64,000 nt of DNA, from assembly GCA_003153355.1 (NCBI GenBank), contig PLYH01000004.1, positions 1 to 64,000 on the forward strand, in the 5' to 3' direction. This document shows, in pieces, positions 1 to 64,000 of the stretch. Positions within the stretch are counted from its first letter, which is position 1. Each line of letters opens with the position of its first letter. Below the pieces are notes generated by a model that saw nothing but the letters and a program-made list of their open reading frames with translations, did no database searches and was not told the origin of the DNA. The position numbers and the translations under genes are program-made. This stretch comes from Candidatus Peregrinibacteria bacterium (GTDB lineage Bacteria > Patescibacteriota > Gracilibacteria > UBA1369).

Positions 1-56
1 AGCTCGTCGGGCTCATAACCCGGAGGTCGGTGGTTCGAATCCACCCCCCGCAACCA
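1..56 (+). tRNA. initiator tRNA-fMet (CAT), 5' end cut off by the window
   Basis: Only the 3' two thirds is present. The anticodon stem-loop has anticodon CAT closed by three consecutive G-C pairs (CGGG/CCCG), the hallmark of initiator tRNA. The T-loop TTCGAAT and an encoded CCA end follow. The elongator Met tRNA lies directly downstream. Confidence 0.9.
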
Positions 57-69
57 AATTAGACCTTCC

Positions 70-146
70 GGCTGGGTAGCTCAGATGGTTAGAGCGCGGG
101 ACTCATAAGCCCGAGGTCGGCAGTTCGATCCTGCCCCCAGCTACCA
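70..146 (+). tRNA. elongator tRNA-Met (CAT)
   Basis: This is a complete 77-nt cloverleaf with encoded CCA. Acceptor GGCTGGG pairs with CCCAGCT (first pair G-U), the D arm is normal, the anticodon loop is CTCATAA and the T-loop TTCGATC. The base pair next to the anticodon loop is an A-G mismatch, which is slightly unusual. A CAT anticodon could also belong to a lysidine-modified tRNA-Ile2, but the body resembles elongator Met tRNAs more closely. Confidence 0.9.
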
Positions 147-157
147 ACATCTGAATT

Positions 158-766
158 ATGGATCATAAAATTCATCTCAGTACGTTTTCTCAGATCGAGG
201 ATTCGACATACGAACGATTTCAGCTCATGCGCGACCGTTTTTTTGAACCTGTCTGTTCTTTTTTCACCAAAGCCGGAATTAAGCCGAACCATCTGACGTT
301 TTTGAATCTTTTGATGGTCATCCCTTTCATCTATTTTTTGAGCGGCTCACCGATCGTTTCATTTTTTGTTTTGCTGTTGAGCGTTATTCTGGACAGTCTG
401 GACGGATGTCTTGCAAGATATCAGAAAATAAACAGCGAGAAAGGCGCACTTCTGGATATCGGAGTTGATCACTTTATTTTGTTCAGTGTCGTGCTAGCTT
501 TTATTTTTACGAAAACCATTGATGGTTTCTGGGGAGCGGCTTACGGTTTGAATTATATGCTGATGATCGGGCTGGTCATGGCGATGCGGTCAATGAAGCT
601 TCACGTTTTTCCGATCGTTAGAAGCAAATATTATCTTTACGGGTTGTGGGCTTTGTTTATTTTTACCGGGCTCAGTTATCTTGATCTTTTTCTGGTGTTC
701 TTTTCGATCTACATGTTTTTGACCAATCTTTTCCTGTTCTATAAACTCCGATGCTCGTTATCGTAG
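158..766 (+). CDS. CDP-alcohol phosphatidyltransferase family protein
   Basis: This is an integral membrane enzyme that moves a phosphatidyl group from a CDP-activated lipid or alcohol to an acceptor alcohol, as in phospholipid headgroup synthesis. The complete family signature D-x2-DG-x2-AR-x8-G-x3-D-x3-D is visible around residues 75-100 (DSLDGCLAR, then GALLDIGVD), so the metal and substrate site looks intact. Several hydrophobic segments follow. The 3' end overlaps the next gene, a CarS-like CDP-lipid enzyme, by 16 bp, so the two are probably translationally coupled and work in one lipid pathway. Which alcohol is used cannot be read from the sequence. No Shine-Dalgarno sequence precedes the ATG. 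Confidence 0.88.
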   Translation: MDHKIHLSTFSQIEDSTYERFQLMRDRFFEPVCSFFTKAGIKPNHLTFLNLLMVIPFIYFLSGSPIVSFFVLLLSVILDSLDGCLARYQKINSEKGALLDIGVDHFILFSVVLAFIFTKTIDGFWGAAYGLNYMLMIGLVMAMRSMKLHVFPIVRSKYYLYGLWALFIFTGLSYLDLFLVFFSIYMFLTNLFLFYKLRCSLS

Positions 767-1308
767 CCCAGGCATTGTTCTTTTTTCTGCCGGCATACAT
801 TGCCAATATGTTTCCGGTCGTTTTCGGCAAAGTGAAATGGCTGCAGCCTTTTAGAAAGCCTATCGACGGCGGAAGAAAGTGGAATTCACAACCAGTGTTC
901 GGTGAAAATAAAACCTATTTTGGGTTTCTGGTGGGAGTGACGGGGGCAGTGCTCATGGGCCTGGTTCAGTTTGGCATTTTCGTTTATTTTCCCCAGACGC
1001 ACTGGCTCTTTTTGACGGATTACTCCTCTTTTGCTTTTGTTCTTACTTTGTCGTTTTTACTGGGATTCGGCAGTTTGCTCGGAGATCTTTGCAAAAGTTT
1101 TTTCAAAAGAAGACTGGGGATTGCCAACTCGGCCCCATTTTTTCCTTTTGACCAGTTGGATTTGGTTGTTGGGGGATTGCTCCTGTCTTCCATTTTTTAT
1201 TTCCCTTCCTGGAACCATGTGCTTGTTCTTCTTATTCTGACTCCCCTGCTTCATTTTCTGAGTAACTGCACCGCTTATATGCTGGGATTCAAAAAAGTCT
1301 GGTGGTGA
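751..1308 (+). CDS. CarS-like CDP-lipid synthase (DUF46 / CDP-archaeol synthase family)
   Basis: This 185-residue polytopic membrane protein has the CarS/DUF46 pattern: an N-terminal YIANMFPV segment, then a PIDGGRKW loop and FGENKTYFGF, followed by helices rich in G and F. Characterised archaeal CarS makes CDP-archaeol from CTP and an unsaturated archaetidic acid; bacterial members of the family have mostly unknown substrates. It overlaps the preceding CDP-alcohol phosphatidyltransferase gene, so one protein could supply the CDP-lipid the other consumes. It ends one base before the oppositely oriented LCP gene, leaving no room for a separate terminator. The family call is firm; the lipid type is open. 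Confidence 0.83.
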   Translation: MLVIVAQALFFFLPAYIANMFPVVFGKVKWLQPFRKPIDGGRKWNSQPVFGENKTYFGFLVGVTGAVLMGLVQFGIFVYFPQTHWLFLTDYSSFAFVLTLSFLLGFGSLLGDLCKSFFKRRLGIANSAPFFPFDQLDLVVGGLLLSSIFYFPSWNHVLVLLILTPLLHFLSNCTAYMLGFKKVWW

Positions 1309-1309
1309 T

Positions 1310-2482
1310 TTATTCGCCGGTCAGATTTTTGATGTAACTTTGCATAGGAATGTATGAACCCTTATACGGCAGCAAAATATATTGGCCTGCACTGCTGTAC
1401 GTTGAATAAAGGAAATTTTGGTTGCTGATGACATTGCCGTTGTTCAGATCGAACGTACGATATTGGCTGTAATAGTTCAACGCATCCAAAAGTGAAATAT
1501 CTGTTTTAATCCTGTCTTGCACGTCATTGTAAATTTCGGTCAGCTTTCCGACATTATCTTTCAGATCCATTTCTTCCGCTTTCTGTTTTAATGCGGCGAT
1601 CACTTCCTGCTGTCTGTCGGCGCGGTCAAAATCCGTTGTTGATTTGCGACTGCGAGCGTATTCAAGCGCACGCTGGCCGTCCATATGCTGGTAACCTTTT
1701 GTAAAACTTACCGTTTTGTACGTGTAGTCAGCCCCTGGATAAAGTCCGTCGGTGATGGCTTTTTGAACATCAATGTCAATTCCTCCCACGGCATTCACGA
1801 CATCGGCAAATGAGGTCATGTCCCAGACGATATATTTATCCGGCATGATTCCGGTTACATCATTTATAACATTTTCTAATTCACCGACACCGAATTTCTC
1901 ATAGTATTCGTTGATTTTTCGTCCATTGTAAAAAAGATCGCGTGGGATACTGACGAGTGTGACTTTTTTATCAATAGTATTGATGCTCGCGAGCATAATA
2001 GTATCTGTCAGCTGCATGTTTTCACCCAGAATCAAAATATTCAGAAAGCCCGGCGTTCCTCCGCTGTGCGGAATATTTTCAGCGATAAGCGTGTTTTTTT
2101 GTTTGAGATCCTGAATGGTTTGATCCTTTTTCTGCACAAGATCCAGAAGATTATTGTTCACTGAGGACAAATCCTGCTGCATTTGTTTTTGTTTCTGCGT
2201 ATCGATACCGACGCTGGTTAGCTGCTGCTGAAGGTTATTGAGCTGAGAAGAAGTGTTCTGGATGTTGCCTTTTTCTGAAGCAAAATATTGATAGAGCTTT
2301 TCGTTCTGATCTTTGATTCCGCCGACTTCATCAATGAGCACGCTGATTTTGAGGTCTTTTTCCATGAGCTCCTGCTGGTCTTTTTTATAGACAAAGGCCA
2401 ATCCGGTAACAACCACCAAGAGTGCGATCAAGACCGCGGTGATGGCTGTCTTTAACTGCTTTTGTTCGTTGATATTTTTCAT
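1310..2482 (-). CDS. LytR-CpsA-Psr (LCP) family cell-wall ligase
   Basis: LCP proteins attach glycopolymers from lipid carriers to peptidoglycan or surface proteins outside the membrane. The 390-residue product has a short cytoplasmic N-terminus, one membrane helix (about residues 13-33), a Gln-rich coiled coil (about 40-135) and an LCP catalytic domain (about 145-370). The domain has conserved features such as TDTIMLASI, VSIPRDLF, VGGIDIDV, the GYQHMDGQRALEYAR block and the Arg/Asp-rich DFDRADRQQ segment. It starts 2 bp downstream of the VirD4-like ATPase stop, so both are one operon. The long coiled coil between anchor and catalytic domain may act as a spacer through the envelope. Confidence 0.9.
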   Translation of the reverse strand: MKNINEQKQLKTAITAVLIALLVVVTGLAFVYKKDQQELMEKDLKISVLIDEVGGIKDQNEKLYQYFASEKGNIQNTSSQLNNLQQQLTSVGIDTQKQKQMQQDLSSVNNNLLDLVQKKDQTIQDLKQKNTLIAENIPHSGGTPGFLNILILGENMQLTDTIMLASINTIDKKVTLVSIPRDLFYNGRKINEYYEKFGVGELENVINDVTGIMPDKYIVWDMTSFADVVNAVGGIDIDVQKAITDGLYPGADYTYKTVSFTKGYQHMDGQRALEYARSRKSTTDFDRADRQQEVIAALKQKAEEMDLKDNVGKLTEIYNDVQDRIKTDISLLDALNYYSQYRTFDLNNGNVISNQNFLYSTYSSAGQYILLPYKGSYIPMQSYIKNLTGE

Positions 2483-2484
2483 AA

Positions 2485-5040
2485 CTAGCTGAGGTCAATA
2501 CCGATGCGTGCTGCAATTTCCTGGTCGACAAACTCTTTTTTGCGTCCGTATTTCATACGGGAGTATTGGGTCACGATATCGCCGATCTTCTTGTTGGCGT
2601 TCTTCATGTCGTAAATGGTTTCAAGCGAGAAAGGACGGGAGGTCGTGTTGTGAATGTTTTCTTTGATGTAGGCTTTGAAGTTGGCAATGCCCAAAACGTC
2701 CTGTTCGGTAAGAACCGGGGCATATTCTTTTGCCATATATTCGGCATCATCGGCACCGACTTTAAAAGACATCATGGTACCGACGTTACCGAAGACGGCG
2801 TCGCGGATCGAAGTGTCGTTTTTCTTTTCAAGCTGTTTGATATACTGATGGGCCATGATCAGCGCCAGGTGATACTTACGAGCTTCGGAGAGAATCGAGC
2901 AGAAAGAATCAGTGGCAAAGTTCTGGAACTCATCCACGTAGAGGTAGAAATCTTTACGTTCTGATTCCGGCATATCCACACGGCTCATGGCAGCCATTTG
3001 CAGACGTGCGACCATGATAAGACCGAGCAGCTGGGTATTCAGATCACCGATTTTACCTTTTGAAAGATTGATGAGCAGGACTTTTTGCGCATCCATGCAT
3101 TCACGGAAGTTGAAGGCGGATTTGGTTTGTCCGATGACGTTACGCATAATCGAGTTCGTAATAAACGGACCGAATTTCGCCGAGAAATACGGAATCATTT
3201 CCTGACGTTCGCGTTCGCCGGTATGCGCGTATTCATGTTCCCAGAAGGAACGCACGACGGGATTTCTTACTTTACTCACTTTGTATTTCATAAATTCGTC
3301 GTCCACGAAAATGCGAGGAACATCGATAAGCGTCGCTCCTTCGTCAAGGTCTTCCATAAGAGTTAAACAAGCATTGCGGAAATAATGCTGAATGCGGGGA
3401 CCGAAGATTTCGTCGCCGAAGATTTTAATGAAAATTTCCGTTGCCTGACTGGACGCCAGATCCTGCTGTTCAGGAGTTTTTGCTTCAAGAATGTTCAGAC
3501 CCATCGGACGTTCAGTATCGGCGGGATTGAAAATGATAACGTCTTTGGCGCGTTCCTTTGGAACGAACTGCACGAGTTCTTCAATAAGATCACCGTGCGG
3601 ATCGATAACGCACAGACCGTCACCGGCGATGATGTCCTGGCGTGCCATCCAGCTTAAGAAGACGGATTTACCAGAACCTGATTTTCCGATGCAATAATGA
3701 TGCCTCGTGCGGTCCTCACGCAGGATATGAACATCACGTTTGAGACCGCGGTAGACATTGTAGCCAAGTAAAATGCCCTGGGTCGGCATATCAACAGGAG
3801 CCGGCAAATATTTATACTGAAGCCAGCGGATGTTCGGAGCCATGTTATAACGGCTGCTTGGCAGATGGAATAGAGAAGCCAGTTCTTCAGGAACCAAAAT
3901 GGATTTTTTTTCGCCGAAAATAAAGAAGCGCGTGTCGAGCAGTCTTCGCTTAAAATTAAATTTCATGACCATGTTGTTGATGAAATCCAGAAAGATAATG
4001 CGGTGAGTCTGGAACCAGTTCATGTAATTGTCGCGGAAAAGATTCAACGCCAACGCCACATCGTTGGTGATGCCTTCGGCTTTCATTTTGGTTTTTGCCG
4101 ATCCGATAATGCGTATGACTGCATCGAATCCGACCTGTCCCGCTTTTTCACCCATTTTTTTTGCAACCTCTTCTTTAGGCTGCAGCATACGTACGAAGCC
4201 TGCCTGATCCTGGTTTTCATCTTTTGTTTTCACAATCTTTTCATAACCGAAGAAAAGTCCGACGACGATACTGTTTAAGGCTCTCAATCCTGGAATATTA
4301 AACCCCTGAGGTTTTTTTCCCTTAAACAATTGCGAAGCTGTTGCTTCGGCTTTTTTATTCCATTTTTTGCTTTTGATCGGACGCAAAACGATCTGGATGA
4401 CGGCTGTTTCATTTTCTTCCAGTTTGGAGAAAATGTTCGTAAGATCGTTCATCGGATCATTTTCAATGGTCTTGTAGGTTTTTATCGGATACCAATAAGG
4501 ATTTTTTTCATAAGCGTAATAGCATTTCAGCTTGTTGCCTTTTGGCTGAATTTCGTACGGCTGTTCATACTGAATATCGGCATTGGTGTAGTAAGAGGTG
4601 ATCTGCTTTTCAACCAACGACTGGTAATATCTCGGAACCACCACAAAAAACTCAACGACCTTTTCCTGTGCCACAATTTCAAAAGATAAAAGATCAGCCT
4701 TAAAAAGAAATGTACGAAAAACGTTGCGCAAACTGAGTTCACCCAGCTCATAAAGATTGCGGTAGAGCTGTTCCATAATGGAGATTTTTTCGCGGAAATC
4801 CTTTTCATCGCTTTTTTCTTTGTCCTTCTGTGAATCTTCGCGCGGCATGGTTATTTTGAGAAAAACCAAAGATCTGTGACGCGCAACCACATAAACATAT
4901 CGGTAAAATGCAATAAAAACTTTCAAGGCTATAAAAGCCAGAACTATAATCCCAAGCGACTGCCATGGATTGGTTTCGATATAATTTACGATAGTCTGCA
5001 CCCAGTCCGGACTGTTCTGAAGAAGCTGATCGAAATTCAT
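2485..5040 (-). CDS. membrane-anchored VirD4/TraG-like conjugative-type ATPase (paralogue 1)
   Basis: The 851-residue protein has an N-terminal membrane helix (about residues 24-45), a conserved family-specific N-terminal domain (about 60-400) and a C-terminal RecA-like ATPase related to type IV secretion coupling proteins. Walker A is IGKSGSGKS at about residue 450. A Walker-B-like FYLYVDEFQNF is present, followed by TraG-type motifs such as ILSEARKYHL and MAHQYI. The start is set at the ATG at 5040 because a strong promoter lies immediately upstream; the longer frame from 5112 would run through that promoter. The whole protein is paralogous to the one at 25918-28398. No relaxase, VirB4 or pilin cluster is nearby, so conjugation is not supported. 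A role in DNA or protein export, uptake or cell contact is possible. Confidence 0.82.
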   Translation of the reverse strand: MNFDQLLQNSPDWVQTIVNYIETNPWQSLGIIVLAFIALKVFIAFYRYVYVVARHRSLVFLKITMPREDSQKDKEKSDEKDFREKISIMEQLYRNLYELGELSLRNVFRTFLFKADLLSFEIVAQEKVVEFFVVVPRYYQSLVEKQITSYYTNADIQYEQPYEIQPKGNKLKCYYAYEKNPYWYPIKTYKTIENDPMNDLTNIFSKLEENETAVIQIVLRPIKSKKWNKKAEATASQLFKGKKPQGFNIPGLRALNSIVVGLFFGYEKIVKTKDENQDQAGFVRMLQPKEEVAKKMGEKAGQVGFDAVIRIIGSAKTKMKAEGITNDVALALNLFRDNYMNWFQTHRIIFLDFINNMVMKFNFKRRLLDTRFFIFGEKKSILVPEELASLFHLPSSRYNMAPNIRWLQYKYLPAPVDMPTQGILLGYNVYRGLKRDVHILREDRTRHHYCIGKSGSGKSVFLSWMARQDIIAGDGLCVIDPHGDLIEELVQFVPKERAKDVIIFNPADTERPMGLNILEAKTPEQQDLASSQATEIFIKIFGDEIFGPRIQHYFRNACLTLMEDLDEGATLIDVPRIFVDDEFMKYKVSKVRNPVVRSFWEHEYAHTGERERQEMIPYFSAKFGPFITNSIMRNVIGQTKSAFNFRECMDAQKVLLINLSKGKIGDLNTQLLGLIMVARLQMAAMSRVDMPESERKDFYLYVDEFQNFATDSFCSILSEARKYHLALIMAHQYIKQLEKKNDTSIRDAVFGNVGTMMSFKVGADDAEYMAKEYAPVLTEQDVLGIANFKAYIKENIHNTTSRPFSLETIYDMKNANKKIGDIVTQYSRMKYGRKKEFVDQEIAARIGIDLS

Positions 5041-5068
5041 TGGATTTTGGTTTTTATTTATTCTTACT

Positions 5069-5097
5069 ATTTTAGCACAAAATCCCGGTTTTAACAA
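5069..5097 (-). promoter_or_regulatory. sigma-70-type promoter of the VirD4-like/LCP operon
   Basis: On the minus strand, TTGTTA (5092-5097) and TAAAAT (5069-5074) are separated by 17 bp. The expected transcript start lies about 20 nt before the ATG at 5040, which decides the start of that gene. Confidence 0.7.
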
Positions 5098-5166
5098 TTC
5101 AGAAAGCCGCATTCTGCACCTTGTGCATTTGAAGATTTATTTTTTGGCTATAAGGAGTTTTTGACG

Positions 5167-5799
5167 TTATTTTAGGCTTCTATATGAGCTTTTCCCAATA
5201 ACAAGATGATCCAGCAGAGGAATATGAAGAATTTCAGCGGCTTTGTTCAACTGGTCGGTCGTTAACCGATCCTCTTCGCTGGGCGTAGGATCGCCGGAAG
5301 GATGGTTGTGGACAAGAATGATCGCATAGGCATTATGTTCAATTGCTGGCTGAAAAACCTCCCGCGGATGAATCAGGTTGGCGTTCAGCCCGCCGATACT
5401 CAGCGTTTCCTCATGGATCAGTTTATAACGTGCATCAAGATAGAGTCCCCTGACATGCTCTTTCTGGAGATTTTCCATGTTCTTTACATAATCGTAGACC
5501 TGGGCGGAATTGCGGAAGCAAAAATTTTTGTTTTGGATTTTAAAAAATCTTTTGCCCAGTTCGAATGAGGCAATCAGCTGGGCGCTTTGAACATATCCGA
5601 GCTGAAACGTTTTCATAAAGACTTCCACGTTATCCATATTAGTCAGCTCATCATGATTGAATTTTTCCAGGATACGGCGCGAACACTGAAAAATATTTTC
5701 TTTCCGCGTGCCTTTCCCTAAAATTAAAGCGATGAGTTCATCATCGGATAAACTTTGAATTCCTGAAGTTTGAAGTTTCTCGCGAGGTTTCATGTTCAT
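5167..5799 (-). CDS. radC: RadC/JAB-domain DNA repair-associated protein
   Basis: The 210-residue protein has the RadC layout: an N-terminal helix-hairpin-helix-like part (LSDDELIALILGKGT) and a C-terminal MPN/JAMM metalloprotease-like domain. Its metal motif is HNHPSGDPTPSEED (H-x-H-x7-S-x2-D pattern), with the upstream HPREVF segment of the family. RadC was named for DNA repair, but its biochemical role is unsettled. Two in-frame ATGs, at 5799 and 5793, are equally plausible starts. A strong hairpin separates it from glyS, so it probably has its own promoter or relies on read-through. Confidence 0.88.
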   Translation of the reverse strand: MNMKPREKLQTSGIQSLSDDELIALILGKGTRKENIFQCSRRILEKFNHDELTNMDNVEVFMKTFQLGYVQSAQLIASFELGKRFFKIQNKNFCFRNSAQVYDYVKNMENLQKEHVRGLYLDARYKLIHEETLSIGGLNANLIHPREVFQPAIEHNAYAIILVHNHPSGDPTPSEEDRLTTDQLNKAAEILHIPLLDHLVIGKSSYRSLK

Positions 5800-5801
5800 T
5801 C

Positions 5802-5837
5802 AAAAAGGACGGTCGTTTGAGCGTACCATCCTTTTTT
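5802..5837 (-). terminator. bidirectional intrinsic terminator between glyS and radC
   Basis: A 12-bp stem with one C-A mismatch (5802-5813 against 5825-5836) surrounds an 11-nt loop. Both ends have runs of five or more A/T, so a U-tract follows the hairpin on either strand. It lies directly after glyS on the minus strand. Confidence 0.6.
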
Positions 5838-5862
5838 AAAAATTCCGTAAATTATTTTTAAA

Positions 5863-7257
5863 TTATGTCAGTTTATCGCGGAGATAATTCAGGAGTTCAC
5901 TGACTTTGATGCGTTCTTGTTTGGTCGTGTCGCGGTCGCGTACGGTCACTGAGTCGTCCTTTTCAATAGTGTCAAAATCGATGGTGATGCAGTATGGCGT
6001 TCCGATTTCGTCCTGACGGCGGTAGCGCTTTCCAATGGAACCGGATTCGTCGTATTCAACCATGAAATGTTTTTTGAGCGTACTATAGATCTCATGTGCT
6101 TTTCCCGTGATGATTTCCTTGTTCTTCACCAGAGGAAGTATCGCTGCCTTAATAGGTGCGAGTTCCGGATGAAAGCGCATGACGATCCTGGCTTCACCGC
6201 CGACTTCATCTTCGGCATAGGCGTCGATCATGAAAGTGAGCACAGTTCTGTCCGCTCCGAATGAAGGTTCAATCACTTCGGGGATATATTTCTCATTGGT
6301 TTCCGGATCGAAATAGACGAGTTCTTCTCCCGAAAATTCCGCATGGCGGCTCAAGTCAAAGGTGCCTCGGTGAGCGGTTCCCTGAAGCTCACCCCAGCCG
6401 AAAGGAAATTCATATTCAATATCCACGGTCATCTTGGAATAGTGTGCAAGTTCCTTGGCTTCATGACGGCGCATGCGGAGTTTGTCCTTATTGACGCCCA
6501 GTCCAGTGTAAAATTCGAAACAGGCTTTTTCCCACATCGCAAAAAGTTCTTTTTCCGTATTCGGCTTGATGAAGTATTCGATCTCCATCTGTTCGAATTC
6601 TCTTGTGCGGAAGGTGAAGTTCCCTGGGGTGATTTCATTGCGGAACGCTTTTCCGATCTGAGCCACGCCGAATGGAAGCTTCATGCGGGTGGTCGCTAAA
6701 ACATTTTTGAAATTCACGAAAATTCCCTGGGCGGTCTCCGGTCTTAAATAAACCATGGCGCTGGTTTCTTCCACAACACCCTGGTGCGTCCGGAACATTA
6801 AATTGAATGAACGCGCTTCGGTAAAATCGCTCTTTCCGCACTTTGGACACGGGATTTTTTTCTCTTTAATAAACTCCCCGATCTCTTTGAGGTTTTTCCC
6901 GGCAGCTGCTTCAATGCCGTAATGTTCTTCGATCAGTTTGTCGCCTCGAACGCGTTCTTTGCAGTTTTTACAGTCCATGAGAGGATCCGAGAACGACTGT
7001 ACATGTCCGGAAGCTTCCCAGGTTTTCGGATTCATCAAAATGGAAGCGTCCAGGCCGACCATGTCCTGTCGTTCCTGAACGAAGCGTTTCCACCATGCTT
7101 TCTTGACGTTGTTTTTCAGTTCAACGCCATATGGGCCGTAATCCCAAGTGTTGGCGAGTCCGCCGTAAATTTCCGATCCCGGAAATACAAATCCGCGGCG
7201 CTTGGCCAGAGAAACTATTTTATCCATCGTAACTTTGCCGGTCGTATCTGCGCTCAT
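5863..7257 (-). CDS. glyS: glycyl-tRNA synthetase, single-chain (archaeal/eukaryotic-type) class II
   Basis: This enzyme charges tRNA-Gly. It is the homodimeric type found in archaea, eukaryotes and some bacteria, not the alpha2-beta2 type. It opens with RRGFVFPGSEIYGGLANTWD, has two Cys pairs that could bind zinc (CKNC near residue 80 and CPKC near 130), motif 2 around FRNEITPG and FRTREFEQME, motif 3 GADRTVLTF, and the C-terminal anticodon-binding domain. The start is set at the ATG at 7257; the upstream in-frame extension is not family-like. The next gene upstream is dtd, whose product also acts on glycine mischarged to tRNA-Ala, so the pairing makes functional sense. Confidence 0.95.
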   Translation of the reverse strand: MSADTTGKVTMDKIVSLAKRRGFVFPGSEIYGGLANTWDYGPYGVELKNNVKKAWWKRFVQERQDMVGLDASILMNPKTWEASGHVQSFSDPLMDCKNCKERVRGDKLIEEHYGIEAAAGKNLKEIGEFIKEKKIPCPKCGKSDFTEARSFNLMFRTHQGVVEETSAMVYLRPETAQGIFVNFKNVLATTRMKLPFGVAQIGKAFRNEITPGNFTFRTREFEQMEIEYFIKPNTEKELFAMWEKACFEFYTGLGVNKDKLRMRRHEAKELAHYSKMTVDIEYEFPFGWGELQGTAHRGTFDLSRHAEFSGEELVYFDPETNEKYIPEVIEPSFGADRTVLTFMIDAYAEDEVGGEARIVMRFHPELAPIKAAILPLVKNKEIITGKAHEIYSTLKKHFMVEYDESGSIGKRYRRQDEIGTPYCITIDFDTIEKDDSVTVRDRDTTKQERIKVSELLNYLRDKLT

Positions 7258-7288
7258 AATGAGGGTTAAAAAATGGTAAGGAAAAAAA

Positions 7289-7729
7289 TTATTTTTTGCT
7301 TTCAATCATTAATGTAAATGGACCGTCATTGATGAGCTCCACCTGCATATCGGCCTGGAACTGGCCCGTTTTGGTCGGAACGTCGGATTTCCGGAAAATC
7401 TCACAGGCCTTTTCAAAAACCGCGCGGGCTTCTTCGATCGGAGCTGCGCTGTTGAAATCCGGTCTGCGCCCTTTGTTGCAATCGCCGTACAGCGTAAATT
7501 GTGAAACAAGGAGCAGTTCGCCCTGAACGTCCTTCACGGAAAGATCAAGCTTTCCGTTTTTTTCGAAAATCCTTAAATTGCTGATTTTCTCCAGAAGATA
7601 AGTGCTGTCCTTTTCATTATCGCCCTGGGTAATGCCGAGCAAAATAAGAATGCCTTTGCCGATTTCACTGATTTTCGTGCCGTCAACAGTTACCGACGCT
7701 TTCGTGACGCGTTGAATGAGTGCGCGCAT
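7289..7729 (-). CDS. dtd: D-aminoacyl-tRNA deacylase
   Basis: DTD hydrolyses D-aminoacyl-tRNAs, and also Gly-tRNA-Ala, to keep translation homochiral. The 146-residue length is typical. Both active-site signatures are visible: SQFTLYGD near residue 78 and the cross-subunit Gly-cisPro motif in NDGPFTLMI near the C-terminus. The gene starts with MRALIQRV as expected. It lies 31 bp upstream of glyS on the same strand and is probably co-transcribed with the DUF3467 gene, rlmN and glyS. Confidence 0.95.
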   Translation of the reverse strand: MRALIQRVTKASVTVDGTKISEIGKGILILLGITQGDNEKDSTYLLEKISNLRIFEKNGKLDLSVKDVQGELLLVSQFTLYGDCNKGRRPDFNSAAPIEEARAVFEKACEIFRKSDVPTKTGQFQADMQVELINDGPFTLMIESKK

Positions 7730-7738
7730 GTTCGGGAA

Positions 7739-8011
7739 TTACTTCTTAGGGTTTTCAGCTGTTTTCTGGCGGTTGCGCCAGTCCAGCATCGCATTGGACA
7801 AAACGTTCATGAACGATTCGGCGGTTTGATGCGTAATGTTCACGCGGTTGACGACCTTGATGGTCATCGGTTTCATATTGGGCATAATGTAGCCGAAATC
7901 CAAAATGACTTCGTTCTGGTTTACGTGGACGGAAACTGCATTTGCGTAAACTCCCTGTTCCTGGGCAGGTTCAACTTTCACCTGGACTTGCGGTTGTTGT
8001 TCGTTCGCCAT
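7739..8011 (-). CDS. DUF3467 family small protein
   Basis: This 90-residue protein has a charged, Gln-rich N-terminus and a core (YANAVSVHVNQNEVILDFGY, then a hydrophobic strand and a helix with HQTAESFMNVLSNAML) that matches the DUF3467 pattern. The family has no established function and often sits among housekeeping genes. It lies between rlmN and dtd, 9 bp from dtd and 17 bp from rlmN, so all belong to one transcription unit. Confidence 0.75.
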   Translation of the reverse strand: MANEQQPQVQVKVEPAQEQGVYANAVSVHVNQNEVILDFGYIMPNMKPMTIKVVNRVNITHQTAESFMNVLSNAMLDWRNRQKTAENPKK

Positions 8012-8028
8012 ATTTTTTAAATTAAAGA

Positions 8029-9102
8029 TTACGAATTTTTGATTTGAACTTCAAGCGGTTTTTGCTTGGCTATTTCGCCCTCTTTTGCGGCTTTGTTGGC
8101 AAGTTGTCCGCAGGCCGCCTGAATATCCTGGCCTAAGGTTACACGAATTGTCACCGGCACACCATACTCTTTGACGATGTCGCGGAATTTTCTGATCTGT
8201 TCAGGAATGCTGCCTTCGATGTTGATGATTCCCGTGGCGTTGTAAGGAATAAGATTCACATGGCAGAGCTGACCCTGAATCAATTTCCCGAGCTGATGAG
8301 CCACTTCTTCGCTGTCGTTGATGCCTTTCAACATCACATATTCGTAGGAGATTCTGCGATGAGTTTTATCCTGATAATTTTTGATGGCGGTCATGAGCTG
8401 TTCAAGACTGTATTTATTGGCGATCGGCATGATTTTTTTGCGGAGCTCCTGGTTCGGCGCATGCAAACTCACGGCAAGATTCACTTGAAGGTCTTCATTG
8501 ATGAGTTTTTCTATGCCCTCGCAGATGCCGGAAGTTGAAACCGTGATGTTGCGGGCGCCGATGTTCATTCCATCGGGATCGTTAATCACGCGAAGGGCCT
8601 TAAGAACGTTGTCGTAATTCATGAAAGGTTCACCCATGCCCATAAGCACGATATTGCTGATGCGCTGGTCCTGGTGATGAAGCTGCTGGGCATAAAAAAG
8701 AACCTGGTCGGAAATCTCTTCATATGTAAGGTTGCGGCCGAAACGCATCGTTCCGGTTGCACAGAATTTGCATCCGAGCTGGCATCCGGCCTGGCTCGAA
8801 ATACAGACCGTGTGGCGGCCGTCTTTGAAATGCATTAATACCGCTTCGATCTTTAAACCGTCATGGAGCTCAAAAAGAGTTTTGATTGTGCTGCCATCTT
8901 TGGAAGCAACCTGCCGGACCTGTTTTAAGCTCAAAATCGGAACTTCCGTTTCCAGCTCCCGCTGGAGCTCAAGAGGCAGGGTCGTGATCGTGGCATAACT
9001 TGTTTTGCCCTCTTTGCAGACGGCATGGATGACTTGTATGGCTCTATACCTGGGTATTTTCTTGGTTTCGAGCTTCTGAATGAGGTCCTGGGTGGCTAAC
9101 AT
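8029..9102 (-). CDS. rlmN: dual-specificity RNA methyltransferase RlmN
   Basis: This radical-SAM enzyme methylates C2 of A2503 in 23S rRNA and A37 in some tRNAs. The [4Fe-4S] motif C-x3-C-x2-C appears as CQLGCKFC, followed by ATGTMRFGRNL, GMGEPFMNYDNV and the conserved C-terminal cysteine region ending in TLGQDIQAACGQL. I set the start at the ATG at 9102, which gives a normal N-terminal length relative to E. coli RlmN. A TTG at 9132 would add ten residues, would lie only about 9 nt from the predicted transcript start, and cannot be excluded. It is first in the minus-strand run rlmN, DUF3467, dtd, glyS. Confidence 0.93.
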   Translation of the reverse strand: MLATQDLIQKLETKKIPRYRAIQVIHAVCKEGKTSYATITTLPLELQRELETEVPILSLKQVRQVASKDGSTIKTLFELHDGLKIEAVLMHFKDGRHTVCISSQAGCQLGCKFCATGTMRFGRNLTYEEISDQVLFYAQQLHHQDQRISNIVLMGMGEPFMNYDNVLKALRVINDPDGMNIGARNITVSTSGICEGIEKLINEDLQVNLAVSLHAPNQELRKKIMPIANKYSLEQLMTAIKNYQDKTHRRISYEYVMLKGINDSEEVAHQLGKLIQGQLCHVNLIPYNATGIINIEGSIPEQIRKFRDIVKEYGVPVTIRVTLGQDIQAACGQLANKAAKEGEIAKQKPLEVQIKNS

Positions 9103-9147
9103 CTTGACATCTAAAATTGATGTGTTGTCCAAAGCTGTACAACACGA

Positions 9148-9175
9148 ATTATAAGTGATTTTTTTCTTTTTGCAA
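9148..9175 (-). promoter_or_regulatory. promoter of the rlmN-dtd-glyS operon
   Basis: On the minus strand TTGCAA (9170-9175) and a perfect TATAAT (9148-9153) are 16 bp apart, upstream of rlmN. Confidence 0.65.
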
Positions 9176-9208
9176 TGCCAAAAAACGACTTTCGGGGTTT
9201 ATAGAATT

Positions 9209-9237
9209 TTGACAATTTTCGGCTATTTTTCTAAAAA
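9209..9237 (+). promoter_or_regulatory. promoter of the OmpR-like regulator gene
   Basis: TTGACA (9209-9214) and TAAAAA (9232-9237) are separated by 17 bp, about 30 nt before the ATG at 9272. Confidence 0.6.
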
Positions 9238-9271
9238 GATAGCGACTTCATAATTTTTTAATATTTTCTCT

Positions 9272-9940
9272 ATGCAAAGCCTGTTAATTGCCGAAGATTT
9301 CCATCAGGGTCAATTTGTCCAGCAAGGATTCAAATATGAGAGCATTCCGACCAAGCTTATCTCGGTTTACGACAAGGATGATGAGTTTAATGCAGCCATT
9401 TCTTCCTGCGACAGTGTTTTCCTACTGTTTCACCGTCTGGAACTTCTTGATACGTTTCTTGAAAAGATTCATGTTTCAGACCGAGTATTGCCAACAATCG
9501 CTCTTGCCCAGGGCTATGATCCCAGACTTTTAGAATATTTGCGGACTCAAAAAATTCAGCATTTTTTTACTCGTCCTTTTCCTTTCCGAGTCATAGCGAA
9601 TGAAATCCGTACGCTCGTGTACCGCCAGCGCGAACCGTCAACGTACCAAATTCTTAAGATGAGAGACCTGGAAGTCAACCGCGATACTCATGAAGTCCGC
9701 TGGAAAGGTCAATCCATCCAGCTCCGGCACAAAGAGTTCATTTTGTTGGAATTTTTGATGCTCAATACCGGAAAACTTTTATCGAGAGAAACGATTTTGG
9801 AAAGTGTGTGGGACCGCAACGCCAATATTTTTACAAACACCGTTGATGTGCATATTAACAAGCTCCGTAAAAAAATTGATTACAATGTCAGTGAGAAATT
9901 TATCCACACCGTTCACTGTTCCGGATACATTTTTTCATAA
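9272..9940 (+). CDS. OmpR-type winged-helix response regulator with degenerate receiver
   Basis: The 222-residue protein has a receiver-like N-terminal domain (about 1-115) and a C-terminal OmpR/PhoB winged helix (about 125-222) with RHKEFILLEFLMLNTGKLLSR, TNTVDVHINKLRKKI and a terminal HTVHCSGYIF hairpin. The acidic pair of the receiver is present (AEDF). The strand that should end in the phosphorylated Asp reads SVFLLFHR, and the Lys before Pro-Phe is an Arg (TRPF). Phosphorylation by a histidine kinase is therefore unlikely. No kinase gene is adjacent. It probably acts as a phosphorylation-independent DNA-binding regulator; its targets are unknown. Confidence 0.82.
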   Translation: MQSLLIAEDFHQGQFVQQGFKYESIPTKLISVYDKDDEFNAAISSCDSVFLLFHRLELLDTFLEKIHVSDRVLPTIALAQGYDPRLLEYLRTQKIQHFFTRPFPFRVIANEIRTLVYRQREPSTYQILKMRDLEVNRDTHEVRWKGQSIQLRHKEFILLEFLMLNTGKLLSRETILESVWDRNANIFTNTVDVHINKLRKKIDYNVSEKFIHTVHCSGYIFS

Positions 9941-9946
9941 AACATT

Positions 9947-9974
9947 TTGCATTTTTGGAACGTCTTGATATAAT
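9947..9974 (+). promoter_or_regulatory. promoter of the sigma4-HARE gene (extended -10)
   Basis: TTGCAT (9947-9952), a 16-bp spacer and TATAAT (9969-9974) preceded by TGA, giving an extended -10 TGATATAAT. It lies 43 nt before the ATG at 10017. Confidence 0.65.
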
Positions 9975-10016
9975 TCCAGTTAGATTTTTAGCTGCGTCGT
10001 TCTTTTTTTTGATTTC

Positions 10017-11078
10017 ATGGCGTCTCTTTCACCAACTGATCCGGTTCTCGATCAATTAAGACCACAAATTGATCAACTCCTTTTACTGCTTTCACAAAAG
10101 GAGAAGTTTGTTATTCAACGTCGTTTCAATCTGGATGAAAAAACCAAAGCCACTCTTGAAGAGATCGGACAGCATTTTCAGGTTACGCGCGAACGCGTCC
10201 GTCAGATTGAACGCAATGCCCTTCAAAAGCTTCGCCGCAATATTGAAAATACGCCGCTGTTTACGGTCAATAAAATGGCCTATCAGTTTTTGCAGGAAGC
10301 AGGCGGCTTGATGAAAGAAGATTTGCTCGTTTCGAAAATTCTCAATGGGGAAAGCGGTTTTTCTTTCGCAGCGGTCCAGCTCATCATCAGTCTGGACAAG
10401 CGTTTTGAACGGCTGCCGAACACCGTTCAATATCACCCATACATCAAATACAAGACTCTTCCTGAACAGTTCATTAAAAATATGACTGAACAGTCCATGA
10501 AGATCCTGAGTGAAACACGAGAAGTCACTAAAATTCAGACGATGGCTTCCCAGCTGAAGAAACTTACGGCCGATGAACATCTGGTTCAGCCGGAAACACT
10601 TGCGTCGACTTACCAGATCAATAAGAATTTCAAGCTTGTCGGAAGCGAAGCTGTCGGTTTAATGAAATGGCGTCACGTGAATCCGAGAACGATTCGTGAC
10701 AAAATATTTTTCATTCTCCGGGAAAAAAGCAAACCGATGCATTTTGTCGATATCGCCAATGATATCGTCAAAGCGCAGTTTGATAAAAAAGCCCTCAATC
10801 ATCAGGCAATTCATAACGAACTTATCAGAAACGACGAGTTCATTCTGATCGGACGCGGAATTTACGCTCTCAAGGAATGGGGATTCAGCGTAGGAACCGT
10901 TGCGGACATCATTGAATCCATTCTCAAGCAAAAAGGCGCAATGCATCAGGATGACATCATTGCCGAGGTTTTAAAGCAGCGCCAGGTCAAACCGATCACT
11001 ATTATCCTCAATCTGAAGAGCAAGGATAATTTTATCCGCGTGGGCCGTTTCCAGTACGCGCTTCATGGGGCAGAATAG
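10017..11078 (+). CDS. sigma-70 region-4-like plus HARE-HTH protein (paralogue 1)
   Basis: The N-terminal part (about residues 15-80) is a sigma region 4 helix-turn-helix: LSQKEKFVIQRRFNL, then TLEEIGQHFQVTRERVRQIE and RNALQKLRR. The C-terminal part (about 225-350) resembles HARE-HTH winged helices, known from RNA polymerase delta subunit: KPMHFVDIANDIV, HNELIRNDEFILIGRGIYAL and a second unit GAMHQDDIIAEVLKQRQV. Region 2, needed for -10 melting, is absent, so it is not a complete sigma factor. It may bind -35-like DNA or RNA polymerase as an accessory factor. The 17106-18215 gene encodes a full-length paralogue. The family assignments are clear; the function is inferred. Confidence 0.78.
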   Translation: MASLSPTDPVLDQLRPQIDQLLLLLSQKEKFVIQRRFNLDEKTKATLEEIGQHFQVTRERVRQIERNALQKLRRNIENTPLFTVNKMAYQFLQEAGGLMKEDLLVSKILNGESGFSFAAVQLIISLDKRFERLPNTVQYHPYIKYKTLPEQFIKNMTEQSMKILSETREVTKIQTMASQLKKLTADEHLVQPETLASTYQINKNFKLVGSEAVGLMKWRHVNPRTIRDKIFFILREKSKPMHFVDIANDIVKAQFDKKALNHQAIHNELIRNDEFILIGRGIYALKEWGFSVGTVADIIESILKQKGAMHQDDIIAEVLKQRQVKPITIILNLKSKDNFIRVGRFQYALHGAE

Positions 11079-11084
11079 TTTTCA

Positions 11085-12017
11085 CTAAAACCTGTCGAAA
11101 GATTTTGGGTCAGATATATATTCTTGTTTGAGCTTTTTTTGGTTGTTGAGCATTTGGGTGATCACTTCATCATCAATCAGATTCTGAGCTTTTTTTTGTG
11201 ACTGCATCTGAAAGTTTAAAGCGCTTTGGTTTTTTGGATCTACTTCCAGAACCTCAGCGCAGGCTTCGGAGGCTTTTTCGTATTTCTTGAGCTGATGCAA
11301 CGTTCTGATTTGTTCAAGACTTTTGTAGATGAACTCCTTTTTTTCATCGATTCTATAAGCCTGATAAACTTTCTTCGTTTGTTCTATGAGGTTTTTTACT
11401 CTTTCGGAGTCCGGATCAATTTTCAAAAGACGCTGATAAAAAAGCAGCATGTCTTCAAATTTTTTCCCGCCAAGGAGAGTTTTATTGTTTTCGATTTCAT
11501 TATTTATCCATTGGGCGCGCGCATCGGCCAGGAGCTTTTTGAGCTCTTCTTCACGGATGCCCATAACGCGGAGTTTTTCGGCTGAAAGAACGGCTTCCTG
11601 ATATTTACTTTCCTTGAGAAGACCTGCGATCCTTTTATTTTCGCTTTGATAGGTTATTTCCTGTTCACCATGGAGTTCTTCTTCATATTTTTTCGTTGCT
11701 CTTAAAATAATCTTTTCTAGAGGAGGATAATCCGGCAAGTAAGGTTCCAGCTGTTTAAGATTGAGCAGATATTCCCGATATTTGTGCTGTGCAAATAACG
11801 GATGGAGTTTTTTGATATCATCTTTTACCGCTTTCTTGTTGATTTTTTTCACGATTTTTTCAATTTTGTTTTTGATGTGAATGATTTTAATGTTTTCGGG
11901 ATCAAAATGGAGAATTTCCAAACAAGCCCGGTGTGCATCAGACCATTTTTCTTCAGCCATAAGCTCCTTGATTTTTTGGTATGCCTCGCTGAGATTTGTG
12001 CTGTTGTTTTGTGCCAT
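11085..12017 (-). CDS. TPR-like helical repeat protein of unknown function
   Basis: The 310-residue protein consists of charged amphipathic helices with repeated TPR-like units: MAEEKWSDAHRACLEILHFDP, LLFYQRLLKIDPDSERVKNL, and LKKYEKASEACAEVLEVDPKN near the C-terminus. No signal peptide or membrane segment is present, so it is probably a cytoplasmic scaffold. It ends 6 bp from the convergent sigma4-HARE gene. Its promoter sits at the 3' end of valS. I cannot assign a partner. Confidence 0.65.
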   Translation of the reverse strand: MAQNNSTNLSEAYQKIKELMAEEKWSDAHRACLEILHFDPENIKIIHIKNKIEKIVKKINKKAVKDDIKKLHPLFAQHKYREYLLNLKQLEPYLPDYPPLEKIILRATKKYEEELHGEQEITYQSENKRIAGLLKESKYQEAVLSAEKLRVMGIREEELKKLLADARAQWINNEIENNKTLLGGKKFEDMLLFYQRLLKIDPDSERVKNLIEQTKKVYQAYRIDEKKEFIYKSLEQIRTLHQLKKYEKASEACAEVLEVDPKNQSALNFQMQSQKKAQNLIDDEVITQMLNNQKKLKQEYISDPKSFDRF

Positions 12018-12042
12018 AATGTTTTATGAAACCTATTGTATT

Positions 12043-12071
12043 ATTATACAATATTTTCAATTTTAAGACAA
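12043..12071 (-). promoter_or_regulatory. promoter of the TPR gene
   Basis: On the minus strand TTGTCT (12066-12071) and TATAAT (12043-12048) have a 17-bp spacer. The -35 lies inside the last codons and stop of valS. Confidence 0.6.
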
Positions 12072-14708
12072 TAACTCCAGTTCCTGAATTTTTTCCTCAA
12101 GGGAATGAAGTTCTTTTTCAAGGTCTTCAAAAAGCTGTTTTTCTTTAGCCACAACTGCTTCAGGGGCATTCTTCAGAAATGCAGGATTTTCAATTCTTGA
12201 TTCAATGCCCTTCATTTTCTGGGCCGTTTCGGCGAGTTTTTTCTTGATGCGCTCTTTTTCTTTGCCGATATCAAAAAGATCCTGTGCCGGAAGGTAGATA
12301 TCGATGCCGTTCACATATTTCCAGATGGCTCCGGAAATTTTTGCACCTTTCGCCTGGACCGTGAGTTCCTGGAGACGGGCCATGCGCATAATCGGATCAC
12401 GTTTGCTTTCCAAAACCTTGGTCCATTTCCCTGCGTATACGACTGCGCTGATTTTGCGGACAGGCTCGACGCCTTTTTCCGCACGGATGCTCCGGATGGC
12501 AGTAATAAGATCCATGACAGCCTCAAACTCTTTCTCTTCTTTAGGGAAGATGAGTTTGGCATTTGCCTTGGGCCATTCTTCGGCGATGAGAAGATTTTTT
12601 TGTTCAAGATGGGTCCAGAGCGTTTCCGTCACGAAGGGTACGAACGGATGGAGCAGAACGAGCAGCGTCTTTAAGAGGTAAAGGAGCACCGGCGGGTTCA
12701 TATGTTCGCTTTTGGACATTTCGATGTACCAGTCGCAGTAAATGCTCCAGGTGAAATCGTAAATTTTTGTTCCTGCTTCAGAGAAATGGAAATTTTCCAT
12801 GTCTTTATCGACGTCCTTGATGAGTTTCTGGAGTCTGGAAACGATCCACTGGTCGGCCTGGGTTTTAATTTGGGAAGCGGTAAATTTGTCGTGATAATCT
12901 TTTTCTGGAATATTCATGAGAGCGAAACGGCAGCCGTTCCAGATCTTGTTCACGAAGTTGCGGTAGCCCGCGATTTTTTCTTCATAGAGGCGGAAATCCG
13001 TCCCTGGAGCAGTTCCAATTACAAGACTTAAACGGACGGCGTCCGTACCGAATTTCTGGATCATATCCAAAGGATCAATGCCGTTGCCCGCGGATTTGCT
13101 CATTTTTTTGCCGTGGCGGTCGCGCACCAGTCCGTGGAGAAAGACTTTTTTAAAAGGAACTTCGTTCAGGGCATAGTTGGTCATGAGGATCATGCGAGCG
13201 ACCCAGAAGAAAAGAATGTCATGGCCCGTTTCCAAAACAGAAGTCGGATGGAAATATTCCAGTTCTTTTGTTTTTTCAGGCCAGCCCAGGGTCGAAAAAG
13301 TCCATAAACCAGATGAAAACCAGGTATCCAGTGTGTCAGGATCCTGTTCAATGTTTTTGCCGCCGCATTTGGAACATTTGGCCGGAATTTCCGTCTGGAC
13401 GATGAGTTCCCCGCAATCTTTGCTTTTGCAGTACCAGACCGGAATCTGATGTCCGAACCAGATCTGGCGGGAAATGCACCAGTCTCTTAAATTTTCGATC
13501 CAGTTAAAATAGATTTTATTAAAACGGTCGGGAATGATTTCGACATCACCCTTGCGGACAACCTCTAATGCTTTTTGTTTGAGGGATTTTTTCTTGGACC
13601 CTTCCATAATGATCGGCTTATTCACATCAATAAACCACTGATCGGAAACCAACGGTTCGATCGGCGTTCCGCAGCGGTAGCAGACCGAAAGATTGTGGAC
13701 GTAATTTTCATCAACTTTTTGAAGCAGATCTTTGTCTTCCAAAATTTTTACAATGGCGTCGCGCGAAACACGTGCGTTTTTCCCTGCGAATTTTGGTCCG
13801 ACCGCATCCGTAAAATTACCGTCCTGGCCGATGATCTGGACGATCTCCAGTTTGTGTTTCTTGGCCAGGTCAAAATCAAGGAAATCATGCGCGGGGGTGA
13901 GCGTCATGGCTCCGGTTCCGAATTCAGGATCAACGCTCTTATCCGCCATAAATTGGGCTTCAATATCACCATTAATCCAAGGGACGGTGATTCTTTTGCC
14001 GATAAATTTTTTATACCTTTTGTCGTCGGGATGTACGGCAATGACTTTATCCAAAAATTTCGTTTCCGGACGGGCCGTACCGATGATGACTGGACCGTAT
14101 TTTATGTAGTAGAATTTGGTTTTCTCCTCCTTGAATTCCACTTCATCATCTGCCAGTGTAGAACTGCAGCGCGTGCACCAATTCACAATGCGGTGGCCGC
14201 GGTAAATGAGCCCGTCTTTGTACATACGCACGAAAATTTCACGGACGGCTTTGGAAAGACCTTTGTCCAACGTATAGCGCTCGCGGCTCCAGTCACAGCT
14301 GGCACCCATCTTCCGGATCTGGTTGCGGATGGTGGAGCGGGACTCTTCAACAAACTGATGAACTCTTTCAAGAAATCTTTCGCGGCCCATGGTGTGGCGC
14401 GTCTCCCCTTCTTCGGCAATCAATTTTTCGACTTTGTTCTGCGTGGCAATGCTGGCGTGGTCGGTACCGGGGATCCATAAACTGGAATAGCCCTGCATGC
14501 GTTTGTGGCGGATCATGATGTCTTCGATTGCCAGCATGGTCGCATGACCAAGATGCAAAGTTCCCGTGGCATTCGGCGGAGGCATGGCGATCGTAAAAGG
14601 CTTTTTTCCTTTCACTATTTTCGGCGTGAAAAGTTTGGAGTCTTCCCAGGTTTTATAAATATTATCTTCGTATTTTTGAGCCTCGTAAGCTTTTTCAATT
14701 TCTTTCAT
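12063..14708 (-). CDS. valS: valyl-tRNA synthetase
   Basis: This class I synthetase charges tRNA-Val. The 881-residue length is normal. The HIGH-like motif is in PPPNATGTLHLGHA near residue 43, the editing domain contains TARPETKFLDKVIAVHP, and the KMSKS loop is KKMSKSAGNGIDPLD near residue 535. TDHASIATQ and the anticodon-binding region follow the family pattern. The C-terminal 70 residues form the tRNA-binding coiled coil typical of ValRS (KEKERIKKKLAETAQKMKGI). Two Cys pairs (CKSKDC, CSKCGG) may bind zinc in the inserted domain. Long antisense frames inside this gene are shadows. Confidence 0.97.
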   Translation of the reverse strand: MKEIEKAYEAQKYEDNIYKTWEDSKLFTPKIVKGKKPFTIAMPPPNATGTLHLGHATMLAIEDIMIRHKRMQGYSSLWIPGTDHASIATQNKVEKLIAEEGETRHTMGRERFLERVHQFVEESRSTIRNQIRKMGASCDWSRERYTLDKGLSKAVREIFVRMYKDGLIYRGHRIVNWCTRCSSTLADDEVEFKEEKTKFYYIKYGPVIIGTARPETKFLDKVIAVHPDDKRYKKFIGKRITVPWINGDIEAQFMADKSVDPEFGTGAMTLTPAHDFLDFDLAKKHKLEIVQIIGQDGNFTDAVGPKFAGKNARVSRDAIVKILEDKDLLQKVDENYVHNLSVCYRCGTPIEPLVSDQWFIDVNKPIIMEGSKKKSLKQKALEVVRKGDVEIIPDRFNKIYFNWIENLRDWCISRQIWFGHQIPVWYCKSKDCGELIVQTEIPAKCSKCGGKNIEQDPDTLDTWFSSGLWTFSTLGWPEKTKELEYFHPTSVLETGHDILFFWVARMILMTNYALNEVPFKKVFLHGLVRDRHGKKMSKSAGNGIDPLDMIQKFGTDAVRLSLVIGTAPGTDFRLYEEKIAGYRNFVNKIWNGCRFALMNIPEKDYHDKFTASQIKTQADQWIVSRLQKLIKDVDKDMENFHFSEAGTKIYDFTWSIYCDWYIEMSKSEHMNPPVLLYLLKTLLVLLHPFVPFVTETLWTHLEQKNLLIAEEWPKANAKLIFPKEEKEFEAVMDLITAIRSIRAEKGVEPVRKISAVVYAGKWTKVLESKRDPIMRMARLQELTVQAKGAKISGAIWKYVNGIDIYLPAQDLFDIGKEKERIKKKLAETAQKMKGIESRIENPAFLKNAPEAVVAKEKQLFEDLEKELHSLEEKIQELELLS

Positions 14709-14753
14709 AGTTTGATTTGTAGGCTGTGCCAGTTTGAAAAAATAAACATCATG

Positions 14754-14762
14754 TTTATATCA
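14754..14762 (-). promoter_or_regulatory. extended -10 element of the valS promoter
   Basis: The minus strand reads TGATATAAA, an extended -10, about 45 nt before the valS ATG. No good -35 is seen, as is usual for extended -10 promoters. Confidence 0.45.
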
Positions 14763-14803
14763 TAAAAGCGGGTTCCAGAGTACTGTTTCCACCTGTCCTT
14801 TCG

Positions 14804-14832
14804 TTGACTGAACCTTAGAATCTTGCTATAAT
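14804..14832 (+). promoter_or_regulatory. strong sigma-70-type promoter upstream of the 14877 gene and nadC
   Basis: TTGACT (14804-14809), a 17-bp spacer and a perfect TATAAT (14827-14832), 44 nt before the ATG. Confidence 0.75.
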
Positions 14833-14876
14833 TAAACAAAATTCAGGGTTTTGTCTGAAGTATCTTTTGCCGAAAT

Positions 14877-15353
14877 ATGGATAACAAACCGAACAATCTG
14901 GAGCGACAACACGTCAGTCCTTCGGAAAAGCACATCGAGAAAAAACAGGACGAGTCACGAGAGGTCCGTGAAACTTCCAAAGAGTTTGTGGAAGGCGTTT
15001 CTGAAGTCGTTGAAAGTGTTGAAAGCGGCGAAGTCGCGGAAAAAACCCGTGAAGATAAAAAGAAAGGTCCGCAGGGACAGTTTCCTCAAAAAGGAGGCAC
15101 AAAAGTGCAAGTCCAGCTTCCGCCTTTGTTCATACCGAGAATTGAAGTGATGCAGATCCAGATCGCGACCGCGATCAAAAAGGAAATCGCCGTCCTGGAA
15201 AAAGAGGCTGAGCGCGTCAGCGATAATCCGTTTGCTTTGAGCAGTGTAGTAGGCAAAATCCGAGAACTTAGAAACATGCTTTCCGATTTGACCCATGTTA
15301 CCTTTGAGACCCTCAAGAGCTGGTGGATGAAGTTCGTCAAAAAATCTTCATAA
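14877..15353 (+). CDS. hypothetical charged protein with C-terminal helical domain
   Basis: I do not recognise this 158-residue protein. The N-terminal 75 residues are very rich in Glu, Lys, Ser and Gln and look disordered. The C-terminal half (from about residue 78, QVQLPPLFIPRIEVMQIQI) is predicted helical with a regular hydrophobic pattern and ends in LKSWWMKFVKK. There is no signal peptide. A strong promoter precedes it, and nadC follows after 56 bp on the same strand, so the two may be co-transcribed. Confidence 0.7.
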   Translation: MDNKPNNLERQHVSPSEKHIEKKQDESREVRETSKEFVEGVSEVVESVESGEVAEKTREDKKKGPQGQFPQKGGTKVQVQLPPLFIPRIEVMQIQIATAIKKEIAVLEKEAERVSDNPFALSSVVGKIRELRNMLSDLTHVTFETLKSWWMKFVKKSS

Positions 15354-15409
15354 AACTTTCCGTAAGGTCCTTTGGATGTTAGACTCGATGCGAATCGATT
15401 ATTTTTTGT

Positions 15410-16354
15410 ATGAACCAACGACTCAGGACAGTTTTGAAAACGCATCGATCGGATGAATCTCTGAAAACCTTGAACCGTGTTTACGCTCAAACAGTTTTTG
15501 AGCATTTGCTGAAACCGCTGCGTGCGGACATCGGAGCTGATGGAGATATTACGACTTCCGCGGTTTTGCCTGGGCCTAAAGTTGCGCAGGCAACGCTTAT
15601 TGCAAAACAGGCAGGGACTTTGGCGGGCATGGCTGAGCTCAAATTTTTTTTGGCTGGCAAAAGAGCGGGGAGCGTAAAAATTTTACAGGCCCTGGATGAC
15701 GGTGTTGAAGTTAAACGCGGAGCAGTTCTTGCTGTGCTGGAAGGGAATGTCGCCGATATTTTAAAAGCGGAACGGACCGTTTTGAATTTTCTTCAACATA
15801 TGTGCGGAGTTGCGACGCTCGCGCATAAGTATGTTCAGGCGTCTAGGAAATATCCCGTACTGGTTTGTCCGACCCGTAAAACTCCTTGGGGCTTGCTGGA
15901 CAAACGCGCGTGTCTGGTTGCAGGAGCTGGAACACACCGCCTGGGTTTGAGCGACGCTGTTCTGGTCAAAGATACTCATCTGGATCTGTTGAGACACGAT
16001 TTTAAAACTCTGGGGCAGCAATTGAAGTCCGCACGCAAGCTCGGGCGTTTTGTTGAGGTTGAAGTTGAGTCTGTTGCTGAAGCTCGAAAAGCGGCGGATA
16101 TGCTTTTTGATCTGCAAAAATCCAGAAAGATCCCCTGTTTCATAATGCTCGACAACATGAAACCGAATGATATCGGAAAATTTGTCCGCGAACTCCGGTC
16201 TTCAAAACTTTACGGCAAAATTTTTGTCGAAGCTTCCGGTGGGATTAATCTTAAAAATATCCAACAGTACGCAAAAACAGGCGTTGATATTCTTTCCGTG
16301 GGAGCGATGACGCATTCGGCACCGGCATTGGATATTTCGCTGAAAATTTTTTAA
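15410..16354 (+). CDS. nadC: nicotinate-nucleotide pyrophosphorylase (quinolinate phosphoribosyltransferase)
   Basis: NadC converts quinolinate and PRPP to nicotinate mononucleotide, CO2 and pyrophosphate in NAD synthesis. Family motifs are visible in order: GDITTSAVL, ERTVLNFLQHMCGVAT, TRKTPWGLLDKRACLVAGAG, THRLGLSDAVLVKDTH, a VEVEVES strand, IMLDNM and VEASGGI. The usual HR-x-GL-x-D and KDNH segments are slightly changed (KDTH), and the usual TTPG reads TPWG. No nadA or nadB is nearby, so it may work on imported or alternative substrate. ModD-like relatives share the fold, so the substrate carries some doubt. Confidence 0.82.
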   Translation: MNQRLRTVLKTHRSDESLKTLNRVYAQTVFEHLLKPLRADIGADGDITTSAVLPGPKVAQATLIAKQAGTLAGMAELKFFLAGKRAGSVKILQALDDGVEVKRGAVLAVLEGNVADILKAERTVLNFLQHMCGVATLAHKYVQASRKYPVLVCPTRKTPWGLLDKRACLVAGAGTHRLGLSDAVLVKDTHLDLLRHDFKTLGQQLKSARKLGRFVEVEVESVAEARKAADMLFDLQKSRKIPCFIMLDNMKPNDIGKFVRELRSSKLYGKIFVEASGGINLKNIQQYAKTGVDILSVGAMTHSAPALDISLKIF

Positions 16355-16357
16355 ACA

Positions 16358-16403
16358 GGAGCACAATTTTTTGTACGCTCCGGCGGTGGCAAAGCCACAC
16401 GCC
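16358..16403. other. two adjacent hairpins between convergent nadC and HIT genes
   Basis: GGAGC/GCTCC (16358-16362 with 16377-16381) is followed by a stem GGCG-GTGGC/GCCAC-CGCC with an AAA loop and one bulged A (16382-16403). A U-tract is poor on both strands, so a terminator role is only a guess. Confidence 0.3.
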
Positions 16404-16413
16404 TGCGCTCGGT

Positions 16414-16734
16414 TTAAACTGGCGCACTCAAAAGATGAAGATGGACATGGAAAACTTCCTGGCCTGCTCCTTTGCCGGTACTGATCAAGAGTCTGTAATC
16501 ATTGAGGTCGAATTTTTTGGCGAGGTCGCTGGCGACTTTCATCATGCGGCCGAGGAGTGCTTCGTCTTCAACACCGATCTCTTTCATGGTTTCGATATGT
16601 TTTTTGGGAATGATCAAAAGATGGGTTTTGGCGCGGGGATTGATGTCGTGAAAAGCCATACAAAGATCGTCTTCGTATTCAAGTTTGGATGGGATTTGTT
16701 TTGCAACTATTTTACAGAAAATGCAGTCGTTCAT
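16414..16734 (-). CDS. HIT family (HinT-like) nucleotide hydrolase
   Basis: This 106-residue protein has the histidine-triad motif HVHLHLL near its C-terminus and the N-terminal CIFCKIVAKQIPS typical of HinT/PKCI proteins, which hydrolyse nucleoside phosphoramidates and acyl adenylates. The two cysteines in CIFC resemble the first half of a HIT zinc site. The gene overlaps the 3' end of the upstream gene by 4 bp (ATGA type), indicating translational coupling with 16731-17096. The exact substrate is unknown. Confidence 0.9.
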   Translation of the reverse strand: MNDCIFCKIVAKQIPSKLEYEDDLCMAFHDINPRAKTHLLIIPKKHIETMKEIGVEDEALLGRMMKVASDLAKKFDLNDYRLLISTGKGAGQEVFHVHLHLLSAPV

Positions 16735-17096
16735 AGTGCTTTTTTAATATCTGTCTTTGTTTGATTTCCAATGGCGGAAAGGATAGCGGCCATGCTCCTT
16801 TCATTTTTTTCAGGATAATGGATGCGCCTTTTGGGTGAGGAGATCGTTTTCAAAAAAATTTCTAATGTTTCTCGTTGAAGTTTATCATCAACATGACCGG
16901 CCATAAACAACATTGAATCGACGTCACGCGAGTCCAATTGTTGTTCCGGGAAGTAGGTTTTATAAATTGTGCTTATTTTTGCTTTTTTATCTTCTCGCTT
17001 TTCCGTTCCTCTGAGCACGCTGAAAATTTCCCCGGTCAATTGATTCAGGGCTAATTTTTTTTCTAATTCGTCTGCGTTGGCGTTATCGATGCTCAT
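16731..17096 (-). CDS. hypothetical protein between HIT and sigma4-HARE genes
   Basis: This 121-residue, mostly helical, Lys/Glu-rich protein matches nothing I know. There is no membrane segment or signal peptide. It sits 9 bp after the sigma4-HARE gene and overlaps the HIT gene by 4 bp, so all three form one minus-strand operon. That arrangement is good evidence that the frame is real. The C-terminus contains an RRIHYPEKNERSM motif that could be tested for conservation. Confidence 0.68.
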   Translation of the reverse strand: MSIDNANADELEKKLALNQLTGEIFSVLRGTEKREDKKAKISTIYKTYFPEQQLDSRDVDSMLFMAGHVDDKLQRETLEIFLKTISSPKRRIHYPEKNERSMAAILSAIGNQTKTDIKKAL

Positions 17097-17105
17097 GGCG
17101 GGAAA

Positions 17106-18215
17106 TTACGCTGCCACCTTCTTAGCTTCATCGAGCATGTACACCGCGCGGCCCACGCGTACGAACTGAGCGTTCTTTTGAAGATTCAAAGAGATGGTGC
17201 CTTTTTTGACCTGGCGTTGTTTCAACACGCCCTGGATGATCTCCTGTTTGGTCATCGGGTTCTTTTTGCGGAGCAGATCTTCAATGATATCTGCAACGGT
17301 TCCTTTTTTGTAGCCCCATTCTTTCAGAGCGTACAGACCGCGGCCAACCAGAACGAACTGGTCGTAACGGATAAGTTCATTGTGTACGGCTTGAGTTGTC
17401 ACAAGTTTCTTGTCAAAGCCGGCCTCAGTGATTTTATTCGCAATGTCCACAAAGTGGAGCGGATTCTGGGATTTCTTCAAAATGATATAGGCCTTGTCGC
17501 GGATACTGCGAGGATTGATGTGTCTCCATGAGATCAGGCCGAATCCTTCTTTCACACGCTTGATCCGTTTATCGACTTCCATAGTGGAAAGCGCCTCAGG
17601 AGCTGAATATTTTTTCCCTTTGGCAGTTGTAGCTCCAAGAACATCGGCAGCAATTTTTTCATCAGCTACGACATCACCTTTTTTGTTCAAAAATTCGATG
17701 CCGGTATCAATAATCGTCTTAATGTCTTCCATCGAAATATTCTGGAATCTCCAGAAAGGGCGGAATACGTTCGTTTTTTCCGTCATAGTGATTTCAGGAT
17801 TGATGTTCAGGGAAAGTTTGATGATATTGGCGTCAACTTCCTGGCTGCTGGAAATCGTATTTAAAATTTCAGCGATGAGTTTTTCTTCCAAAAGAACGCC
17901 GCCGTTTGTTTCCAAAACTTCGCGGGCGAGCTTATTGATAATGCTGAGTTTGGTGTTTTCAACGGTGCGGCGGAGCTTGCCAAGAGCGATCTTTTCGATC
18001 TGGCGTATACGCTCTCTGGTAACTGAAAACATCTGACCGATCTTTTCGAGGGTCTGTTTTGGCTTGTTATCAAGACTGAAACGCTTAATAATCACCTCTT
18101 TTTCTTTCGTGGTGAGAACCATGAACATGTCTTCAATTATCTCGGCGAGGTTCAATTTTCCTGCCACTTTGGTTCCGGTGATTCCGGCTGAAGGTGAGAA
18201 TTGACTATTGTCCAT
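17106..18215 (-). CDS. sigma-70 region-4-like plus HARE-HTH protein (paralogue 2)
   Basis: This 369-residue protein has the same architecture as the 10017-11078 product: region-4-like LTTKEKEVIIKRFSLDNK and QTLEKIGQMFSVTRERIRQIE (about residues 34-85), a helical middle, and a C-terminal HARE-HTH part with NPLHFVDIANKIT, HNELIRYDQFVLVGRGLYAL and GTVADIIEDLLRKKNPMTK. The segments SWRHINPRSIRDKAYIILKK and KWRHVNPRTIRDKIFFILRE align directly between the two. No sigma region 2 is seen. It leads an operon with a hypothetical gene and the HIT gene. An accessory transcription factor role is inferred. Confidence 0.78.
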   Translation of the reverse strand: MDNSQFSPSAGITGTKVAGKLNLAEIIEDMFMVLTTKEKEVIIKRFSLDNKPKQTLEKIGQMFSVTRERIRQIEKIALGKLRRTVENTKLSIINKLAREVLETNGGVLLEEKLIAEILNTISSSQEVDANIIKLSLNINPEITMTEKTNVFRPFWRFQNISMEDIKTIIDTGIEFLNKKGDVVADEKIAADVLGATTAKGKKYSAPEALSTMEVDKRIKRVKEGFGLISWRHINPRSIRDKAYIILKKSQNPLHFVDIANKITEAGFDKKLVTTQAVHNELIRYDQFVLVGRGLYALKEWGYKKGTVADIIEDLLRKKNPMTKQEIIQGVLKQRQVKKGTISLNLQKNAQFVRVGRAVYMLDEAKKVAA

Positions 18216-18256
18216 AACAAGCGGTGTAAAGTGATTTTTGCGCGTTGACTATTGAG

Positions 18257-18285
18257 AGATTAGGCTGAATTATTTGTAGTGTCAA
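18257..18285 (-). promoter_or_regulatory. promoter of the sigma4-HARE/HIT operon
   Basis: On the minus strand a perfect TTGACA (18280-18285), a 17-bp spacer and TAATCT (18257-18262), about 40 nt before the ATG. Confidence 0.65.
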
Positions 18286-18455
18286 GAAAGAAATTTGATC
18301 TCTACGCAACCTTGTATCTTATATATAAAGGGTGGAATTTTGCACCTTATTTTCTATTTTGTCAATATTATTTTTTAAGTATGGCGTAATACCAAGGATT
18401 TTCCTCCTTTCTATGGCCTTTTGGCCAATATTTGATACTATATGTTTTTGAAAGA

Positions 18456-18540
18456 GCCGGGGTGGTGAAATGGCAGACACGCTAGCCTTAGGAGCTAGTG
18501 CCCACAAGGCGTGGAGGTTCAAGTCCTCTCCCCGGCACCA
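18456..18540 (+). tRNA. tRNA-Leu (TAG)
   Basis: This 85-nt class II tRNA has encoded CCA. Acceptor GCCGGGG pairs with CCCCGGC, the anticodon stem CTAGC/GCTAG closes loop CTTAGGA (anticodon TAG), the long variable arm is TGCCC-ACAA-GGCG-like, and the T-loop is TTCAAGT. Confidence 0.95.
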
Positions 18541-18573
18541 AAATAACAAAATAGAATTTCAGGCCTCTATAAT

Positions 18574-19476
18574 ATGTGGATTTTCATTGCCCTCGGTTCG
18601 TCGCTTTTTTACGGATTTGCGAATGTTCTGGATAACTTCCTGACGAACCGGCTTTTTAAGAGTATCTGGACGCTGGTTTTTTTTGGATTGTGCATTGATG
18701 TGCTGCTCTTACCCGTTGTTTTTTTTATTGCGCCGCCGAGTCTGCCCCCGCTGAGTATGGTTCCTTTTATCGTGCTCGTCGGATTTCTGGAGATTTTCTA
18801 TCTTTTCCCTTATTATAAAGCACTTCAGACCGATGATACGTCCGTAGTGTCATCTCTTTTTTCTTTGGGAAGAATTTTCATTCCGATCTTTGCGTTTTTC
18901 ATTATCGGAGAAGTCGTGCGGCCGGAGCAGTATTTCGGGTTTTTCCTGATTATAGTAAGCAGTAGTTTTTTGACGCTGAAAGATGTCCGGCATCTGAAAC
19001 TGAACAGATCGTTTTTCTATATGATTTTGGTTTCAGTGATTTTGGCCCTAGATACAGTCATTTATAAATATATTCTGGATCAAGTGAGCTGGAGTACGAC
19101 CTTCACGTTTGTTATTTTGTCTTCGTGGGGATTTTCGCTCTGTTTTTTACTGATTCCGAAGATTCGCAAGGACATTTTTAAACATTTTAAAGAAGCCAAG
19201 CACACCTTCAAATATTTAGGATTGGAAGAGATCATGGCACTTACCGGAAATGCCGGCGGCGTCTATGTACTTTCGCTGGTTCCGATTACGCTCGCCAGAG
19301 GTCTGGGCGCTTTTACTCCGTTTATCGTTCTTTTTTACGGCGCGGTGATGCAGAAATTCTTTCCGAAATTTTTTCATGAAAATATTGAACGCGGGAACGT
19401 CCTCAAAAAGATATTCCTTTTCGGAGTCACCCTTGTCGGCGTTTTCCTGATTGTTCAAAACGGAGGGACTTCCTGA
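18574..19476 (+). CDS. EamA/DMT-superfamily transporter
   Basis: This 300-residue, highly hydrophobic protein has about ten membrane helices in two similar halves, as in EamA drug/metabolite transporters. Typical local features are the N-terminal ALGSSLFYGFANVLDNFLT, VVSSLFSLGRIFIPIFAFF followed by IIGEVVRPEQYFGF, and a C-terminal SLVPITLARGLGAFTPF repeat. Substrate and direction cannot be predicted. It starts 33 bp after tRNA-Leu and precedes dnaE. Confidence 0.8.
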   Translation: MWIFIALGSSLFYGFANVLDNFLTNRLFKSIWTLVFFGLCIDVLLLPVVFFIAPPSLPPLSMVPFIVLVGFLEIFYLFPYYKALQTDDTSVVSSLFSLGRIFIPIFAFFIIGEVVRPEQYFGFFLIIVSSSFLTLKDVRHLKLNRSFFYMILVSVILALDTVIYKYILDQVSWSTTFTFVILSSWGFSLCFLLIPKIRKDIFKHFKEAKHTFKYLGLEEIMALTGNAGGVYVLSLVPITLARGLGAFTPFIVLFYGAVMQKFFPKFFHENIERGNVLKKIFLFGVTLVGVFLIVQNGGTS

Positions 19477-19487
19477 CGAGTATGGGC

Positions 19488-19517
19488 TTGTTTGTAGCGA
19501 TAAAATTCCAGTATAGT
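19488..19517 (+). promoter_or_regulatory. candidate dnaE promoter
   Basis: TTGTTT (19488-19493), an 18-bp spacer and TATAGT (19512-19517), 27 nt before the ATG. Confidence 0.5.
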
Positions 19518-19544
19518 AACTGAGCCTTCTTTATTTTGACTGAA

Positions 19545-22500
19545 ATGTCGTTCGTTCATCTTCACGTCCATTCGCATTACAGCCTGCTTGACGGCTTTGG
19601 AACACCCAAATCGATTGTTCAAAGAGCCAAGGAGCTTGGTATGCCTGCCGTTGCGATGACTGATCATGGAGTCTTGTACGGAGCGATCGAGTTTTATAAA
19701 GCAGCCAAAGCCGAAGGCATCAAGCCGATCATCGGCTGCGAGGTTTACGTTGCGCCAAATTCGAGATTCGACAAAACTCCGGGGACGGAAAACAAACCTT
19801 ACCATTTAATTCTGCTTGCGGCTTCAACCGAAGGCTATTTGAACTTATTGAAACTGGCGAGCCAGGCCCACATTGAAGGTTTTTACTACAAACCCCGCAT
19901 GGATCACGGGCTGATGAAGGCCCACAGCAAAGGAATTATCGCTTTGAGTTCCTGTCTTGCCGGCGAAGTGGCGCAGGCCGTTGCCATGGGCGACGAAAAA
20001 AAACAGATCGAGGTGATCGAGCGTTATCAGGATATTTTCGGCAAAGAGAATTTTTATCTGGAACTTCAGGATCATCCTTTCATTGATGAACAAAAGGTTT
20101 TGAATGACCGCCTGATCGAGCTTTCCAAAATCACCGGCGCGCCTTTGGTCGCGACTCAGGATTCTCATTATGTCCGCGGCGAAGACGCCACATCGCAGGA
20201 TATTTTGTTATGCATCCAGACGCAATCCACCCTCCAGGAAGAGAACCGCATGAAGTTCCAGGGAGATTTTTCCTTAAGGACGGAAGAAGAGATGCGTGAA
20301 AGTTTCAAACATGTTCCCGAAGCTCTCGAAAATACCGTAAAGATTGCCGAACGCTGCAATATCGACATCGATTTTGGGAAAAATCTTATTCCGATTTTTA
20401 AGACTCCGGGGAATGAAAGTGCGGAAAGTTATTTGCGCAAACTTTGTGAAGAGGGACTGAAGAAAAAATACGGCGATCCCCCGCCGGAAAGCGCCGTGAA
20501 GCAGCTGGACTACGAACTTGGCGTCGTCCATAATATGGGTTTTGACGATTACTTTTTGATTGTGTGGGATTTTGTGCGCTATGCCAAGGAAGTGGGCATT
20601 ACCGTTGGTCCCGGCCGCGGTTCGGCCGCAGGTTCGCTCATTACCTACACCTTAAATATTACCCAACTCGATCCTTTAAAATATGGTCTGATTTTTGAAC
20701 GCTTTCTGAACCCTGAACGTATCAGCATGCCCGATATCGATATCGATTTTGCGGATACGCGCCGCAACGAAGTGCTCAATTACGTGACGGAAAAGTACGG
20801 GCGGGAATGCGTGGCGCAGATTATTACATTCGGTACTATGGCGGCGCGCGCGGCGGTCCGCGATGTGGGAAGAGCCATGGGATATCCTTATGCCGAGGTT
20901 GATAAGATTTCCAAAATGATTCCGGCTCCGATTCAGGGAAGACATACTCCGCTGAAACAATCGACGGAAGAAGATCCTGAGCTTAGAAAACTTTACCAAA
21001 CCGATGAACGGGCAAGAGCTCTCCTTATTAACGCCATTAAACTGGAAGGGTCGGTCCGTCACGCGGGAACGCATGCTTCCGCGGTGGTGATGTCGGAAAA
21101 ACCTTTGGTGAATTATACGCCGCTGCAGCGTTCAACCGGAGGTGGAGAAGAAATTATTACGCAGTATTCGATGAAACCGATCGAAGAGATCGGACTTTTA
21201 AAAATGGACTTCTTGGGTTTGAAGAACCTGACGATTATCCAGGGAATTTTGGTGCTTTTGAAATCGCTCCACAACATAGATTTGGTTTTGGAAACAATTC
21301 CGATGGATGATCCAAAAACATTTGAATTGTTTCAAAAAGGCGATACGACTGGTGTGTTTCAATTTGAATCCTCGGGCATGAGAAGGTATTTGCGCGAACT
21401 TAAACCGACAAGGTTTGAAGATATTGTAGCTATGAACGCTTTGTATAGACCAGGCCCGATGGATTGGATTCCACAATATCTTAAAGGTAAGCATCAACCG
21501 GAGAGCGTTCGCTATTTACATCCTTCGTTTGAAAATATTTTAAAAGAAACCAACGGCGTGGCGATTTACCAGGAACAGATCTTGCAGCTGGCCCGGGATT
21601 TCGCGGGCTTCAGTTTGGGTGAGGCCGACATTCTGCGTAAAGCTGTGGGTAAAAAAAATCCTGCACTGTTGAATGAACAAAAAGAAAAATTGGTGAAAGG
21701 CGCTGTTGCTAAAGGTCATCAACAAAAATTTGCCGTGGAAGTGTTTGAAAAAGTTATTGAGCCTTTTGCCGGATATGGTTTTAATAAAGCGCATGCCGTG
21801 TGTTATACCATGATTTCTTATCAAACGGCTTATTTGAAGTCGCATTATCCAACGGAGTTCATGGCCGCGCTGCTTTCCGCAGATGCCGATAACACGGACA
21901 GAATTATTCTGGAAATCAACGAATGTAACGAGATGGGCATCGCAGTTCTTCCGCCTTCCGTCAACGAATCTTTTTTGAACTTCACCGTGGTCGATGAAAA
22001 AACGATCCGCTTTGGTCTTGGAGCCATTAAAGGTTTGGGCGGCGGAACGGTTGAAGAGATTTTAAATATAAGAAAACAGGGCCGGTTTACTACACTTGAC
22101 GATTTACTCCGCCGCGTTCCCGCCAAACTTCTCAACAAAAAAACTATCGAAGCTCTCGCATATTCGGGAGCCCTGGATGAGTTCGGCGACCGCAAAGTTC
22201 TGGCACTCAGCTACGATGATCTTTCCAAATTCGCCAAATACTCGCAGGAAGTAAATGCTCAGGGCCAGACGGATATTTTCGGGATCATGACCGAGCCAAA
22301 TCAGGGCGCTCTTTCGTTTCAATTAAAAGATGCTCCGCCGGCTACCAATATGGAAAAACTGACTTGGGAAAAGGTGTATCTGGGTTTATACGTTTCGGGA
22401 CATCCTTTAAAAGGACTTCGCAAATATCTGGCCAAAAAAGTTCTGCTCGTGGATATGCTCACCAAAAAACATATCGGAAAAACCGTAAAACTCGGCGGTC

Positions 22501-23096
22501 TTTTGACGCTGATGAAAAAAGTTTTCACAAAAGCGGGAAGCTATATGGCCTATGCCACGCTTGAAGATCCGACGGGCAGAATTGAAATCGTTATTTTTCC
22601 AAAGGTTTACTCCAAGTACCAGACGATTTTGCAGGATGACCACCTTTATATGATGGAAGGCCGGTTGGATTTGCGCCGCGACGTATTCCAGTTTTCCGTG
22701 AACAGTATTACGCCGGTGTCTTTGGACAGCATGATTAAAAATGCCCAGGCCGTAGGTCTTTTTGACGAGAAAGAAAAAATCGTGCGCAAACAGAAAGTTT
22801 TGGAGTCGCCCGCGGCACTGAATGATCCGCTTGAAGAAGAGTTCGGTCCTCCGCCACCTCCCGCAGCTGCATCCGGAAACGAAGACTGGCAGGAGAATCC
22901 TTTCGTCATAGAGGTGAAAGCTGGTGTGGATCTAAAAATCATGGAAGAGATCAAGAATCTTTTGACGGCAAATCCCGGTGAACGGAGAGTTGAACTTCAT
23001 ATGCACGTCGGTTCAGCGCTCAAAAAAATGAAACTGCCTTTTACCGTCACGGTGACGGATGAACTGCAGACCCAGTTAAAAACACTCCTGGCGTAA
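19545..23096 (+). CDS. dnaE: DNA polymerase III alpha subunit
   Basis: This is the replicative polymerase catalytic subunit, 1183 residues from the ATG at 19545; a TTG nine bases earlier is less likely. The PHP domain begins HLHVHSHYSLLDG and keeps its metal-ligand motifs (MTDHG, SSCLAGE), so an active proofreading PHP site is possible. The palm has catalytic PDIDIDF near residue 396 and KMDFLGLKNLT near 553. Finger and beta-binding regions follow, then an OB-fold domain (KVFTKAGSYMAYATLEDPTG). It is of the DnaE1 type. A Pro-rich linker (about residues 1105-1115) precedes a short C-terminal domain. Confidence 0.97.
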   Translation: MSFVHLHVHSHYSLLDGFGTPKSIVQRAKELGMPAVAMTDHGVLYGAIEFYKAAKAEGIKPIIGCEVYVAPNSRFDKTPGTENKPYHLILLAASTEGYLNLLKLASQAHIEGFYYKPRMDHGLMKAHSKGIIALSSCLAGEVAQAVAMGDEKKQIEVIERYQDIFGKENFYLELQDHPFIDEQKVLNDRLIELSKITGAPLVATQDSHYVRGEDATSQDILLCIQTQSTLQEENRMKFQGDFSLRTEEEMRESFKHVPEALENTVKIAERCNIDIDFGKNLIPIFKTPGNESAESYLRKLCEEGLKKKYGDPPPESAVKQLDYELGVVHNMGFDDYFLIVWDFVRYAKEVGITVGPGRGSAAGSLITYTLNITQLDPLKYGLIFERFLNPERISMPDIDIDFADTRRNEVLNYVTEKYGRECVAQIITFGTMAARAAVRDVGRAMGYPYAEVDKISKMIPAPIQGRHTPLKQSTEEDPELRKLYQTDERARALLINAIKLEGSVRHAGTHASAVVMSEKPLVNYTPLQRSTGGGEEIITQYSMKPIEEIGLLKMDFLGLKNLTIIQGILVLLKSLHNIDLVLETIPMDDPKTFELFQKGDTTGVFQFESSGMRRYLRELKPTRFEDIVAMNALYRPGPMDWIPQYLKGKHQPESVRYLHPSFENILKETNGVAIYQEQILQLARDFAGFSLGEADILRKAVGKKNPALLNEQKEKLVKGAVAKGHQQKFAVEVFEKVIEPFAGYGFNKAHAVCYTMISYQTAYLKSHYPTEFMAALLSADADNTDRIILEINECNEMGIAVLPPSVNESFLNFTVVDEKTIRFGLGAIKGLGGGTVEEILNIRKQGRFTTLDDLLRRVPAKLLNKKTIEALAYSGALDEFGDRKVLALSYDDLSKFAKYSQEVNAQGQTDIFGIMTEPNQGALSFQLKDAPPATNMEKLTWEKVYLGLYVSGHPLKGLRKYLAKKVLLVDMLTKKHIGKTVKLGGLLTLMKKVFTKAGSYMAYATLEDPTGRIEIVIFPKVYSKYQTILQDDHLYMMEGRLDLRRDVFQFSVNSITPVSLDSMIKNAQAVGLFDEKEKIVRKQKVLESPAALNDPLEEEFGPPPPPAAASGNEDWQENPFVIEVKAGVDLKIMEEIKNLLTANPGERRVELHMHVGSALKKMKLPFTVTVTDELQTQLKTLLA

Positions 23097-23106
23097 GCAA
23101 TCGCGC

Positions 23107-23135
23107 TTGAAATCAGGGCTTTTTGAACGTACAAT
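23107..23135 (+). promoter_or_regulatory. promoter of aspS
   Basis: TTGAAA (23107-23112), a 17-bp spacer and TACAAT (23130-23135), 50 nt before the ATG at 23186. Confidence 0.6.
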
Positions 23136-23185
23136 CCTTTGTGCAGCGTCTTGCTGCATTTTCTATTCCCCAACCTGAATTTTTT

Positions 23186-24958
23186 ATGCTCCGCACGCAT
23201 ACCTGTAATGAACTGAACGCTTCCTTTGTCGGCAAAGAGGTTACGCTTTGCGGCTGGGTCAACAGCCGTCGCGACCATGGCGGTCTTATTTTCATCGACC
23301 TCCGCGACCGTTACGGTCTTACGCAGATTGTGACGGACCCTAATGATTTTGCTGATGCTCATAAATTTGCGGATGAAGTGCGAAGTGAGTACGTGGTGCG
23401 CGTGACGGGAAAAGTGCGTTTGCGCCCGGAAGGGATGAAAAATTCTAAAATGACGACTGGAGAAGTTGAAGTATTGATCAGCAAGTTTGAAATTCTGAAC
23501 AAAGCAAAAACTCCTCCGTTTGAAATTGATCAGGACAAAGAAATCGGCGAAGAGCTCCGTTTGAAGTACCGCTATCTGGACATCCGCCGGGAGCGCATGA
23601 AGAAGAACCTGATCCAGCGCCACAAACTCATCAAGATGATTCGGGACTACATGGACGGACAAAATTTTATTGAAGTGGAAACACCGATTCTCATTAAAGG
23701 AACGCCTGAAGGAAGCCGCGAATATATGGTGCCTTCGCGTTTGTATCCCGGAAAATTTTTCGTACTCCCGCAATCTCCGCAGCAGTTGAAACAACTCTTG
23801 ATGGTCGCGGGCATGGACCGCTACTTCCAGATAGCCCGCTGCTTCCGCGATGAAGACCAGCGCGGAGACCGCCAGCCTGAATTCACGCAGCTCGACGTTG
23901 AGATGTCTTTTGTTGAAGCCGAGGATATTATCCAGATCAACGAGGAACTCATGATCAAACTCGTAGAAGCTTTGGTGCCGCACAAAAAACTCATGAGCAA
24001 ACCATTTCCGCGCATGACCTGGCAGGAAGCCATGGATAATTATGGTTCGGATAAACCTGACCTGCGTTTTGAGATGAAAATTATTGATGTGAGTGATGAG
24101 GTGAAAAACTGCGAGTTCCAGGTTTTTGCTTCCGCGTTGAAAAACGGCGGGACTGTTCGTGCGTTGAGAGTTGAAGGCGGCAACAAATTCACGCGCAAGG
24201 AAATTGACGAGATGACGGAAGTCGCCAAGATTTACGGAGCCAAAGGTCTGGCTTACATTCAAATGGCGGAAGAAGGACCGAAATCACCATTCCTCAAATT
24301 CATGAAGGAAGATGAGCTCAAAGCGATTTATGCCAAGGTGGGCGCGAAAACCGGAGACATTATTTTCTTCGGGGCCGATGCATTTTTGACCGTCTGTGAA
24401 GCGCTTGGTCACGTGCGCCTGTCGTGCGCTGACAAGTTCGGTCTGCGCGACAAAGACAAATTCGCATTTGTCTGGATTTACGAGTTCCCTCTTTTTGAGT
24501 GGAATAAAGAGTCGCAAAGTTTGAATTCGGCCCATCATCCGTTCACGAGTCCGATGAATGAAGATTTTGAGCTTTTGGATTCAGCTCCGGAAAAAGTCCG
24601 AGCCAAAGCTTACGACCTCGCTTTGAACGGCACGGAAGTCGGAGGCGGAAGCATCCGTATCCACAGCCCTGAACTGCAAAGTAAAATTTTCGATATTTTG
24701 AAAATCACCAAAGAAGATGCCCAAAGCCGTTTCGGCCATTTGCTCCACGCGTTTGAGTTCGGCGCACCTCCGCACGGAGGCATCGCCTGGGGTCTGGACC
24801 GTCTGGTGATGATTTTCCAGGACGAACAGAACATCCGTGAAGTCATGGCTTTCCCGAAAGATCAGAAAGCGAAAGATCTTATGCTCAATGCGCCGTCAGA
24901 AATGCCGGACGAACAGGTGGCGGAGATGCATATCCGGATTAATATGCCGAAGAAATAA
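23186..24958 (+). CDS. aspS: aspartyl-tRNA synthetase, bacterial type, probably non-discriminating
   Basis: This class II synthetase of 590 residues has an N-terminal OB anticodon-binding domain, motif 2 FRDEDQRGDRQPEFTQ, the inserted GAD domain and motif 3 GLDRLVMIF. The start is the ATG at 23186; an upstream TTG would add a non-homologous tail and lies inside the promoter. The OB domain reads SRRDHGG with His at position 31, where E. coli has Leu, and a Gly at position 83. His31 with a Gly near 82-83 marks non-discriminating bacterial AspRS (as in Pseudomonas), which also charges tRNA-Asn with Asp for later amidation by GatCAB. That last point is inference. Confidence 0.95.
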   Translation: MLRTHTCNELNASFVGKEVTLCGWVNSRRDHGGLIFIDLRDRYGLTQIVTDPNDFADAHKFADEVRSEYVVRVTGKVRLRPEGMKNSKMTTGEVEVLISKFEILNKAKTPPFEIDQDKEIGEELRLKYRYLDIRRERMKKNLIQRHKLIKMIRDYMDGQNFIEVETPILIKGTPEGSREYMVPSRLYPGKFFVLPQSPQQLKQLLMVAGMDRYFQIARCFRDEDQRGDRQPEFTQLDVEMSFVEAEDIIQINEELMIKLVEALVPHKKLMSKPFPRMTWQEAMDNYGSDKPDLRFEMKIIDVSDEVKNCEFQVFASALKNGGTVRALRVEGGNKFTRKEIDEMTEVAKIYGAKGLAYIQMAEEGPKSPFLKFMKEDELKAIYAKVGAKTGDIIFFGADAFLTVCEALGHVRLSCADKFGLRDKDKFAFVWIYEFPLFEWNKESQSLNSAHHPFTSPMNEDFELLDSAPEKVRAKAYDLALNGTEVGGGSIRIHSPELQSKIFDILKITKEDAQSRFGHLLHAFEFGAPPHGGIAWGLDRLVMIFQDEQNIREVMAFPKDQKAKDLMLNAPSEMPDEQVAEMHIRINMPKK

Positions 24959-24965
24959 AATCCAG

Positions 24966-25166
24966 TCAGGCCTTTGCTTTTCCGATTACTTCTATACCTT
25001 TGACCAATAGCCCTAGCCCTCCTGAAGCTAGAGCTGCCTGCCAATTTTGGCAAAGTAAAAAAATACCTCCCATGATCAGGCAAAACCTCCAACCTTCCAT
25101 GCAGTTTAGGCAAATAATTGGATGGCAAATATGTTGATTTTTGGGTTTCTCCTTGTTATTATTCAT
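24966..25166 (-). CDS. possible small membrane-associated protein (weak)
   Basis: A 66-codon frame lies between aspS and its distal terminator, antisense to the aspS 3' untranslated region. It has a Cys-rich N-terminal part (HICHPIICLNC), a hydrophobic middle and a Gly-rich C-terminus. No promoter or ribosome-binding site is evident, and I recognise no family. It could equally be a chance frame; it is listed because it is the only candidate in this 263-bp gap. Confidence 0.22.
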   Translation of the reverse strand: MNNNKEKPKNQHICHPIICLNCMEGWRFCLIMGGIFLLCQNWQAALASGGLGLLVKGIEVIGKAKA

Positions 25167-25197
25167 GTGCTTTGATCTCGTTTTACGGGATTAGGAA

Positions 25198-25223
25198 GCC
25201 TCGTTAGCGCGAGGCTTTTTTTT
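25198..25223 (+). terminator. intrinsic terminator downstream of aspS
   Basis: The 6-bp stem GCCTCG/CGAGGC with a 6-nt loop is followed by eight T. The T-run ends within the stop codon of the convergent 25222-25653 gene. Confidence 0.85.
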
Positions 25224-25653
25224 AGAATGGCAGGTCTTCAATTTTAGGATCTTCAAGATTTACCACCTTAACTTCCGGCTTTTTTTCTAAGAGCCGGAAT
25301 AATCCTTCCCTTAAAAATACAATGCCATTTTCAGGAGAGCTTCTTCTTGTCAGGAAGCTATAAGTTGCCTGTTCGCTTAAATTGGAATTTATTCCGTTCT
25401 CGTTCAAAAAACGGTGGATTTGTTTATAACTTGCCATTCCACCGTATATTCGAAGGGCTTTTTTTGCCCATTCAAGTTTTTCGGCTTCCCCACCGTCTGA
25501 CTTCCCAAGCTCGTTAAAAACTTCCTTTACTCTTTCGTATTTTTCTACGGCCTGTTTGCACTTCTCGTATTTTTCAGCGATCTTTTCAAACTCCTTTCTT
25601 GCTGCATTGAGTTTTAGGTTGATTATTTCTTCACTGATGACTCTGTTTGCCAT
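25222..25653 (-). CDS. coiled-coil plus winged-helix (HARE-like) small protein
   Basis: The first 60 residues form a charged coiled coil (LNAARKEFEKIAEKYEKCKQ). The second part (about 65-130) looks like a HARE/winged-helix unit: LEWAKKALRIYGGMASYKQI, then RFLNENG, and a beta hairpin NGIVFLREGLFRLL. The 59433-59888 gene has the same two-part architecture. A DNA-binding or chromatin-accessory role is plausible by analogy with HARE-HTH proteins, but no family function is established. Its stop codon overlaps the terminator of aspS on the other strand. Confidence 0.6.
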   Translation of the reverse strand: MANRVISEEIINLKLNAARKEFEKIAEKYEKCKQAVEKYERVKEVFNELGKSDGGEAEKLEWAKKALRIYGGMASYKQIHRFLNENGINSNLSEQATYSFLTRRSSPENGIVFLREGLFRLLEKKPEVKVVNLEDPKIEDLPF

Positions 25654-25695
25654 AACTATTGTTGTGTTAAGTTGCTAAGCCTCTTTCATGAGCCT

Positions 25696-25725
25696 AATTT
25701 AGCAGATTTGATCTACATTTTTCAA
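25696..25725 (-). promoter_or_regulatory. candidate promoter of the 25222-25653 gene
   Basis: On the minus strand TTGAAA (25720-25725), an 18-bp spacer and TAAATT (25696-25701). Confidence 0.5.
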
Positions 25726-25787
25726 ACACATATGTTAAGAGTTATGGAGTTGTCCTTTTTGTCTTACTTTAGACATAAACTGCGCAT

Positions 25788-25894
25788 ATGAGCTGAAATA
25801 TTATGACAATTTGTCAACGTAATTTGAGGTGTCGTATTTCAAAAGGAGAACTGGATTGTCCCGCATTCCATTTCAGCTCATTTTGCTGTATAAT
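25788..25894 (+). promoter_or_regulatory. inverted repeats and -10 box upstream of the second VirD4-like gene
   Basis: A perfect 12-bp inverted repeat, ATGAGCTGAAAT (25788-25799) and ATTTCAGCTCAT (25870-25881), encloses 70 bp. Inside lies a perfect 13-bp palindrome TGACAATTTGTCA (25804-25816). The right arm ends 7 bp before a perfect TATAAT (25889-25894) and overlaps the expected -35 position, as an operator would. No good -35 is visible, which fits a regulated promoter. Confidence 0.55.
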
Positions 25895-25917
25895 AGATAA
25901 GAATAAAATTATCGCTT

Positions 25918-28398
25918 ATGGAAGACTTTTTTACGACATTGTTGTATGTGGCAGGAGCCGTCGTGGTTGTGTGGGCGATTTTTAAGTACGTGAAGTGGTA
26001 TATCCACCATCACAGCGACATTGAGCGCTCCATGAATATGGTGTTCCTCAAGATCCAGGTTCCAAAAAAGGAGTCCAAGGAAGATGTTGAACGCGAATCG
26101 CAGTCCATGGCGAGCGGAGCTGATTTTAAGCAGGCCGTGGGCATTGCCAGCCACATGTTCGATTCACTCCACAGCATTTATACCAAAAGTTTTACCCACT
26201 ATTTTACCGGCCAGGATTTTCTTTCCCTGGAGTACGCGGTGCTCGACGGTGAAATTCATTTTTACGTTGTTGTTCCGCGCGAACTCACAAGTCTCGTGGA
26301 AAAACAGATTACGGGTTTTTATCCTGATTGTTACGTGGAGAAAACTCAGGACTACAATATTTTTAAGCCGAATTCCCAGTACACCGGCATGTATATGCAG
26401 CTGACGAAAGATTACTGGTTTCCGATTAAGAACTTCAATCAGCTCAATTCTGATCCGATCAACAACCTGACGAACGTTCTTTCCAAACTGACGACTGAGG
26501 ATGGCGCGGCGATTCAGATCATGGTCAAACCGAAAAAGGACGGATGGCAGGAGCACGGCCGCCACGAAGCCAAAGAGATCTTCAATCAAAAGAAAGGCAA
26601 AGGACATTCTTCTTTGAATCCCCTGTCCTGGCTTTCCGCATTGTTCGATTTTTTTGTAAAAGGAGAAATCAACGAGAACAAGGGAGAACATGGCAGCGAA
26701 CGCACAACACCCCTCACGGATGAAGAGGTCAAAATGCTCGAGGAAAAGAATTCCAAGATCGGTTATGAAACGATTATCCGCGTGGTGACCGCCTCACCTT
26801 CCCATCGTGAAGCCAAGGCCAATCTGCAAAACATTAAGAGCGCTTTCGCGCAGTACAACTCCCCTGCAGCCAATGGGTTTACTTATACCAAGCACACTTC
26901 AGACAAAAAACTGATCAAGGATTTTATCTACCGTCATTTTCAGCGTCCATTGATTCAAAAGTTCAAGAGACAAAAAATGGTGCTTTCTTCCGATGAACTG
27001 GCTTCGCTGTTCCATTTGCCGAACGTGCGCTACAACAAAACTCCGAACATCGCCTGGCAGAACTATAAAATTTCTCCTCCTCCGCACAATATTCCAAAGG
27101 AAGGCATTTTGCTCGGCCATAACACCTACCGAGGCGAAACAAAGGAAATCCGCATGAAGAACGAAGACCGTTTCCGTCACTTTTACGTCATTGGTCAGAC
27201 AGGTACGGGTAAGTCTTCGATTTTCCAGGTGATGATCCGTCAGGATCTACAGTTGGGCCACGGCCTGTGCGTCGTTGATCCCCATGGATCTTTGATTGAT
27301 GACGTGATGTCGTTTATTCCCCGCAGCCGCGCCGACGACGTGATTTACTTTAATCCTGCTGATCTGGAACGTCCTTTGGGTTTGAACATCCTTGAAGGAG
27401 AAAGCTGGGAAGAAAAAGAACTGGTGGCTTTGGACGCCATGAACATCATGATTAAGTTATTTAACGAAGAGATCTTCGGTCCGCGCATTCAGGATTACTT
27501 CCGTAACGGTTGTTTGACCCTGATGTCCGCGCCGGACGGTGGTGCTTTAACAGATATCGTTCGTCTGTTTACCGATGATGATTTCCAGCGGATGCAGGTT
27601 CAGCATGTGACGAATCCGATTGTCCGCTCATTCTGGGAAAATCAGATGGCCAAGACCGGAGCCCGTGAAAAACAGGAAATGATCCCTTACTTTGCGGCCA
27701 AGTTCGGTCAGTTTGTGACGAACTCGATGATGCGTAACATTATCGGCCAGTCTAAATCTGCGTTTGATTTCTTGAAGGTGATGCAGGAAGGGAAAATCCT
27801 GCTCATGAACCTTTCCAAAGGTGAGGTCGGTGAAATCAACTCCAAGCTGCTCGGTCTTATCATTGTTTCCAAGATCCAGATGGCCGCGCTCCGCCGTCAG
27901 CGCATTCCCAAGGATGAAAGAAGGGACTTCTTCCTCTATATAGATGAATTCCAGAACTATATTACTGACAGTATCGAATCAATTCTGTCCGAAGCAAGAA
28001 AGTACCGCCTGAGTTTGAACATGGCGCATCAGTATATAGGACAGCTGGAAGGTCCTGACGGAAAATCCAGGGTAAAAGATGCCGTGTTTGGTAACGTCGG
28101 TACGATGATGTCTTATAAGATCGGCGCTCAGGATGCAGAATATTTGGCAAAGGAAATGGCTCCGGTCTTCAGCGACCAGGACCTTATTAACCTTGATAAA
28201 TTCAAAGCTGTCATGAAACTTTCCATCGATACACAGCCTAGCAGACCATTTAGCATTACTCCTGTCAATCCATACCTGGAAAAGGGAGACGACGAAGCGG
28301 CCGAAGCGTTCAAACAACTCTCACGATTGAAGTACGGACGTGACAGAGAATTCGTAGATCACGAAATCATCAGGAGAATAGGGGCGATTACGGATTAG
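25918..28398 (+). CDS. membrane-anchored VirD4/TraG-like conjugative-type ATPase (paralogue 2)
   Basis: This 826-residue protein shares the full layout of the 2485-5040 product: N-terminal membrane helix (about residues 5-25), a related N-terminal domain (MVFLKIQVPKK, HFYVVVPRELTSLVEKQI), then a coupling-protein ATPase with Walker A IGQTGTGKSS at about residue 425, VDPHGSLIDDV, FFLYIDEFQNY and SILSEARKYRLSLNMAHQYI. Long stretches align with paralogue 1, for example RIQDYFRNGCLTLM against RIQHYFRNACLTLM. The start at 25918 fits the -10 box 23 bp upstream. No other type IV secretion genes are in the window. It is probably a hexameric membrane motor with unknown cargo. Confidence 0.82.
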   Translation: MEDFFTTLLYVAGAVVVVWAIFKYVKWYIHHHSDIERSMNMVFLKIQVPKKESKEDVERESQSMASGADFKQAVGIASHMFDSLHSIYTKSFTHYFTGQDFLSLEYAVLDGEIHFYVVVPRELTSLVEKQITGFYPDCYVEKTQDYNIFKPNSQYTGMYMQLTKDYWFPIKNFNQLNSDPINNLTNVLSKLTTEDGAAIQIMVKPKKDGWQEHGRHEAKEIFNQKKGKGHSSLNPLSWLSALFDFFVKGEINENKGEHGSERTTPLTDEEVKMLEEKNSKIGYETIIRVVTASPSHREAKANLQNIKSAFAQYNSPAANGFTYTKHTSDKKLIKDFIYRHFQRPLIQKFKRQKMVLSSDELASLFHLPNVRYNKTPNIAWQNYKISPPPHNIPKEGILLGHNTYRGETKEIRMKNEDRFRHFYVIGQTGTGKSSIFQVMIRQDLQLGHGLCVVDPHGSLIDDVMSFIPRSRADDVIYFNPADLERPLGLNILEGESWEEKELVALDAMNIMIKLFNEEIFGPRIQDYFRNGCLTLMSAPDGGALTDIVRLFTDDDFQRMQVQHVTNPIVRSFWENQMAKTGAREKQEMIPYFAAKFGQFVTNSMMRNIIGQSKSAFDFLKVMQEGKILLMNLSKGEVGEINSKLLGLIIVSKIQMAALRRQRIPKDERRDFFLYIDEFQNYITDSIESILSEARKYRLSLNMAHQYIGQLEGPDGKSRVKDAVFGNVGTMMSYKIGAQDAEYLAKEMAPVFSDQDLINLDKFKAVMKLSIDTQPSRPFSITPVNPYLEKGDDEAAEAFKQLSRLKYGRDREFVDHEIIRRIGAITD

Positions 28399-28434
28399 CC
28401 GTTTTTAGCGTTTTTTCAGTTTTTCTTCACCGAT

Positions 28435-28456
28435 CGTCTGATAAGACGGTATTTTT
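28435..28456 (+). terminator. probable terminator after the second VirD4-like gene
   Basis: The stem CGTCT/AGACG with loop GATA is followed by GTATTTTT. The stem is short, but the position is right. Confidence 0.45.
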
Positions 28457-28619
28457 GATGTAAAAAATTAAAAAACATTATGCATATGTGCCAACATGTT
28501 TGGCTTTTATGGCTTGATGCTCATGATATACTTACCTGATTTGCTCCAAAAACCAAAAACGAACAAAAGGAGCTCATCAATAAAAAAACAACAAAAACAA
28601 ATCCCAAAAACAAACACCT

Positions 28620-30152
28620 ATGAAAACACAAAAACTTTTGTATGTTTTGATGTCTGCAGGTATTGCGGCCACGATGATTCCTTTCGGAGCAGCCCTGGCG
28701 GCGAACAATGAAACCCAGCAGACCGTTTCTGCACAGGGGTCGACCCAGCAAACTCAACAGCAGGGCGCGACTGACGCATTCGGGGCTCCAATAGATCCTG
28801 TTGCCCAGCCGGTTGTTGCTCAACCTGATGCTTCGGGTTTTCCTTATGAACAGACTTTTATTATCTCCGCTTACTATTCGCCGCTCGCGGGTCAAAAGAA
28901 ATATGTCACGGGATCTTATGACGGTGATATCCGTTTGAACGGCAACGGTGTTCACGGGGCTGACGGTTTGGACGTACATCCAGGCATGATCGCCGCTCCA
29001 AAAAATTATCCTTTCGGAACGAAAATGAATATTCCGGGCGTAGGGACCGTTGGCGTGCATGACCGCGGAGGCGCGATTGTGAACGCGGGTCAGCGCAATC
29101 AGTCTTATGACCGTCTGGATCTTTGGATGGGTTCTGGCGATGCCGGTCTTGAACGTGCTTTACATTGGGGAAGACGCACGGTTCAGGTGACTGTGTACGG
29201 CGTTGATCCGAATGTCCAGGAAAATGTTAATCTTGAAGGTTTCTCAGCCGCCGAAAGCGTTGCGGAAACCGTAACCGGTCAGGCTCCTAAAGTGTTCGTC
29301 CAGGATTTGAATCTTGGCAACACGAATGATGACGTCAAAAAACTCCAGGACAGTCTGAAACAGCTTGGTTATTATAGTGCGAACAGCACAGGTACCTTCG
29401 ATGATGCCACCCGCCAGGCTTTGATAAAATTCCAGATCGCAGCTGGTCTTGTAGACAGTGAAAACGACTTTGGCGCAGGCTACTTCGGTCCTCAAACCCG
29501 CAAGAGTCTTGAAGACGCTTTGAATCAAAAACAGACCCAGATCAATGATCATCTTCCGCAGACTCCTTTAAGTAAAGACGACCAGGGTGATGACGTTAAA
29601 AAACTTCAGGTAGGTTTGCAGAAACTGGGCTACGACGTACAAGTCACGGGGATTTATGACGACCAGACCGTGAACGCAATCTTAAAATTCCAGAAGGATC
29701 ATAACGTGGTCTCTTCCGATTCCGATTTTGGAGCCGGAGTGTTCGGCCCAAAGACCATGCAGGTTCTGGCGCTCAATCTTGTCGGCGTAAGTTTTGACGA
29801 CGCCAATGCCGCACAGGAAACTTCGGTCCAGCCGGTTATCGTCTTCACCCAAGATTTGAAATTGGGCGACTCCGGTGCTGATGTTACAAGACTGCAGCAG
29901 GAACTTCAGCGCATGAACTATCTGGGCATTGCTCCATCCGGTTATTACGGAGATGTTACGCAGCACGCTGTGATGAAATTCCAGGAAGCCCAGGGGCTCA
30001 TTCAATCCGAAAATGATCCGGCCGCCGGCTACTTTGGTTCCGGAACCCGCGCGAGCATTCACGCCATCATCGGTGAACGCCAGCACGTGAACGACTTGAT
30101 GTCCCAGAAAAATCCTCTGGCGAAAAAAGAAGAAGACGTGGCTTTGAAATAG
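28620..30152 (+). CDS. secreted 3D-domain protein with three peptidoglycan-binding domains
   Basis: A signal peptide (about 1-27, ending AALAAN) and a Gln-rich linker precede a 3D-type double-psi beta-barrel domain (about 70-200) with the three-Asp pattern in VGVHDRGGAI and YDRLDLWMGSGDAG. Three PG_binding_1 repeats follow (about 222-300, 318-390, 415-490), each with the DVKKLQ, GYYG and FGPQT landmarks. 3D domains occur in lytic-transglycosylase-like wall hydrolases, so this is likely a secreted wall-remodelling enzyme held on peptidoglycan. An A-rich leader precedes the ATG, with a TATACT -10-like box near 28530. It is convergent with the HD gene, 9 bp apart. Confidence 0.87.
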   Translation: MKTQKLLYVLMSAGIAATMIPFGAALAANNETQQTVSAQGSTQQTQQQGATDAFGAPIDPVAQPVVAQPDASGFPYEQTFIISAYYSPLAGQKKYVTGSYDGDIRLNGNGVHGADGLDVHPGMIAAPKNYPFGTKMNIPGVGTVGVHDRGGAIVNAGQRNQSYDRLDLWMGSGDAGLERALHWGRRTVQVTVYGVDPNVQENVNLEGFSAAESVAETVTGQAPKVFVQDLNLGNTNDDVKKLQDSLKQLGYYSANSTGTFDDATRQALIKFQIAAGLVDSENDFGAGYFGPQTRKSLEDALNQKQTQINDHLPQTPLSKDDQGDDVKKLQVGLQKLGYDVQVTGIYDDQTVNAILKFQKDHNVVSSDSDFGAGVFGPKTMQVLALNLVGVSFDDANAAQETSVQPVIVFTQDLKLGDSGADVTRLQQELQRMNYLGIAPSGYYGDVTQHAVMKFQEAQGLIQSENDPAAGYFGSGTRASIHAIIGERQHVNDLMSQKNPLAKKEEDVALK

Positions 30153-30161
30153 AACGCCGGC

Positions 30162-30797
30162 TTATTTCTCCAGAAAAGGTTTTACGGATTTTTCAGTAAT
30201 GTCTTTGGGTTTGATTCCGGCTTTTGAGCAGATCTCTTTTTCTAATTTGTAGAGGGCTTTTTCTACGAGGTGGTCGTTGGGCGGAAGATTGCCGTCAGGG
30301 AAGTAGCGTTGGCGGCCGTCTTCCAGTCTTTCCGCGACGCTGACGATTTCGTCGTGGCGAACGCGCTTATCGGCATAGTACAGAAGTTTTTCTTCCCAGG
30401 TTTTTGGTTTGTCGCGTTTGCTGATCAGTCCTTCAAAGCGGTGTTTGCGCACGATGGTGGCGATTTCATTTTCGCCGAGATCCTTGAGGACGTTGTAGGC
30501 GGCTTCAACGTGGCCGACGTGACTGCACGATTTCATGAGTGCGGTCCAAAAACTGATATCTTCGGCCGTGATGGTTTGCTCAAAATTTTCAATATCCAAT
30601 TCCTTAAAATCGCAGAGCTTGAGGACGTCGTGCAGAAGAGCGGCCTGGCGCAAAACGATCAGGTTTATTTTTTCGCCGGACTGGTGGATTTTTTGCCCCA
30701 GGTAGAGCGCGACAGCCGCGACTTTTTTCATGTGCTTTTGAATGTGCACGGGAACGCGGTATTGCGTCACGAGTTGTTGAAGGAGTTCTTCAGTCAT
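30162..30797 (-). CDS. HD-domain phosphohydrolase
   Basis: This 211-residue protein contains the HD metal site ALLHDVLK (about residue 53-60), an upstream His (VHIQKHMKKVA), later HVGHVEAAY and RKHRFEG, and YYADKRVRHD, matching the H...HD...H...D order of HD hydrolases. These act on nucleotides or phosphomonoesters; the substrate is unknown. It overlaps tsaE by 4 bp and is co-transcribed with it. Confidence 0.85.
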   Translation of the reverse strand: MTEELLQQLVTQYRVPVHIQKHMKKVAAVALYLGQKIHQSGEKINLIVLRQAALLHDVLKLCDFKELDIENFEQTITAEDISFWTALMKSCSHVGHVEAAYNVLKDLGENEIATIVRKHRFEGLISKRDKPKTWEEKLLYYADKRVRHDEIVSVAERLEDGRQRYFPDGNLPPNDHLVEKALYKLEKEICSKAGIKPKDITEKSVKPFLEK

Positions 30798-31264
30798 ACA
30801 TCTGCGGTGATGATGCGGGTGTTTTCGTCTTTATATTCAAAGGTGATATTGGTGCGTTTTGATGGAAGGAGTTTTTCGATGCGCTCGGGCCATTCGATGA
30901 GGACAACCGCGTTTTTTTGCTGAAAGATCTCTTCAAGATCCGCGGCCAAAACATCGTCGGGTTCCTGGATGCGGTAAAAGTCGCAATGGTAAAAAAGTTT
31001 CCCCCGCGACCCAGTTTTACTGGGTGCCCTGCCAGCAACCGCTTCGCGGCCGCCAATTGGATACTTTCTGATGAGGGTGTAGGTCGGGCTTTTAATACTT
31101 TTGGCCGGGATGCCTAAACCTTCGGCAAAACCTTTGCTGAAAACGGTTTTTCCAAACCCAAGATCACCGTAAAGGCAAATGCACAGAGGAGTTTTGGTCT
31201 TTTCTCCGAGGTTTTTGGCATAATCAAGGGTCTGCTTTTCCGATGTGGAGACAATAGTCTTCAT
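30794..31264 (-). CDS. tsaE: tRNA t6A synthesis ATPase TsaE, with an internal insertion
   Basis: TsaE is the ATPase that activates the TsaB-TsaD complex making t6A37 in ANN-decoding tRNAs. Walker A is GDLGFGKT (usually LGAGKT). KSPTYTLI, YHCDFYRI and VLIEWPERI are family landmarks. Between PTYTLI and YHCDFYR lie about 26 residues, whereas E. coli and Bacillus proteins have about 10, so some 16 residues (GGREAVAGRAPSKTGSRG region) look inserted. The inserted DNA is GC-rich and contains a small hairpin. The start is the ATG at 31264; an upstream frame adds a non-conserved tail that crosses the divergent promoter. It overlaps the HD gene by 4 bp. Confidence 0.9.
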   Translation of the reverse strand: MKTIVSTSEKQTLDYAKNLGEKTKTPLCICLYGDLGFGKTVFSKGFAEGLGIPAKSIKSPTYTLIRKYPIGGREAVAGRAPSKTGSRGKLFYHCDFYRIQEPDDVLAADLEEIFQQKNAVVLIEWPERIEKLLPSKRTNITFEYKDENTRIITADV

Positions 31265-31267
31265 GGG

Positions 31268-31296
31268 TTGTAAATTTGGCTTTTTTTTGATATAAT
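31268..31296 (+). promoter_or_regulatory. promoter of the M23-SLH gene (extended -10)
   Basis: TTGTAA (31268-31273), a 17-bp spacer and TATAAT (31291-31296) preceded by TGA, 60 nt before the ATG. It begins 4 bp from the divergent tsaE start codon. Confidence 0.65.
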
Positions 31297-31355
31297 TTAA
31301 AGATTTCACAAAAACAGAAACATTCCAAGCATAGCATATTAAAACTCACTAGATT

Positions 31356-33326
31356 ATGCCATCAAAAGATCATCAAAAAAATATAGCCGCATGGGTTTTG
31401 GTCCTGATGTTTTTCGGTTTCGGATCTTATCTGGTCCAGAGGAACGCGACAGATTTTCAGGCAAGCGTGCTGACGACCAACCAGGCTCCTCCGTTTAACG
31501 GACTTGTTATGCCGGTGCAGCGTACGCCGATTTGGACTTCGCTCACTCCGGATGAATATAAAATGGATTATAATTCCATTCCAGCGAACAAAATGGGACC
31601 GCCTCCGGTTTATGATGCCAATACCTTAAAGACTCCGGTGGAACAATTGGGATGGAAGAGTCCGGCTGATCTTGCCATCCGCAATGCCAAAATCACCTAC
31701 AGCACTCCCTACATGGGCGACTATAAACTTGATGGTATTGAAGGAGCCGGAAGCCATTTGGCCGTAGACATTAAAGTCCCGATGTCGACGCCTGTGTTTG
31801 CCATTGGTAATGGAGTTGTTGTTACTGTTTCAAATATTACCACCGGTTTTGGAACTCATATCGTGATCCGTCATGACAACTTCCCTTCTTTTGATAATCC
31901 GAATGTCCTTACTACTTACTACTCAACCTACAACCACTTGAGCCAGGCTTTGGTGAGTGAAGGCGACGTTGTATTAAAAGGACAGCAGATCGGTTTGAGC
32001 GGCGAGACCGGCGATGCAACGACTCCTCACGTTCATTTCCAGATCGATAACGCCAGCGCGCCTTGGCATCCATACTGGCCATTTACTTATCAGGAAGCCC
32101 AGGCAGCCGGATATGATTTTACATCAGCAGTTAATGCGGGTTTCGGCAGAGACAAAGCTTTGGCCACCACCATTAATCCGGTGATGTACGTTCAAAAATA
32201 TCTGAACATGAGCGGAGTTCCTACCCCGGCTCCTGTTCCTGCGCCTGCACCTACCCCAAGTCCGACCCCTGTTACTACTCCGGCACCAACGCCTGCTCCT
32301 GCGCCTACGCCAGCACCAGAACCAACACAGCAAACTTCAACAGATAACAGCGACAGCAGCTCTCAACAGGTTGAACCTCCAGTCGTCACTCCTCCTCCGG
32401 CTCAAGTTTCCGTCAGTGATCCTGTGGTGAGTCTTGAAGTGATCACCGATAAAACTTTTGTGGTCGGTTCCGATCAAAATTTAACCGTCAAGGCGCTTGA
32501 TGCCGCCGGCAATGTCGTTCAAAATTATCAGCCGGTGAACGGTCTGAGTCTTCAGGTTGAAAACGGCGGAGCTACTTTTGCAAAACCTTTGTTCAGCGGT
32601 TCGGAAATTTCCAACGGAACGGTTCAAACCACCTTCAAAGCAACCGCGACCCAGGGGCTGCGCATTAAAGCCACTGACGGACAAATCACCGGTGAAAGTG
32701 ACGTCCTTCAGAGCAGCCTTTTTACCGACGTGAACAGTAACAGTAACGTTGCGGCCGCTTTACAGTTCCTGAAGGATCATAACGTGATCGGAGGATATCC
32801 CGACGGTTCGTTTAAACCAGACAATGTCGTTTCACGCGTTGAAGCTTTAAAATTCATTCTTCTTGGTGTCAATAAAACGCTTCAGAGTGTGGGACATTTA
32901 CCTTTTAAAGATACAAGTTCCAATGAATGGTACGGCAACTATGTTGCAACCGCCTACAATTCAAGCATTGTTGCGGGTTATCCGGATATGACATTCAAAC
33001 CTGCGCAAACCGTCAATAAAGTTGAATTCTTAAAAATGTTGCTCTTAGCCATGAAAGTGAAGGTCGATGCCAGCGTGTCTGCAGACGTGTTCACTGATGT
33101 TCCAAAAAGCGCGTGGTTCGCTCCTTATGTTCAATATGCCAAGGATAAAAACCTGATCGATTCGACCAGCTCGATGTTCAACCCTCAGGAAGGCATGACT
33201 CGCAGTGAAGTTGCTGAAATCATTTACAGGACGATCTTAATGAAAATAATCGGCCAGAACAGTTACACCGACGGCATGACTGTTTCCGGCACAGCTGCTG
33301 ATCAATTTTTCAGAACTCAAACCTAA
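31356..33326 (+). CDS. M23-family peptidase-like surface protein with three SLH domains
   Basis: An N-terminal signal anchor (about 10-28) precedes an M23/LytM domain (about 110-260) with metal motifs HLAVD near residue 133 and PHVHFQID near 225. A long Pro/Ala/Thr linker (about 288-330), an immunoglobulin-like region (about 365-450) and three SLH repeats follow (from about 458: FTDVNSNSNVAAAL, FKDTSSNEWYGNYV, FTDVPKSAWFAPYV). M23 enzymes cut peptidoglycan cross-bridges, and SLH domains bind wall polymers. The protein is therefore probably an S-layer-associated wall hydrolase. Its SLH domains imply a wall polymer that LCP-type ligases could attach. Confidence 0.87.
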   Translation: MPSKDHQKNIAAWVLVLMFFGFGSYLVQRNATDFQASVLTTNQAPPFNGLVMPVQRTPIWTSLTPDEYKMDYNSIPANKMGPPPVYDANTLKTPVEQLGWKSPADLAIRNAKITYSTPYMGDYKLDGIEGAGSHLAVDIKVPMSTPVFAIGNGVVVTVSNITTGFGTHIVIRHDNFPSFDNPNVLTTYYSTYNHLSQALVSEGDVVLKGQQIGLSGETGDATTPHVHFQIDNASAPWHPYWPFTYQEAQAAGYDFTSAVNAGFGRDKALATTINPVMYVQKYLNMSGVPTPAPVPAPAPTPSPTPVTTPAPTPAPAPTPAPEPTQQTSTDNSDSSSQQVEPPVVTPPPAQVSVSDPVVSLEVITDKTFVVGSDQNLTVKALDAAGNVVQNYQPVNGLSLQVENGGATFAKPLFSGSEISNGTVQTTFKATATQGLRIKATDGQITGESDVLQSSLFTDVNSNSNVAAALQFLKDHNVIGGYPDGSFKPDNVVSRVEALKFILLGVNKTLQSVGHLPFKDTSSNEWYGNYVATAYNSSIVAGYPDMTFKPAQTVNKVEFLKMLLLAMKVKVDASVSADVFTDVPKSAWFAPYVQYAKDKNLIDSTSSMFNPQEGMTRSEVAEIIYRTILMKIIGQNSYTDGMTVSGTAADQFFRTQT

Positions 33327-33345
33327 AGTCCGCCGCATTCATGGC

Positions 33346-33375
33346 TTGGATTTTCACGCCACGGTCATGTAGAAT
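33346..33375 (+). promoter_or_regulatory. promoter of tRNA-Arg
   Basis: TTGGAT (33346-33351), an 18-bp spacer and TAGAAT (33370-33375), ending 28 bp before the tRNA. Confidence 0.5.
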
Positions 33376-33403
33376 GCTTCTGTTTCCAGTATTTTTGCAG
33401 TGT

Positions 33404-33480
33404 GCTCCCGTAGCTCAGTTGGATAGAGCAGTGCCCTTCTAAGGCAAAGGTCGGCCGTTCGAATCGGCCCGGGGGCACCA
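33404..33480 (+). tRNA. tRNA-Arg (TCT)
   Basis: This is a complete 77-nt cloverleaf with encoded CCA. Acceptor GCTCCCG pairs with CGGGGGC (one T-G wobble), the anticodon loop is CTTCTAA and the T-loop TTCGAAT. It reads AGA, and AGG by wobble. Confidence 0.95.
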
Positions 33481-33509
33481 GTTTGATAGGATCAGCTGCG
33501 CATAAAAAC

Positions 33510-33537
33510 TTGCGTTTTTTTGATTTTGTGGTATATT
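33510..33537 (+). promoter_or_regulatory. candidate promoter of the PH-domain/ruvB operon
   Basis: TTGCGT (33510-33515), a 16-bp spacer and TATATT (33532-33537), 29 nt before the ATG at 33567. Confidence 0.5.
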
Positions 33538-33566
33538 TTGGTCTTAGCGAAGTTAACTATAAATAT

Positions 33567-34151
33567 ATGGTTCAACTTGATGAAGGTGAAAACATGGTCA
33601 AAACTTTCTTCCACCACCCTTTTCCGTTTTTTATGTTTGTGGTGAAGACCATTATCGTGAGCCTGCCTTGCTACGTTGTCGCGACTTTTTTTCAGGGATT
33701 GATGAGCCCAATGGACATGTTTATCGTTTACGCGGTTATCAGTGCGATTTTTGTTCTTATTATTGCGTATGAAGCCTCTTTGTATTTTTTGGATCGTTTA
33801 ATTATTACCAACATACGCATTATTCATGTTGAATGGAAAAACTTATTCGATGTTGATGAAAGTGAAGCGGAATTTGAGGAAATACAGGATATTGAAACGC
33901 GGGAACATGGAATTCTTTCAGCCGTTCCATTTTTAAATTACGGATCTTTTGAGGTAGCTACGGCATCAACCAAAATTGCGGTTATTTTTCATAATGCCGG
34001 CGATCCCGAAAGCATCAAGCATTTTATCTACCATCTTGAACAAAAACCTTCTAGTATACGAGTAAAGACAGAATCACCTGAACCATCTACCTATGATCGA
34101 GCGTACGAGGAAGAAAGCGAAGAGGCTGGTATCATCCGAAGAGGCGACTGA
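33567..34151 (+). CDS. membrane protein with bacterial PH (YdbT/DUF304-like) domain
   Basis: The 194-residue product has two membrane helices (about 18-42 and 48-72) followed by a bacterial PH-like domain (about 75-165: [41 protein letters not shown]). The charged C-terminal tail is used in a second frame, because ruvB starts 59 bp before this gene stops. The ATG at 33567 fits the promoter; an upstream TTG at 33483 would precede it. The family has no firm function and is often linked to membrane stress or lipid sensing. Confidence 0.75.
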
Positions 34152-35130
34152 AGAAACTTCTGTACAGGAGGGGCAGCAGGATCTTACGCTCCGTCCGCAA
34201 AAACTTGAAGACTACATCGGACAGGACGAGATTAAAAAGAATCTCGGCATTTTTATGCAGGCCGCGAAAAAGCGCGAAGAGTCTTTGGAACATGTGCTTT
34301 TACATGGCCCCCCGGGTTTAGGCAAAACAACGCTCGCCCATATTATTGCCCACGAGATGGGTGTGAATATCCGTGTGACATCAGGCCCGGCTCTGGAAAA
34401 ACAGGGAGACGTTGCTTCCATCATCACGAATCTGCGCGACGGCGACATTCTTTTTATTGATGAGATTCACCGCCTGAGACCTGTGGTGGAAGAAGTTTTA
34501 TATACAGCGATGGAAGATTTTGGCATTGATTTGATTATTGGAAAAGGTCCTTCCGCGCGTTCAATGCGTTTGAAGCTTCCAAAATTCACACTGATCGGTG
34601 CGACGACGAAAATGAGCATGCTGTCTTCTCCTTTGAGAGACCGTTTCGGTACGCTGTTCCATCTGGATTTTTATACTCCGGAAGATATTGAAAAAATCCT
34701 TCACCGTTCCGCGCAACTTTTAGACATTAAAATGGACGAAGACGCCTGCGCAAAATTGGCCCGGTCAACCAGACAAACACCGCGTATCGCCAACCGTCTG
34801 CTGCGCCGCGTGCGCGATTTTGCCGAAGTCCACGGGCGGGTCCGCGTTGATCTTCAAACGGTTGAAGATACTTTGTCCGCATTGCGCGTCGATGCTTTAG
34901 GCCTGGATAAAACGGACCGCGAAATTCTGAAAACAATTATTGAAAAATTCCAGGGCGGGCCGGTGGGGTTGAACACGATCGCGGCGGCTACGTCGGAAGA
35001 AGAAGATACGGTCGAAAGCGTTTACGAACCTTTTTTATTGAAACTGGGATTTTTGGAACGGACGCCGCGCGGGCGCACTGTCACGCGGAGAGCGTATGAA
35101 CATTTGGGCATACCCTACGTAAAAGTTTAG
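34093..35130 (+). CDS. ruvB: Holliday junction branch-migration helicase RuvB
   Basis: RuvB is the hexameric AAA+ motor that drives branch migration with RuvA. The 345-residue protein has Walker A GPPGLGKT (about 72), Walker B DEIH, sensor [17 protein letters not shown] with the arginine finger, and the winged-helix C-terminus ([10 protein letters not shown]). The start at 34093 is supported by similarity of [15 protein letters not shown] to the E. coli MIEADRLIS start, even though it overlaps the upstream gene by 59 bp. No ruvA or ruvC is in the window. Confidence 0.96.
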
Positions 35131-35159
35131 TCACGGTTACTCGGAGGATGAAAGTCAAC

Positions 35160-35187
35160 TTGTTCTTTTTTCATGAAGTCATAAAAT
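35160..35187 (+). promoter_or_regulatory. promoter of the lipoprotein gene
   Basis: TTGTTC (35160-35165), a 16-bp spacer and TAAAAT (35182-35187), 28 nt before the ATG. Confidence 0.55.
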
Positions 35188-35215
35188 AAAGATATTCATT
35201 CATTTTTTTGTTGTT

Positions 35216-36679
35216 ATGAAGAAACTTCAGAAAACTCTTCCGGCGCTGATGTTTATTTTGGCATTTTCATTGACCAGTTTAAGCGGTTGTCAAAACAACC
35301 CGCCTGAACAGGGAAACGGCATTGATCAGACTCCACTCGACCGCCGCATCGGCGTGATCCAGTCACTTGGAGGAGCAACCACGAACAGCCAGGGAACGGA
35401 TATTCTGACGATGGATGACGGCACTACGATTTTACTGAAGAGTTTGCAGATCAATCTTGATGATCCAAAATATTTGGGCAAAAAAGTTGAATTGAGCGGC
35501 GTGTTAACCTATACCACGGACAATAAACAGATCATGGAAGTACAAAGCATTGATGTTCTGGAAGATGTCGCAGCCGCACCGGCTACTCAACAGCAGGCTC
35601 CAACCTGGCAGGATTACGTCAACGCCGCGCTGGGCTTTCAGGTAAAATACCGCAACGATTTTACGGTAGCTGAAAACGGCCAGACCATTACCTTTACGAG
35701 GCCGGTGAGTCCGGATGCGTTCATCGCTGGCTCTTCGCAGGAAGCTGCCGCGCCATCGACGATGCAAATGACTCAGGATCATGTCATTACGGTTATGGTC
35801 ACTCCTCACAGCGCGGGAGCAGATCTTGTGAAAGATTTCCTAAAGCTTCCTGACGATAAAGCCGGAACCTTAATGGGGGCGGAATATAATAAAAGCCGGA
35901 TCGGTGCCAACGGCATTGACGCTTATAAACACGTTGCTCTGAATAACGTGACGTTTTCTTTTGACGACGGATCGAATTTTTATCAGATCAGTTATATGAG
36001 CGGCAACGATTCACAGGCCATTGAAGACCAGAATAATTTCTACGACTTTTTGGCGAGCTTCCAGCTTTTGAATGGACCTTCCGTCACTCAGCAAGCAATC
36101 ATTACTCCGGTTGCGAATCCTGTTCCTTTGCCTGCACCAACTCCAACACCAGCTCCGGTGACGACGAGCAGCACTCAGTCGGATTTTAATATTTCCAATT
36201 CCAATCCTGTTCCTGCTCCGATCAATACCATTACGATTCCTCCGGCATCATCCGACAGTTCCGGTTCGGCAACCACTGGAACTTCAAACAGTTCAGTATC
36301 TCCCGGAACGACGCAGGAACTTTTGCCGGGGTTCAGTTCATTCAGCAGTTCGGCCTATAAATTTAATCTTCAATATCCAAAAGGCTGGTATTACGGACAA
36401 ACGACCAGTACGGATTCAAGCGTGATCCGCCGTTATGATTTTGGATCGAAACCTGTTGATCAACAACCGGGCACCGTGAATCTGGATGTTGTTTCCGGCG
36501 GAATACCTTCCGGAACTACAACAACGGTCGGAGATAAAATGTTAGTGATGACTTCAAACAGCGACGGAACAATTTCCTATTATTATAAAGGTCAAAGCGG
36601 CCGCGTTTACCGCATGAGCGGTCCGTCAAACATGGACATTGTATTTAAGAACATGTTTGAAACGCTTCAAGAACAATAG
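35216..36679 (+). CDS. secreted lipoprotein with two PsbP-like/unknown beta domains
   Basis: A lipoprotein signal peptide ends in LSGC (Cys25), so the 487-residue product is probably lipid-anchored outside the membrane. An N-terminal small beta domain (about 40-110) is followed by a domain starting GFQVKYRNDFTV (about 140-290), a Pro/Thr/Ser-rich linker (about 300-370), and a C-terminal domain starting YKFNLQYPKGWYYGQ (about 380-485). The GFxxxYP-type openings resemble PsbP-like modules and repeat twice. The function is unknown; it may bind a surface ligand. Confidence 0.7.
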   Translation: MKKLQKTLPALMFILAFSLTSLSGCQNNPPEQGNGIDQTPLDRRIGVIQSLGGATTNSQGTDILTMDDGTTILLKSLQINLDDPKYLGKKVELSGVLTYTTDNKQIMEVQSIDVLEDVAAAPATQQQAPTWQDYVNAALGFQVKYRNDFTVAENGQTITFTRPVSPDAFIAGSSQEAAAPSTMQMTQDHVITVMVTPHSAGADLVKDFLKLPDDKAGTLMGAEYNKSRIGANGIDAYKHVALNNVTFSFDDGSNFYQISYMSGNDSQAIEDQNNFYDFLASFQLLNGPSVTQQAIITPVANPVPLPAPTPTPAPVTTSSTQSDFNISNSNPVPAPINTITIPPASSDSSGSATTGTSNSSVSPGTTQELLPGFSSFSSSAYKFNLQYPKGWYYGQTTSTDSSVIRRYDFGSKPVDQQPGTVNLDVVSGGIPSGTTTTVGDKMLVMTSNSDGTISYYYKGQSGRVYRMSGPSNMDIVFKNMFETLQEQ

Positions 36680-36691
36680 AAGCAGGATTTA

Positions 36692-36720
36692 TTGACTTTT
36701 GATCGTTAGCACTCTATCAT
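36692..36720 (+). promoter_or_regulatory. sigma-70-type promoter of clpC
   Basis: TTGACT (36692-36697), a 17-bp spacer and TATCAT (36715-36720). The -10 lies inside the loop of the CIRCE operator. Confidence 0.75.
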
Positions 36721-36732
36721 TGTAAGTGCTAA
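36706..36732 (+). promoter_or_regulatory. CIRCE operator (HrcA site) upstream of clpC
   Basis: TTAGCACTC (36706-36714), nine bases, then AAGTGCTAA (36724-36732). This matches the CIRCE consensus TTAGCACTC-N9-GAGTGCTAA with one change. It covers the -10 box, so HrcA bound here would block transcription until heat shock. Confidence 0.9.
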
Positions 36733-36853
36733 TATCTATGACAGACCATAAAATTCTATACGTAAACACCATTTCGTAAGAGAAAGTTCTAAAAAGCTCT
36801 TTCTTATGCTAGAATTATTGGAAATAAAAAGAATTTAACAAATTTAAACATTT

Positions 36854-39535
36854 ATGAACGATAATAGATTCGAAAAATTCACGAAAGAGGCGAAGCAGGC
36901 TTTGATTGTTGCGCAGGAAAAAGCGCGGGATTCCAAGCTTAATTACGTTGGAACAGAACATGTCCTTCTTGGAATTTTAAGCCAGGAGAACTCTTTGGGT
37001 TCATCCATTTTGACGAGCTTCGGAGTTTCTTTGGAAAACGTCAATTTGGTTCTTAAAACCGTGGGAAGGATGACTCCGGTTGTGAACGGTTCACAAAAAG
37101 GCTGGGGCGGCCTGAGCGGTTTTGCCAAAAAAGTCATTGAAGACGCAGTACGTGCGGCTCACGAATTCAACCACTCATACGTAGGCACCGAGCATCTTTT
37201 GTATGCTTTGGTCTGTCAGGAAAATACGGCCGCTACGGTAATTCTTGAAAACATGAAGATCAATCCTCAGGATATCAAGGAACAACTCATCCAGACTTTT
37301 GAAAAAGCCAAAGAGGCTCACAAAGCAAACGGCGGGAACGGACAGAACATGAATCCTCAAATGATGAACCCGATCGAGTTCTTCCTGAGCGGTCTCCATG
37401 GCGTGCTCGTGGGCAACATGGAAAAAGAACAGAACGCTTTCCAGAAAACTCCAAAACAGGATCAAAAAGAAGAAAAAACCTCAAAGACTCCGGCGCTTGA
37501 TTACTTCACCACCGACCTGATCGCGGAATGCCGCGCAGGTAAAATCGGTCCGGTGATCGGCCGCGTCAGAGAGATCGACCGTGCCATCAGCATTTTGTGC
37601 CGCAAGACGAAAAACAATCCGGTGCTCATCGGTGAGCCTGGTGTTGGTAAGACTGCCATCGCCGAAGGCCTTGCCCACGCAATTGTGAATGAACAAGTTC
37701 CTGACACCATGCTCGACAAGCGGATACTTTCGCTTTCCATGAGTTCGGTCGTTGCCGGAACCAAATACCGCGGTGAATTTGAAGAAAGAATTAAACAGAT
37801 TATCGATGAAGCAGCTTCCGTTCACAACGTGATTCTCTTTATTGATGAGCTCCACACTGTGATCGGCGCAGGTTCGGCAGAAGGAAGTCTTGATGCCGCA
37901 AATATTTTGAAACCAGCACTTTCCCGCGGACGCATTCAGGTCATCGGAGCGACGACGCTTTCCGAATACCGCAAACATATTGAAACCGATGCCGCTTTGG
38001 AACGCCGCTTCCAGCCGGTAAAAGTTGATGAACCTAACGAAGAGGATACCCTCAAGATTATGGAAGGTCTGCGCGAAAGTTTTGAAGATCATCACAACCT
38101 GCTCATCACCGATGAAGCTTTGAAAGCAGCCGTGACTCTTTCCAAACGTTACATCAACGACCGTTTCCTTCCGGATAAAGCCATCGATCTGATTGATGAA
38201 GCTTCTTCGGTCAAACGCATCAAGAGCAAAGTGAACACTGATAGAATCAGGAAACTCCAGAAAGAGCTCAGCAAAATCATCAAGACGAAAGAAGAGTCCG
38301 TTGCGGCTCAGGATTATGAACACGCTGCAGAACTCCGCAACCGCGAACTGGAACTTTTGAATGAGATCGAAGCCAGCAAAGTGGTGAAGATCCCCCGTGA
38401 TAAACGCGAAAAAGTGGGCGAAGACGATGTGGCCCGCATTGTTTCTCAGATCACAGGCGTTCCCGTGACCAGACTGGTCAAAGAGGATGTCCAGAATCTG
38501 ATGAATCTTGAAGATGCTTTGAAGAAACGCATTGTTGGGCAGGATGATGCCGTCATAGCTGCGTCAAAAGCCATCCGCCGCGCGCGCGCAGGCTTCAGCG
38601 ACGTCAATCGTCCGATCGGTTCGTTTATTTTCCTCGGCCCTACTGGGGTTGGAAAAACAGAATTGGTGAAAGCTCTGGCTGAAGAGGTTTTCGGCGATAA
38701 AAATGCACTTATCCGCATTGATATGAGTGAGTTCATGGAACGTCACAACACTTCACGTCTCGTCGGTGCGACCGCAGGTTATGTGGGTTATGAAGAAGGA
38801 GGCCAGCTGACCGAAGCGATCCGCCGCAAGCCTTATTCCGTGGTACTGTTTGATGAAATTGAAAAGGCGCATCCTGACGTATTCAATCTCCTCCTCCAGA
38901 TTTTGGAAGACGGAAAATTGACGGACAGCAAAGGCCGCGCCGTTGACTTTAAGAACACCATCATCGTCATGACGTCGAACATCGGCGCCAAGAAACTGAC
39001 GGACAAAGCAGCTCCGATCGGATTTAACGTCAGCGAAAAATCCCTGGATAAAGCCGAAGAAAAATACAATCACGCCAAGGAGACGATTCTGGATGACTTG
39101 AAGGAATATTTCCGCCCTGAGTTTTTGAACCGCATTGATAAGATCATTGTCTTCAACGCGCTGACGCATGAAATGATTAAGGAGATCGTTAAATTGCAGA
39201 TCGCTTATCTGCAGGAACGCATCAAAAGTAAAAACATCAGCATTGAACTTACTCCCGGCGCTTTGGAAGCTCTCGCAACGATCAGTTATGACCGTCAGTT
39301 CGGAGCCCGTCTGGTCCGCCGCAAAGTTCAGGAACTCGTTGAAGATCCTTTGACCATGCGCTACCTTGAAAATGAGTTTAAGGACGGCGACAAGGTTCAG
39401 ATCGTTCAGAAAGGTGACACCGTTGATCTGAAAAAGATGGATTTCGCCCTTATTAAAGAGGTAAAGGCGGAAAAGGAGCCTAAAGCGGAAAAGACTGAAA
39501 AGAAAACCCGCAAAACGTCTAAAGCAAGCACATAA
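36854..39535 (+). CDS. clpC: ClpC-type AAA+ unfoldase (ClpP partner)
   Basis: This hexameric unfoldase feeds proteins to ClpP. It has two Clp_N repeats (about 1-150: LNYVGTEHVLLGIL, HSYVGTEHLLYALV), AAA1 with GEPGVGKT (about 259), a UVR motif (DYEHAAELRNRELELLNEI, about 495-513), AAA2 with GPTGVGKT (about 595), and a C-terminal D2-small domain. The UVR motif marks ClpC rather than ClpB, and the PIGFNV loop corresponds to the ClpP-binding GF loop. A Lys/Glu tail ends the protein. A CIRCE element controls the promoter, so it should be heat-shock induced through HrcA. Confidence 0.93.
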   Translation: MNDNRFEKFTKEAKQALIVAQEKARDSKLNYVGTEHVLLGILSQENSLGSSILTSFGVSLENVNLVLKTVGRMTPVVNGSQKGWGGLSGFAKKVIEDAVRAAHEFNHSYVGTEHLLYALVCQENTAATVILENMKINPQDIKEQLIQTFEKAKEAHKANGGNGQNMNPQMMNPIEFFLSGLHGVLVGNMEKEQNAFQKTPKQDQKEEKTSKTPALDYFTTDLIAECRAGKIGPVIGRVREIDRAISILCRKTKNNPVLIGEPGVGKTAIAEGLAHAIVNEQVPDTMLDKRILSLSMSSVVAGTKYRGEFEERIKQIIDEAASVHNVILFIDELHTVIGAGSAEGSLDAANILKPALSRGRIQVIGATTLSEYRKHIETDAALERRFQPVKVDEPNEEDTLKIMEGLRESFEDHHNLLITDEALKAAVTLSKRYINDRFLPDKAIDLIDEASSVKRIKSKVNTDRIRKLQKELSKIIKTKEESVAAQDYEHAAELRNRELELLNEIEASKVVKIPRDKREKVGEDDVARIVSQITGVPVTRLVKEDVQNLMNLEDALKKRIVGQDDAVIAASKAIRRARAGFSDVNRPIGSFIFLGPTGVGKTELVKALAEEVFGDKNALIRIDMSEFMERHNTSRLVGATAGYVGYEEGGQLTEAIRRKPYSVVLFDEIEKAHPDVFNLLLQILEDGKLTDSKGRAVDFKNTIIVMTSNIGAKKLTDKAAPIGFNVSEKSLDKAEEKYNHAKETILDDLKEYFRPEFLNRIDKIIVFNALTHEMIKEIVKLQIAYLQERIKSKNISIELTPGALEALATISYDRQFGARLVRRKVQELVEDPLTMRYLENEFKDGDKVQIVQKGDTVDLKKMDFALIKEVKAEKEPKAEKTEKKTRKTSKAST

Positions 39536-39542
39536 AAGGCCG

Positions 39543-39571
39543 TTGACAAAGACTTTTTAAGCCCTTACAAT
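39543..39571 (+). promoter_or_regulatory. promoter of rpsA, embedded in the clpC terminator
   Basis: A perfect TTGACA (39543-39548), a 17-bp spacer and TACAAT (39566-39571). The -10 box is formed by the ascending arm of the clpC terminator stem, and transcription would start in the terminator loop. Confidence 0.75.
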
Positions 39572-39596
39572 AGATTAGCTACTGTAAGGGCTTTTT
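39560..39596 (+). terminator. intrinsic terminator of clpC
   Basis: A perfect 10-bp stem AGCCCTTACA/TGTAAGGGCT with a 13-nt loop is followed by five T. Confidence 0.88.
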
Positions 39597-39667
39597 GAAA
39601 CTCCCAGCCAAGTCGGCCCTTGCAACAAGCATTATTCTTAAAGACTTTGCTGCGGTATATTTATTTT

Positions 39668-40924
39668 ATGGCAACTGCTACACAAGCAAAACCAGGTGCA
39701 GCCATCAGTATCATGGAGGAGCTCTTATTAAATGCTCCCGATATTATTGCACCAAAACCAGGTACACTCGTTGACGGAAAGGTTATCAGCATCTACAAGA
39801 ACAAAATCCTTGTGGATATTAACGGTGTCATGACCGGTCTTATTTCCGGACGTGAAGCCCGCGACAGTGTTGATACACTGAAAAAAATCAAAATCGGCGA
39901 CAATATTTCCGCGTATGTTATTGATGAAGAGGACAATGAAGGTTACATCGTGCTTTCACTCCGCAAAGCCAGCCAGGAAAAAACCTGGAAACGCTTTGAA
40001 GAGGCTTTTGAACGCGGCGATGTTATTACCGTCAATGCCAATGAAGCGAATAAAGGAGGTCTTCTGCTTGAAATCGACGGAATCAAAGGATTCATTCCGG
40101 TTTCTCAGCTTGCGCCTTTGCATTATCCTCGCGTGAACGGAGCAGATGCCAATATGATTCTTACGCGTTTACAATTATTGGTCGGTACGAAATTCCTGGT
40201 CAAGATCATCAACATTGATAAAGAGAACGGCAAACTGATTCTTTCCGAAAAAGCCGCCATGGAAGAACAGCGCAAAGTGGCTTTGACGAGCTTGAAGGTC
40301 GGTCAGAAAGTGAAAGGCAAGATCAGCGGCATCGTGAAGTTCGGTATTTTTGTGGCTTTCGACGGATTGGAAGGTTTGGTTCACATTTCAGAAATTGCCT
40401 GGGGCCATGTGAAAGATCCTGCTGATTACGGAAAACTTGGCGATGAAGTTGAAGTTCTCGTCATCGGCATTGAAGGCGAAAAGATTTCTCTCTCCATGAA
40501 ACGTCTGGTTGAAGATCCATGGTTGGAAGCTGCCAAAGCGTTCAAGATCGGCGACGTGATCGAAGGCGAAATCAACCGCCTCACTCCGTTCGGCGCGTTC
40601 CTTAAACTCAGCGACGACATCAACGGCCTGATCCATCTTACTGAAATTACCGGAGAAGCGATCAAGGATCCAAGTGAAGCATTGAAGATCGGCGAAAAGG
40701 TGAAAGCAAAAATCATTGCCATCGAACCGAATGAACACAGAATTGGTCTTTCCATTAAAGCTCTGACTGAAGAACCAAAGAAGAAAATCAAGAAAGAGGC
40801 TGAAGAAGAAGCAAAAGCCGAAGAGGAAGAAAAAGCAGCCAAGAAAAAAGTGAAAAAATCAGAAGATAAAGAGGAAGCGGCTTCTGAAGAAGACGGCGCA
40901 AAGAAAAAGGCGAAGAAGAAATAG
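39668..40924 (+). CDS. rpsA: 30S ribosomal protein S1 (four S1 domains)
   Basis: S1 binds mRNA at the ribosome and helps start translation on mRNAs without strong Shine-Dalgarno sites. The 418-residue protein has four S1 OB-fold repeats, starting about residues 30, 115, 207 and 292 (GTLVDGKVISIYKNKILVDI, GLLLEIDGIKGFIP, GKISGIVKFGIFVAFDGLEG, GEINRLTPFGAFLKLSDDIN), and a long Lys/Glu/Ala tail. That is fewer than the six of E. coli. The ATG at 39668 is used because the in-frame start at 39620 lies too close to the predicted transcript start and adds a non-family tail. Its importance may be high here, as starts in this window lack Shine-Dalgarno sites. Confidence 0.92.
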   Translation: MATATQAKPGAAISIMEELLLNAPDIIAPKPGTLVDGKVISIYKNKILVDINGVMTGLISGREARDSVDTLKKIKIGDNISAYVIDEEDNEGYIVLSLRKASQEKTWKRFEEAFERGDVITVNANEANKGGLLLEIDGIKGFIPVSQLAPLHYPRVNGADANMILTRLQLLVGTKFLVKIINIDKENGKLILSEKAAMEEQRKVALTSLKVGQKVKGKISGIVKFGIFVAFDGLEGLVHISEIAWGHVKDPADYGKLGDEVEVLVIGIEGEKISLSMKRLVEDPWLEAAKAFKIGDVIEGEINRLTPFGAFLKLSDDINGLIHLTEITGEAIKDPSEALKIGEKVKAKIIAIEPNEHRIGLSIKALTEEPKKKIKKEAEEEAKAEEEEKAAKKKVKKSEDKEEAASEEDGAKKKAKKK

Positions 40925-40946
40925 TTTTCTAGATAGAATTATAAAA

Positions 40947-40972
40947 AGCCCTGCATTGTGCGGGGCTTTTTT
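40947..40972 (+). terminator. intrinsic terminator of rpsA
   Basis: The 9-bp stem AGCCCTGCA/TGCGGGGCT (one wobble) with loop TTG is followed by six T. Confidence 0.88.
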
Positions 40973-40993
40973 GTTTATATATTCAGCGAGAAC

Positions 40994-43900
40994 TCAAGCG
41001 GATCTTGCAAGTCCGACGCCGTCATGAGGGCCGCTTGCTCCAGCGTTTTTGCCGTGAGTCTGGAATTGTGCGAGATATGTTTCGCCGTTGAGTTCGAAGG
41101 TGAAGGTGTCTCCTTTTTCAGCACCTTTCCGGACAAAATATGACTTGGCAATCCAGGATATCGTTGATGCCATAGGGCTTACACCTTTCGGGGTAAAGAA
41201 ATTGGGAGGATATTTGAACGGCTGCAAATGGCCGGAGCTTAGATTTATCGGCACCCGGAATTGTTCATTATTCCTGGTAAAATCAATGTAGTCGCCGTTT
41301 GAAGTTTGGACGAATTTTGCATGTCCTGATGAAAGAACTTGGCCAACTTCCCTCTGAGTGTAATCAAATTCATCGACAACTTGTTCTCCGGCGGTTTCTG
41401 GAAGCTTTGGTTGAGCATTCGGTATATTGGCTGGTATCATGTCAGGCTGTTGAGGAATAGGACCGCTTTGGATATAAAGGTCCGCCCCCGGATGGTCACC
41501 ATGCCAGGCTAATTTGGCGAGGTATTTTACTCCTTCATACTCAAAAGGCATTTCAGTTCCCTGTGGGTTGTTCCATTGCAACATGGTGTAGAGCATTGCG
41601 TAATCCATGACTGCAATGAGCCCAGGATTTCCCTGGTAAATGGTATAGCCCTCAGGTCTCCCGGTAAGGTTCGGCGTTTGGTAGGACAGATCAACTTTCA
41701 AGCGGTATTCATTGCCATTGAAGGTCATTGATGCCTCGTCTCCGTTTGTTCCTTTAAAGTATGTAATGGTTCCTCCCGGTGCACCCTGGGAAATTTTATA
41801 TTCAACTGAGTCAAATTGGACCATTTCATTGGTGTCGATGCTTTTTGCTTTTTGCGGATTCGGCAGAAGAGTGTCCGTTTGTTGGACGCTTGGCTTATTG
41901 CCCGGCTGATCGTTGCCGCTGAAGGAGTGAACCAACTTTGGTATATTTGAAACAAGTTCAGCCTGTGGTTGCGGTTGAGGAGCTTGCTGCTCTTTAAAAT
42001 TCGGGCCGGGGATGTTGGACCAGGCCTCTTTTACATCCGCGGGAAGGTTGTACATCACCGAAATGTCCATCACACCGTTTCGATTTAAAAGCGGTGCGAG
42101 ATCAGGATTACTCAATACATCTTCAGCACGCATCGGTTTGCCGTCGACAATCATATTTTTGCTGATGAGACGTCCGCCCTGGCTGTAATCCCAATAATCA
42201 AACGGATGGAAACCTCCGGTGTTGTTTGGTTGGACGCGCGACGAATTCTCAAAACGTCCGCCATAAATCGAAAGCCAGTTCGGATGCTGCATCAGGTTCG
42301 TGGCATCATTGTTGCTATAGATGACATCCTTTTTTTCACCGGCAATCAGTCCCTGCGGATTATATTTCTGAATCATGTCGTTTTGTCCGCGGTAAAAAGC
42401 CGGTGTTGCCATGTAAGGCTGGCTCTTTCCGTCAAACGGAACACCGATATTTTGGGCGATTTGTCCGTATGCAAAGAAAGGAACGATCGTTGCATTCGCT
42501 TCAATATCATCGACGAGCTTTTCCGTTGGAAGAATGCAGTCGTATTTTTCAGCGACAAATTTTGCGATAAGACCGTTCATCGGGACACGGACAAAATCGT
42601 CATTCGTCCCGACGGAAAGGTAATCCGGCATGACTTTGATGGTTGCGGTATGCCCGTTGGCTTCCACTGTTACTTCCTTAAACTGGAACAGGAACGGCGG
42701 AATGTTGCCGCGGGAAAGTTCTTCGACAACGCGCTGCTGTTCTCTCCCCCATTTTTGGATTGTTGATAATCCGGGAGTTTTGTCGATTTCATCAAGTTCC
42801 GCCATAAACTGGCTTCCGGTCGGAGCATCTTTCGGACGTTCGGGAATTTTAAGACCTTCAGGGGAAGGGGCAGCACTGTCTGAAGCAACCTCCTGATTCG
42901 GTTTGTTTGCGCTTTGGTCTTTGATGATTTCGCCCTGGAGGAGTCTTGAAAGTTTTCCGGGATTCGGGTGAACATGATCGCTGCCGACGCGGTATTCGGG
43001 TGACATTGCATCAGGATCATTTGGGTCTGCAACCAACTCATCGATGCGGATAACTTTTCTTCCGGAATTGATGATCTGCTGGTTGATCCATTTTCTGTTT
43101 TCGTTCACTTCGTCGTATTTGGATCGGTAGGTTGAAAATGTGTGGCCTTTGAATGGAGGGATCGTGCAGGCGTAAACCGTCATGCCAAGGTCTTCAAGAA
43201 TTTTCCAGATCTGCTGGATGCGGTCAAAAATAGCTTCTTTGGTGAAACGTCCGTCGCCGATACTGCCAATGTCATTGGTGCCGATCAGAACAACGCCATT
43301 TCCGCCTTTAAACATATCAAGATTGAAATCCACCGAAACTTTACTGTCGGTCGGTTTGCCGTCGCGAAGGTTTTGGAGCTGATCAAGCAGCCACATTGAA
43401 GTCATACCGCCTTTAGCAAAAGTTCTGCGTTCACCGGCGACGTCCATCGATGCGCCTTTCACGCTCGCGAAAATCGAATCGCCCAAAAAGAGCGTGTTGC
43501 CCGTGATTTTTCCCGGAACGAGTTCGCGTTTTTCCGGAGAAACAAATGACGCGGGTTTGTAACTTGGAGCCACTTTGGCGTTCGCGCTGAATCTTGGAGC
43601 TTCGAATGGAACACCGCCGCCGCCGGTATATTTTGGAGTCGCATTTGAACCACCGCCTCCCGTGTATTTTGGAGTTACACTCGGCATCACGCTGAGAGTT
43701 TGGCCTCCAACGTCGCCGCTGCCGCTGAATCCCCCGCCTCCGCCGAAACTTCTCACTTTAGCGGGTGCGCCCGGCAGTGCCGGAACCAAAGGGGCATTGT
43801 CCGCAACTGCACTTGGAGGTAATGCCGGCACGGCACCGGGCGTCATCGACTGAATTTTTGCGACCGCCTCTTTCATTTTATCGTTGTATTGATAAACATT

Positions 43901-45022
43901 TCCAGACGTAGGCATCGTTGGAAACCCAAGCTCTGCCAGTTTTGGATCGCTTAATGCAATGGGTTTTCCGTCCAGATAGGCCATTGGCATGATCAATTGA
44001 ATGTTCTGGCTGTAATCGTCGTGATCCTGTCCATGATGACCGCCGCTTAAAGGCTGGACTCTGTTGCCGTCTTCATAGAAACCTCCGTAGATTTCCAGTC
44101 TTCCTGGACCGGTGACCCCCGGTTCAGGCTGAATAACATGTTTGTAATAACCATAGATCGGTTTGTTCAGATCAACGCCGTGATCTTTCGCCCATTCGCG
44201 ATAGGTTTTATTGTGAGTTTCTATAAACTCCGGACTTCTCATTTTGGCCGCATCTTCTGCGGAAAAAACTTGTGGTTTAAAAGGAATGAATTGAGAATTA
44301 TTTTTGGCCTGTTCGTACATAAAATCCACCATCGACTTATTCGGAAGAACGGTGCCCGTTGCATCCGCAATAGCCTGGGCCAGCGGGCCGTTCATGGGAA
44401 ATTCGATCGGATCTTTGTCCGTTCCAAGCTGGAAGCCGCTCGGTGCGGCGAGCATCTCAAATTTTCTTCCGTCTTTTTCAACGGTGATTTTTTGAAATGT
44501 GCGGAAATGATCCGGAACGTTTCCCTTGGCGAGTTCGTCCAGAATAAGCGTGCGTTTTTCTTCGTCGCTTTTGCAGTTTTTAAAATCCTCACGCAGCTGG
44601 TCCGGTGTTCTTGCGTCTTTGGCGCGTTCGGGAATGTTCGGTCCTTCCTTGAGTTTTTCTATTTCAGTTTCATTGGCTTTTTTTGGACCTTTTCTTTCAG
44701 CATCTTCTTCTTTCGGCTTTGCTCCCGGCTGTCCAGGAAGCGGACCGAGTTTCGCCCTGAGTGCTGCGAGTTTTTCTTTGGAATCCTCAACGACATCTTT
44801 GCGTTCTTCATGAATCTGCTTGGCTTTATCCAGGGCCTCTTTACTTTCTTTGTCGGATTTTTCATCACCGAGATCCGCGCCGATCATGGAAATACTGACC
44901 GGTTTGGGTTTTTCGCCTTTTTGTCCGTCTGGTTGTTCTTTATCAAAACACAAGCGGTTCTGGCCGAATATTGGTTCGGATTCCAGAAATAAACAAGTTT
45001 TCAAGTGAAGGAGATGTGCCAT
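40994..45022 (-). CDS. giant multidomain protein with central SGNH hydrolase domain
   Basis: The 1342-residue protein has a charged N-terminal coiled-coil region (about 50-125), repeat A (about 127-392), a Gly/Pro-rich linker (about 400-500), an SGNH/GDSL hydrolase (about 505-700), repeat B homologous to A (about 722-1005), a Pro/Gln linker, and two related C-terminal units (about 1040-1180 and 1195-1342). Hydrolase blocks are visible: FLGDSI (Ser near 515), IGTNDIG (near 582) and DHVHPN (near 681), so the Ser-Asp-His site looks intact. Repeats A and B share IPERxKDAxT, ITVEKDGRK/VTVEANGHT, FPMNGPLA/VPMNGLIA, IYGGFYEDGNRVQP/IYGGRFENSSRVQP and DDYSQ/WDYSQ. No signal peptide is visible. It follows the alpha/beta hydrolase gene by 3 bp. 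Confidence 0.75.
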   Translation of the reverse strand: MAHLLHLKTCLFLESEPIFGQNRLCFDKEQPDGQKGEKPKPVSISMIGADLGDEKSDKESKEALDKAKQIHEERKDVVEDSKEKLAALRAKLGPLPGQPGAKPKEEDAERKGPKKANETEIEKLKEGPNIPERAKDARTPDQLREDFKNCKSDEEKRTLILDELAKGNVPDHFRTFQKITVEKDGRKFEMLAAPSGFQLGTDKDPIEFPMNGPLAQAIADATGTVLPNKSMVDFMYEQAKNNSQFIPFKPQVFSAEDAAKMRSPEFIETHNKTYREWAKDHGVDLNKPIYGYYKHVIQPEPGVTGPGRLEIYGGFYEDGNRVQPLSGGHHGQDHDDYSQNIQLIMPMAYLDGKPIALSDPKLAELGFPTMPTSGNVYQYNDKMKEAVAKIQSMTPGAVPALPPSAVADNAPLVPALPGAPAKVRSFGGGGGFSGSGDVGGQTLSVMPSVTPKYTGGGGSNATPKYTGGGGVPFEAPRFSANAKVAPSYKPASFVSPEKRELVPGKITGNTLFLGDSIFASVKGASMDVAGERRTFAKGGMTSMWLLDQLQNLRDGKPTDSKVSVDFNLDMFKGGNGVVLIGTNDIGSIGDGRFTKEAIFDRIQQIWKILEDLGMTVYACTIPPFKGHTFSTYRSKYDEVNENRKWINQQIINSGRKVIRIDELVADPNDPDAMSPEYRVGSDHVHPNPGKLSRLLQGEIIKDQSANKPNQEVASDSAAPSPEGLKIPERPKDAPTGSQFMAELDEIDKTPGLSTIQKWGREQQRVVEELSRGNIPPFLFQFKEVTVEANGHTATIKVMPDYLSVGTNDDFVRVPMNGLIAKFVAEKYDCILPTEKLVDDIEANATIVPFFAYGQIAQNIGVPFDGKSQPYMATPAFYRGQNDMIQKYNPQGLIAGEKKDVIYSNNDATNLMQHPNWLSIYGGRFENSSRVQPNNTGGFHPFDYWDYSQGGRLISKNMIVDGKPMRAEDVLSNPDLAPLLNRNGVMDISVMYNLPADVKEAWSNIPGPNFKEQQAPQPQPQAELVSNIPKLVHSFSGNDQPGNKPSVQQTDTLLPNPQKAKSIDTNEMVQFDSVEYKISQGAPGGTITYFKGTNGDEASMTFNGNEYRLKVDLSYQTPNLTGRPEGYTIYQGNPGLIAVMDYAMLYTMLQWNNPQGTEMPFEYEGVKYLAKLAWHGDHPGADLYIQSGPIPQQPDMIPANIPNAQPKLPETAGEQVVDEFDYTQREVGQVLSSGHAKFVQTSNGDYIDFTRNNEQFRVPINLSSGHLQPFKYPPNFFTPKGVSPMASTISWIAKSYFVRKGAEKGDTFTFELNGETYLAQFQTHGKNAGASGPHDGVGLARSA

Positions 45023-45025
45023 AAG

Positions 45026-46744
45026 TTAAGCTACTGAAGCTGTTGCGTAATCGCCGAAATAAGCCGCTTTGCAATTTCCATGAACAACGCCTTTGCGGTG
45101 AACATACCGGATAACAACACTCTGGTCGGCGTTTGCCCAGACCTCATCGGGATCGTTCGGATCTTCGGGTTGGACCCGTTCCAATCCAAGTGATGCAATC
45201 ATTTCCCGATTTGCGCCTTCAAGATAGGAGTTTGTCCAGAGGCTGCGAAGTTTTTTCCCCGGCTGTTTCGCCCATTCCATAAAGTCCCGGTGGGAACCGC
45301 CGTAACAGGACTCCAAAAGTCCGATGTCTGTTATACGGTCAGCAAACTGATCCTGTTGCAAAATCCTTTGAACGGCCTGATAACCGCCGCTATGCGTTTC
45401 AAGACTAATTTTGCTGTTTGAAATTCCGGTTTTCTGATCAACCATTGCCATGAGCGAACTGAAATAATCCGGTGAACTAAAATTTTTCCAGCTTCCGATC
45501 CGATTTTCCGGAACCACGAGGATGACCGGGTCGCCGTTCTCACGCATTTTTTGAACGTCCCGGGTAAGGAAACTCAGGTTTTCATCAATGTTTCCGCCGT
45601 TCCCATGAAAGTAGAAAACGATACGGGGCGGTTTTTTGTATTGTTCAATGTTCAACGGAACATCCACATAAACGCGTTCGGTTCCCAATTTAAAGTACTC
45701 GATATTTGCCTGCGGATTCTCAACTTTCTGAAGAGGTTCCGGGGTTTTGGCTTCCGGAATTTTATCGTCCGGTTTGGGAGGTTTGACTTCAACCCTCCTT
45801 CCATTAACCGTTTCGATTCTGTAGCCCGTTTTAGCACTGATATTTGGACCCATCTCCGTTGGAGCTGCTTCGTTTTTGCGCCAGATGGTTCCTTTCATAT
45901 CGGTGTGGGTCTGCTGTTCTTTTGCATCCTGGGCCTTGGCTTCGTCGCTTCCTTCGGCAACGGTTTCGAGCACGCTGATGGTGTAGCCGCTGAAAACCGG
46001 GATGTAGCCCCGCGCGTCGTAATAGCCCACGCGGCCGTTCACGATCTGGCGTACGCCAGTGCGCTGCTGGCCGTTCGGGTCCATGACTAAAATCTTACTG
46101 ACAGTAGGTGGAAGAATATCTCCCGCCCCTACGAAGCTTTCAAATTTGTCTTTGCCTTGGAGGTCGACTTTGAAAGTTAAACCTGCTCCTTTTTTTTCGC
46201 CCAGAAACATGCGGGACATTTTGGCTTTGTCCCAGCCGCCCTGAAGATTGTAAATGTCTTCGGCTTCGGCCTTTTGAAGATCGCTGTTGATTTCCGTTTC
46301 CGCTGCCTGGCGGATTTTTTCGTCTTTGTCGTATTTCTTGCCGACTTCGTTCCAGTATCCTCCGAGATTTTTTTTGTCCGCGTCGGTTTTGTTGTCGGTT
46401 TTTTCTTTGAGCCATACGGCTTTCTGGATGACGTCGCCTTTTTCGTTCTTCCAGACCACGCCGTCCTTTTCTTTGGTGGCGGTGAGTTTTTCATTCTGGA
46501 AAGTATAGTCAGCTTTCTGGCCTTCCGTCGTAAGTCCGCGTTCAATCGCGATCATTTCTTTCATCGGAGTTTCAATGCCGATTTCAAGACTAAGGCCGGC
46601 GAGCCGGGCGCTGGTATCCACCACCTCCACTTTTGTTTCCTTTTTTTCGGTTTCAACCTGCGGCTTTTCCGGAGGGGTTTGATAGACCCGGCGGGACTGT
46701 TGGAATCCGCCTTGTTCGGGGTAGTATTTTTGTTTAGAGTGCAT
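45026..46744 (-). CDS. large protein with C-terminal alpha/beta-hydrolase domain
   Basis: The N-terminal 330 residues of this 572-residue protein match nothing I know: a charged part (about 1-60), a region with WKNEKGDVIQKAVWLKEK and LGGYWNEVGKKY, and a segment containing SKILVMDPNGQQRTGVRQIV. The C-terminal part (about 345-570) is an alpha/beta hydrolase: oxyanion-type FYFHGNGGN near 380, nucleophile elbow THSGG with Ser near 452, and a candidate His in KGVVHGNC near 555. There is no signal peptide. It is the first gene of an operon with the giant SGNH protein, so the two hydrolases probably act in one process. Substrate unknown; esterase or lipase-like chemistry is an inference. Confidence 0.72.
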   Translation of the reverse strand: MHSKQKYYPEQGGFQQSRRVYQTPPEKPQVETEKKETKVEVVDTSARLAGLSLEIGIETPMKEMIAIERGLTTEGQKADYTFQNEKLTATKEKDGVVWKNEKGDVIQKAVWLKEKTDNKTDADKKNLGGYWNEVGKKYDKDEKIRQAAETEINSDLQKAEAEDIYNLQGGWDKAKMSRMFLGEKKGAGLTFKVDLQGKDKFESFVGAGDILPPTVSKILVMDPNGQQRTGVRQIVNGRVGYYDARGYIPVFSGYTISVLETVAEGSDEAKAQDAKEQQTHTDMKGTIWRKNEAAPTEMGPNISAKTGYRIETVNGRRVEVKPPKPDDKIPEAKTPEPLQKVENPQANIEYFKLGTERVYVDVPLNIEQYKKPPRIVFYFHGNGGNIDENLSFLTRDVQKMRENGDPVILVVPENRIGSWKNFSSPDYFSSLMAMVDQKTGISNSKISLETHSGGYQAVQRILQQDQFADRITDIGLLESCYGGSHRDFMEWAKQPGKKLRSLWTNSYLEGANREMIASLGLERVQPEDPNDPDEVWANADQSVVIRYVHRKGVVHGNCKAAYFGDYATASVA

Positions 46745-46751
46745 ACAGTGC

Positions 46752-46783
46752 TTGGAAGGTTTTTAAATCTTATTATTATAGCA
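46752..46783. promoter_or_regulatory. overlapping divergent promoters of ylxR and the hydrolase operon
   Basis: On plus, TTGGAA (46752-46757), a 16-bp spacer and TATTAT (46774-46779) drive ylxR. On minus, the extended -10 TGCTATAAT (46775-46783) drives the hydrolase operon. The two -10 boxes overlap almost fully, so the promoters should compete. Confidence 0.55.
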
Positions 46784-46809
46784 CAAACAAGCCAATTCTT
46801 GAATATCAA

Positions 46810-47085
46810 ATGACCACAAAAACAGTGAAGCCGCAACGCACCTGCGTGGGATGCAGAAAGCGGTTCAATCAGGACGAATTATTGGCTGTCACAAGGCTTA
46901 AAAATGGCGAGGTCGTGGTGAATGAAAACCATCAAAAAGCCGGTAGGAGCGTTTATCTTTGTAAAAAACCGGAATGTTTGAAGAAAGCGCATGGCCGGAA
47001 AGGTCACAATGCCCTAAAATATGGACTCAAAGTAGAAGTGCCGGATCAGGTCTTCGAAGAACTGCAGAAAATCATCCAAAAGTGA
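46810..47085 (+). CDS. ylxR: YlxR/RnpM-like RNA-binding protein
   Basis: This 91-residue member of the YlxR (DUF448) family has RTCVGCRKRF near the N-terminus and the GRSVYLCKKPECLKKA segment, with the typical basic surface. Family members bind RNA and, in Bacillus, modulate RNase P. It usually sits between nusA and infB; here infB follows 5.5 kb downstream, with a helicase-nuclease, rmuC and a methyltransferase in between. It ends in TGA, 6 bp before the helicase gene. Confidence 0.92.
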   Translation: MTTKTVKPQRTCVGCRKRFNQDELLAVTRLKNGEVVVNENHQKAGRSVYLCKKPECLKKAHGRKGHNALKYGLKVEVPDQVFEELQKIIQK

Positions 47086-47091
47086 CATTTT

Positions 47092-50000
47092 ATGAATACA
47101 AACAACGAGACATCGTCTTCGGATCAGATTTTTTCCGAGAGATACCAGAATCTTAACCCTCAACAGCAAAAGGCCGTGGATACCATTGATGGTCCGGTGC
47201 TGGTGATTGCAGGTCCCGGTTCCGGAAAAACGGAACTTTTAAGTTTGCGCGTGGCGAATATTTTACGGCAGACCGACACGCTGCCTTCTTCGATTTTGTG
47301 TCTGACGTTTACGGATTCGGCTTCGGTGAACATGCAGAAACGTCTGGAAAGTCTGATCGGGCCGGAATCTTATAAAGTCGCCATTCATACCTTTCACAGT
47401 TTTGGCCGGGAAATCATCGCGCAGAATCCGGAATATTTTTATCACGGGGCGAACTATTCACCCGCGGACGAAATTACCCAGATCAGAATTCTTCAGGATA
47501 TTTTTGAAACGCTGCCTCATACGAACAAGCTGGGCGGTTATCATCCGGATCAGGGGTTTACGTATCTTAAGGAGGTGAAATCGCGCATCGGCGAATTGAA
47601 AAAGGGCGGGCTTGGGCCGCAGGAGTTCCGGGCTTTGCTGGAAATGAACAAGCAATTCCTTGAACAAAGCGCGCCGCTGATCGCCGAAGTTTTTGCGGAA
47701 AGAATCGATAAAAGCGTTCTGCCGAAAATTGCGGCGCTCGTGGAAAATCTTTCAAAACTGCAATCGAGCGCGTCCCAACCAACAGCCCCGCAAACCGGCG
47801 AGTTTAAAAATCTCCGTGATCTGGTCATTGGTTCTCTGACGCTGGCACTCCACCAGGCTCAGGATTCAGAAAAAATTTCCACGAAACCGATCACTCAATG
47901 GAAAGAAAAATTTACAAAAAAAGATGAGAAGAAAAAAACGATTCTTAAAGATGCCGACCGTCTTCACAAAAATTTCGACCTTGCCGACGTATATGAACAG
48001 TACATCAAAAAACTGCATCAGGACGGGCTTTATGATTATGACGACATGCTCCTGGACGTAGTGAAGGTTTTAGAAACCAAAGCCGATCTCCGCTTCACGC
48101 TGCAGGAAAAATTCCTGTACGTGCTCGTGGACGAGTTCCAAGATACGAACGGAGTGCAGATGCGTTTGATGGATCTGCTGCTGGATTCCGAACTCAACGA
48201 AGGGCGTCCGAACATCATGGCGGTTGGCGATGACGACCAGTCAATTTATAAATTCCAGGGATCGAACATCGAAAATATTCTCAGCTTCCATCAGAAATTC
48301 CGCGATCCGCAGATTGTGGTTCTGACGAACAATTATCGCTCGACTCAGGGTATTTTAGATTTTGCCCGCAAAGTTATTCTGCAGGGCGAAGACCGTCTGG
48401 AAAACAGACTGGAAGGAGCGATTACGAAGGATCTGGTGGCGGCACGGGCGAATCTGCCGGATGGGCTGCTTGTGGAAAAAGAGTTCGATACCGGGTTTGA
48501 AGAGTTGTTCTGGATTGCGCAGCACATTCAGGAAATGCTCAAGGAAAAAAAGTGCAGACCAAGCGACATTGCTTTGCTGGCGCCCATGCATAGAATCCTG
48601 GAACAGGCTGCGAAGGTCATGAATTTTTTTGGGATTCCGGTTGCCTATGAACGCAAACAAAATCTTTTGGAAGAACGGTACATTCACGAAATCATTACGA
48701 TTCTGCAGTTCGTGGATTCGATGCATCGAAAAGAAAATGAGGAGGCCGACTATCTTCTGCCGGAAATTCTGGGGTTTGAGTTCTGGGGCGTGAACCGCAT
48801 TACGCTGTGGAGACTGGCTGCGGCTGTGCGCAAATCCCGGAAAGGGTGGGTGGAAAACATGCTGACTTCCGAATCAAAATATCTGCAGAGCATCGCCAAA
48901 TTTCTGATCGAACTAGCCGCGGACGCCAATGAAAAAACTGCGGAAGAGATCATTGATCTTATCACCGGCGTTGAAGCTTCCAAACTTTCGAACGATGAAC
49001 AGGATGAAGGACTCGACCAGGGAGCGTTCGCTCTTGGCGACGACGATCATTTCCGCAGTCCTTTTAAGCAGCATTATTTTGCAGAAAAAAATATTTCATC
49101 AACCAAATCGGAATACTTTGAACATCTACAGAACCTGCAGGCCTTCGTTTCCAAAATTCGCGAATATAACGCCGGCAACACGCTGTTCGTTCACGACGTG
49201 ACGGAGTTCGTCCGGCTGTTGAAGAACAACAAAATCCCGCTGAACCACACGCTGGACTTTAGTACCGGTGATGACGCCGTTCAGATCATGACCGTGCACA
49301 AAGCCAAAGGCATGGAGTTTGATGCCGTGTTCGTCTTGAACTGTCAGGACGATACGTGGGTGCGCAGGCGCGCGGAAAAACTTCAGTTCGTTTCCAATCT
49401 GCCGCTTTCGCCGGAGAATGAATCACCGGAAGATGTGCTGAGACTTTTTTACGTGGCGATCACGCGCGCGAAGCATTCGCTTTTCCTGACGCGCCACCGT
49501 TTTAATGACAACGGCAAAGAGCAAGTATTGCTGAGGTTTTTGAGCGATCAGAGCGGTGAGTCTGACGAAGCCGCGTCCAAACAAAAAACTGCGGCTATGA
49601 ACATTGAAGAGGTCCGTGCCCGTTTCATCAAAGAGTACGGCGCGGAAAAATTCTTTGAACTTCCGGTTGATATCCGACGACATCAGCCCCGTTCCGAGGA
49701 CGAAAATCACCTACTCAAAGGACTGCTTCAAAATTACCGGCTCAGCGTCACGCATCTCATTAATTTTTTGAATGTGGTGGATGCGGGTCCGCATATTTTT
49801 CTGGAACAGAATCTTCTGCGTTTCCCGCAGATGATGAGTCCTTCCGGAGCTTTTGGTACGGCCATGCACGAGGCGCTTGCCGGATTTTACAACGAATACA
49901 AAATTTCCAAAAAACTTCCATCGTTGGAATATTTGCACAAACAGTTTGAGGAATCTTTGAAGATGCAGCGTCTCAACAAAAACGAATTCAAAAACAGACT

Positions 50001-50535
50001 GGAAAAAGGCAGACACGATCTGACGATTTTTTACGAACAGCGCAAAGAAAGTTTTGATCCGCGCGACAAAGTGGAAGTGAATTTCATCAGCCAGCAGGTC
50101 GTCGTCAACGGTGCGACCCTCAACGGACAGATCGACCGCATCCATCTTGATGACGCGACGAAAGAGATCACCGTCATCGATTACAAAACGGGAAAACCTT
50201 TTCAGGACTGGGAATCCACGGACGAATGGACGCAGCTAAAATCCTGGAAGTATCAGCTCCAATTGGAGTTTTACAAAATCCTCGTGGAACATTCGCGCGA
50301 ATACCGCGGCAAAATTGTGAACAAAGGCGTGCTGGAATTTTTGGAACCGAAAAATGATGAAGTCTATTCGCTTGATCTGAACATTTCCCGCGAGGCGGTT
50401 GAACGTCTGGAAAAACTGGTCGGCGTTGTTTACAAAAAAATTCTGGCGTTGGATTTTCCGGACATCGGTAAATACGATAAGGATGTTTTCGGGATTGGGG
50501 TGTTTATCGAAGATCTGCTTGCGGGCCGTGTATAA
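47092..50535 (+). CDS. UvrD/RecB-like helicase-nuclease
   Basis: This 1147-residue superfamily 1A helicase has Walker A AGPGSGKTE (about residue 40), motif II VDEFQDTN (about 345), GDDDQSIYKFQG, the VHKAKGMEFDAVF motif and VAITRAK. A C-terminal PD-(D/E)XK nuclease domain of the RecB/Cas4 type follows (about 915-1100) with GTAMHEALAG, NGQIDRIHL and VIDYKTGK. It combines unwinding and end resection in one chain, as AddA- or RecB-like proteins do, and is likely used in double-strand-break repair or degradation of foreign DNA. No AddB or RecC partner is nearby. It is co-transcribed with ylxR. Confidence 0.9.
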   Translation: MNTNNETSSSDQIFSERYQNLNPQQQKAVDTIDGPVLVIAGPGSGKTELLSLRVANILRQTDTLPSSILCLTFTDSASVNMQKRLESLIGPESYKVAIHTFHSFGREIIAQNPEYFYHGANYSPADEITQIRILQDIFETLPHTNKLGGYHPDQGFTYLKEVKSRIGELKKGGLGPQEFRALLEMNKQFLEQSAPLIAEVFAERIDKSVLPKIAALVENLSKLQSSASQPTAPQTGEFKNLRDLVIGSLTLALHQAQDSEKISTKPITQWKEKFTKKDEKKKTILKDADRLHKNFDLADVYEQYIKKLHQDGLYDYDDMLLDVVKVLETKADLRFTLQEKFLYVLVDEFQDTNGVQMRLMDLLLDSELNEGRPNIMAVGDDDQSIYKFQGSNIENILSFHQKFRDPQIVVLTNNYRSTQGILDFARKVILQGEDRLENRLEGAITKDLVAARANLPDGLLVEKEFDTGFEELFWIAQHIQEMLKEKKCRPSDIALLAPMHRILEQAAKVMNFFGIPVAYERKQNLLEERYIHEIITILQFVDSMHRKENEEADYLLPEILGFEFWGVNRITLWRLAAAVRKSRKGWVENMLTSESKYLQSIAKFLIELAADANEKTAEEIIDLITGVEASKLSNDEQDEGLDQGAFALGDDDHFRSPFKQHYFAEKNISSTKSEYFEHLQNLQAFVSKIREYNAGNTLFVHDVTEFVRLLKNNKIPLNHTLDFSTGDDAVQIMTVHKAKGMEFDAVFVLNCQDDTWVRRRAEKLQFVSNLPLSPENESPEDVLRLFYVAITRAKHSLFLTRHRFNDNGKEQVLLRFLSDQSGESDEAASKQKTAAMNIEEVRARFIKEYGAEKFFELPVDIRRHQPRSEDENHLLKGLLQNYRLSVTHLINFLNVVDAGPHIFLEQNLLRFPQMMSPSGAFGTAMHEALAGFYNEYKISKKLPSLEYLHKQFEESLKMQRLNKNEFKNRLEKGRHDLTIFYEQRKESFDPRDKVEVNFISQQVVVNGATLNGQIDRIHLDDATKEITVIDYKTGKPFQDWESTDEWTQLKSWKYQLQLEFYKILVEHSREYRGKIVNKGVLEFLEPKNDEVYSLDLNISREAVERLEKLVGVVYKKILALDFPDIGKYDKDVFGIGVFIEDLLAGRV

Positions 50536-50551
50536 TCAGCCTGATGAACTC

Positions 50552-50580
50552 TTGACGGTGAGTGGACACTCACCTACACT
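50552..50580 (+). promoter_or_regulatory. rmuC promoter with a perfect palindrome in the spacer
   Basis: TTGACG (50552-50557), a 17-bp spacer and TACACT (50575-50580). The inverted repeat GGTGAGTG-GA-CACTCACC (50557-50574) fills the spacer exactly, as a repressor operator would. Confidence 0.7.
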
Positions 50581-50609
50581 GAGATTATAAATTTTTATTG
50601 CCGGACTTT

Positions 50610-51713
50610 ATGGAAATTCTTTACGTGATCATCGGACTCGCGATTGTGGGCGCGCTTGTGTACCTCATTCTGGAACTTCAAAAAATGAAGCAGCCGCAGA
50701 ACGACCAGTCTCAAAAACTGATGCTGGACGTGATGGAAAAACTTCGCGTGTCCGTACAGGACGGCGACGAGAAAACCCGCAAAGCGATGCAGGATCAGCT
50801 GGATAAGATGACGAAGCAGCTTTCCGAACATCAGAAAGGTTCACTCGATACTTTGCAAAAACAGTTCGGGCAGAGCGCGAAAATTATTGAGGACGTTACC
50901 AAAAAACTTACGAAACTCGATGAAACGAATAAACAGGTCGTGGGCTTTGCGGAACAGATGAAGAGTCTGGAAAACATTCTCAAAAATCCCAAACAGCGCG
51001 GTATTTTGGGTGAATATTTATTGGAAACTTTGCTTGGAAACGCTTTCGCGCCGAATCAGTTCAAGATGCAGTACAAATTTAAAAACGGCGACATTGTTGA
51101 TGCCGTAATCTTTTTTAATGACAAGATTATTCCGATCGACGCCAAGTTTTCGCTGGAAAAATATAATCTGATGATGGAGGAAGAGAGCAAGATGCGCCGT
51201 GAACAGCTGGAAAAGGATTTCAAGTCGGATCTCAAAAACCGCATCGATGAAACTTCCAAATACATTAAGCAAGCGGAGGACACGACGGATTTTGCCTTTA
51301 TGTTTTTACCAGCCGAGGGCATTTACTATAACCTGCTCGTCTATAACGTTGGAACCGAAGGCGTGAATGCTCAGGATCTCATTGAATACGCTTTCAAAAA
51401 GCACGTGATCATCGTTTCCCCAAGTTCATTCTTTGCATATCTTGAAACGGTTTTGCACGGCATGAAGGCTTTGAAGATGGAAGAGTCGGTGCAGGAAATC
51501 GTCAAAAAAGTCGGCGAACTCGGTAGACATTTAACGAGCTATCAATCCTACATGGTAAAGCTCGGGAATAACCTGGGAACAACCGTGAGCATGTACAACC
51601 AGGCTTCGCACGAGTTCAAAAAAATCGACAAGGACGTTTACAAAATATCCGACGGCAAACAGGAGATCGGCGTTGAACTTCCGCTTCTGGAAAAACCAGG
51701 CGTGGATGATTAG
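50610..51713 (+). CDS. rmuC: DNA recombination protein RmuC
   Basis: This 367-residue protein has an N-terminal membrane helix (about 1-25), a coiled coil (about 30-120) and the RmuC nuclease-like domain (about 125-330) with LENILKNPKQRGILGEYLLE, IPIDAKFSLEKYN and FLPAEGIYY. RmuC limits inversions between short inverted repeats. The start is the ATG at 50610, since the TTG at 50598 leaves a shorter leader and adds four residues. It follows a helicase-nuclease, suggesting a shared role at DNA ends, but has its own promoter. Confidence 0.92.
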   Translation: MEILYVIIGLAIVGALVYLILELQKMKQPQNDQSQKLMLDVMEKLRVSVQDGDEKTRKAMQDQLDKMTKQLSEHQKGSLDTLQKQFGQSAKIIEDVTKKLTKLDETNKQVVGFAEQMKSLENILKNPKQRGILGEYLLETLLGNAFAPNQFKMQYKFKNGDIVDAVIFFNDKIIPIDAKFSLEKYNLMMEEESKMRREQLEKDFKSDLKNRIDETSKYIKQAEDTTDFAFMFLPAEGIYYNLLVYNVGTEGVNAQDLIEYAFKKHVIIVSPSSFFAYLETVLHGMKALKMEESVQEIVKKVGELGRHLTSYQSYMVKLGNNLGTTVSMYNQASHEFKKIDKDVYKISDGKQEIGVELPLLEKPGVDD

Positions 51714-51725
51714 CATTCCGCGTCG

Positions 51726-51760
51726 TTGACATATTTAAGAGGCGTGATAGTGTGGCACAC
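51726..51760 (+). promoter_or_regulatory. candidate promoter with palindrome before the methyltransferase gene
   Basis: TTGACA (51726-51731), 16 bp, then a weak TAGTGT (51748-51753). An 11-bp palindrome GTGTGGCACAC (51750-51760) overlaps the -10 and probable start site. Confidence 0.4.
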
Positions 51761-51778
51761 CTTGTTGTGCTCTTCACT

Positions 51779-52540
51779 ATGCAAGAAATCCTCAAAAATT
51801 TACTCGCGGCAAAAGATTCCGGGGAAAACATAGATTTCGCTCCTTTTTATAGGGAAGTTCCGAAAGCGGAAATTGAAGAGATTCAAAGCTTTGTTGCCCG
51901 TAATGCAAATTTTTGGGGAACTCCCGGTGATGTTCCGGACACTCCATTTGGTTTTAATTTCAGGAATCAAATTTTCCCTTATAGCGCCGACGGGAAGGAA
52001 AGGCCCGATCCTCATCATGAGCATCCTTTTCTGGATTTCCTGAAGCTCAAATTGAAAGATGCTCCGCTTTTTGATTTAGGAGGAGGAAGAATCTATCACT
52101 CGATGTTGAATCCTGCGCGGTATCTTGGAGCAACCTACATTAACGTGGATTTAGCGAAAAATTATCGTGACCTTGATCCGCACAAAGCAAAAATTCTCAC
52201 ACATCAAGCGGATGATCTTTTTCCAGAAGCCTATAATACAATCCTCATCGAAGCAGATATGCTGGAGGTCGTGACCAGGCTGCCGGATAATTCCGTCAAT
52301 TTTGTTATTAATGGAATAGATCGTTTTGTCATTCCTCACGGACTTTATCACGCCCGCTTACAGCGCGAAGTGCAAAGGGCAACACGGGTGGGAGGGATTG
52401 CCTTTGGTTATTATTCAGATATTTTGAACGGAGACTGGAGTGCTTCTTTTGATTCGGTCGATCCGGCCGAACTTGGATTGGAAGTGACGGAGCATTATTT
52501 TTTGCATGAAAAACGGCGCACGGAGAACAAAAAGCGATAG
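51779..52540 (+). CDS. putative SAM-dependent methyltransferase-like protein
   Basis: This 253-residue protein has a Rossmann-type motif LFDLGGGRIYHSML (about 100-113), an acidic strand end YINVDLAK about 20 residues later, then IEADMLEVVTRLPDNSVNFV and VNFVINGIDRF, the order seen in class I methyltransferases. A GGI turn (TRVGGIAFGYY) follows. The substrate is unknown. The start is the ATG at 51779; the upstream GTG lies in the predicted promoter. The gene stands alone between rmuC and infB. Confidence 0.62.
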   Translation: MQEILKNLLAAKDSGENIDFAPFYREVPKAEIEEIQSFVARNANFWGTPGDVPDTPFGFNFRNQIFPYSADGKERPDPHHEHPFLDFLKLKLKDAPLFDLGGGRIYHSMLNPARYLGATYINVDLAKNYRDLDPHKAKILTHQADDLFPEAYNTILIEADMLEVVTRLPDNSVNFVINGIDRFVIPHGLYHARLQREVQRATRVGGIAFGYYSDILNGDWSASFDSVDPAELGLEVTEHYFLHEKRRTENKKR

Positions 52541-52572
52541 TTCCAATTTTGGCTTTCCATGCACCTATTTTG

Positions 52573-52601
52573 TTGACTTTTAGCTTGAATTTATCTAGAC
52601 T
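52573..52601 (+). promoter_or_regulatory. promoter of infB
   Basis: TTGACT (52573-52578), a 17-bp spacer and TAGACT (52596-52601), 36 nt before the GTG start. Confidence 0.65.
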
Positions 52602-52637
52602 GCTGACGCTATTCTAGCGTTTTTAAGCCAATTTCCT

Positions 52638-54884
52638 GTGCCAACCAAAAAATCGACCGATACGGAGAAGAAAACCGCAGCTCCAAAGAAAGCGGTAAAA
52701 GCTGCAGTGAAAACTGATTCCAAAAAAGTTTCTGCCAAAAAGCCCGGGGTCAAAACTGAAAAGAAGACCGCCGAGAAAAAAACGGCGAAAGTTATTCAGC
52801 AGATGGGGACGAGAAAGCCTGAAGAGAAAAAGACTGCAGCGCCTGCGGCGCCCGTTCAGAACGCCCAGCCCAAGCAAGAGCCAAAACACGAACCTCATAA
52901 ACCGAATGAAGCTCCCAAGCCTCACGCGGATTTTGCCGAAGACATTTTAGGTCCGACTGACGAAGCGCCGAAAGACGAAGCGGAAATGTATGATGAACTC
53001 ATCGCACAGGAACGCGAACGTGAACTTGTCCGCAGCCAGCGTAAGCAGATGGCGGGTAAAGATTCCGGCGGCAAGAAATCCAAACCCAAGGTTGAATATC
53101 AGCCGCCAAAGCCGGTCACTGACCGCACGGTTGAAATTCCGGAAGTGATTACGGTAAAGGAATTTTCCGAAAAGACCGGGCTGGGCCTCGCCAAAGTCAT
53201 CGGTGAATTGATGAAGAACGGCATCTTGGCCAACATCAACCAGCAGATTGATTACGACACTGCGCAGATCATTGCCGACGATCTTGGCATCAAAATCAAG
53301 AAACGCCGAAGCGAAGGCACGGCGGAAGATGTGTTTAGCGGAAATCTGGAAGCACTTTTAAAACAGGACGAAGCAGCAGATCTTCAACCAAGACCGCCGA
53401 TCGTGGTGGTGATGGGTCACGTGGATCACGGCAAAACGAAACTGCTCGACTATATAAGAAATACCAACGTGGTGGCCAAAGAGGCCGGCGGCATTACCCA
53501 GCACATCGGCGCGTATCAGGTGGAAAAGAACGGCCGCAAAATTACTTTCCTGGATACTCCGGGTCACGAAGCATTCACGGCCATGCGTGCGCGCGGCGCG
53601 AAAGTTACCGATATTGCCATTTTAGTGGTGGCCGCGGATGAAGGCGTGAAGCCGCAAACCGTTGAAGCCCTCCAGCACGCGCAGGACGCGGGAGTGCCGA
53701 TCATCGTTGCGATCAACAAAATGGATAAAGAGAATGCCAATCCCGACAAAGTAAAAGGCGAACTCGGCGAGTACGGACTGATTCCTGAAGAATGGGGAGG
53801 CACGACGATCATGGTTCCAGTTTCGGCCATGACCGGCTTGGGCATGGATCATCTGCTGGAAATGGTATTGCTCGTTGCAGATATTGGAAACCTGAAAGCG
53901 AACCCGAACCGTGAAGCAGTTGGTACAGTTATTGAAGCGCATCTTGATCAGAGTCTTGGTCCGATCGCCACGGTGATCGTAAATACCGGAACGCTCCACA
54001 TCGGCGAAAATTTTGTGCTTGGTTCAACGCACGGCCGCGTGAAAGTCATGAAAGACAGCGCCGGCAAAAATCTCCAGGCAGCAGGTCCTTCCACACCGGT
54101 ATTGATTGCCGGCTTGGGAACTTCTCCGCAGTCCGGTGATATTTTGCACGTCGTTGCGAATGAACAAACGGCCCGGGCTCAGGCTTTAAATGTCCAAACT
54201 CTTAAAGACGCTGATCTCCTCAAAAAGCGCGGCGTTGGCGAAATCATGTCACAGATCAGTTCCGGACAACTCAAACAACTCAAACTCGTGCTCAAGGCGG
54301 ACACCAAAGGTTCGATGGAAGCTTTGAAGCATTCGCTCGCTCAGATCAAAAACGAAAGCGTGGGCGTGAAAATTATTTTGTCGAGCGTGGGTAACGTCAC
54401 GGAATCGGATGTTTTAATGGCGGCAGCCGGCGGCGGCATCGTGATGGGTTTCCATGTTGATGTTCCGCTCCAGGTGAAAAGAGTCGCCGAACGCGAACAT
54501 ATTGAAGTGCTCCAATATACGATCATTTACCAGCTCCTCGACGACATCAAGAAAATTCTTACGGGGCTTTTGGAACCGGAAATCGTGGAAAATATTCTGG
54601 GTCAGGCCGAAGTCAAAAAAGTGTACATGACGGAAAAGAAAGAGATGATCGTGGGCTGCAAGGTCATTAAAGGCCACGTTGAAAACAAATCCAAAGTCCG
54701 CGTGTTCCGCAAGGAAGAGTTGGTCGGCGAAGGTTTGATCAACACCCTCAAGAGTTTTGAAAAGAACGTCAACGAGGTCAACGAAGGCAACGACTGCGGT
54801 ATCCGCTACGAAGGCTTCATGCCGCTGTTGGAAGGCGATGTGCTGGAGGCTTATAAGATGGATAAACGTATCCGGACGTTGTAG
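52638..54884 (+). CDS. infB: translation initiation factor IF-2
   Basis: IF-2 is the GTPase that brings fMet-tRNA to the 30S subunit. The 748-residue protein has a Lys/Ala/Pro-rich N-terminus (about 1-165), an IF2_N-like unit ([20 protein letters not shown]), the GTPase domain with G1 GHVDHGKT (about 259), DTPGHEAF and NKMD, and the C-terminal fMet-tRNA-binding domains. The start is GTG at 52638, the only in-frame start after the promoter; the next would remove the Lys-rich tail. Its stop codon abuts a 144-bp palindromic element. Confidence 0.96.
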
Positions 54885-55028
54885 GAATTTGAAACGGAAG
54901 GTTCCGCAAATGAGCGTTTCGCGGTTCACTTCGGCGAACATGTTCGCCTGCGTGAATGTCTCGGCATCATGATGCCTCGCCAGCTGCACTCGACAGATGT
55001 CATTTGCAAAACATTCCGTTTCAAATTC
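54885..55028. repeat. 144-bp palindromic element / structured RNA after infB
   Basis: Outer arms of 29 nt (54885-54913 and 55000-55028) pair almost fully: 15 perfect bp (GAATTTGAAACGGAA), a 6-nt partly matched segment, then 8 perfect bp (GCAAATGA). Inside are two perfect palindromes, GGCGAACATGTTCGCC (54933-54948, extended by TTCAC/GTGAA) and GGCATCATGATGCC (54963-54976). The fold is a closed stem with internal hairpins, a form seen in MITE-like elements and structured RNAs. It begins at the base after the infB stop. I found no second copy in the window. Confidence 0.8.
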
Positions 55029-55041
55029 GCAGAAGAGTACG

Positions 55042-55072
55042 AAAAAGCCCCTCTAGAATAGAAGGGCTTTTT
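55042..55072. terminator. bidirectional terminator between infB and hup
   Basis: The stem AAAAGCCCCTCT/AGAAGGGCTTTT with one internal mismatch has A/T runs at both ends, so it can stop infB transcripts on plus and hup transcripts on minus. Confidence 0.78.
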
Positions 55073-55094
55073 AATTTCAGTTTGAGGTTCGAAA

Positions 55095-55373
55095 CTATTT
55101 GCGAACAGCGTCCTTGAGAGATTTGCCAGATTTGAAAGCTGGGAGCTTCATAGCTGGGATCTTGATTTTCTGGCTTGGGTTGCGTGGGTTAACGCCGGTG
55201 CGGGCAGCACGCTTTGAAATACGGAATGTGCCGAAACCTGTTACCGTTACGTTCTCACCCTTTTTGAGAGATTTGGTGATGTTTGCGAGTACTGCTTCGA
55301 GTACATCGCCTGCAGCCTTTTTTGTAACGCCTGTTGCTTTCGCAGCTGCGTCAACGAGATCTTGCTTTGTCAT
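55095..55373 (-). CDS. hup: HU-family DNA-binding protein
   Basis: This 92-residue nucleoid protein has MTKQDLVDAAAKATGVTKK at the start, the GFGTFRISKRAARTGVNP arm with the Arg- and Pro-bearing beta ribbon that inserts into the DNA minor groove, and KIPAMKLPAFKSGKSLKDAV at the end, all typical of HU. The ATG at 55373 is used; the longer upstream frame crosses the promoter. The 15-bp palindrome at its -10 box suggests tight control, perhaps by itself. Confidence 0.95.
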   Translation of the reverse strand: MTKQDLVDAAAKATGVTKKAAGDVLEAVLANITKSLKKGENVTVTGFGTFRISKRAARTGVNPRNPSQKIKIPAMKLPAFKSGKSLKDAVRK

Positions 55374-55405
55374 GTTTCTGTTGATTAAAAAATAAGTAAG
55401 ACGTG

Positions 55406-55437
55406 AGCCATTATATGGCTTCTGCAGTGGAATGCAA
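55406..55437 (-). promoter_or_regulatory. hup promoter with palindrome over the -10 box
   Basis: On minus, TTGCAT (55432-55437), a 16-bp spacer and TATAAT (55410-55415). The inverted repeat AGCCAT-N3-ATGGCT (55406-55420) is centred on the -10. Confidence 0.65.
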
Positions 55438-55517
55438 GTGACTCGTAGGGAAATTATGGCTTTTCTCGGTGTTTTCACATTATTTAACATGAAAAACACC
55501 CCGTAAGGTTGAACAGT

Positions 55518-55546
55518 TTGACTTATTTTTTCTTTGGTCATACTAT
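55518..55546 (+). promoter_or_regulatory. promoter of hicBA
   Basis: TTGACT (55518-55523), a 17-bp spacer and TACTAT (55541-55546), 23 nt before hicB. A hairpin GGTGTTTT/AAAACACC lies about 20 bp upstream (55469-55501) and might serve as an operator. Confidence 0.6.
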
Positions 55547-55569
55547 AAAAATACTTAAACAATAGAAAT

Positions 55570-55788
55570 ATGGCTAAACTAGGCTTAAAATACGCTATCT
55601 GGAAAGAAGGAAAACACTATGTTTCCCAATGTCTTAATGTGGATGTTTCCAGTTTTGGAAAAACACAGAAAGAGGCTTTAAAAAACCTGGAAGAAGCTTT
55701 GGAACTCTATTTTGAAGATGTCAAAAGTCCTAAGGTTATAAAAATAACTCAAGTGCAAATTGTTTCTGGCGCGCTAAAACATGCCTAA
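55570..55788 (+). CDS. hicB: HicB-family antitoxin
   Basis: This 72-residue protein has the HicB partial RNase-H-like fold pattern: YAIWKEGKHYVSQCLNVDVSS, then a helix TQKEALKNLEEALELYFED. It lacks an obvious C-terminal DNA-binding domain, so autoregulation may depend on the toxin complex or be absent. It overlaps hicA by 8 bp. The antitoxin-first order differs from classical hicAB but is common in this family. The composition is AT-rich, unlike the neighbouring housekeeping genes. Confidence 0.82.
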   Translation: MAKLGLKYAIWKEGKHYVSQCLNVDVSSFGKTQKEALKNLEEALELYFEDVKSPKVIKITQVQIVSGALKHA

Positions 55789-56002
55789 GCTCTACTCATC
55801 TCGACAGATTATTAAAGTCCTTGAACAAAAGGGCTTTATTTTTATCTCTCAAAAAGGAAGTCACATTAAATATCGCAAAACCGGGAAGCCGACCTTAACG
55901 ACAATCATTCCGGACAACAGAAAAGAAATCCCGGAAGGAACATTCAGGTCTATTTTAAGGCAATCAAACTTAACTCAGGAAGATTTTAAAAAGAAAAGAT
56001 AA
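55781..56002 (+). CDS. hicA: HicA-family mRNA interferase toxin
   Basis: This 73-residue toxin has the small double-stranded-RNA-binding-like fold with the catalytic His in KGSHIKYRK (about residue 27), preceded by LEQKGFIFISQ and followed by IIPDNRKEIPEGTFRSILRQ, matching HicA closely. Active HicA cleaves mRNA and tmRNA when HicB is lost. It is translationally coupled to hicB. It ends 10 bp before the WxcM/FdtA-like gene, which may be co-transcribed. Confidence 0.87.
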   Translation: MPKLYSSRQIIKVLEQKGFIFISQKGSHIKYRKTGKPTLTTIIPDNRKEIPEGTFRSILRQSNLTQEDFKKKR

Positions 56003-56012
56003 CTTTAAGCGA

Positions 56013-56420
56013 ATGCCCACCTCCGACAAATTCAAACTCGTCAAAATCCCCACGCACACGGACGCGCGCGGAAGTTTAAGCGCGGTGGAAATGAAGGATT
56101 GGGTCGATTGGCCGGTGAAGCGCGTGTACTACGTCACGGGCGTGACGCTGGACCGCGGCGGCCATGCGGTGCGCGGCGAGAAAAAGATTTACGTGTGCAT
56201 GCAGGGCACGATGACGGCCAGAATCCATGACGGCAAACAGTGGCACGAGATTCCCTTACAAGGCCCGGACGACGCGATCGTGATGGAAGAAATGTGCTGG
56301 CGGGAGTTCAAAGACTTCTCCCCCGGCTCCGTTCTGATGGCGATTTCCAATATGAACTACGAGAAGGACAAGTATATTTACGATTTCGACCAGTTTGTGA
56401 AAGAGGCGCAGGGAAATTAA
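56013..56420 (+). CDS. WxcM/FdtA-like cupin (sugar 3,4-ketoisomerase family), altered site
   Basis: This 135-residue cupin belongs to the family of dTDP-4-keto-6-deoxyglucose 3,4-ketoisomerases (FdtA/QdtA): DARGSLSAVEMKD, a RVYYVTG strand, GGHAVRGEKKIYVCMQG and a C-terminal YIYDFDQF. Characterised enzymes have H-A-H in the RGxHAHK segment; here it reads H-A-V, so one catalytic His is missing and activity may be lost or changed. rmlB, which makes the 4-keto sugar, lies 4 kb downstream. The last 40 bp recur as a remnant at 57229, and the Arr gene overlaps this gene's 3' end by 4 bp, tail to tail. Confidence 0.75.
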   Translation: MPTSDKFKLVKIPTHTDARGSLSAVEMKDWVDWPVKRVYYVTGVTLDRGGHAVRGEKKIYVCMQGTMTARIHDGKQWHEIPLQGPDDAIVMEEMCWREFKDFSPGSVLMAISNMNYEKDKYIYDFDQFVKEAQGN

Positions 56421-57166
56421 TTGATAATCTTCCCTTTCGTATTGGCAAGCCTTTCGCGCCATTTTTGGAGTTCCTCCGGTGTTATTCTCACCCAGTCTGT
56501 TACTTCGCCAACGATTTTTAATGGTGCGTCGGAGCGGTATGATCGCGTCAAATTGCCCGGGAATTTTTTATCGGTAACGTTCGGATCATTTTCAAAAATT
56601 CCCGTTGGTTCAACAACGTACACACGTTCAGGCCTATCGCCTTTGGCTAATGCAGCAGCCAGTCCCGCCCCATTCACCAGGGCCGTGAAATAAATGTGAT
56701 TCATTTTGAGTTCAGGATGGTAATTCGAATCGCCTCCCGGGGTCAGCAGATCGCCGACATGCAAATCTGCTTTTGTCCCATGATAAAAAGGACCTTTGTC
56801 AGACAGCTCACCCCTGAACGAATCGGCCAATGCATAATTCTTTTTTGCATTCGGAAGGTCGCTTAAGTCCTCATAGCATTTGGCAATGTTGGAATAGAGG
56901 GAAGGAAAAGCGCTCTTCACACTGTCGTCATTTATTTTTAAAGCAAAGCTTAATGCTGTTTCGAACCATTGTAATTTGTCGGCAACATTTTTTTGATGCC
57001 GGGCCATATAATAAGCACCAAGAAATTTTTCAAGATCATTGATCGCTTCGTTCCAGGCTTGAAGAAATATCCTGCCTGCTTCTTCGTGTTCACCTCTTTC
57101 TTCCATGCTCATGCCCTGAAGGCAGAGTTGAACAATATGGTTTTTTGGGTTGAATTCATTGGCCAT
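56417..57166 (-). CDS. TPR-fused rifampin ADP-ribosyltransferase (Arr) family protein
   Basis: The C-terminal part (about residues 125-230) matches Arr enzymes, which inactivate rifamycins by ADP-ribosylation: GPFYHGTKADLHVGDLLTPG, SNYHPELKMNHIYFTALVN, AAALAKGDRPERVYVVEPTG, NDPNVTDKKFPGNLTRSYRS and VGEVTDWVR. The NAD-site His, Tyr and Asp positions look present. The N-terminal 120 residues are TPR-like helices (GMSMEERGEHEEAGRIFLQAW, AKCYEDLSDLPNAKKNYALA), an unusual fusion because most Arr proteins are only about 140 residues. The TPR part may target another partner, so antibiotic resistance is possible but not shown. Confidence 0.85.
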   Translation of the reverse strand: MANEFNPKNHIVQLCLQGMSMEERGEHEEAGRIFLQAWNEAINDLEKFLGAYYMARHQKNVADKLQWFETALSFALKINDDSVKSAFPSLYSNIAKCYEDLSDLPNAKKNYALADSFRGELSDKGPFYHGTKADLHVGDLLTPGGDSNYHPELKMNHIYFTALVNGAGLAAALAKGDRPERVYVVEPTGIFENDPNVTDKKFPGNLTRSYRSDAPLKIVGEVTDWVRITPEELQKWRERLANTKGKIIN

Positions 57167-57228
57167 AACACGGCAATTTTACACTGTTTTAACGCTTGCC
57201 GAAAGGAGGGCGGCGGCTTATCATAAAT

Positions 57229-57291
57229 ATGAACTACGAGAAGGAGAAGTATATTTATGATTTTGAGGTGTTTTTGGGGGAGGCGAAATAG
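57229..57291 (+). pseudogene. remnant of a second WxcM/FdtA-like gene end
   Basis: A 20-codon frame ending in TAG (MNYEKEKYIYDFEVFLGEAK) repeats the C-terminus of the 56013-56420 product (MNYEKDKYIYDFDQF). About 40 bp match with three changes (56349-56390 against 57226-57267). No upstream part of the gene is present, so it is a truncated duplicate. Together with the intact copy it brackets the Arr gene. Confidence 0.8.
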
Positions 57292-57304
57292 TATTAATCA
57301 ATTT

Positions 57305-58171
57305 ATGTTTAATCAATTACTTCTTTTATTAAAAATTAATTCTCCAGTGAGAGAGGTGGATTCAAATATTCTTTATAAATTTTTATTCGATTGGCAAAGT
57401 CTGATTGGAGCTTTTGTTGGAGCATCTCTACCTTTATTTTTTTGGTTTTTTACTGAATGGTATAAAAATAAAAAATTGCAAAAGCAAAATCTAATTTTGA
57501 CTGAAAAATTCCTTGTGCATAATATTAATAACTTTGTTGATAATCGAAAAACAGTCAAAAAATTTATTGAGGTTAAACTAAAAAAATTAATTAATATTAT
57601 TAGTGAACGTACAAAAAATGATGTTTATTCACTTGATATCGCATTTTTTCCATTATTTTCATTGAATTCACCCGATCAAAAAATTTTTGAAATCATTCCT
57701 CAAAGTGATTATGTAAACAATAAAATCTTACAAGCATTTAGACTATCTCATGATTTTGAGGCCATGATTAAGGATGCCAGGAAACAGTTTGCCCACACTG
57801 TAGACATAAATAGAGAAATGGCCAGTGGAAAACTGAATTCTCCATCCGTTCAAAATTCAGTATATGCAGATAATATTAGGGGCTTCATTGATTTTACAAA
57901 TAAAGAATTGATTGAGAATAACATGGATATTTATCTTGAAGTTTTAGTCTCAGCTTTAATTTCCGTAAGATCATTAAGGAATATGGGTACCTTTCGATGG
58001 AGATTAAAATTTTCTTCTAAATTTAGATATTTCTGTAATAAAAAAGAGCAAAAGAAATTTGATGAAGAAACATATGACCGCATAGAATCTTTTTTAAAAC
58101 CACAAATTGATGATCAGATTTCTGAAATAGAAAAAGACTATAAGGATTGGCTTTTAACCTTAAATCAATAA
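57305..58171 (+). CDS. AT-rich orphan protein with one membrane helix
   Basis: This 288-residue protein is of unknown family. One membrane segment (about 30-52, SLIGAFVGASLPLFFWFF) is followed by a Lys/Asn-rich helical region and a helical C-terminus. The codons are far richer in A/T (AAA, ATT, AAT) than in neighbouring genes, suggesting transfer from a low-GC donor. The ATG at 57305 is preferred; the upstream start at 57257 lies inside the 57229 remnant. The domain layout resembles membrane-anchored effectors of accessory islands, but no function can be assigned. Confidence 0.65.
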   Translation: MFNQLLLLLKINSPVREVDSNILYKFLFDWQSLIGAFVGASLPLFFWFFTEWYKNKKLQKQNLILTEKFLVHNINNFVDNRKTVKKFIEVKLKKLINIISERTKNDVYSLDIAFFPLFSLNSPDQKIFEIIPQSDYVNNKILQAFRLSHDFEAMIKDARKQFAHTVDINREMASGKLNSPSVQNSVYADNIRGFIDFTNKELIENNMDIYLEVLVSALISVRSLRNMGTFRWRLKFSSKFRYFCNKKEQKKFDEETYDRIESFLKPQIDDQISEIEKDYKDWLLTLNQ

Positions 58172-58188
58172 TCTGATAAGATCACACG

Positions 58189-59115
58189 TCACGCTTTTTC
58201 TAACTTGAAGCTAACCCGATAGGTATAAAAATCAATACCCTGTGCGACCGATAGTGCTCTTCGGATTCCAACATCATCCTCGAATGCGATTATAACTCCA
58301 CGGACAGTTTGTCCCTCTTCCGCTAGTTCGTCCTTAACGTATCCCATGTATCGTTGTGTCTGTCCCACGGCAACATCACTTGCACGGCCCCTCTTTAACT
58401 CAACGACCAGTAATTCTTTCTTGTCTTTACTGATAGCTAGAATATCGATGGGTCCCGTATCGCTGGGATACTGTTGACCGACGAGTTCACCACCTTCTTC
58501 ATAAATATCGTATGTTTTTCCAAGAAGCGTTTGTTTCCAATTTTGAATTAAAAATTCCTCCAAGTGTGCCTCCAATGCAAAAACGGAAGGATCTTCTATC
58601 GTTTCGTCTGTCGCAACGATACTCGGCGGACGGCTTCCCGAAATTAGATCTTCAATCTCTTCCGCATATTTGGTTATATCGCAGGAGAAGCCCGTAGATC
58701 CTGTTGAATGTTGCAGTGATTGACTCATTTGCGAGCGGGCAATCGTTGTCGGGTACCACTTTACGCTCCGACGATGTGGAAGGTTCTCGCCCTTTTTAAA
58801 TTGATAGTTTGATATAATTTCTCCTACATAATAAGAACCCTTTCCATCTGGGCACAGAACAATATCCCCAATTGAATAATATTTCGCGACAGTCCATAAC
58901 ATCCCACAAGCAAGCCCAGCAGCAATTTTTGTTTTTTCCGGATGTTCTTTTAAAAGGACTGGAATCATCATCTTATTAAAAGATCGATAGTCCTCTGTTA
59001 ATTTATTGCTGAGATCGAGATCTTCAAACCAACCCGCTCCGATGAAATTTCCTTTGTAAGCTTCATCTGCATACATGCTACTTTGACCGAGCATGACACG
59101 AAAGTAGTTTTTCAT
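58189..59115 (-). CDS. NucS-like PD-(D/E)XK endonuclease with N-terminal sensing domain
   Basis: This 308-residue protein has a C-terminal nuclease domain (about 170-305) related to NucS/DUF91: ALEAHLEEFLIQNWKQTL, then GPIDILAISKDKKELLVVELKRG with the D...E-x-K catalytic set, and QTQRYMGYVKDEL. The N-terminal part (about 1-160) has a beta-rich segment (GDIVLCPDGKGSYYVGEII, HRRSVKWYPTTIARS) that resembles PUA/EVE-like or Mrr/McrB-associated sensor domains. That would fit a modification-dependent or foreign-DNA-targeting nuclease, so it is a candidate defence gene. It lies in an accessory-looking region with hicBA, Arr and the AT-rich orphan. Confidence 0.72.
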   Translation of the reverse strand: MKNYFRVMLGQSSMYADEAYKGNFIGAGWFEDLDLSNKLTEDYRSFNKMMIPVLLKEHPEKTKIAAGLACGMLWTVAKYYSIGDIVLCPDGKGSYYVGEIISNYQFKKGENLPHRRSVKWYPTTIARSQMSQSLQHSTGSTGFSCDITKYAEEIEDLISGSRPPSIVATDETIEDPSVFALEAHLEEFLIQNWKQTLLGKTYDIYEEGGELVGQQYPSDTGPIDILAISKDKKELLVVELKRGRASDVAVGQTQRYMGYVKDELAEEGQTVRGVIIAFEDDVGIRRALSVAQGIDFYTYRVSFKLEKA

Positions 59116-59369
59116 AAAAATTTCTAAGTTATAAATCGCCTACCGAAAAGGCCGTTGGTATCATAACATACGTGCCCGCGGTGACCAATAATCAAGGATA
59201 ATTGTTGCACTGACGCCTGAATTATTTTTTTATCCAGACCTCGTGGTTGAATAGCATTTCATTTTCTAAAGTTTTCTTGAGAATTCAATCGTTTATTTTG
59301 CCATCAATATACAAAAAAAAGCAAGATGAATCTGTGTAAACGTCGTGCCTGTAACGCTTGTAATAAAAC

Positions 59370-59419
59370 AAAAAATAGCGTAGTGTTCGGTTGCTTAGAC
59401 AAAACATACGCTATTTTTT
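59370..59419 (+). promoter_or_regulatory. perfect 13-bp terminator-like hairpin in the leader of the 59433 gene
   Basis: AAAAAATAGCGTA (59370-59382) pairs perfectly with TACGCTATTTTTT (59407-59419) around a 24-nt loop, ending 13 nt before the ATG. It could be an attenuator of the downstream gene. The rest of the 317-bp gap from 59116 is AT-rich, and I see no gene or clear promoter in it. Confidence 0.6.
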
Positions 59420-59432
59420 AAAACAGTATTTT

Positions 59433-59888
59433 ATGGACAATATAGTTCAAGAAAGCGGTGAAATCAAGATGAAAGAAAGGATGGAAGAGCTCACCCGTCA
59501 CATGGAGACACTCAACGGTAAGCTCCTCCAGGCCAGAAAAGAATTTGACGCTTTTGAGCTAGTTTATGAGGAGCTCTATGGCAGTAAAAAAGGTTCAGGC
59601 CAGACTTCAAAAAGCAAAGAACTGAAGGAAATGATAGTAGCCATTCTCAGAGAGTCGGGGGCCTCTTTGCATTATAAAGAAATTGCAGTGAAGGTGGAAC
59701 AAAAACTTAATCGCTCCATTACTGAAGGACAGATTTATATTACCCTTAAACGATCGATTGATAATTCGGAAGGGCTTTTTAAAAAGGATGAGGAAAATCC
59801 CGGTTTTTTTATATTGGCGAACGTTGAAAATCAACCCCCGATTGTAAATCCCCCGGTTCCAACTCCAGAAATAAATCCTCAACCATAA
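59433..59888 (+). CDS. coiled-coil plus HARE-like winged-helix protein
   Basis: The N-terminal half (about 10-60) is a coiled coil (MEELTRHMETLNGKLLQARK). The second half (about 68-135) is a winged helix of HARE type: LKEMIVAILRESGASLHYKE, then VEQKLNRSITEGQIYITLKR and a hairpin ending GFFILANV. A Pro-rich tail ends the protein. It shares its layout with the 25222-25653 gene and its wing pattern with the C-termini of the sigma4-HARE proteins. It is probably DNA-binding; the targets are unknown. The start ATG at 59433 lies directly after the leader hairpin. Confidence 0.65.
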   Translation: MDNIVQESGEIKMKERMEELTRHMETLNGKLLQARKEFDAFELVYEELYGSKKGSGQTSKSKELKEMIVAILRESGASLHYKEIAVKVEQKLNRSITEGQIYITLKRSIDNSEGLFKKDEENPGFFILANVENQPPIVNPPVPTPEINPQP

Positions 59889-59891
59889 AAC

Positions 59892-59922
59892 AAAAAGCCC
59901 TGAGTTGAAGCAGGGCTTTCTT
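59892..59922 (+). terminator. terminator of the 59433-59888 gene
   Basis: The stem AAAGCCCTG/CAGGGCTTT with an 8-nt loop is followed by CTT. A good stem but a modest T-run. Confidence 0.7.
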
Positions 59923-59948
59923 ATCCCGTAATAACGGAATGATTGCAT

Positions 59949-60194
59949 ATGAATGGTAGACAAAAGCGCAAAAAAAATCAAGTGACGAGTTGTTGTGGTC
60001 GTAAAAAATGTTCTTTTTGGTGCCGCCTGACAGGAAGAGGCCCAATGGAAAATTGGATGCTGTGGCTCGTTTTCGGAACAATCGTCATTGTGGCAATTGC
60101 GATTTCAAATTGGGATAACACTATAAAAATTATTGGTGGCATTTCATCCATCGTTCCGTCCATCATTTCCTTTTTACGATCACGGCGCGATTAA
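59949..60194 (+). CDS. possible small membrane protein
   Basis: A frame of 81 codons from the ATG at 59949, or 49 from 60045, contains one clear membrane segment (MLWLVFGTIVIVAIAI) and a second weaker one, ending in basic RSRRD. The part before 60045 is Cys/Lys-rich and may be untranslated. No family is recognised; the hydrophobic segment with positive end is the main support. Confidence 0.4.
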   Translation: MNGRQKRKKNQVTSCCGRKKCSFWCRLTGRGPMENWMLWLVFGTIVIVAIAISNWDNTIKIIGGISSIVPSIISFLRSRRD

Positions 60195-60229
60195 TGAGCC
60201 AATCTTATGGCTTTCCTTTCGCTTTTCGC

Positions 60230-60235
60230 TATAAT
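60230..60235 (+). promoter_or_regulatory. -10 box of rmlB
   Basis: A perfect TATAAT (60230-60235) lies 29 nt before the rmlB ATG; the -35 region is poor. Confidence 0.45.
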
Positions 60236-60264
60236 ATAATCAATTTCCACCTAACTTTACGCTT

Positions 60265-61311
60265 ATGGCGAAGAAAGTTCTTATTACGGGCGGAGCCGGG
60301 TTTATCGGCAGCAACTATGTGCATTATTATGTTCAGCAGCATCCCAAGGATGAGGTGATTGTGCTGGATAAGCTCACGTATGCCGGGAATCTGGATAATA
60401 TTGCCGGGCTCATCAAGGAGCGGAAGGTGACGTTTGTTGAAGGCGACATTGCGGATCAGGATTTTATTAATAAGCTTTTTGGGCGGGAGCAGTTTCATAC
60501 GGTGATTAATTTTGCGGCGGAGACGCATGTGGATCGGTCTATTATTGATCCGCATATTTTTGTGCATACCAACGTGATGGGCACGCATAATCTGCTGCTG
60601 GCGTCGCGCGATAACGAGGTGAAGCGTTACCATCAGATTTCCACGGATGAGGTCTACGGCGATCTGGGCACGGGTTCCAAGAACTATTTTACGGAGTCCA
60701 CGCCCATCAATCCGAACTGTCCGTATGCGGCTTCCAAGGCCGCGGCCGACCTTTTGGTGATGTCGTATTACGAGACCTACAAAATGCCGATCACGATTAG
60801 CAGATGTTCCAACAACTACGGGCCGTACCAGTTTCCGGAAAAGCTCATCCCCTTCTTTTTTAAATTGGCTTCGGAGAATAAACCTTTGCCGGTGTACGGC
60901 GACGGCTTGAACGTGCGCGACTGGTTATATGTATTGGACCACTGCAGTGCGATTGATCTGATCGTTTCGAGCACCAAATACGGCGAAGTCTACAACATCG
61001 GCGGCCACAACGAATACACGAACCTGGAAATCACGAAACATATTTTGCGCTTCTTGGGCAAAGATGAAAATCTCATCACCTTCGTGGAAGACCGCAAAGC
61101 CCACGACCGCAGATACGCGATGGACCCGGCGAAGATTGAACGCGAACTGGGCTGGGCTCCTTCGGTGACTTTTGACCAGGGCATTAAAAAGACTTTTGAT
61201 TGGTATGTGGAGAATGCCGCGTGGTCTGCGAAGTTGACTGACCGCAGCCATAAGGCTTTGCTTTCTACCAAAATGGAGGCCTGCAAAGTGCCGCAGAAGA
61301 CGACCCGATAA
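60265..61311 (+). CDS. rmlB: dTDP-glucose 4,6-dehydratase
   Basis: This enzyme converts dTDP-glucose to dTDP-4-keto-6-deoxyglucose, the branch point for dTDP-rhamnose and other deoxysugars. The 348-residue short-chain dehydrogenase has the NAD motif TGGAGFIGSN, STDEVYGDLG, catalytic YAASKAA (Tyr-x3-Lys), and SRCSNNYGPYQFPEKLIP with GDGLNVRDWLYVLDH, all typical of RmlB. rmlA, rmlC and rmlD are not in the window. The WxcM/FdtA-like cupin 4 kb upstream belongs to the family that acts on this product. The downstream gene follows after 11 bp. Confidence 0.95.
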   Translation: MAKKVLITGGAGFIGSNYVHYYVQQHPKDEVIVLDKLTYAGNLDNIAGLIKERKVTFVEGDIADQDFINKLFGREQFHTVINFAAETHVDRSIIDPHIFVHTNVMGTHNLLLASRDNEVKRYHQISTDEVYGDLGTGSKNYFTESTPINPNCPYAASKAAADLLVMSYYETYKMPITISRCSNNYGPYQFPEKLIPFFFKLASENKPLPVYGDGLNVRDWLYVLDHCSAIDLIVSSTKYGEVYNIGGHNEYTNLEITKHILRFLGKDENLITFVEDRKAHDRRYAMDPAKIERELGWAPSVTFDQGIKKTFDWYVENAAWSAKLTDRSHKALLSTKMEACKVPQKTTR

Positions 61312-61322
61312 TATCCTTCGCT

Positions 61323-61739
61323 ATGGAAAAATTAACAATTCCCAAAGACATTCAGGTTTTTTGCGTCAAAACTTCGTCATTCCCAAGTGGCGTGATGGAC
61401 GCGCATCATAAAATCCACGAGCTCGTGCCTTACGTGAAGGGCGTTTCCAAACCCCGCAGATTTTTTGCGGTTTCCTGGCGTGAACATGGCGAAATCGTTT
61501 ACAACGCCGCCGCGGAAGAGCTTGAACACGGCGAGGGTAAAAAGCTGGGCTGTGAACCTTTCACCATCAGGCACGGAGAATATGCGAGCATCACCATTTA
61601 TGACTACATGAACCATATCCCGAAGATCGCGAAAACGTTCCGGGAACTTCTAGCGTTATCCGATCTGGATCCGAAAGGCTACTGCCTGGAAATGTATCTG
61701 AACGAAAAGGACATCAAGTGCATGGTGCTGCTGAAATAA
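61323..61739 (+). CDS. hypothetical protein, possibly GyrI-like ligand-binding domain
   Basis: This 138-residue, single-domain protein alternates strands and helices (RFFAVSWREHGEIVYNAAAEE, GEYASITIYDYMNHIPKIAK, GYCLEMYLNEKDIKCMVLL), a pattern resembling SOUL/GyrI-like effector-binding domains. The resemblance is weak and I would not give a function. It follows rmlB by 11 bp and is probably in the same transcript. The cloverleaf RNA locus begins right after its stop codon on the other strand. Confidence 0.6.
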   Translation: MEKLTIPKDIQVFCVKTSSFPSGVMDAHHKIHELVPYVKGVSKPRRFFAVSWREHGEIVYNAAAEELEHGEGKKLGCEPFTIRHGEYASITIYDYMNHIPKIAKTFRELLALSDLDPKGYCLEMYLNEKDIKCMVLLK

Positions 61740-61740
61740 A

Positions 61741-61827
61741 CTCAATGTTTGGACCCGAGGGGAATCGAACCCCCATGACTGGGTACCAACCCCGGTCATG
61801 CTTCCTAAGCCGGGCCCAAACATTGAG
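61741..61827 (-). ncRNA. cloverleaf, tRNA-like RNA of unknown function
   Basis: On the minus strand a 17-bp closing stem (61811-61827 with 61741-61757, one G-U) encloses three arms. They are GCTT-AGG-AAGC, a 9-pair stem with one C-A mismatch capped by a 7-nt loop GTTGGTA, and a normal tRNA T-arm with loop TTCGATT. The inner 68 nt looks like a shrunken tRNA with a TGG (Pro) triplet at the anticodon position. However, it has no linker bases, a 3-nt D loop, an over-long anticodon stem and no encoded CCA, unlike the other tRNAs here. It is not a standard tRNA. Its own promoter lies just upstream. Confidence 0.7.
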
Positions 61828-61834
61828 CAGAATA

Positions 61835-61843
61835 TTTATATCA
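61835..61843 (-). promoter_or_regulatory. extended -10 promoter of the cloverleaf RNA
   Basis: The minus strand reads TGATATAAA (61843 to 61835). Transcription would start near 61828, at the base of the closing stem. Confidence 0.5.
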
Positions 61844-61888
61844 AAACAACATGAAGCTTTTTTAAACAGATTCTAAGATAATTATTAT

Positions 61889-61917
61889 TTGGTACATCTG
61901 TTCAATTTTGATATAAT
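61889..61917 (+). promoter_or_regulatory. promoter of the small RNA at 61924
   Basis: TTGGTA (61889-61894), a 17-bp spacer and a perfect TATAAT (61912-61917) preceded by TGA (extended -10). Confidence 0.65.
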
Positions 61918-61923
61918 TTTGTT

Positions 61924-61977
61924 GTACCAACCCCGGTTACCAAGCCGGAAAAAGAGCTCCTGTAGTGGAGCTCTTTT
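61924..61977 (+). ncRNA. predicted 54-nt small RNA with intrinsic terminator, complementary to the cloverleaf RNA
   Basis: The promoter predicts a start at 61924, 7 nt after the -10. The RNA has an unpaired 5' end, a hairpin CCGGTT-ACCA-AGCCGG, an A-rich linker and a strong terminator (GAGCTCC/GGAGCTC, loop TGTAGT, then four T). Its first 14 nt (GTACCAACCCCGGT) and a later AAGCCGG are identical to 61783-61796 and 61807-61813 on plus, so they are complementary to the cloverleaf RNA made from minus. There is no open frame. The terminator stem also serves the VOC gene from the other side. Confidence 0.6.
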
Positions 61978-62004
61978 GATATTCGTTTTGGCTGTGATTA
62001 TTGC

Positions 62005-62394
62005 CTACATCGGCTTTGGCTGGAGCAGGCTCATTTGGTTGCCTTCGGTGTCCACGATCTGGACGTACATGCCCACGCCCGGGATTTCTACCGGGTGGTC
62101 AATGACCTTTCCGCCGGCTTCTTCAACTTTTTTCATTGAGGCATTGATGTCTTTGACGGAAACCGCGAGACGCGCGTTCCAGTTGCTTGTTTCCGATTTC
62201 TGAAAGAAACCGCCGTTGATGGCGCCGGGATTTTTGATCATTCCCTTGTCGTCGGTTTCCGTGGTGGTGACCAGGACGTAATCCCCCATTTCCGGGCCCA
62301 TCACCTGGAATTTCCAGTCAAAGGTTTTGCCGTAAAAGTCCATCATGCGTTTTTTGTCGCCGGCCGGCATTTCAAAGTGAACGATTGGGTCCAT
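62005..62394 (-). CDS. VOC-family (glyoxalase/dioxygenase-fold) protein
   Basis: This 129-residue protein has the beta-alpha-beta-beta-beta pattern of the vicinal-oxygen-chelate superfamily: IVHFEMPAGDKKRMMDFYGK, FDWKFQVMG, LAVSVKDINASMKKVEEAGG and VQIVDTEGNQMSLLQ. The potential metal ligands are His6 and a C-terminal Glu/Gln. The family includes glyoxalases, dioxygenases and antibiotic-binding proteins, so the substrate is open. Transcripts end at the shared terminator at 61950-61977. Confidence 0.85.
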   Translation of the reverse strand: MDPIVHFEMPAGDKKRMMDFYGKTFDWKFQVMGPEMGDYVLVTTTETDDKGMIKNPGAINGGFFQKSETSNWNARLAVSVKDINASMKKVEEAGGKVIDHPVEIPGVGMYVQIVDTEGNQMSLLQPKPM

Positions 62395-62428
62395 GAAAAA
62401 TTTGAAAAAAATAAAAGAGAATTTTATT

Positions 62429-63325
62429 CTACTCCCCTTTGGCCACGTCCTCCAAAACTTTAATGTCGAGCTTCTTCATTTTGAGCATGGCGTTGGTCAC
62501 TCGGACGGCTTTGGCTCGGTCGGGATCGGACATGAGCTTGCCCAAGATGCCCGGCACGATCTGCCAGGACACGCCGTATTTGTCTTTGGTCCAGCCGCAC
62601 TGGCCGCCGTTCGAATCTGCCGCGAGGCTGTTCCAATAATAGTCCACTTCTTCCTGATCTTTACAGTCCACAATAAATGAAATGGCTTCACTGAAGGTGA
62701 ATTTGTGAGCCTTGCTGCTTTCCATGGCCATGAAATCCTGGCCTTCCAGTTGGAACGTGGCATGGCTCATAGTTCCCTCTTTTTCAGGTTCGCCGGGGCC
62801 GGCCTTATACACATCCTTCATTTTTGAATCTTTGAACACGGAGCAATAAAATTTCATGGCTTCTTCGCATTTGCCAAAATTGTCCTGAGTGAACATCAGG
62901 TACGGCGTAATTTTTTGTGGAGTTTCGCTGAGGTTCAGCTGCCATGAAACGCCAAATTTATCCTGGATCCAGCCGAATTTTTTGCTGTAGGGATATTCTT
63001 GCAGAGGCATCAGAACTTCTCCTCCGGCTAAAAATTTTGCCCACAAATCATCGATCTCCTTTTCAGTTTCAAAGCTCACCGCGAAGGAGATGGAAGGGTT
63101 AAACTTGAAGATCGGACCGCCGTTGAGGGCTAAAAAATTCAGTCCGCAGAGCTGAAAATCTACAGTCAAGACCGTGCCCTCTTTTTGACCCGAAACTTTT
63201 TCAACCTCCTTGCCTTGGTAGCGGGAAACCGTCCCTATCTTTGAGTTTTTAAAGAGTGAGACATAGAAATTCACGGCTTCTTCGGCCTGATTGTTGAACC
63301 ATAAACACGGCGAGATTTTTTGCAT
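62429..63325 (-). CDS. tandem PhnB-like VOC protein
   Basis: Two VOC domains of the PhnB/3-demethylubiquinone-type are fused (residues about 1-140 and 141-290), each with the pattern PCLWFNNQAEEAVNFYVSLF or PYLMFTQDNFGKCEEAMKFY and a WIQDKFGVSWQL or WTKDKYGVSWQIVP end. The family is widespread and usually uncharacterised. It lies upstream of the single-domain VOC gene on the same strand, 34 bp apart, so the two VOC genes probably form an operon. Confidence 0.87.
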   Translation of the reverse strand: MQKISPCLWFNNQAEEAVNFYVSLFKNSKIGTVSRYQGKEVEKVSGQKEGTVLTVDFQLCGLNFLALNGGPIFKFNPSISFAVSFETEKEIDDLWAKFLAGGEVLMPLQEYPYSKKFGWIQDKFGVSWQLNLSETPQKITPYLMFTQDNFGKCEEAMKFYCSVFKDSKMKDVYKAGPGEPEKEGTMSHATFQLEGQDFMAMESSKAHKFTFSEAISFIVDCKDQEEVDYYWNSLAADSNGGQCGWTKDKYGVSWQIVPGILGKLMSDPDRAKAVRVTNAMLKMKKLDIKVLEDVAKGE

Positions 63326-63349
63326 ATGAGTTGTGGGATAAGTGATCCG

Positions 63350-63745
63350 TTACGCTTTGGATCCTCCTGGTGGCGGACCATATTTCGCCCCGCCTAAAGC
63401 CAGGATTGGAACAAAGATGATGGACAAAAAGATCAATCCCAGCGTAAAGCCTGTGCCTTTTCCGAATCTGAGGGAAAGGTTGTGTTGCATCATAATGATG
63501 ACAATGAAATTCACGAACGGAATGAAGAGCAGCAAAAACCACCACCATGGTTTTCCGATGATCTGAAGATAAACGAAAACGTTATAAAAAGGGATGATGG
63601 AAGCCCAGCCCGGTTTTCCGGCTTTTTCGAAAATTCTCCAGTAACAGTAAATAAAAAACACCGCGATGACCGCAAATATGCCCATTTGGAGTGGGGACAT
63701 TTGGCTTATGCTGGCCGAGTACGAATAGGAGTAAGATGTTGGCAT
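63350..63745 (-). CDS. DUF5684-like small membrane protein
   Basis: This 131-residue protein has a Ser/Tyr-rich start and about three to four membrane helices, with the conserved FEKAGKPGWASIIPFYN and IIGKPWWWFLLLFIPFVN motifs, LSLRFGK and a terminal Pro/Gly tail, matching the DUF5684 pattern. The function of the family is unknown. It is 24 bp upstream of the tandem VOC gene and may be the first gene of that operon. Confidence 0.78.
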   Translation of the reverse strand: MPTSYSYSYSASISQMSPLQMGIFAVIAVFFIYCYWRIFEKAGKPGWASIIPFYNVFVYLQIIGKPWWWFLLLFIPFVNFIVIIMMQHNLSLRFGKGTGFTLGLIFLSIIFVPILALGGAKYGPPPGGSKA

Positions 63746-63786
63746 TTATTTTCGTTATGGGATAATTGTATGGATATTACCAGTTC

Positions 63787-63815
63787 TTCAAAGCTAAATC
63801 AAAATATGCTATGAT
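63787..63815 (+). promoter_or_regulatory. promoter of proS
   Basis: TTCAAA (63787-63792), a 17-bp spacer and TATGAT (63810-63815) with a TGC extended -10 element, 30 nt before the ATG. Confidence 0.55.
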
Positions 63816-63844
63816 GCTTTTGATTTATTTTCATCTGTTTTTGT

Positions 63845-64000
63845 ATGCGTTACTCCAGGTTTTTCGGAAGGACCACTATGACCGTTCCTCATGATGCGGA
63901 TTCGGTGAATGCTCGCCTGCTGACCCAGGGCGGGTTCGTGGATAAAATGGCTGCGGGTATTTACAACTATTTGCCGATGGGCAAACGGGTCCTTGATAAA
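63845..64000 (+). CDS. proS: prolyl-tRNA synthetase, N-terminal fragment
   Basis: Only the first 52 codons lie in the window. They match the ProRS N-terminus: MRYSRFFGRT, then SVNARLLTQGGFVDKMAAGI followed by YNYLPMGKRVL, against MRTSQYLLST and [20 protein letters not shown] followed by LPTGVRVL in E. coli. The class II core lies beyond the window. It is the fourth aminoacyl-tRNA synthetase gene in 64 kb. Confidence 0.85.
   Translation, partial: MRYSRFFGRTTMTVPHDADSVNARLLTQGGFVDKMAAGIYNYLPMGKRVLDK

Follow-up and report, generated by a model that had tools for sequence, protein, structure and literature searches.

A gene pair for two multi-domain hydrolases in a Peregrinibacteria-type patescibacterium: a candidate wall-glycan esterase system without Sec-type N-termini

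Why would a tiny, probably host-dependent bacterium carry two adjacent genes for large, multi-domain hydrolases? This question is raised by a gene pair on the minus strand of the 64,000-nt stretch of Candidatus Peregrinibacteria DNA analysed here (the window). A preliminary description of the locus had proposed deacylation of a host or surface polymer. We asked what the proteins are made of, which partners their domains keep elsewhere and where they might act.

The gene pair and its two hydrolases

The first gene (45026..46744, minus strand) encodes P0002, a 572-aa protein with a disordered N-terminal region, a middle domain and a C-terminal alpha/beta hydrolase. After a gap of 3 bases, the second gene (40994..45022, minus strand) encodes P0001, a 1342-aa protein consisting of domain A, an SGNH hydrolase, domain B and two C-terminal units. 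Both open reading frames and their spacing are as the preliminary description had them, and the extended -10 promoter that it proposed is matched exactly by TGCTATAAT (46775..46783, minus strand), 30 bases ahead of the first ATG. Across the window there are 6 such matches, where 1.1 would be expected, and a promoter scan found no promoter with a -35 partner at that site on the minus strand. A 13-pair stem with A and T runs on either side (40943..40971), lying between the P0001 gene and a convergent S1-protein gene, is the likely shared terminator, in a scan that overall returned 10 sites against 10.0 in shuffles, i.e. no excess.

The SGNH hydrolase of P0001 (residues 497-700; 42923..43534, minus strand; Ser516, Asp682 and His685) matches PF13472 at 5.8e-9, with 37.1 bits against the Pfam cut-off of 32.9. 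The GDS, GTND and D-x-x-H (SDHVH) motifs reported earlier are present, and the GDS, G, GxND and DxxH blocks are all found in P0001 in an alignment of 11 rows, where L018 stops short of the last block and L012 is without its Asp. On sequence grounds, P0001 belongs to the SGNH/GDSL hydrolases (PF13472). When its profile was compared with the PDB, SGNH/GDSL proteins were matched at 2.6e-18 and PatB at 6e-14 (8tlb). Not only esterases but also transferases (PatB) and lipases use the SGNH fold, and the PatB match favors a different reading, in which the domain would be an O-acyltransferase of the PatB/OatA kind, adding acyl groups to the cell's own wall. The same reading gains from the penicillin-binding-type transpeptidases that the organism itself encodes and from one Acyl_transf_3 protein in its genome. 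However, the genome has no MBOAT O-acetyltransferase as a partner, visual inspection of the surroundings of the locus, in the window and in the related loci viewed, revealed no acyltransferase gene, and the second, unrelated hydrolase fold of the pair would be left unexplained. We consider an acyltransferase very unlikely; with no MBOAT protein, even though one Acyl_transf_3 protein is present, it is also uncertain whether the organism O-acetylates itself.

Ape and PatB have the fold and the GDS, N and DxxH blocks in common with P0001, and wall glycan may be the target of P0001 as well. In the available part of one paper (PMC6174289), the esterase Ape is described as being secreted to the periplasm and as taking off O-acetyl groups that block lytic transglycosylases. 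P0001 differs from Ape in carrying two domains predicted to resemble formylglycine-generating enzyme (FGE) plus the C-terminal units, and in lacking a Sec-type N-terminus. The two C-terminal units (residues 1060-1195, 41438..41845, and residues 1213-1342, 40997..41386; both minus strand) are related to each other, as had been claimed (23% identity, E 7e-10, blastp), and the SGNH proteins of relatives end in a unit related to unit 2 (2.6e-9, with a profile of six relatives' tails).

The alpha/beta hydrolase of P0002 (residues 336-558; 45071..45739, minus strand) contains both motifs noted earlier, HGNGG and THSGG, the latter with the nucleophile Ser452. It had no Pfam, NCBIfam or PDB match by sequence. 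In structure searches, a model of residues 333-569 gave a best Foldseek E-value of 4.9e-8, with feruloyl esterases, acetylxylan esterases and S-formylglutathione hydrolases in the top rows and polyhydroxybutyrate depolymerases also among the matches; a structure comparison gave Z 15.4 over 195 aligned residues (rmsd 3.0). The pLDDT was 67.8 for the whole protein and mostly 73-93 for the hydrolase part. From the model, this part has an alpha/beta hydrolase fold and is carbohydrate-esterase 1 (CE1)-like. It shares that fold with CE1-type carbohydrate esterases and esterase D (feruloyl, acetylxylan), but has T-H-S-G-G in place of the GxSxG nucleophile elbow and a middle domain joined on. Relatives from other phyla have GHSGG, SHSGG, CHSGG or AHSGG at the elbow. 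In the alignment Ser452 is clear, Glu478 occupies a column where relatives have Asp, and the catalytic His is ambiguous, the alignment giving His549 with another His close by.

Domains A and B and their relatives

The preliminary description had noticed two copies of a novel 260-residue domain flanking the SGNH hydrolase. Domain A (residues 130-365; 43928..44635, minus strand) is matched at 7.1e-63 by profile A3, which includes both window copies among its rows, and domain B (residues 726-985; 42068..42847, minus strand) has a predicted C-type-lectin/FGE-like fold. The two are indeed related (31% identity, E 3.8e-31, one-against-one blastp). The family has no name, but it is not special to the pair, as 80 loci from many phyla were kept. 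A recent duplication is ruled out because the copies fall into separate groups in a 60-row tree, domain A with fused-type copies of the genomes G005, G009 and G011 (100/98) and domain B with the locus L039 (97/93), fine placement being unsure owing to the very long branches of some rows (G005_L003, G006_L008, G011_L009).

The model of domain B (pLDDT 90.1) found no Foldseek match at E<=0.001 and none in BFVD at the same level. In a second-look structure search, the top 24 rows had Z 5.4-7.1, below the level of 8 advised for the tool, and the next row had 2.5; grouped by name, we take all 24 to belong to the C-type-lectin/FGE superfamily. A likeness of domain B to this fold (PF03781; Mtd) is thus weakly supported by the model, and an FGE/C-type-lectin-like fold is suggested for domains A and B. 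Membership of the FGE family by sequence is not supported: against 26 FGE sequences, hhalign gave a probability of 1.4% (E 0.037), the single aligned stretch being the expected one with the LPT motif in the same register, and no FGE-sulfatase (PF03781) match was found in P0001 or elsewhere in the genome. The active site of FGE is a cysteine pair. Domains A and B differ in that 56 rows showed no Cys in invariant or nearly invariant columns, the invariant residues being K180, Q213, H221, D227, Y228 and S229 (domain-B numbering).

Domain A/B and a P0002-type hydrolase share one open reading frame at 34 of the 80 loci and are adjacent at 5 more. Such two-domain proteins occur in Planctomycetota, Gemmatimonadota, Armatimonadota and others, mostly with Sec-type N-termini, whereas in the window the domains are spread over two genes and an SGNH hydrolase, a middle domain and C-terminal units are added. 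Among relatives of the same GTDB family, both hydrolase types are found at the locus in 6 of 12. Four genomes (G005, G007, G009, G011) have one gene with domain A/B, the P0002-type hydrolase and SGNH, and relatives' all-in-one gene occupies the same chromosomal place with conserved neighbours; in G004, G006 and G010, the searches made gave no SGNH or alpha/beta match. The parts of the pair are therefore co-conserved, and none of the libraries assigned the two full-length proteins to a family already described. We found no description of these domains in a literature search that mostly covered papers open without subscription. PADLOC matched no known defence system. The SGNH part had only weak PHROG matches, to lipase-like or unnamed families, and the conserved chromosomal neighbours and the lack of a BFVD match for domain B count against a phage origin.

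Wall-enzyme partners and the probable substrate

The middle domain of P0002 (residues 107-290; 45875..46426, minus strand; profile A6) matched nothing credible in the PDB, and this part of the model, built without relatives, says nothing firm on its fold. Its partners are more informative. The Pfam families found in 29 middle-domain proteins were SLT, M15_4, glucosaminidase and GDSL, with no other kind apart from OSK in one, which we take to be an SGNH-fold domain. Peptidoglycan-hydrolase matches were obtained for 8 of 11 proteins scanned singly, including an SLT_4 match below the family cut-off in L025, which combines a middle domain, an SLT-like stretch and SGNH within one protein. One open frame carries both the middle domain and SGNH in G024, G025 and G036. 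Domain A/B itself is fused to a GH25 lysozyme in L053 (2.6e-27) and to PG_binding_1 in L047 (3.5e-19).

On the evidence as a whole, surface-polymer deacylation, as proposed earlier, stands as the best reading. With moderate confidence, we suggest that the pair is a two-enzyme, multi-domain esterase system removing O-acyl groups, most simply O-acetyl, from a glycan of the cell wall; peptidoglycan, or else a polymer attached to it, is the most likely target. In this scheme, P0002 would contribute a carbohydrate-esterase-like hydrolase on a domain by which wall enzymes in this order can be recognised, and P0001 an SGNH esterase held between two C-type-lectin/FGE-like domains. Domains A and B would probably bind the glycan or also act on it, and the C-terminal units may bind as well. 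Once the O-acyl groups are gone, lytic transglycosylases and other wall hydrolases of the same family would be able to cut the glycan, be it that of the organism or that of a partner.

The same chemistry might instead be directed at a surface or environmental polysaccharide such as a capsule, an exopolysaccharide or a plant or algal glycan. The closest folds of the P0002 hydrolase work on plant-type glycan esters, and the commonest domain A/B partner outside Patescibacteria is the P0002-type hydrolase (the 34 fused loci) rather than a known peptidoglycan enzyme. However, the middle-domain, PG_binding_1 and GH25 partners argue against such a target, which we regard as somewhat unlikely.

N-termini and a possible export route

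A wall target would place the enzymes outside the cytoplasm. In agreement with the earlier statement that signal peptides are not visible, a hydrophobic stretch is missing from the N-terminus of both proteins. The best 11-residue Kyte-Doolittle means were 1.35 and 1.24, against thresholds of 2.0-2.2 for a Sec-type N-terminus in this hydrophobicity scan. Taken at face value, and with polyhydroxybutyrate depolymerase and S-formylglutathione hydrolase structures among the P0002 matches, this could mean that the proteins are cytoplasmic lipid, thioester or storage-polymer hydrolases. The partner domains of wall enzymes speak against this, as does the fact that, elsewhere, 58 of 87 ORFs with domain A or the hydrolase have a segment of Sec type at the N-terminus, and we judge a cytoplasmic role quite unlikely. 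Outside Patescibacteria, domain A/B proteins usually have a Sec-type N-terminus. Because neither protein of the pair has one, it is from these relatives that we infer an extracytoplasmic location, as part of the favored wall-esterase reading. None of the 29 middle-domain proteins has a hydrophobic N-terminus.

Both proteins carry an N-terminal motif of the type R-x-[VIC]-[FY]: RRVY in P0002 (residues 18-21; 46682..46693, minus strand) and RLCF in P0001 (residues 23-26; 44945..44956, minus strand). It was present in 13 of 15 locus proteins, a count that left out the G008 alpha/beta protein (start unsure) and the G012 small protein (contig end). The G012 alpha/beta protein lacks it, L039 is without the strict form (RNLVF) and, by eye, so are most other middle-domain proteins without the motif. 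A genome-wide export signal is not supported, because in two samples 18 of 678 other genes had the motif, near the 13 of 561 obtained for protein interiors. With a stricter pattern, G000 had 5 matches in 322, the window genes being two of these, versus 1 of 287 in the control, and G001 had 4 of 309 versus 5 of 272 in the control.

The missing hydrophobic N-termini and the shared motif fit export by a non-Sec route. Three VirD4-like proteins are encoded in the genome, two of them in the window. For a contractile injection device as the exporter, the genome gave no Phage_sheath_1 match, although divergent sheaths could still exist there. We tentatively propose, while considering it unlikely, that: the pair is part of a set of wall enzymes that spans the order and does not depend on Sec; the middle domain (GAGDILPP type), the R-x-[VIC]-[FY] motif or both act as an export tag; a VirD4-type coupling ATPase could drive type IV transfer into or onto a partner cell; and the SGNH and CE1-like esterases would there unmask O-acylated wall for lytic enzymes.

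The cargo of the widespread patescibacterial type IV machinery is a question left open in the available part of PMC12102498. The pair, together with the middle-domain enzymes, offers a concrete candidate for such cargo. An unnamed domain of many phyla is now linked to glycan esterases, and, for Peregrinibacteria-type Patescibacteria, the middle domain provides a marker of a whole set of wall enzymes that have no Sec signal.

Organization of the gene pair

The gene for the 572-aa alpha/beta-hydrolase protein, P0002 (45026-46744, minus strand), is followed 3 bases downstream by that for the 1342-aa SGNH protein, P0001 (40994-45022, minus strand). The preliminary description of this pair was sound, as both open reading frames, the 3-base gap and the extended -10 element, an exact match upstream of P0002, are all present. 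Because both flanking genes lie on the opposite strand, the pair is a self-standing unit, and a 13-pair stem is found between P0001 and the convergent S1-protein gene. The sequence TGNTATAAT occurs 6 times in the window versus 1.1 expected; extended -10 promoters seem to be common there.

P0001 carries domain A (residues 130-365), an SGNH domain with its catalytic blocks (residues 497-700), domain B (residues 726-985) and then two C-terminal units related to each other; A and B are copies of one unnamed 260-residue domain. P0002 has an N-terminus of low model confidence, a middle domain (residues 107-290) and the alpha/beta hydrolase (residues 336-558). Only the SGNH domain was matched by Pfam, and NCBIfam and PADLOC searches of both proteins gave no match. 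In a structure search, the hydrolase model resembled carbohydrate, feruloyl and formylglutathione esterases; alignment predicts Ser452, in the elbow THSGG, as nucleophile, with Glu478 at the position of the usual Asp. The pair had been called undescribed, and it does fall outside any single described family, but it is not alone, as its domains recur in other bacteria. The pair combines, in an arrangement that is new, two known esterase folds with an unnamed domain of several phyla and a wall-enzyme domain specific to the order.

Spread and fold of domain A/B

Five copies from Patescibacteria, window domain B first, were aligned and used to scan genome contigs of 84,980 species. This yielded 108 pattern stretches; 82 passed confirmation, and the best 80 were retained. 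As the scan was seeded with two conserved stretches and kept only these loci, distant copies are undercounted. The hosts, from at least 80 loci, include Planctomycetota, Gemmatimonadota, Riflebacteria, Sumerlaeota, Armatimonadota and Acidobacteria, as well as Oligoflexia, Sorangium, Bacteroidales, four Patescibacteria and one Micrarchaeota record (L115:10001-10768), which may reflect transfer or mis-binning. The domain is old and widespread. A 56-row alignment has 11 invariant columns, including K180, Q213, H221, D227, Y228 and S229; domains A and B of P0001 both retain the invariant residues.

The structure of domain B was predicted confidently (pLDDT 90.1, pTM 0.89), and Foldseek found no significant match to this model among PDB and viral structures. 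In a second-look structure comparison, the first 24 rows, with Z of 5.4-7.1 (2.5 in the next row), were formylglycine-generating enzymes (FGE), sulfoxide synthases and Mtd. The LPT motif lies in the same register as in formylglycine-generating enzymes. A C-type-lectin/FGE-like fold is only likely from these models, since the sequence-profile comparison falls below significance.

Conservation of the locus

Among the best 80 domain A/B loci, a P0002-type hydrolase, detected with a 9-row profile that includes 4 rows from these loci, was in the same open reading frame in 34 and in a neighbouring gene in 5; in the other 41 it was not found in the DNA examined around the domain. Within the GTDB family, 9/12 relatives have the SGNH domain, and 6/12 have SGNH and hydrolase at that locus. 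Hydrolase, domain A and SGNH are fused in one gene in G005, G007, G009 and G011 (841 aa, interrupted by a contig end, to 1200 aa); the SGNH and hydrolase genes adjoin in G008 and G012; G003 has SGNH and domain B within one gene (L039); and G001 and G002 have the SGNH gene plus a small upstream protein. The site is constant in all eight relatives with visible flanks (G001, G002, G005, G007, G008, G009, G011 and G012): it adjoins the S1 protein and is bordered by ClpB-like genes, by YlxR-UvrD or IF-2 on the opposite side, or by both. Some contigs show one side only, and neighbours were named by eye. As the site is constant while gene arrangements vary, the module has been inherited in place, its parts being reshuffled among genes. 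Domain-A-only proteins of G006, G008 and G001 (L196, L198 and L199) are encoded elsewhere on the chromosome, those of G006 and G008 beside a 780-790-aa gene whose product has a hydrophobic start.

Wall association, possible export and possible role

The middle domain is order-wide: with a cut-off of E<=1e-5, it was detected in 37 of the 59 genomes. Pfam matches on 29 full middle-domain proteins were to SLT (5), M15_4 (4), glucosaminidase (3), GDSL (2) and related models, with no family of another kind; judging by the counts, many had no Pfam match. Single-protein scans gave peptidoglycan-hydrolase matches in 8/11, one (L025) only via SLT_4 below cut-off. This G054 protein joins the middle domain to SGNH, as do single open frames in G024, G025 and G036, and domain A/B is found joined with GH25 and with PG_binding_1. 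The only other middle-domain protein found in the window's genome (L203:229-2154; contig C6, ~51.7-52.2 kb) has 642 aa with M15_4 and SLT, and starts MKFVWK without a hydrophobic N-terminus.

A simple criterion, a start codon followed by a basic residue and a hydrophobic run, identified a Sec-type N-terminal segment in 58 of the 87 ORFs that contain domain A/B or the hydrolase at the loci of the 84,980-species scan; several of the other 29 are incomplete or of uncertain start. All four Patescibacteria rows lack such a segment. None of the 29 middle-domain proteins, which are mutually related and hence not independent events, reached the hydrophobicity threshold in the first 60 residues, compared with 56/149 genes of 400-800 aa sampled from two such genomes. 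This apparent lack of Sec signals throughout the set is the most surprising point. A motif, R-x-[VIC]-[FY], lies in the N-terminal 41 residues, counted from the assumed start, of 13/15 locus proteins (two of the 13 near-identical, and including the small upstream protein of three relatives), against 18/678 other genes (first 45 residues) and 13/561 inner controls; it could also be inherited from a shared ancestral N-terminus. The small proteins (L189:11246-11659, L190:10990-11511 and L194:16088-16480; 130-173 aa as called) carry NRLIFQN, KRYVYET and NRLIYQN.

Three proteins of the genome match VirD4/TraG-type coupling proteins, two in the window (2488-5112, minus, TrwB_AAD_bind, 3.6e-12; 25918-28395, plus, T4SS-DNA_transf, 1.8e-10) and one on contig C7. 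Near the second, two additional envelope enzymes are encoded: a protein bearing three PG_binding_1 stretches (28620-30149, plus) and an M23 peptidase that also has three SLH stretches (31356-33323, plus). Patescibacteria are described as having type IV machinery and abundant VirD4-like proteins with unsettled substrates (PMC12102498, PMC12857230).

As the genome has four transpeptidase matches, the cell's own wall is a possible substrate; for Vampirococcus, a relative from the wider clade, predation on a partner's wall is described (PMC8080830). The best-supported role is putative de-O-acylation of a wall glycan by the pair's two unrelated predicted esterases, which would be carried on probable glycan-binding modules and would assist peptidoglycan hydrolases bearing the same middle domain, much as Ape, the counterpart elsewhere, de-O-acylates for lytic transglycosylases (PMC6174289).

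Follow-up and report, generated by a model that had tools for sequence, protein, structure and literature searches.

Type VIII toxin-antitoxin systems such as CreTA are built from two RNA partners; CreT is an mRNA-like RNA that is repressed at its promoter by Cascade-CreA (PMC12737573). At symE/SymR (PMC1891008), tisB/istR and dinQ/agrB, a LexA- or stress-controlled effector transcript lies adjacent to an antisense small RNA. Odd cloverleaves, some with a G3:U70 pair, were described by Mukai et al. (2017) as allo-tRNAs and other irregular tRNA-like genes (review: PMC7609411), and for one non-decoding group of irregular tRNAs a link to transposons or toxin-antitoxin systems has been speculated (PMC7609411). 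The tRNA-like domain of tmRNA (ssrA) has the alanine identity pair G3-U70, a T arm, a reduced D arm and an extended stem that replaces the anticodon arm. The locus reported here resembles each of these. With CreTA it would share two RNA partners, RNA-mediated silencing of an RNA effector and a tie to translation and tRNA. Unlike CreTA, its putative effector is a folded alanine tRNA-like RNA (hereafter TLS) that has a directly complementary antisense RNA (asRNA), and its toxicity is presumed. The SOS-induced type I loci make a protein product, whereas the TLS effector would be a structured non-coding RNA. Allo-tRNAs are of the 8/4 or 9/3 type with a long variable arm, whereas the TLS has a 7-bp acceptor stem, a 5-bp T stem, no variable loop and a 9-bp anticodon stem; an outer helix, a cognate asRNA and occurrence in another phylum set it further apart. 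In contrast to tmRNA, the TLS has no mRNA part, tag or pseudoknots, and a canonical tmRNA coexists with it.

The window, by which we mean the whole 64,000-nt stretch that was analyzed, comes from an ultrasmall bacterium and carries the TLS on the minus strand and the asRNA on the plus strand. An earlier note made from the letters of this DNA had described an 87-nt minus-strand cloverleaf with a 17-bp closing stem behind an extended -10 box, facing a plus-strand promoter (TTGGTA-17-TATAAT) that is followed by a 54-nt unit with a strong terminator. All of these elements were borne out, the extended -10 as part of a TLS promoter at 61836-61866 and the plus-strand unit at 61889-61977. What the note had missed was the alanine identity of the cloverleaf (G3-U70 wobble and A73), the inducible type of its promoter and the breadth of the family. 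The features are as follows.

61836-61866, minus strand: inducible-type TLS promoter with phased A/T repeats and an extended -10, TGATATAAA (match to the promoter of relatives)
61741-61827, minus strand: TLS, alanine-type tRNA-like RNA, whole cloverleaf and outer helix (fold z score, family covariation, covariance model score)
61811-61817, minus strand: 5' strand of the 7-bp acceptor stem, GGGCCCG, carrying G3 (G3-U70 wobble in 102/102 aligned TLS)
61800-61810, minus strand: mini D arm, GCTT-AGG-AAGC, with a 3-nt loop containing GG (family covariation)
61775-61799, minus strand: "anticodon" stem of 9 positions with the 7-nt loop GUUGGUA, putative target of the asRNA (fold, covariation, flank-complement test)
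61758-61774, minus strand: T arm with the canonical loop UUCGAUU (sequence, alignment)
61751-61757, minus strand: 3' strand of the acceptor stem, CGGGUCC, carrying U70 (sequence)
61889-61917, plus strand: asRNA promoter, TTGGTA-17-TATAAT with TG (sequence; family -10 statistics)
61924-61977, plus strand: predicted asRNA, 54 nt (promoter and terminator, fold, family -10 spacing)
61924-61937, plus strand: asRNA block 1, GUACCAACCCCGGU, exact 14-nt complement of TLS nt 32-45 at 61796-61783
61942-61948, plus strand: asRNA block 2, AAGCCGG, exact 7-nt complement of TLS nt 15-21 at 61813-61807
61950-61977, plus strand: intrinsic terminator of the asRNA, 11 pairs (sequence scan)

The predicted fold of the TLS (87 nt, read from 61827 to 61741) consists of a continuous 17-bp closing stem and three arms. 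Its minimum free energy is -50.1 kcal/mol (z = -6.0), a value equaled by none of 200 shuffled sequences, and it scores 85.5 bits with the family covariance model. The outer helix is formed by CUCAAUGUUU/AAACAUUGAG, the D arm directly abuts the acceptor stem without a linker, and the stem at the anticodon position contains one C-A mismatch. Since both U8/A9-type linkers and a variable loop are missing, the core is a closed four-way junction. A73 is located at 61750 and is followed by AACA in place of CCA. The absence of an encoded CCA and the uninterrupted closing stem make maturation of the window TLS uncertain, and this copy may be derived or inactive.

ARAGORN did not call the window TLS as a tRNA, and at a relaxed threshold it reached 20.9 bits with the tRNA model RF00005, against a cut-off of 29. 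Together with the 9-bp anticodon stem and the lack of linkers and variable loop, these results rule out a canonical tRNA. No Rfam family was matched at the gathering threshold. The host genome already holds 41 ordinary tRNAs in a set that looks standard, and therefore the idea of a missing tRNA was dropped. CCA is encoded by all ordinary tRNAs seen in this genome but not by the window TLS, and a CCA-adding-type enzyme is present. The one other weak tRNA match in the genome (C7:20200) is a tRNA-Val that borders on a stretch of N, and the window itself opens with a partial tRNA cut by its start (1-53, 34.4 bits) that adjoins a tRNA-Met at 70-146. Identity with tmRNA was rejected because the TLS is about 87 nt long without an insert and a full canonical tmRNA sits elsewhere in the genome (G000:C5:110329-110751). 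A split tmRNA was set aside as the main reading because of this canonical copy and because the small RNA has no room for a tag. Some TLS score about 40 bits with the tmRNA model, below its cut-off. A type I toxin-antitoxin locus was also rejected, as the 87-nt RNA is structured and overlapped only by incidental reading frames; judged by sequence, both partners are RNA, as in type VIII.

Relatives were sought with a covariance model built from a single sequence, which, at E <= 0.01, had matches in 26 of the 89 genomes that represent the order; nearly all of these loci are not called as tRNAs by ARAGORN. An alignment of 27 loci has 93.3% standard pairs and a covariation of 0.82, compared to 0.20 when shuffled and at most 0.15 when slid, figures that lean towards the model structure because the alignment was fitted to it. 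Double changes are found at every pair of the outer helix (all 7) and of the anticodon stem, the D stem covaries, and GG is typical of the D loop. A model built from the 27 aligned loci (R2) has members not only in the same order but also in further families of its class and in further classes of the phylum, all in Patescibacteria/Peregrinibacteria-type genomes. Since scores of roughly 42-50 bits were mixed with tRNA-Ala, about 54 bits and up was taken as the TLS cut-off, which left 107 distinct sequences, including one that looks like an ordinary tRNA-Ala and should be dropped (L184). Additional TLS-like sequences outside this set seem to follow a shared promoter (L221, L223, L231, L232, L234, L235 and L238), and copy numbers are therefore lower bounds. 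At E <= 1e-10, the window TLS is the only one in its genome. No gene is widely common within 1.5 kb of TLS loci, nor do they share a transposase or integrase neighbor. A search for related loci by means of the upstream ORF protein found nothing, plain DNA similarity across the family genomes and phage and plasmid records gave only T-arm fragments and noise, and viral contigs showed no match with one pattern, which covers one sub-lineage only. The earlier note had named a lack of conserved structure and complementarity in relatives as grounds for refutation; the covariance models and the flank tests described below found both to be conserved. The TLS/asRNA pair is a real, conserved RNA-pair family that is present in dozens of related Patescibacteria and has no Rfam match at threshold. 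The two-RNA system is apparently undescribed so far: no description was found in open-access full text, a search that subscription papers and bioRxiv lay outside.

The acceptor end of the TLS is strikingly uniform. Position 3:70 is G-U, and position 73 is A, in every one of the 102 aligned sequences. G1-C72 and G2-C71 are nearly always kept, pairs 4-7 vary freely, and CC is found at 74-75 in 96 sequences, with the window copy among the 6 that lack it. tRNA-Ala has G3-U70 as its classical identity element (PMC7609411). Pure structure would not explain an invariant wobble, making recognition by alanyl-tRNA synthetase (AlaRS) the simplest cause, and we infer that this recognition accounts for it. 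Of the sequence features expected of an alanine-accepting RNA, the window TLS has G3-U70 and A73 and lacks CCA.

The asRNA has a predicted fold of its own (-25.5, z = -6.1). The complementarity of 14 plus 7 nt previously claimed for it, anticodon-like loop included, is exact at 61924-61937 and 61942-61948; the nucleotides paired by block 1 take in most of the loop at the anticodon position, and the block 1 14-mer has no second occurrence within the 64 kb. RNA-RNA interaction prediction, also proposed in the earlier note, gave a duplex far stronger than shuffles, at -45.0 kcal/mol compared to -23.2 +/- 3.6 with shuffled TLS. The window asRNA covers TLS nt 14-46.

In order to examine the family as a whole, TLS nt 21-52 were compared with 400 nt on each side of the gene for exact complements of at least 10 nt. 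Such a complement to the anticodon arm is found for 75% of TLS, against 2.4% with swapped flanks, and about a quarter have no obvious anticodon-arm asRNA by this exact-match test. Complements lie downstream on the opposite strand (49), upstream on the opposite strand (16, the window layout), downstream on the same strand (12) or elsewhere (3). A -10 box was found at 71 of 75 testable loci, in 59 of these 71 located 5-7 nt before the first complementary base, and a terminator then follows the complement. Given this fixed spacing, complementarity begins at or next to the +1 of the small RNA. Cognate duplexes average -41.0 kcal/mol versus -21.6 for non-cognate ones, and 68 of 71 asRNAs pair better with their cognate TLS than with any other TLS. 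Copies within one genome are clearly orthogonal in G015, G016, G046 and G070, with some cross-pairing left in G084, G014 and G245. The complement itself differs nearly everywhere (62 distinct 10-mers out of 65), and a compensatory change is seen between the similar loci L168 and L186, where TLS ..GTTAGCACC with asRNA GGTGCTAAC corresponds to TLS ..GTTAACACC with asRNA GGTGTTAAC. Three gene layouts are known, and the same-strand tandem, which recurs in other classes with TTGACA/TATAAT-like promoters, shows that the pairing does not simply follow from an overlap of genes. The small RNA therefore has what defines an antisense RNA, namely its own promoter, a terminator and conserved complementarity to its neighbor. 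The earlier note had offered a choice between a regulatory pair of the antitoxin-like antisense kind and a degenerate copy of the cloverleaf. As judged from these sequences, the former is strongly supported by complementarity that is kept while the sequence changes, by the fixed promoter distance and by the three layouts; the latter fails as an explanation of the family, as the short unit starts at the promoter +1, ends in a terminator and stays matched in loci that have no other sequence in common.

In most cases the asRNA covers the anticodon arm (loop and 5' strand), the D stem and the last part of the acceptor 5' strand. A minority are directed at CCA and the 3' strand of the acceptor, over 19 nt in L150 and over 13 nt in L082 and L123, and the asRNAs of L099 and L079 cover both acceptor strands. 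The CCA-end class suggests that it is the acceptor end that has to be disabled. Both modes of coverage would block folding or charging, which favors a scheme where the asRNA inhibits and the TLS is the effector.

Promoters differ between the two RNAs. In genus g38, the TLS promoter has 11-bp phased A/T repeats and an extended -10 (TTTAAGAAAATTTAATGTTTGNTTGNTATAA), and 28 copies (L218-L245), spread over 19 genomes, were found when up to 3 mismatches were allowed, whereas the reversed control gave none. Apart from TLS, this promoter stands before toxin-antitoxin, competence-type and other genes, namely RelB, HicB, Gp49-type, ORF6N, KilA-N, DUF4258, SSB and ComF-like genes, as well as a Phd-like protein that scores below its Pfam cut-off. 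Within the 64 kb, 61836-61866 is the best match to the TLS promoter of relatives, with 6 mismatches compared to 10 for the next best. A Pho regulon was considered for the 11-bp repeats and is not supported, PhoU being absent from 10 of 12 genomes tested. In family f31, TLS promoters carry instead the palindrome GTGTACGNNCGTAC, which is also located directly upstream of the lexA gene in G245 (Pfam LexA_DNA_bind and Peptidase_S24) and is a probable LexA operator of a Patescibacteria family. Sites with this palindrome, one of them L212 (G245:C80:18798-18813), precede lexA, NYN-domain, metallo-beta-lactamase-fold and Y1 transposase-like genes and several TLS. At three f31 loci (L128, L170 and L171) it overlaps the -10 of the asRNA and not that of the TLS, and regulatory logic therefore varies. 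With inducible-type promoters the TLS looks inducible, and the asRNA, from a plain sigma-70-type promoter, is probably constitutive.

The explanation that we lean towards, at somewhat better than even, is that stress induces a tRNA-like effector RNA of alanine type, which its cognate antisense RNA otherwise silences. Its family, structure, alanine identity elements, cognate complementarity and promoters are read from the sequences, and from these we infer transcription, the direction of inhibition, charging and the effect on the cell. The TLS would be an alanine-accepting effector RNA made from a stress-, competence- or SOS-type inducible promoter. The 5' end of the asRNA would pair with the anticodon arm, at its loop and 5' strand, then with the D and acceptor 5' strand, starting at the exposed loop, invading the arm and opening the D stem and acceptor, such that the bound TLS could neither fold nor be alanylated. 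It would be titrated in this way until induction lifts the TLS above the asRNA. Free TLS would then be matured at its ends, in the window copy with CCA added by the CCA enzyme, charged by AlaRS, and would enter translation without proper decoding, slowing or redirecting it; the logic would be that of a toxin-antitoxin-like RNA/RNA switch. That the TLS is toxic is a guess, taken solely from its regulatory company and its multi-copy orthogonal habit.

The roles could be reversed, with the small RNA regulating other targets, the TLS acting as a stable inducible sponge and the tRNA fold giving only stability or processing. Sponges working by such logic exist, the TLS looks inducible, and a window copy without CCA and with a sealed 17-bp stem would suit one. 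However, a sponge needs neither G3-U70 nor A73, both of which are invariant, and the asRNAs are little beyond complement and terminator. Additionally, a shared target is unlikely given that the complement differs at nearly every locus, and the second asRNA class is aimed at the CCA end of the TLS. We consider the sponge improbable. Those same acceptor features (G3-U70, A73 and CCA), which tRNA-Ala and the acceptor part of tmRNA also have, together with the kept T arm and D-loop GG and the sub-threshold tmRNA scores, would fit a dedicated alanyl donor or ribosome-rescue RNA that is under asRNA control and is not a toxin, a reading that takes in a tmRNA-like acceptor, cell-wall or lipid alanylation and alanine tailing. 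Yet several mostly orthogonal copies per genome and a patchy presence fit a module better than a housekeeping function, a canonical tmRNA is present, and there is no conserved protein neighbor within 1.5 kb. Such a donor is unlikely, although it deserves some weight.

We give hardly any credence to a passive mobile or palindromic DNA element (cruciform or attachment site) or a degenerate tRNA with the short unit as its decayed copy. The direct repeat of 14 plus 7 nt at a distance of 100 bp, and several copies per genome elsewhere, are what such an element might leave. Against this, the window genome has a single copy, the covariation is of RNA type, the G-U wobble is invariant, the distance from promoter to complement is fixed, no transposase or integrase neighbor is shared, and phage and plasmid records contained no close relative at the DNA level.

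If the silenced-effector explanation holds, a tRNA fold has become an inducible effector whose antisense antidote coevolves with it, in a bacterial radiation that ranks among the largest and least understood. This toxin-antitoxin-like system, with its tRNA-like effector, would be made of RNA only, would put alanine identity to regulated use outside decoding, would supply many natural orthogonal RNA pairs, and would mean that translation is acted on by SOS and competence-type stress in Patescibacteria. Even if the TLS is not toxic, the family is a new and conserved one of structured RNAs that come with their own partner. More tentatively, and at somewhat less than even, the system may be phylum-wide, consisting of stress- or SOS-induced, alanine-charged tRNA mimics that act on translation, each held by a private coevolving asRNA and mostly orthogonal within a genome.

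The tip of the anticodon arm, GGGGTTGGTACCC (window 61775-61799), is identical in L080, L150 and the window TLS, while the rest of these sequences differs, and the three genomes span two families; the shared tip may reflect exchange between lineages or a functional subtype. L082 (G046) and L087 (G045) occupy the same gene neighborhood in two related species and have very different anticodon arms, which suggests fast change or replacement of specificity.
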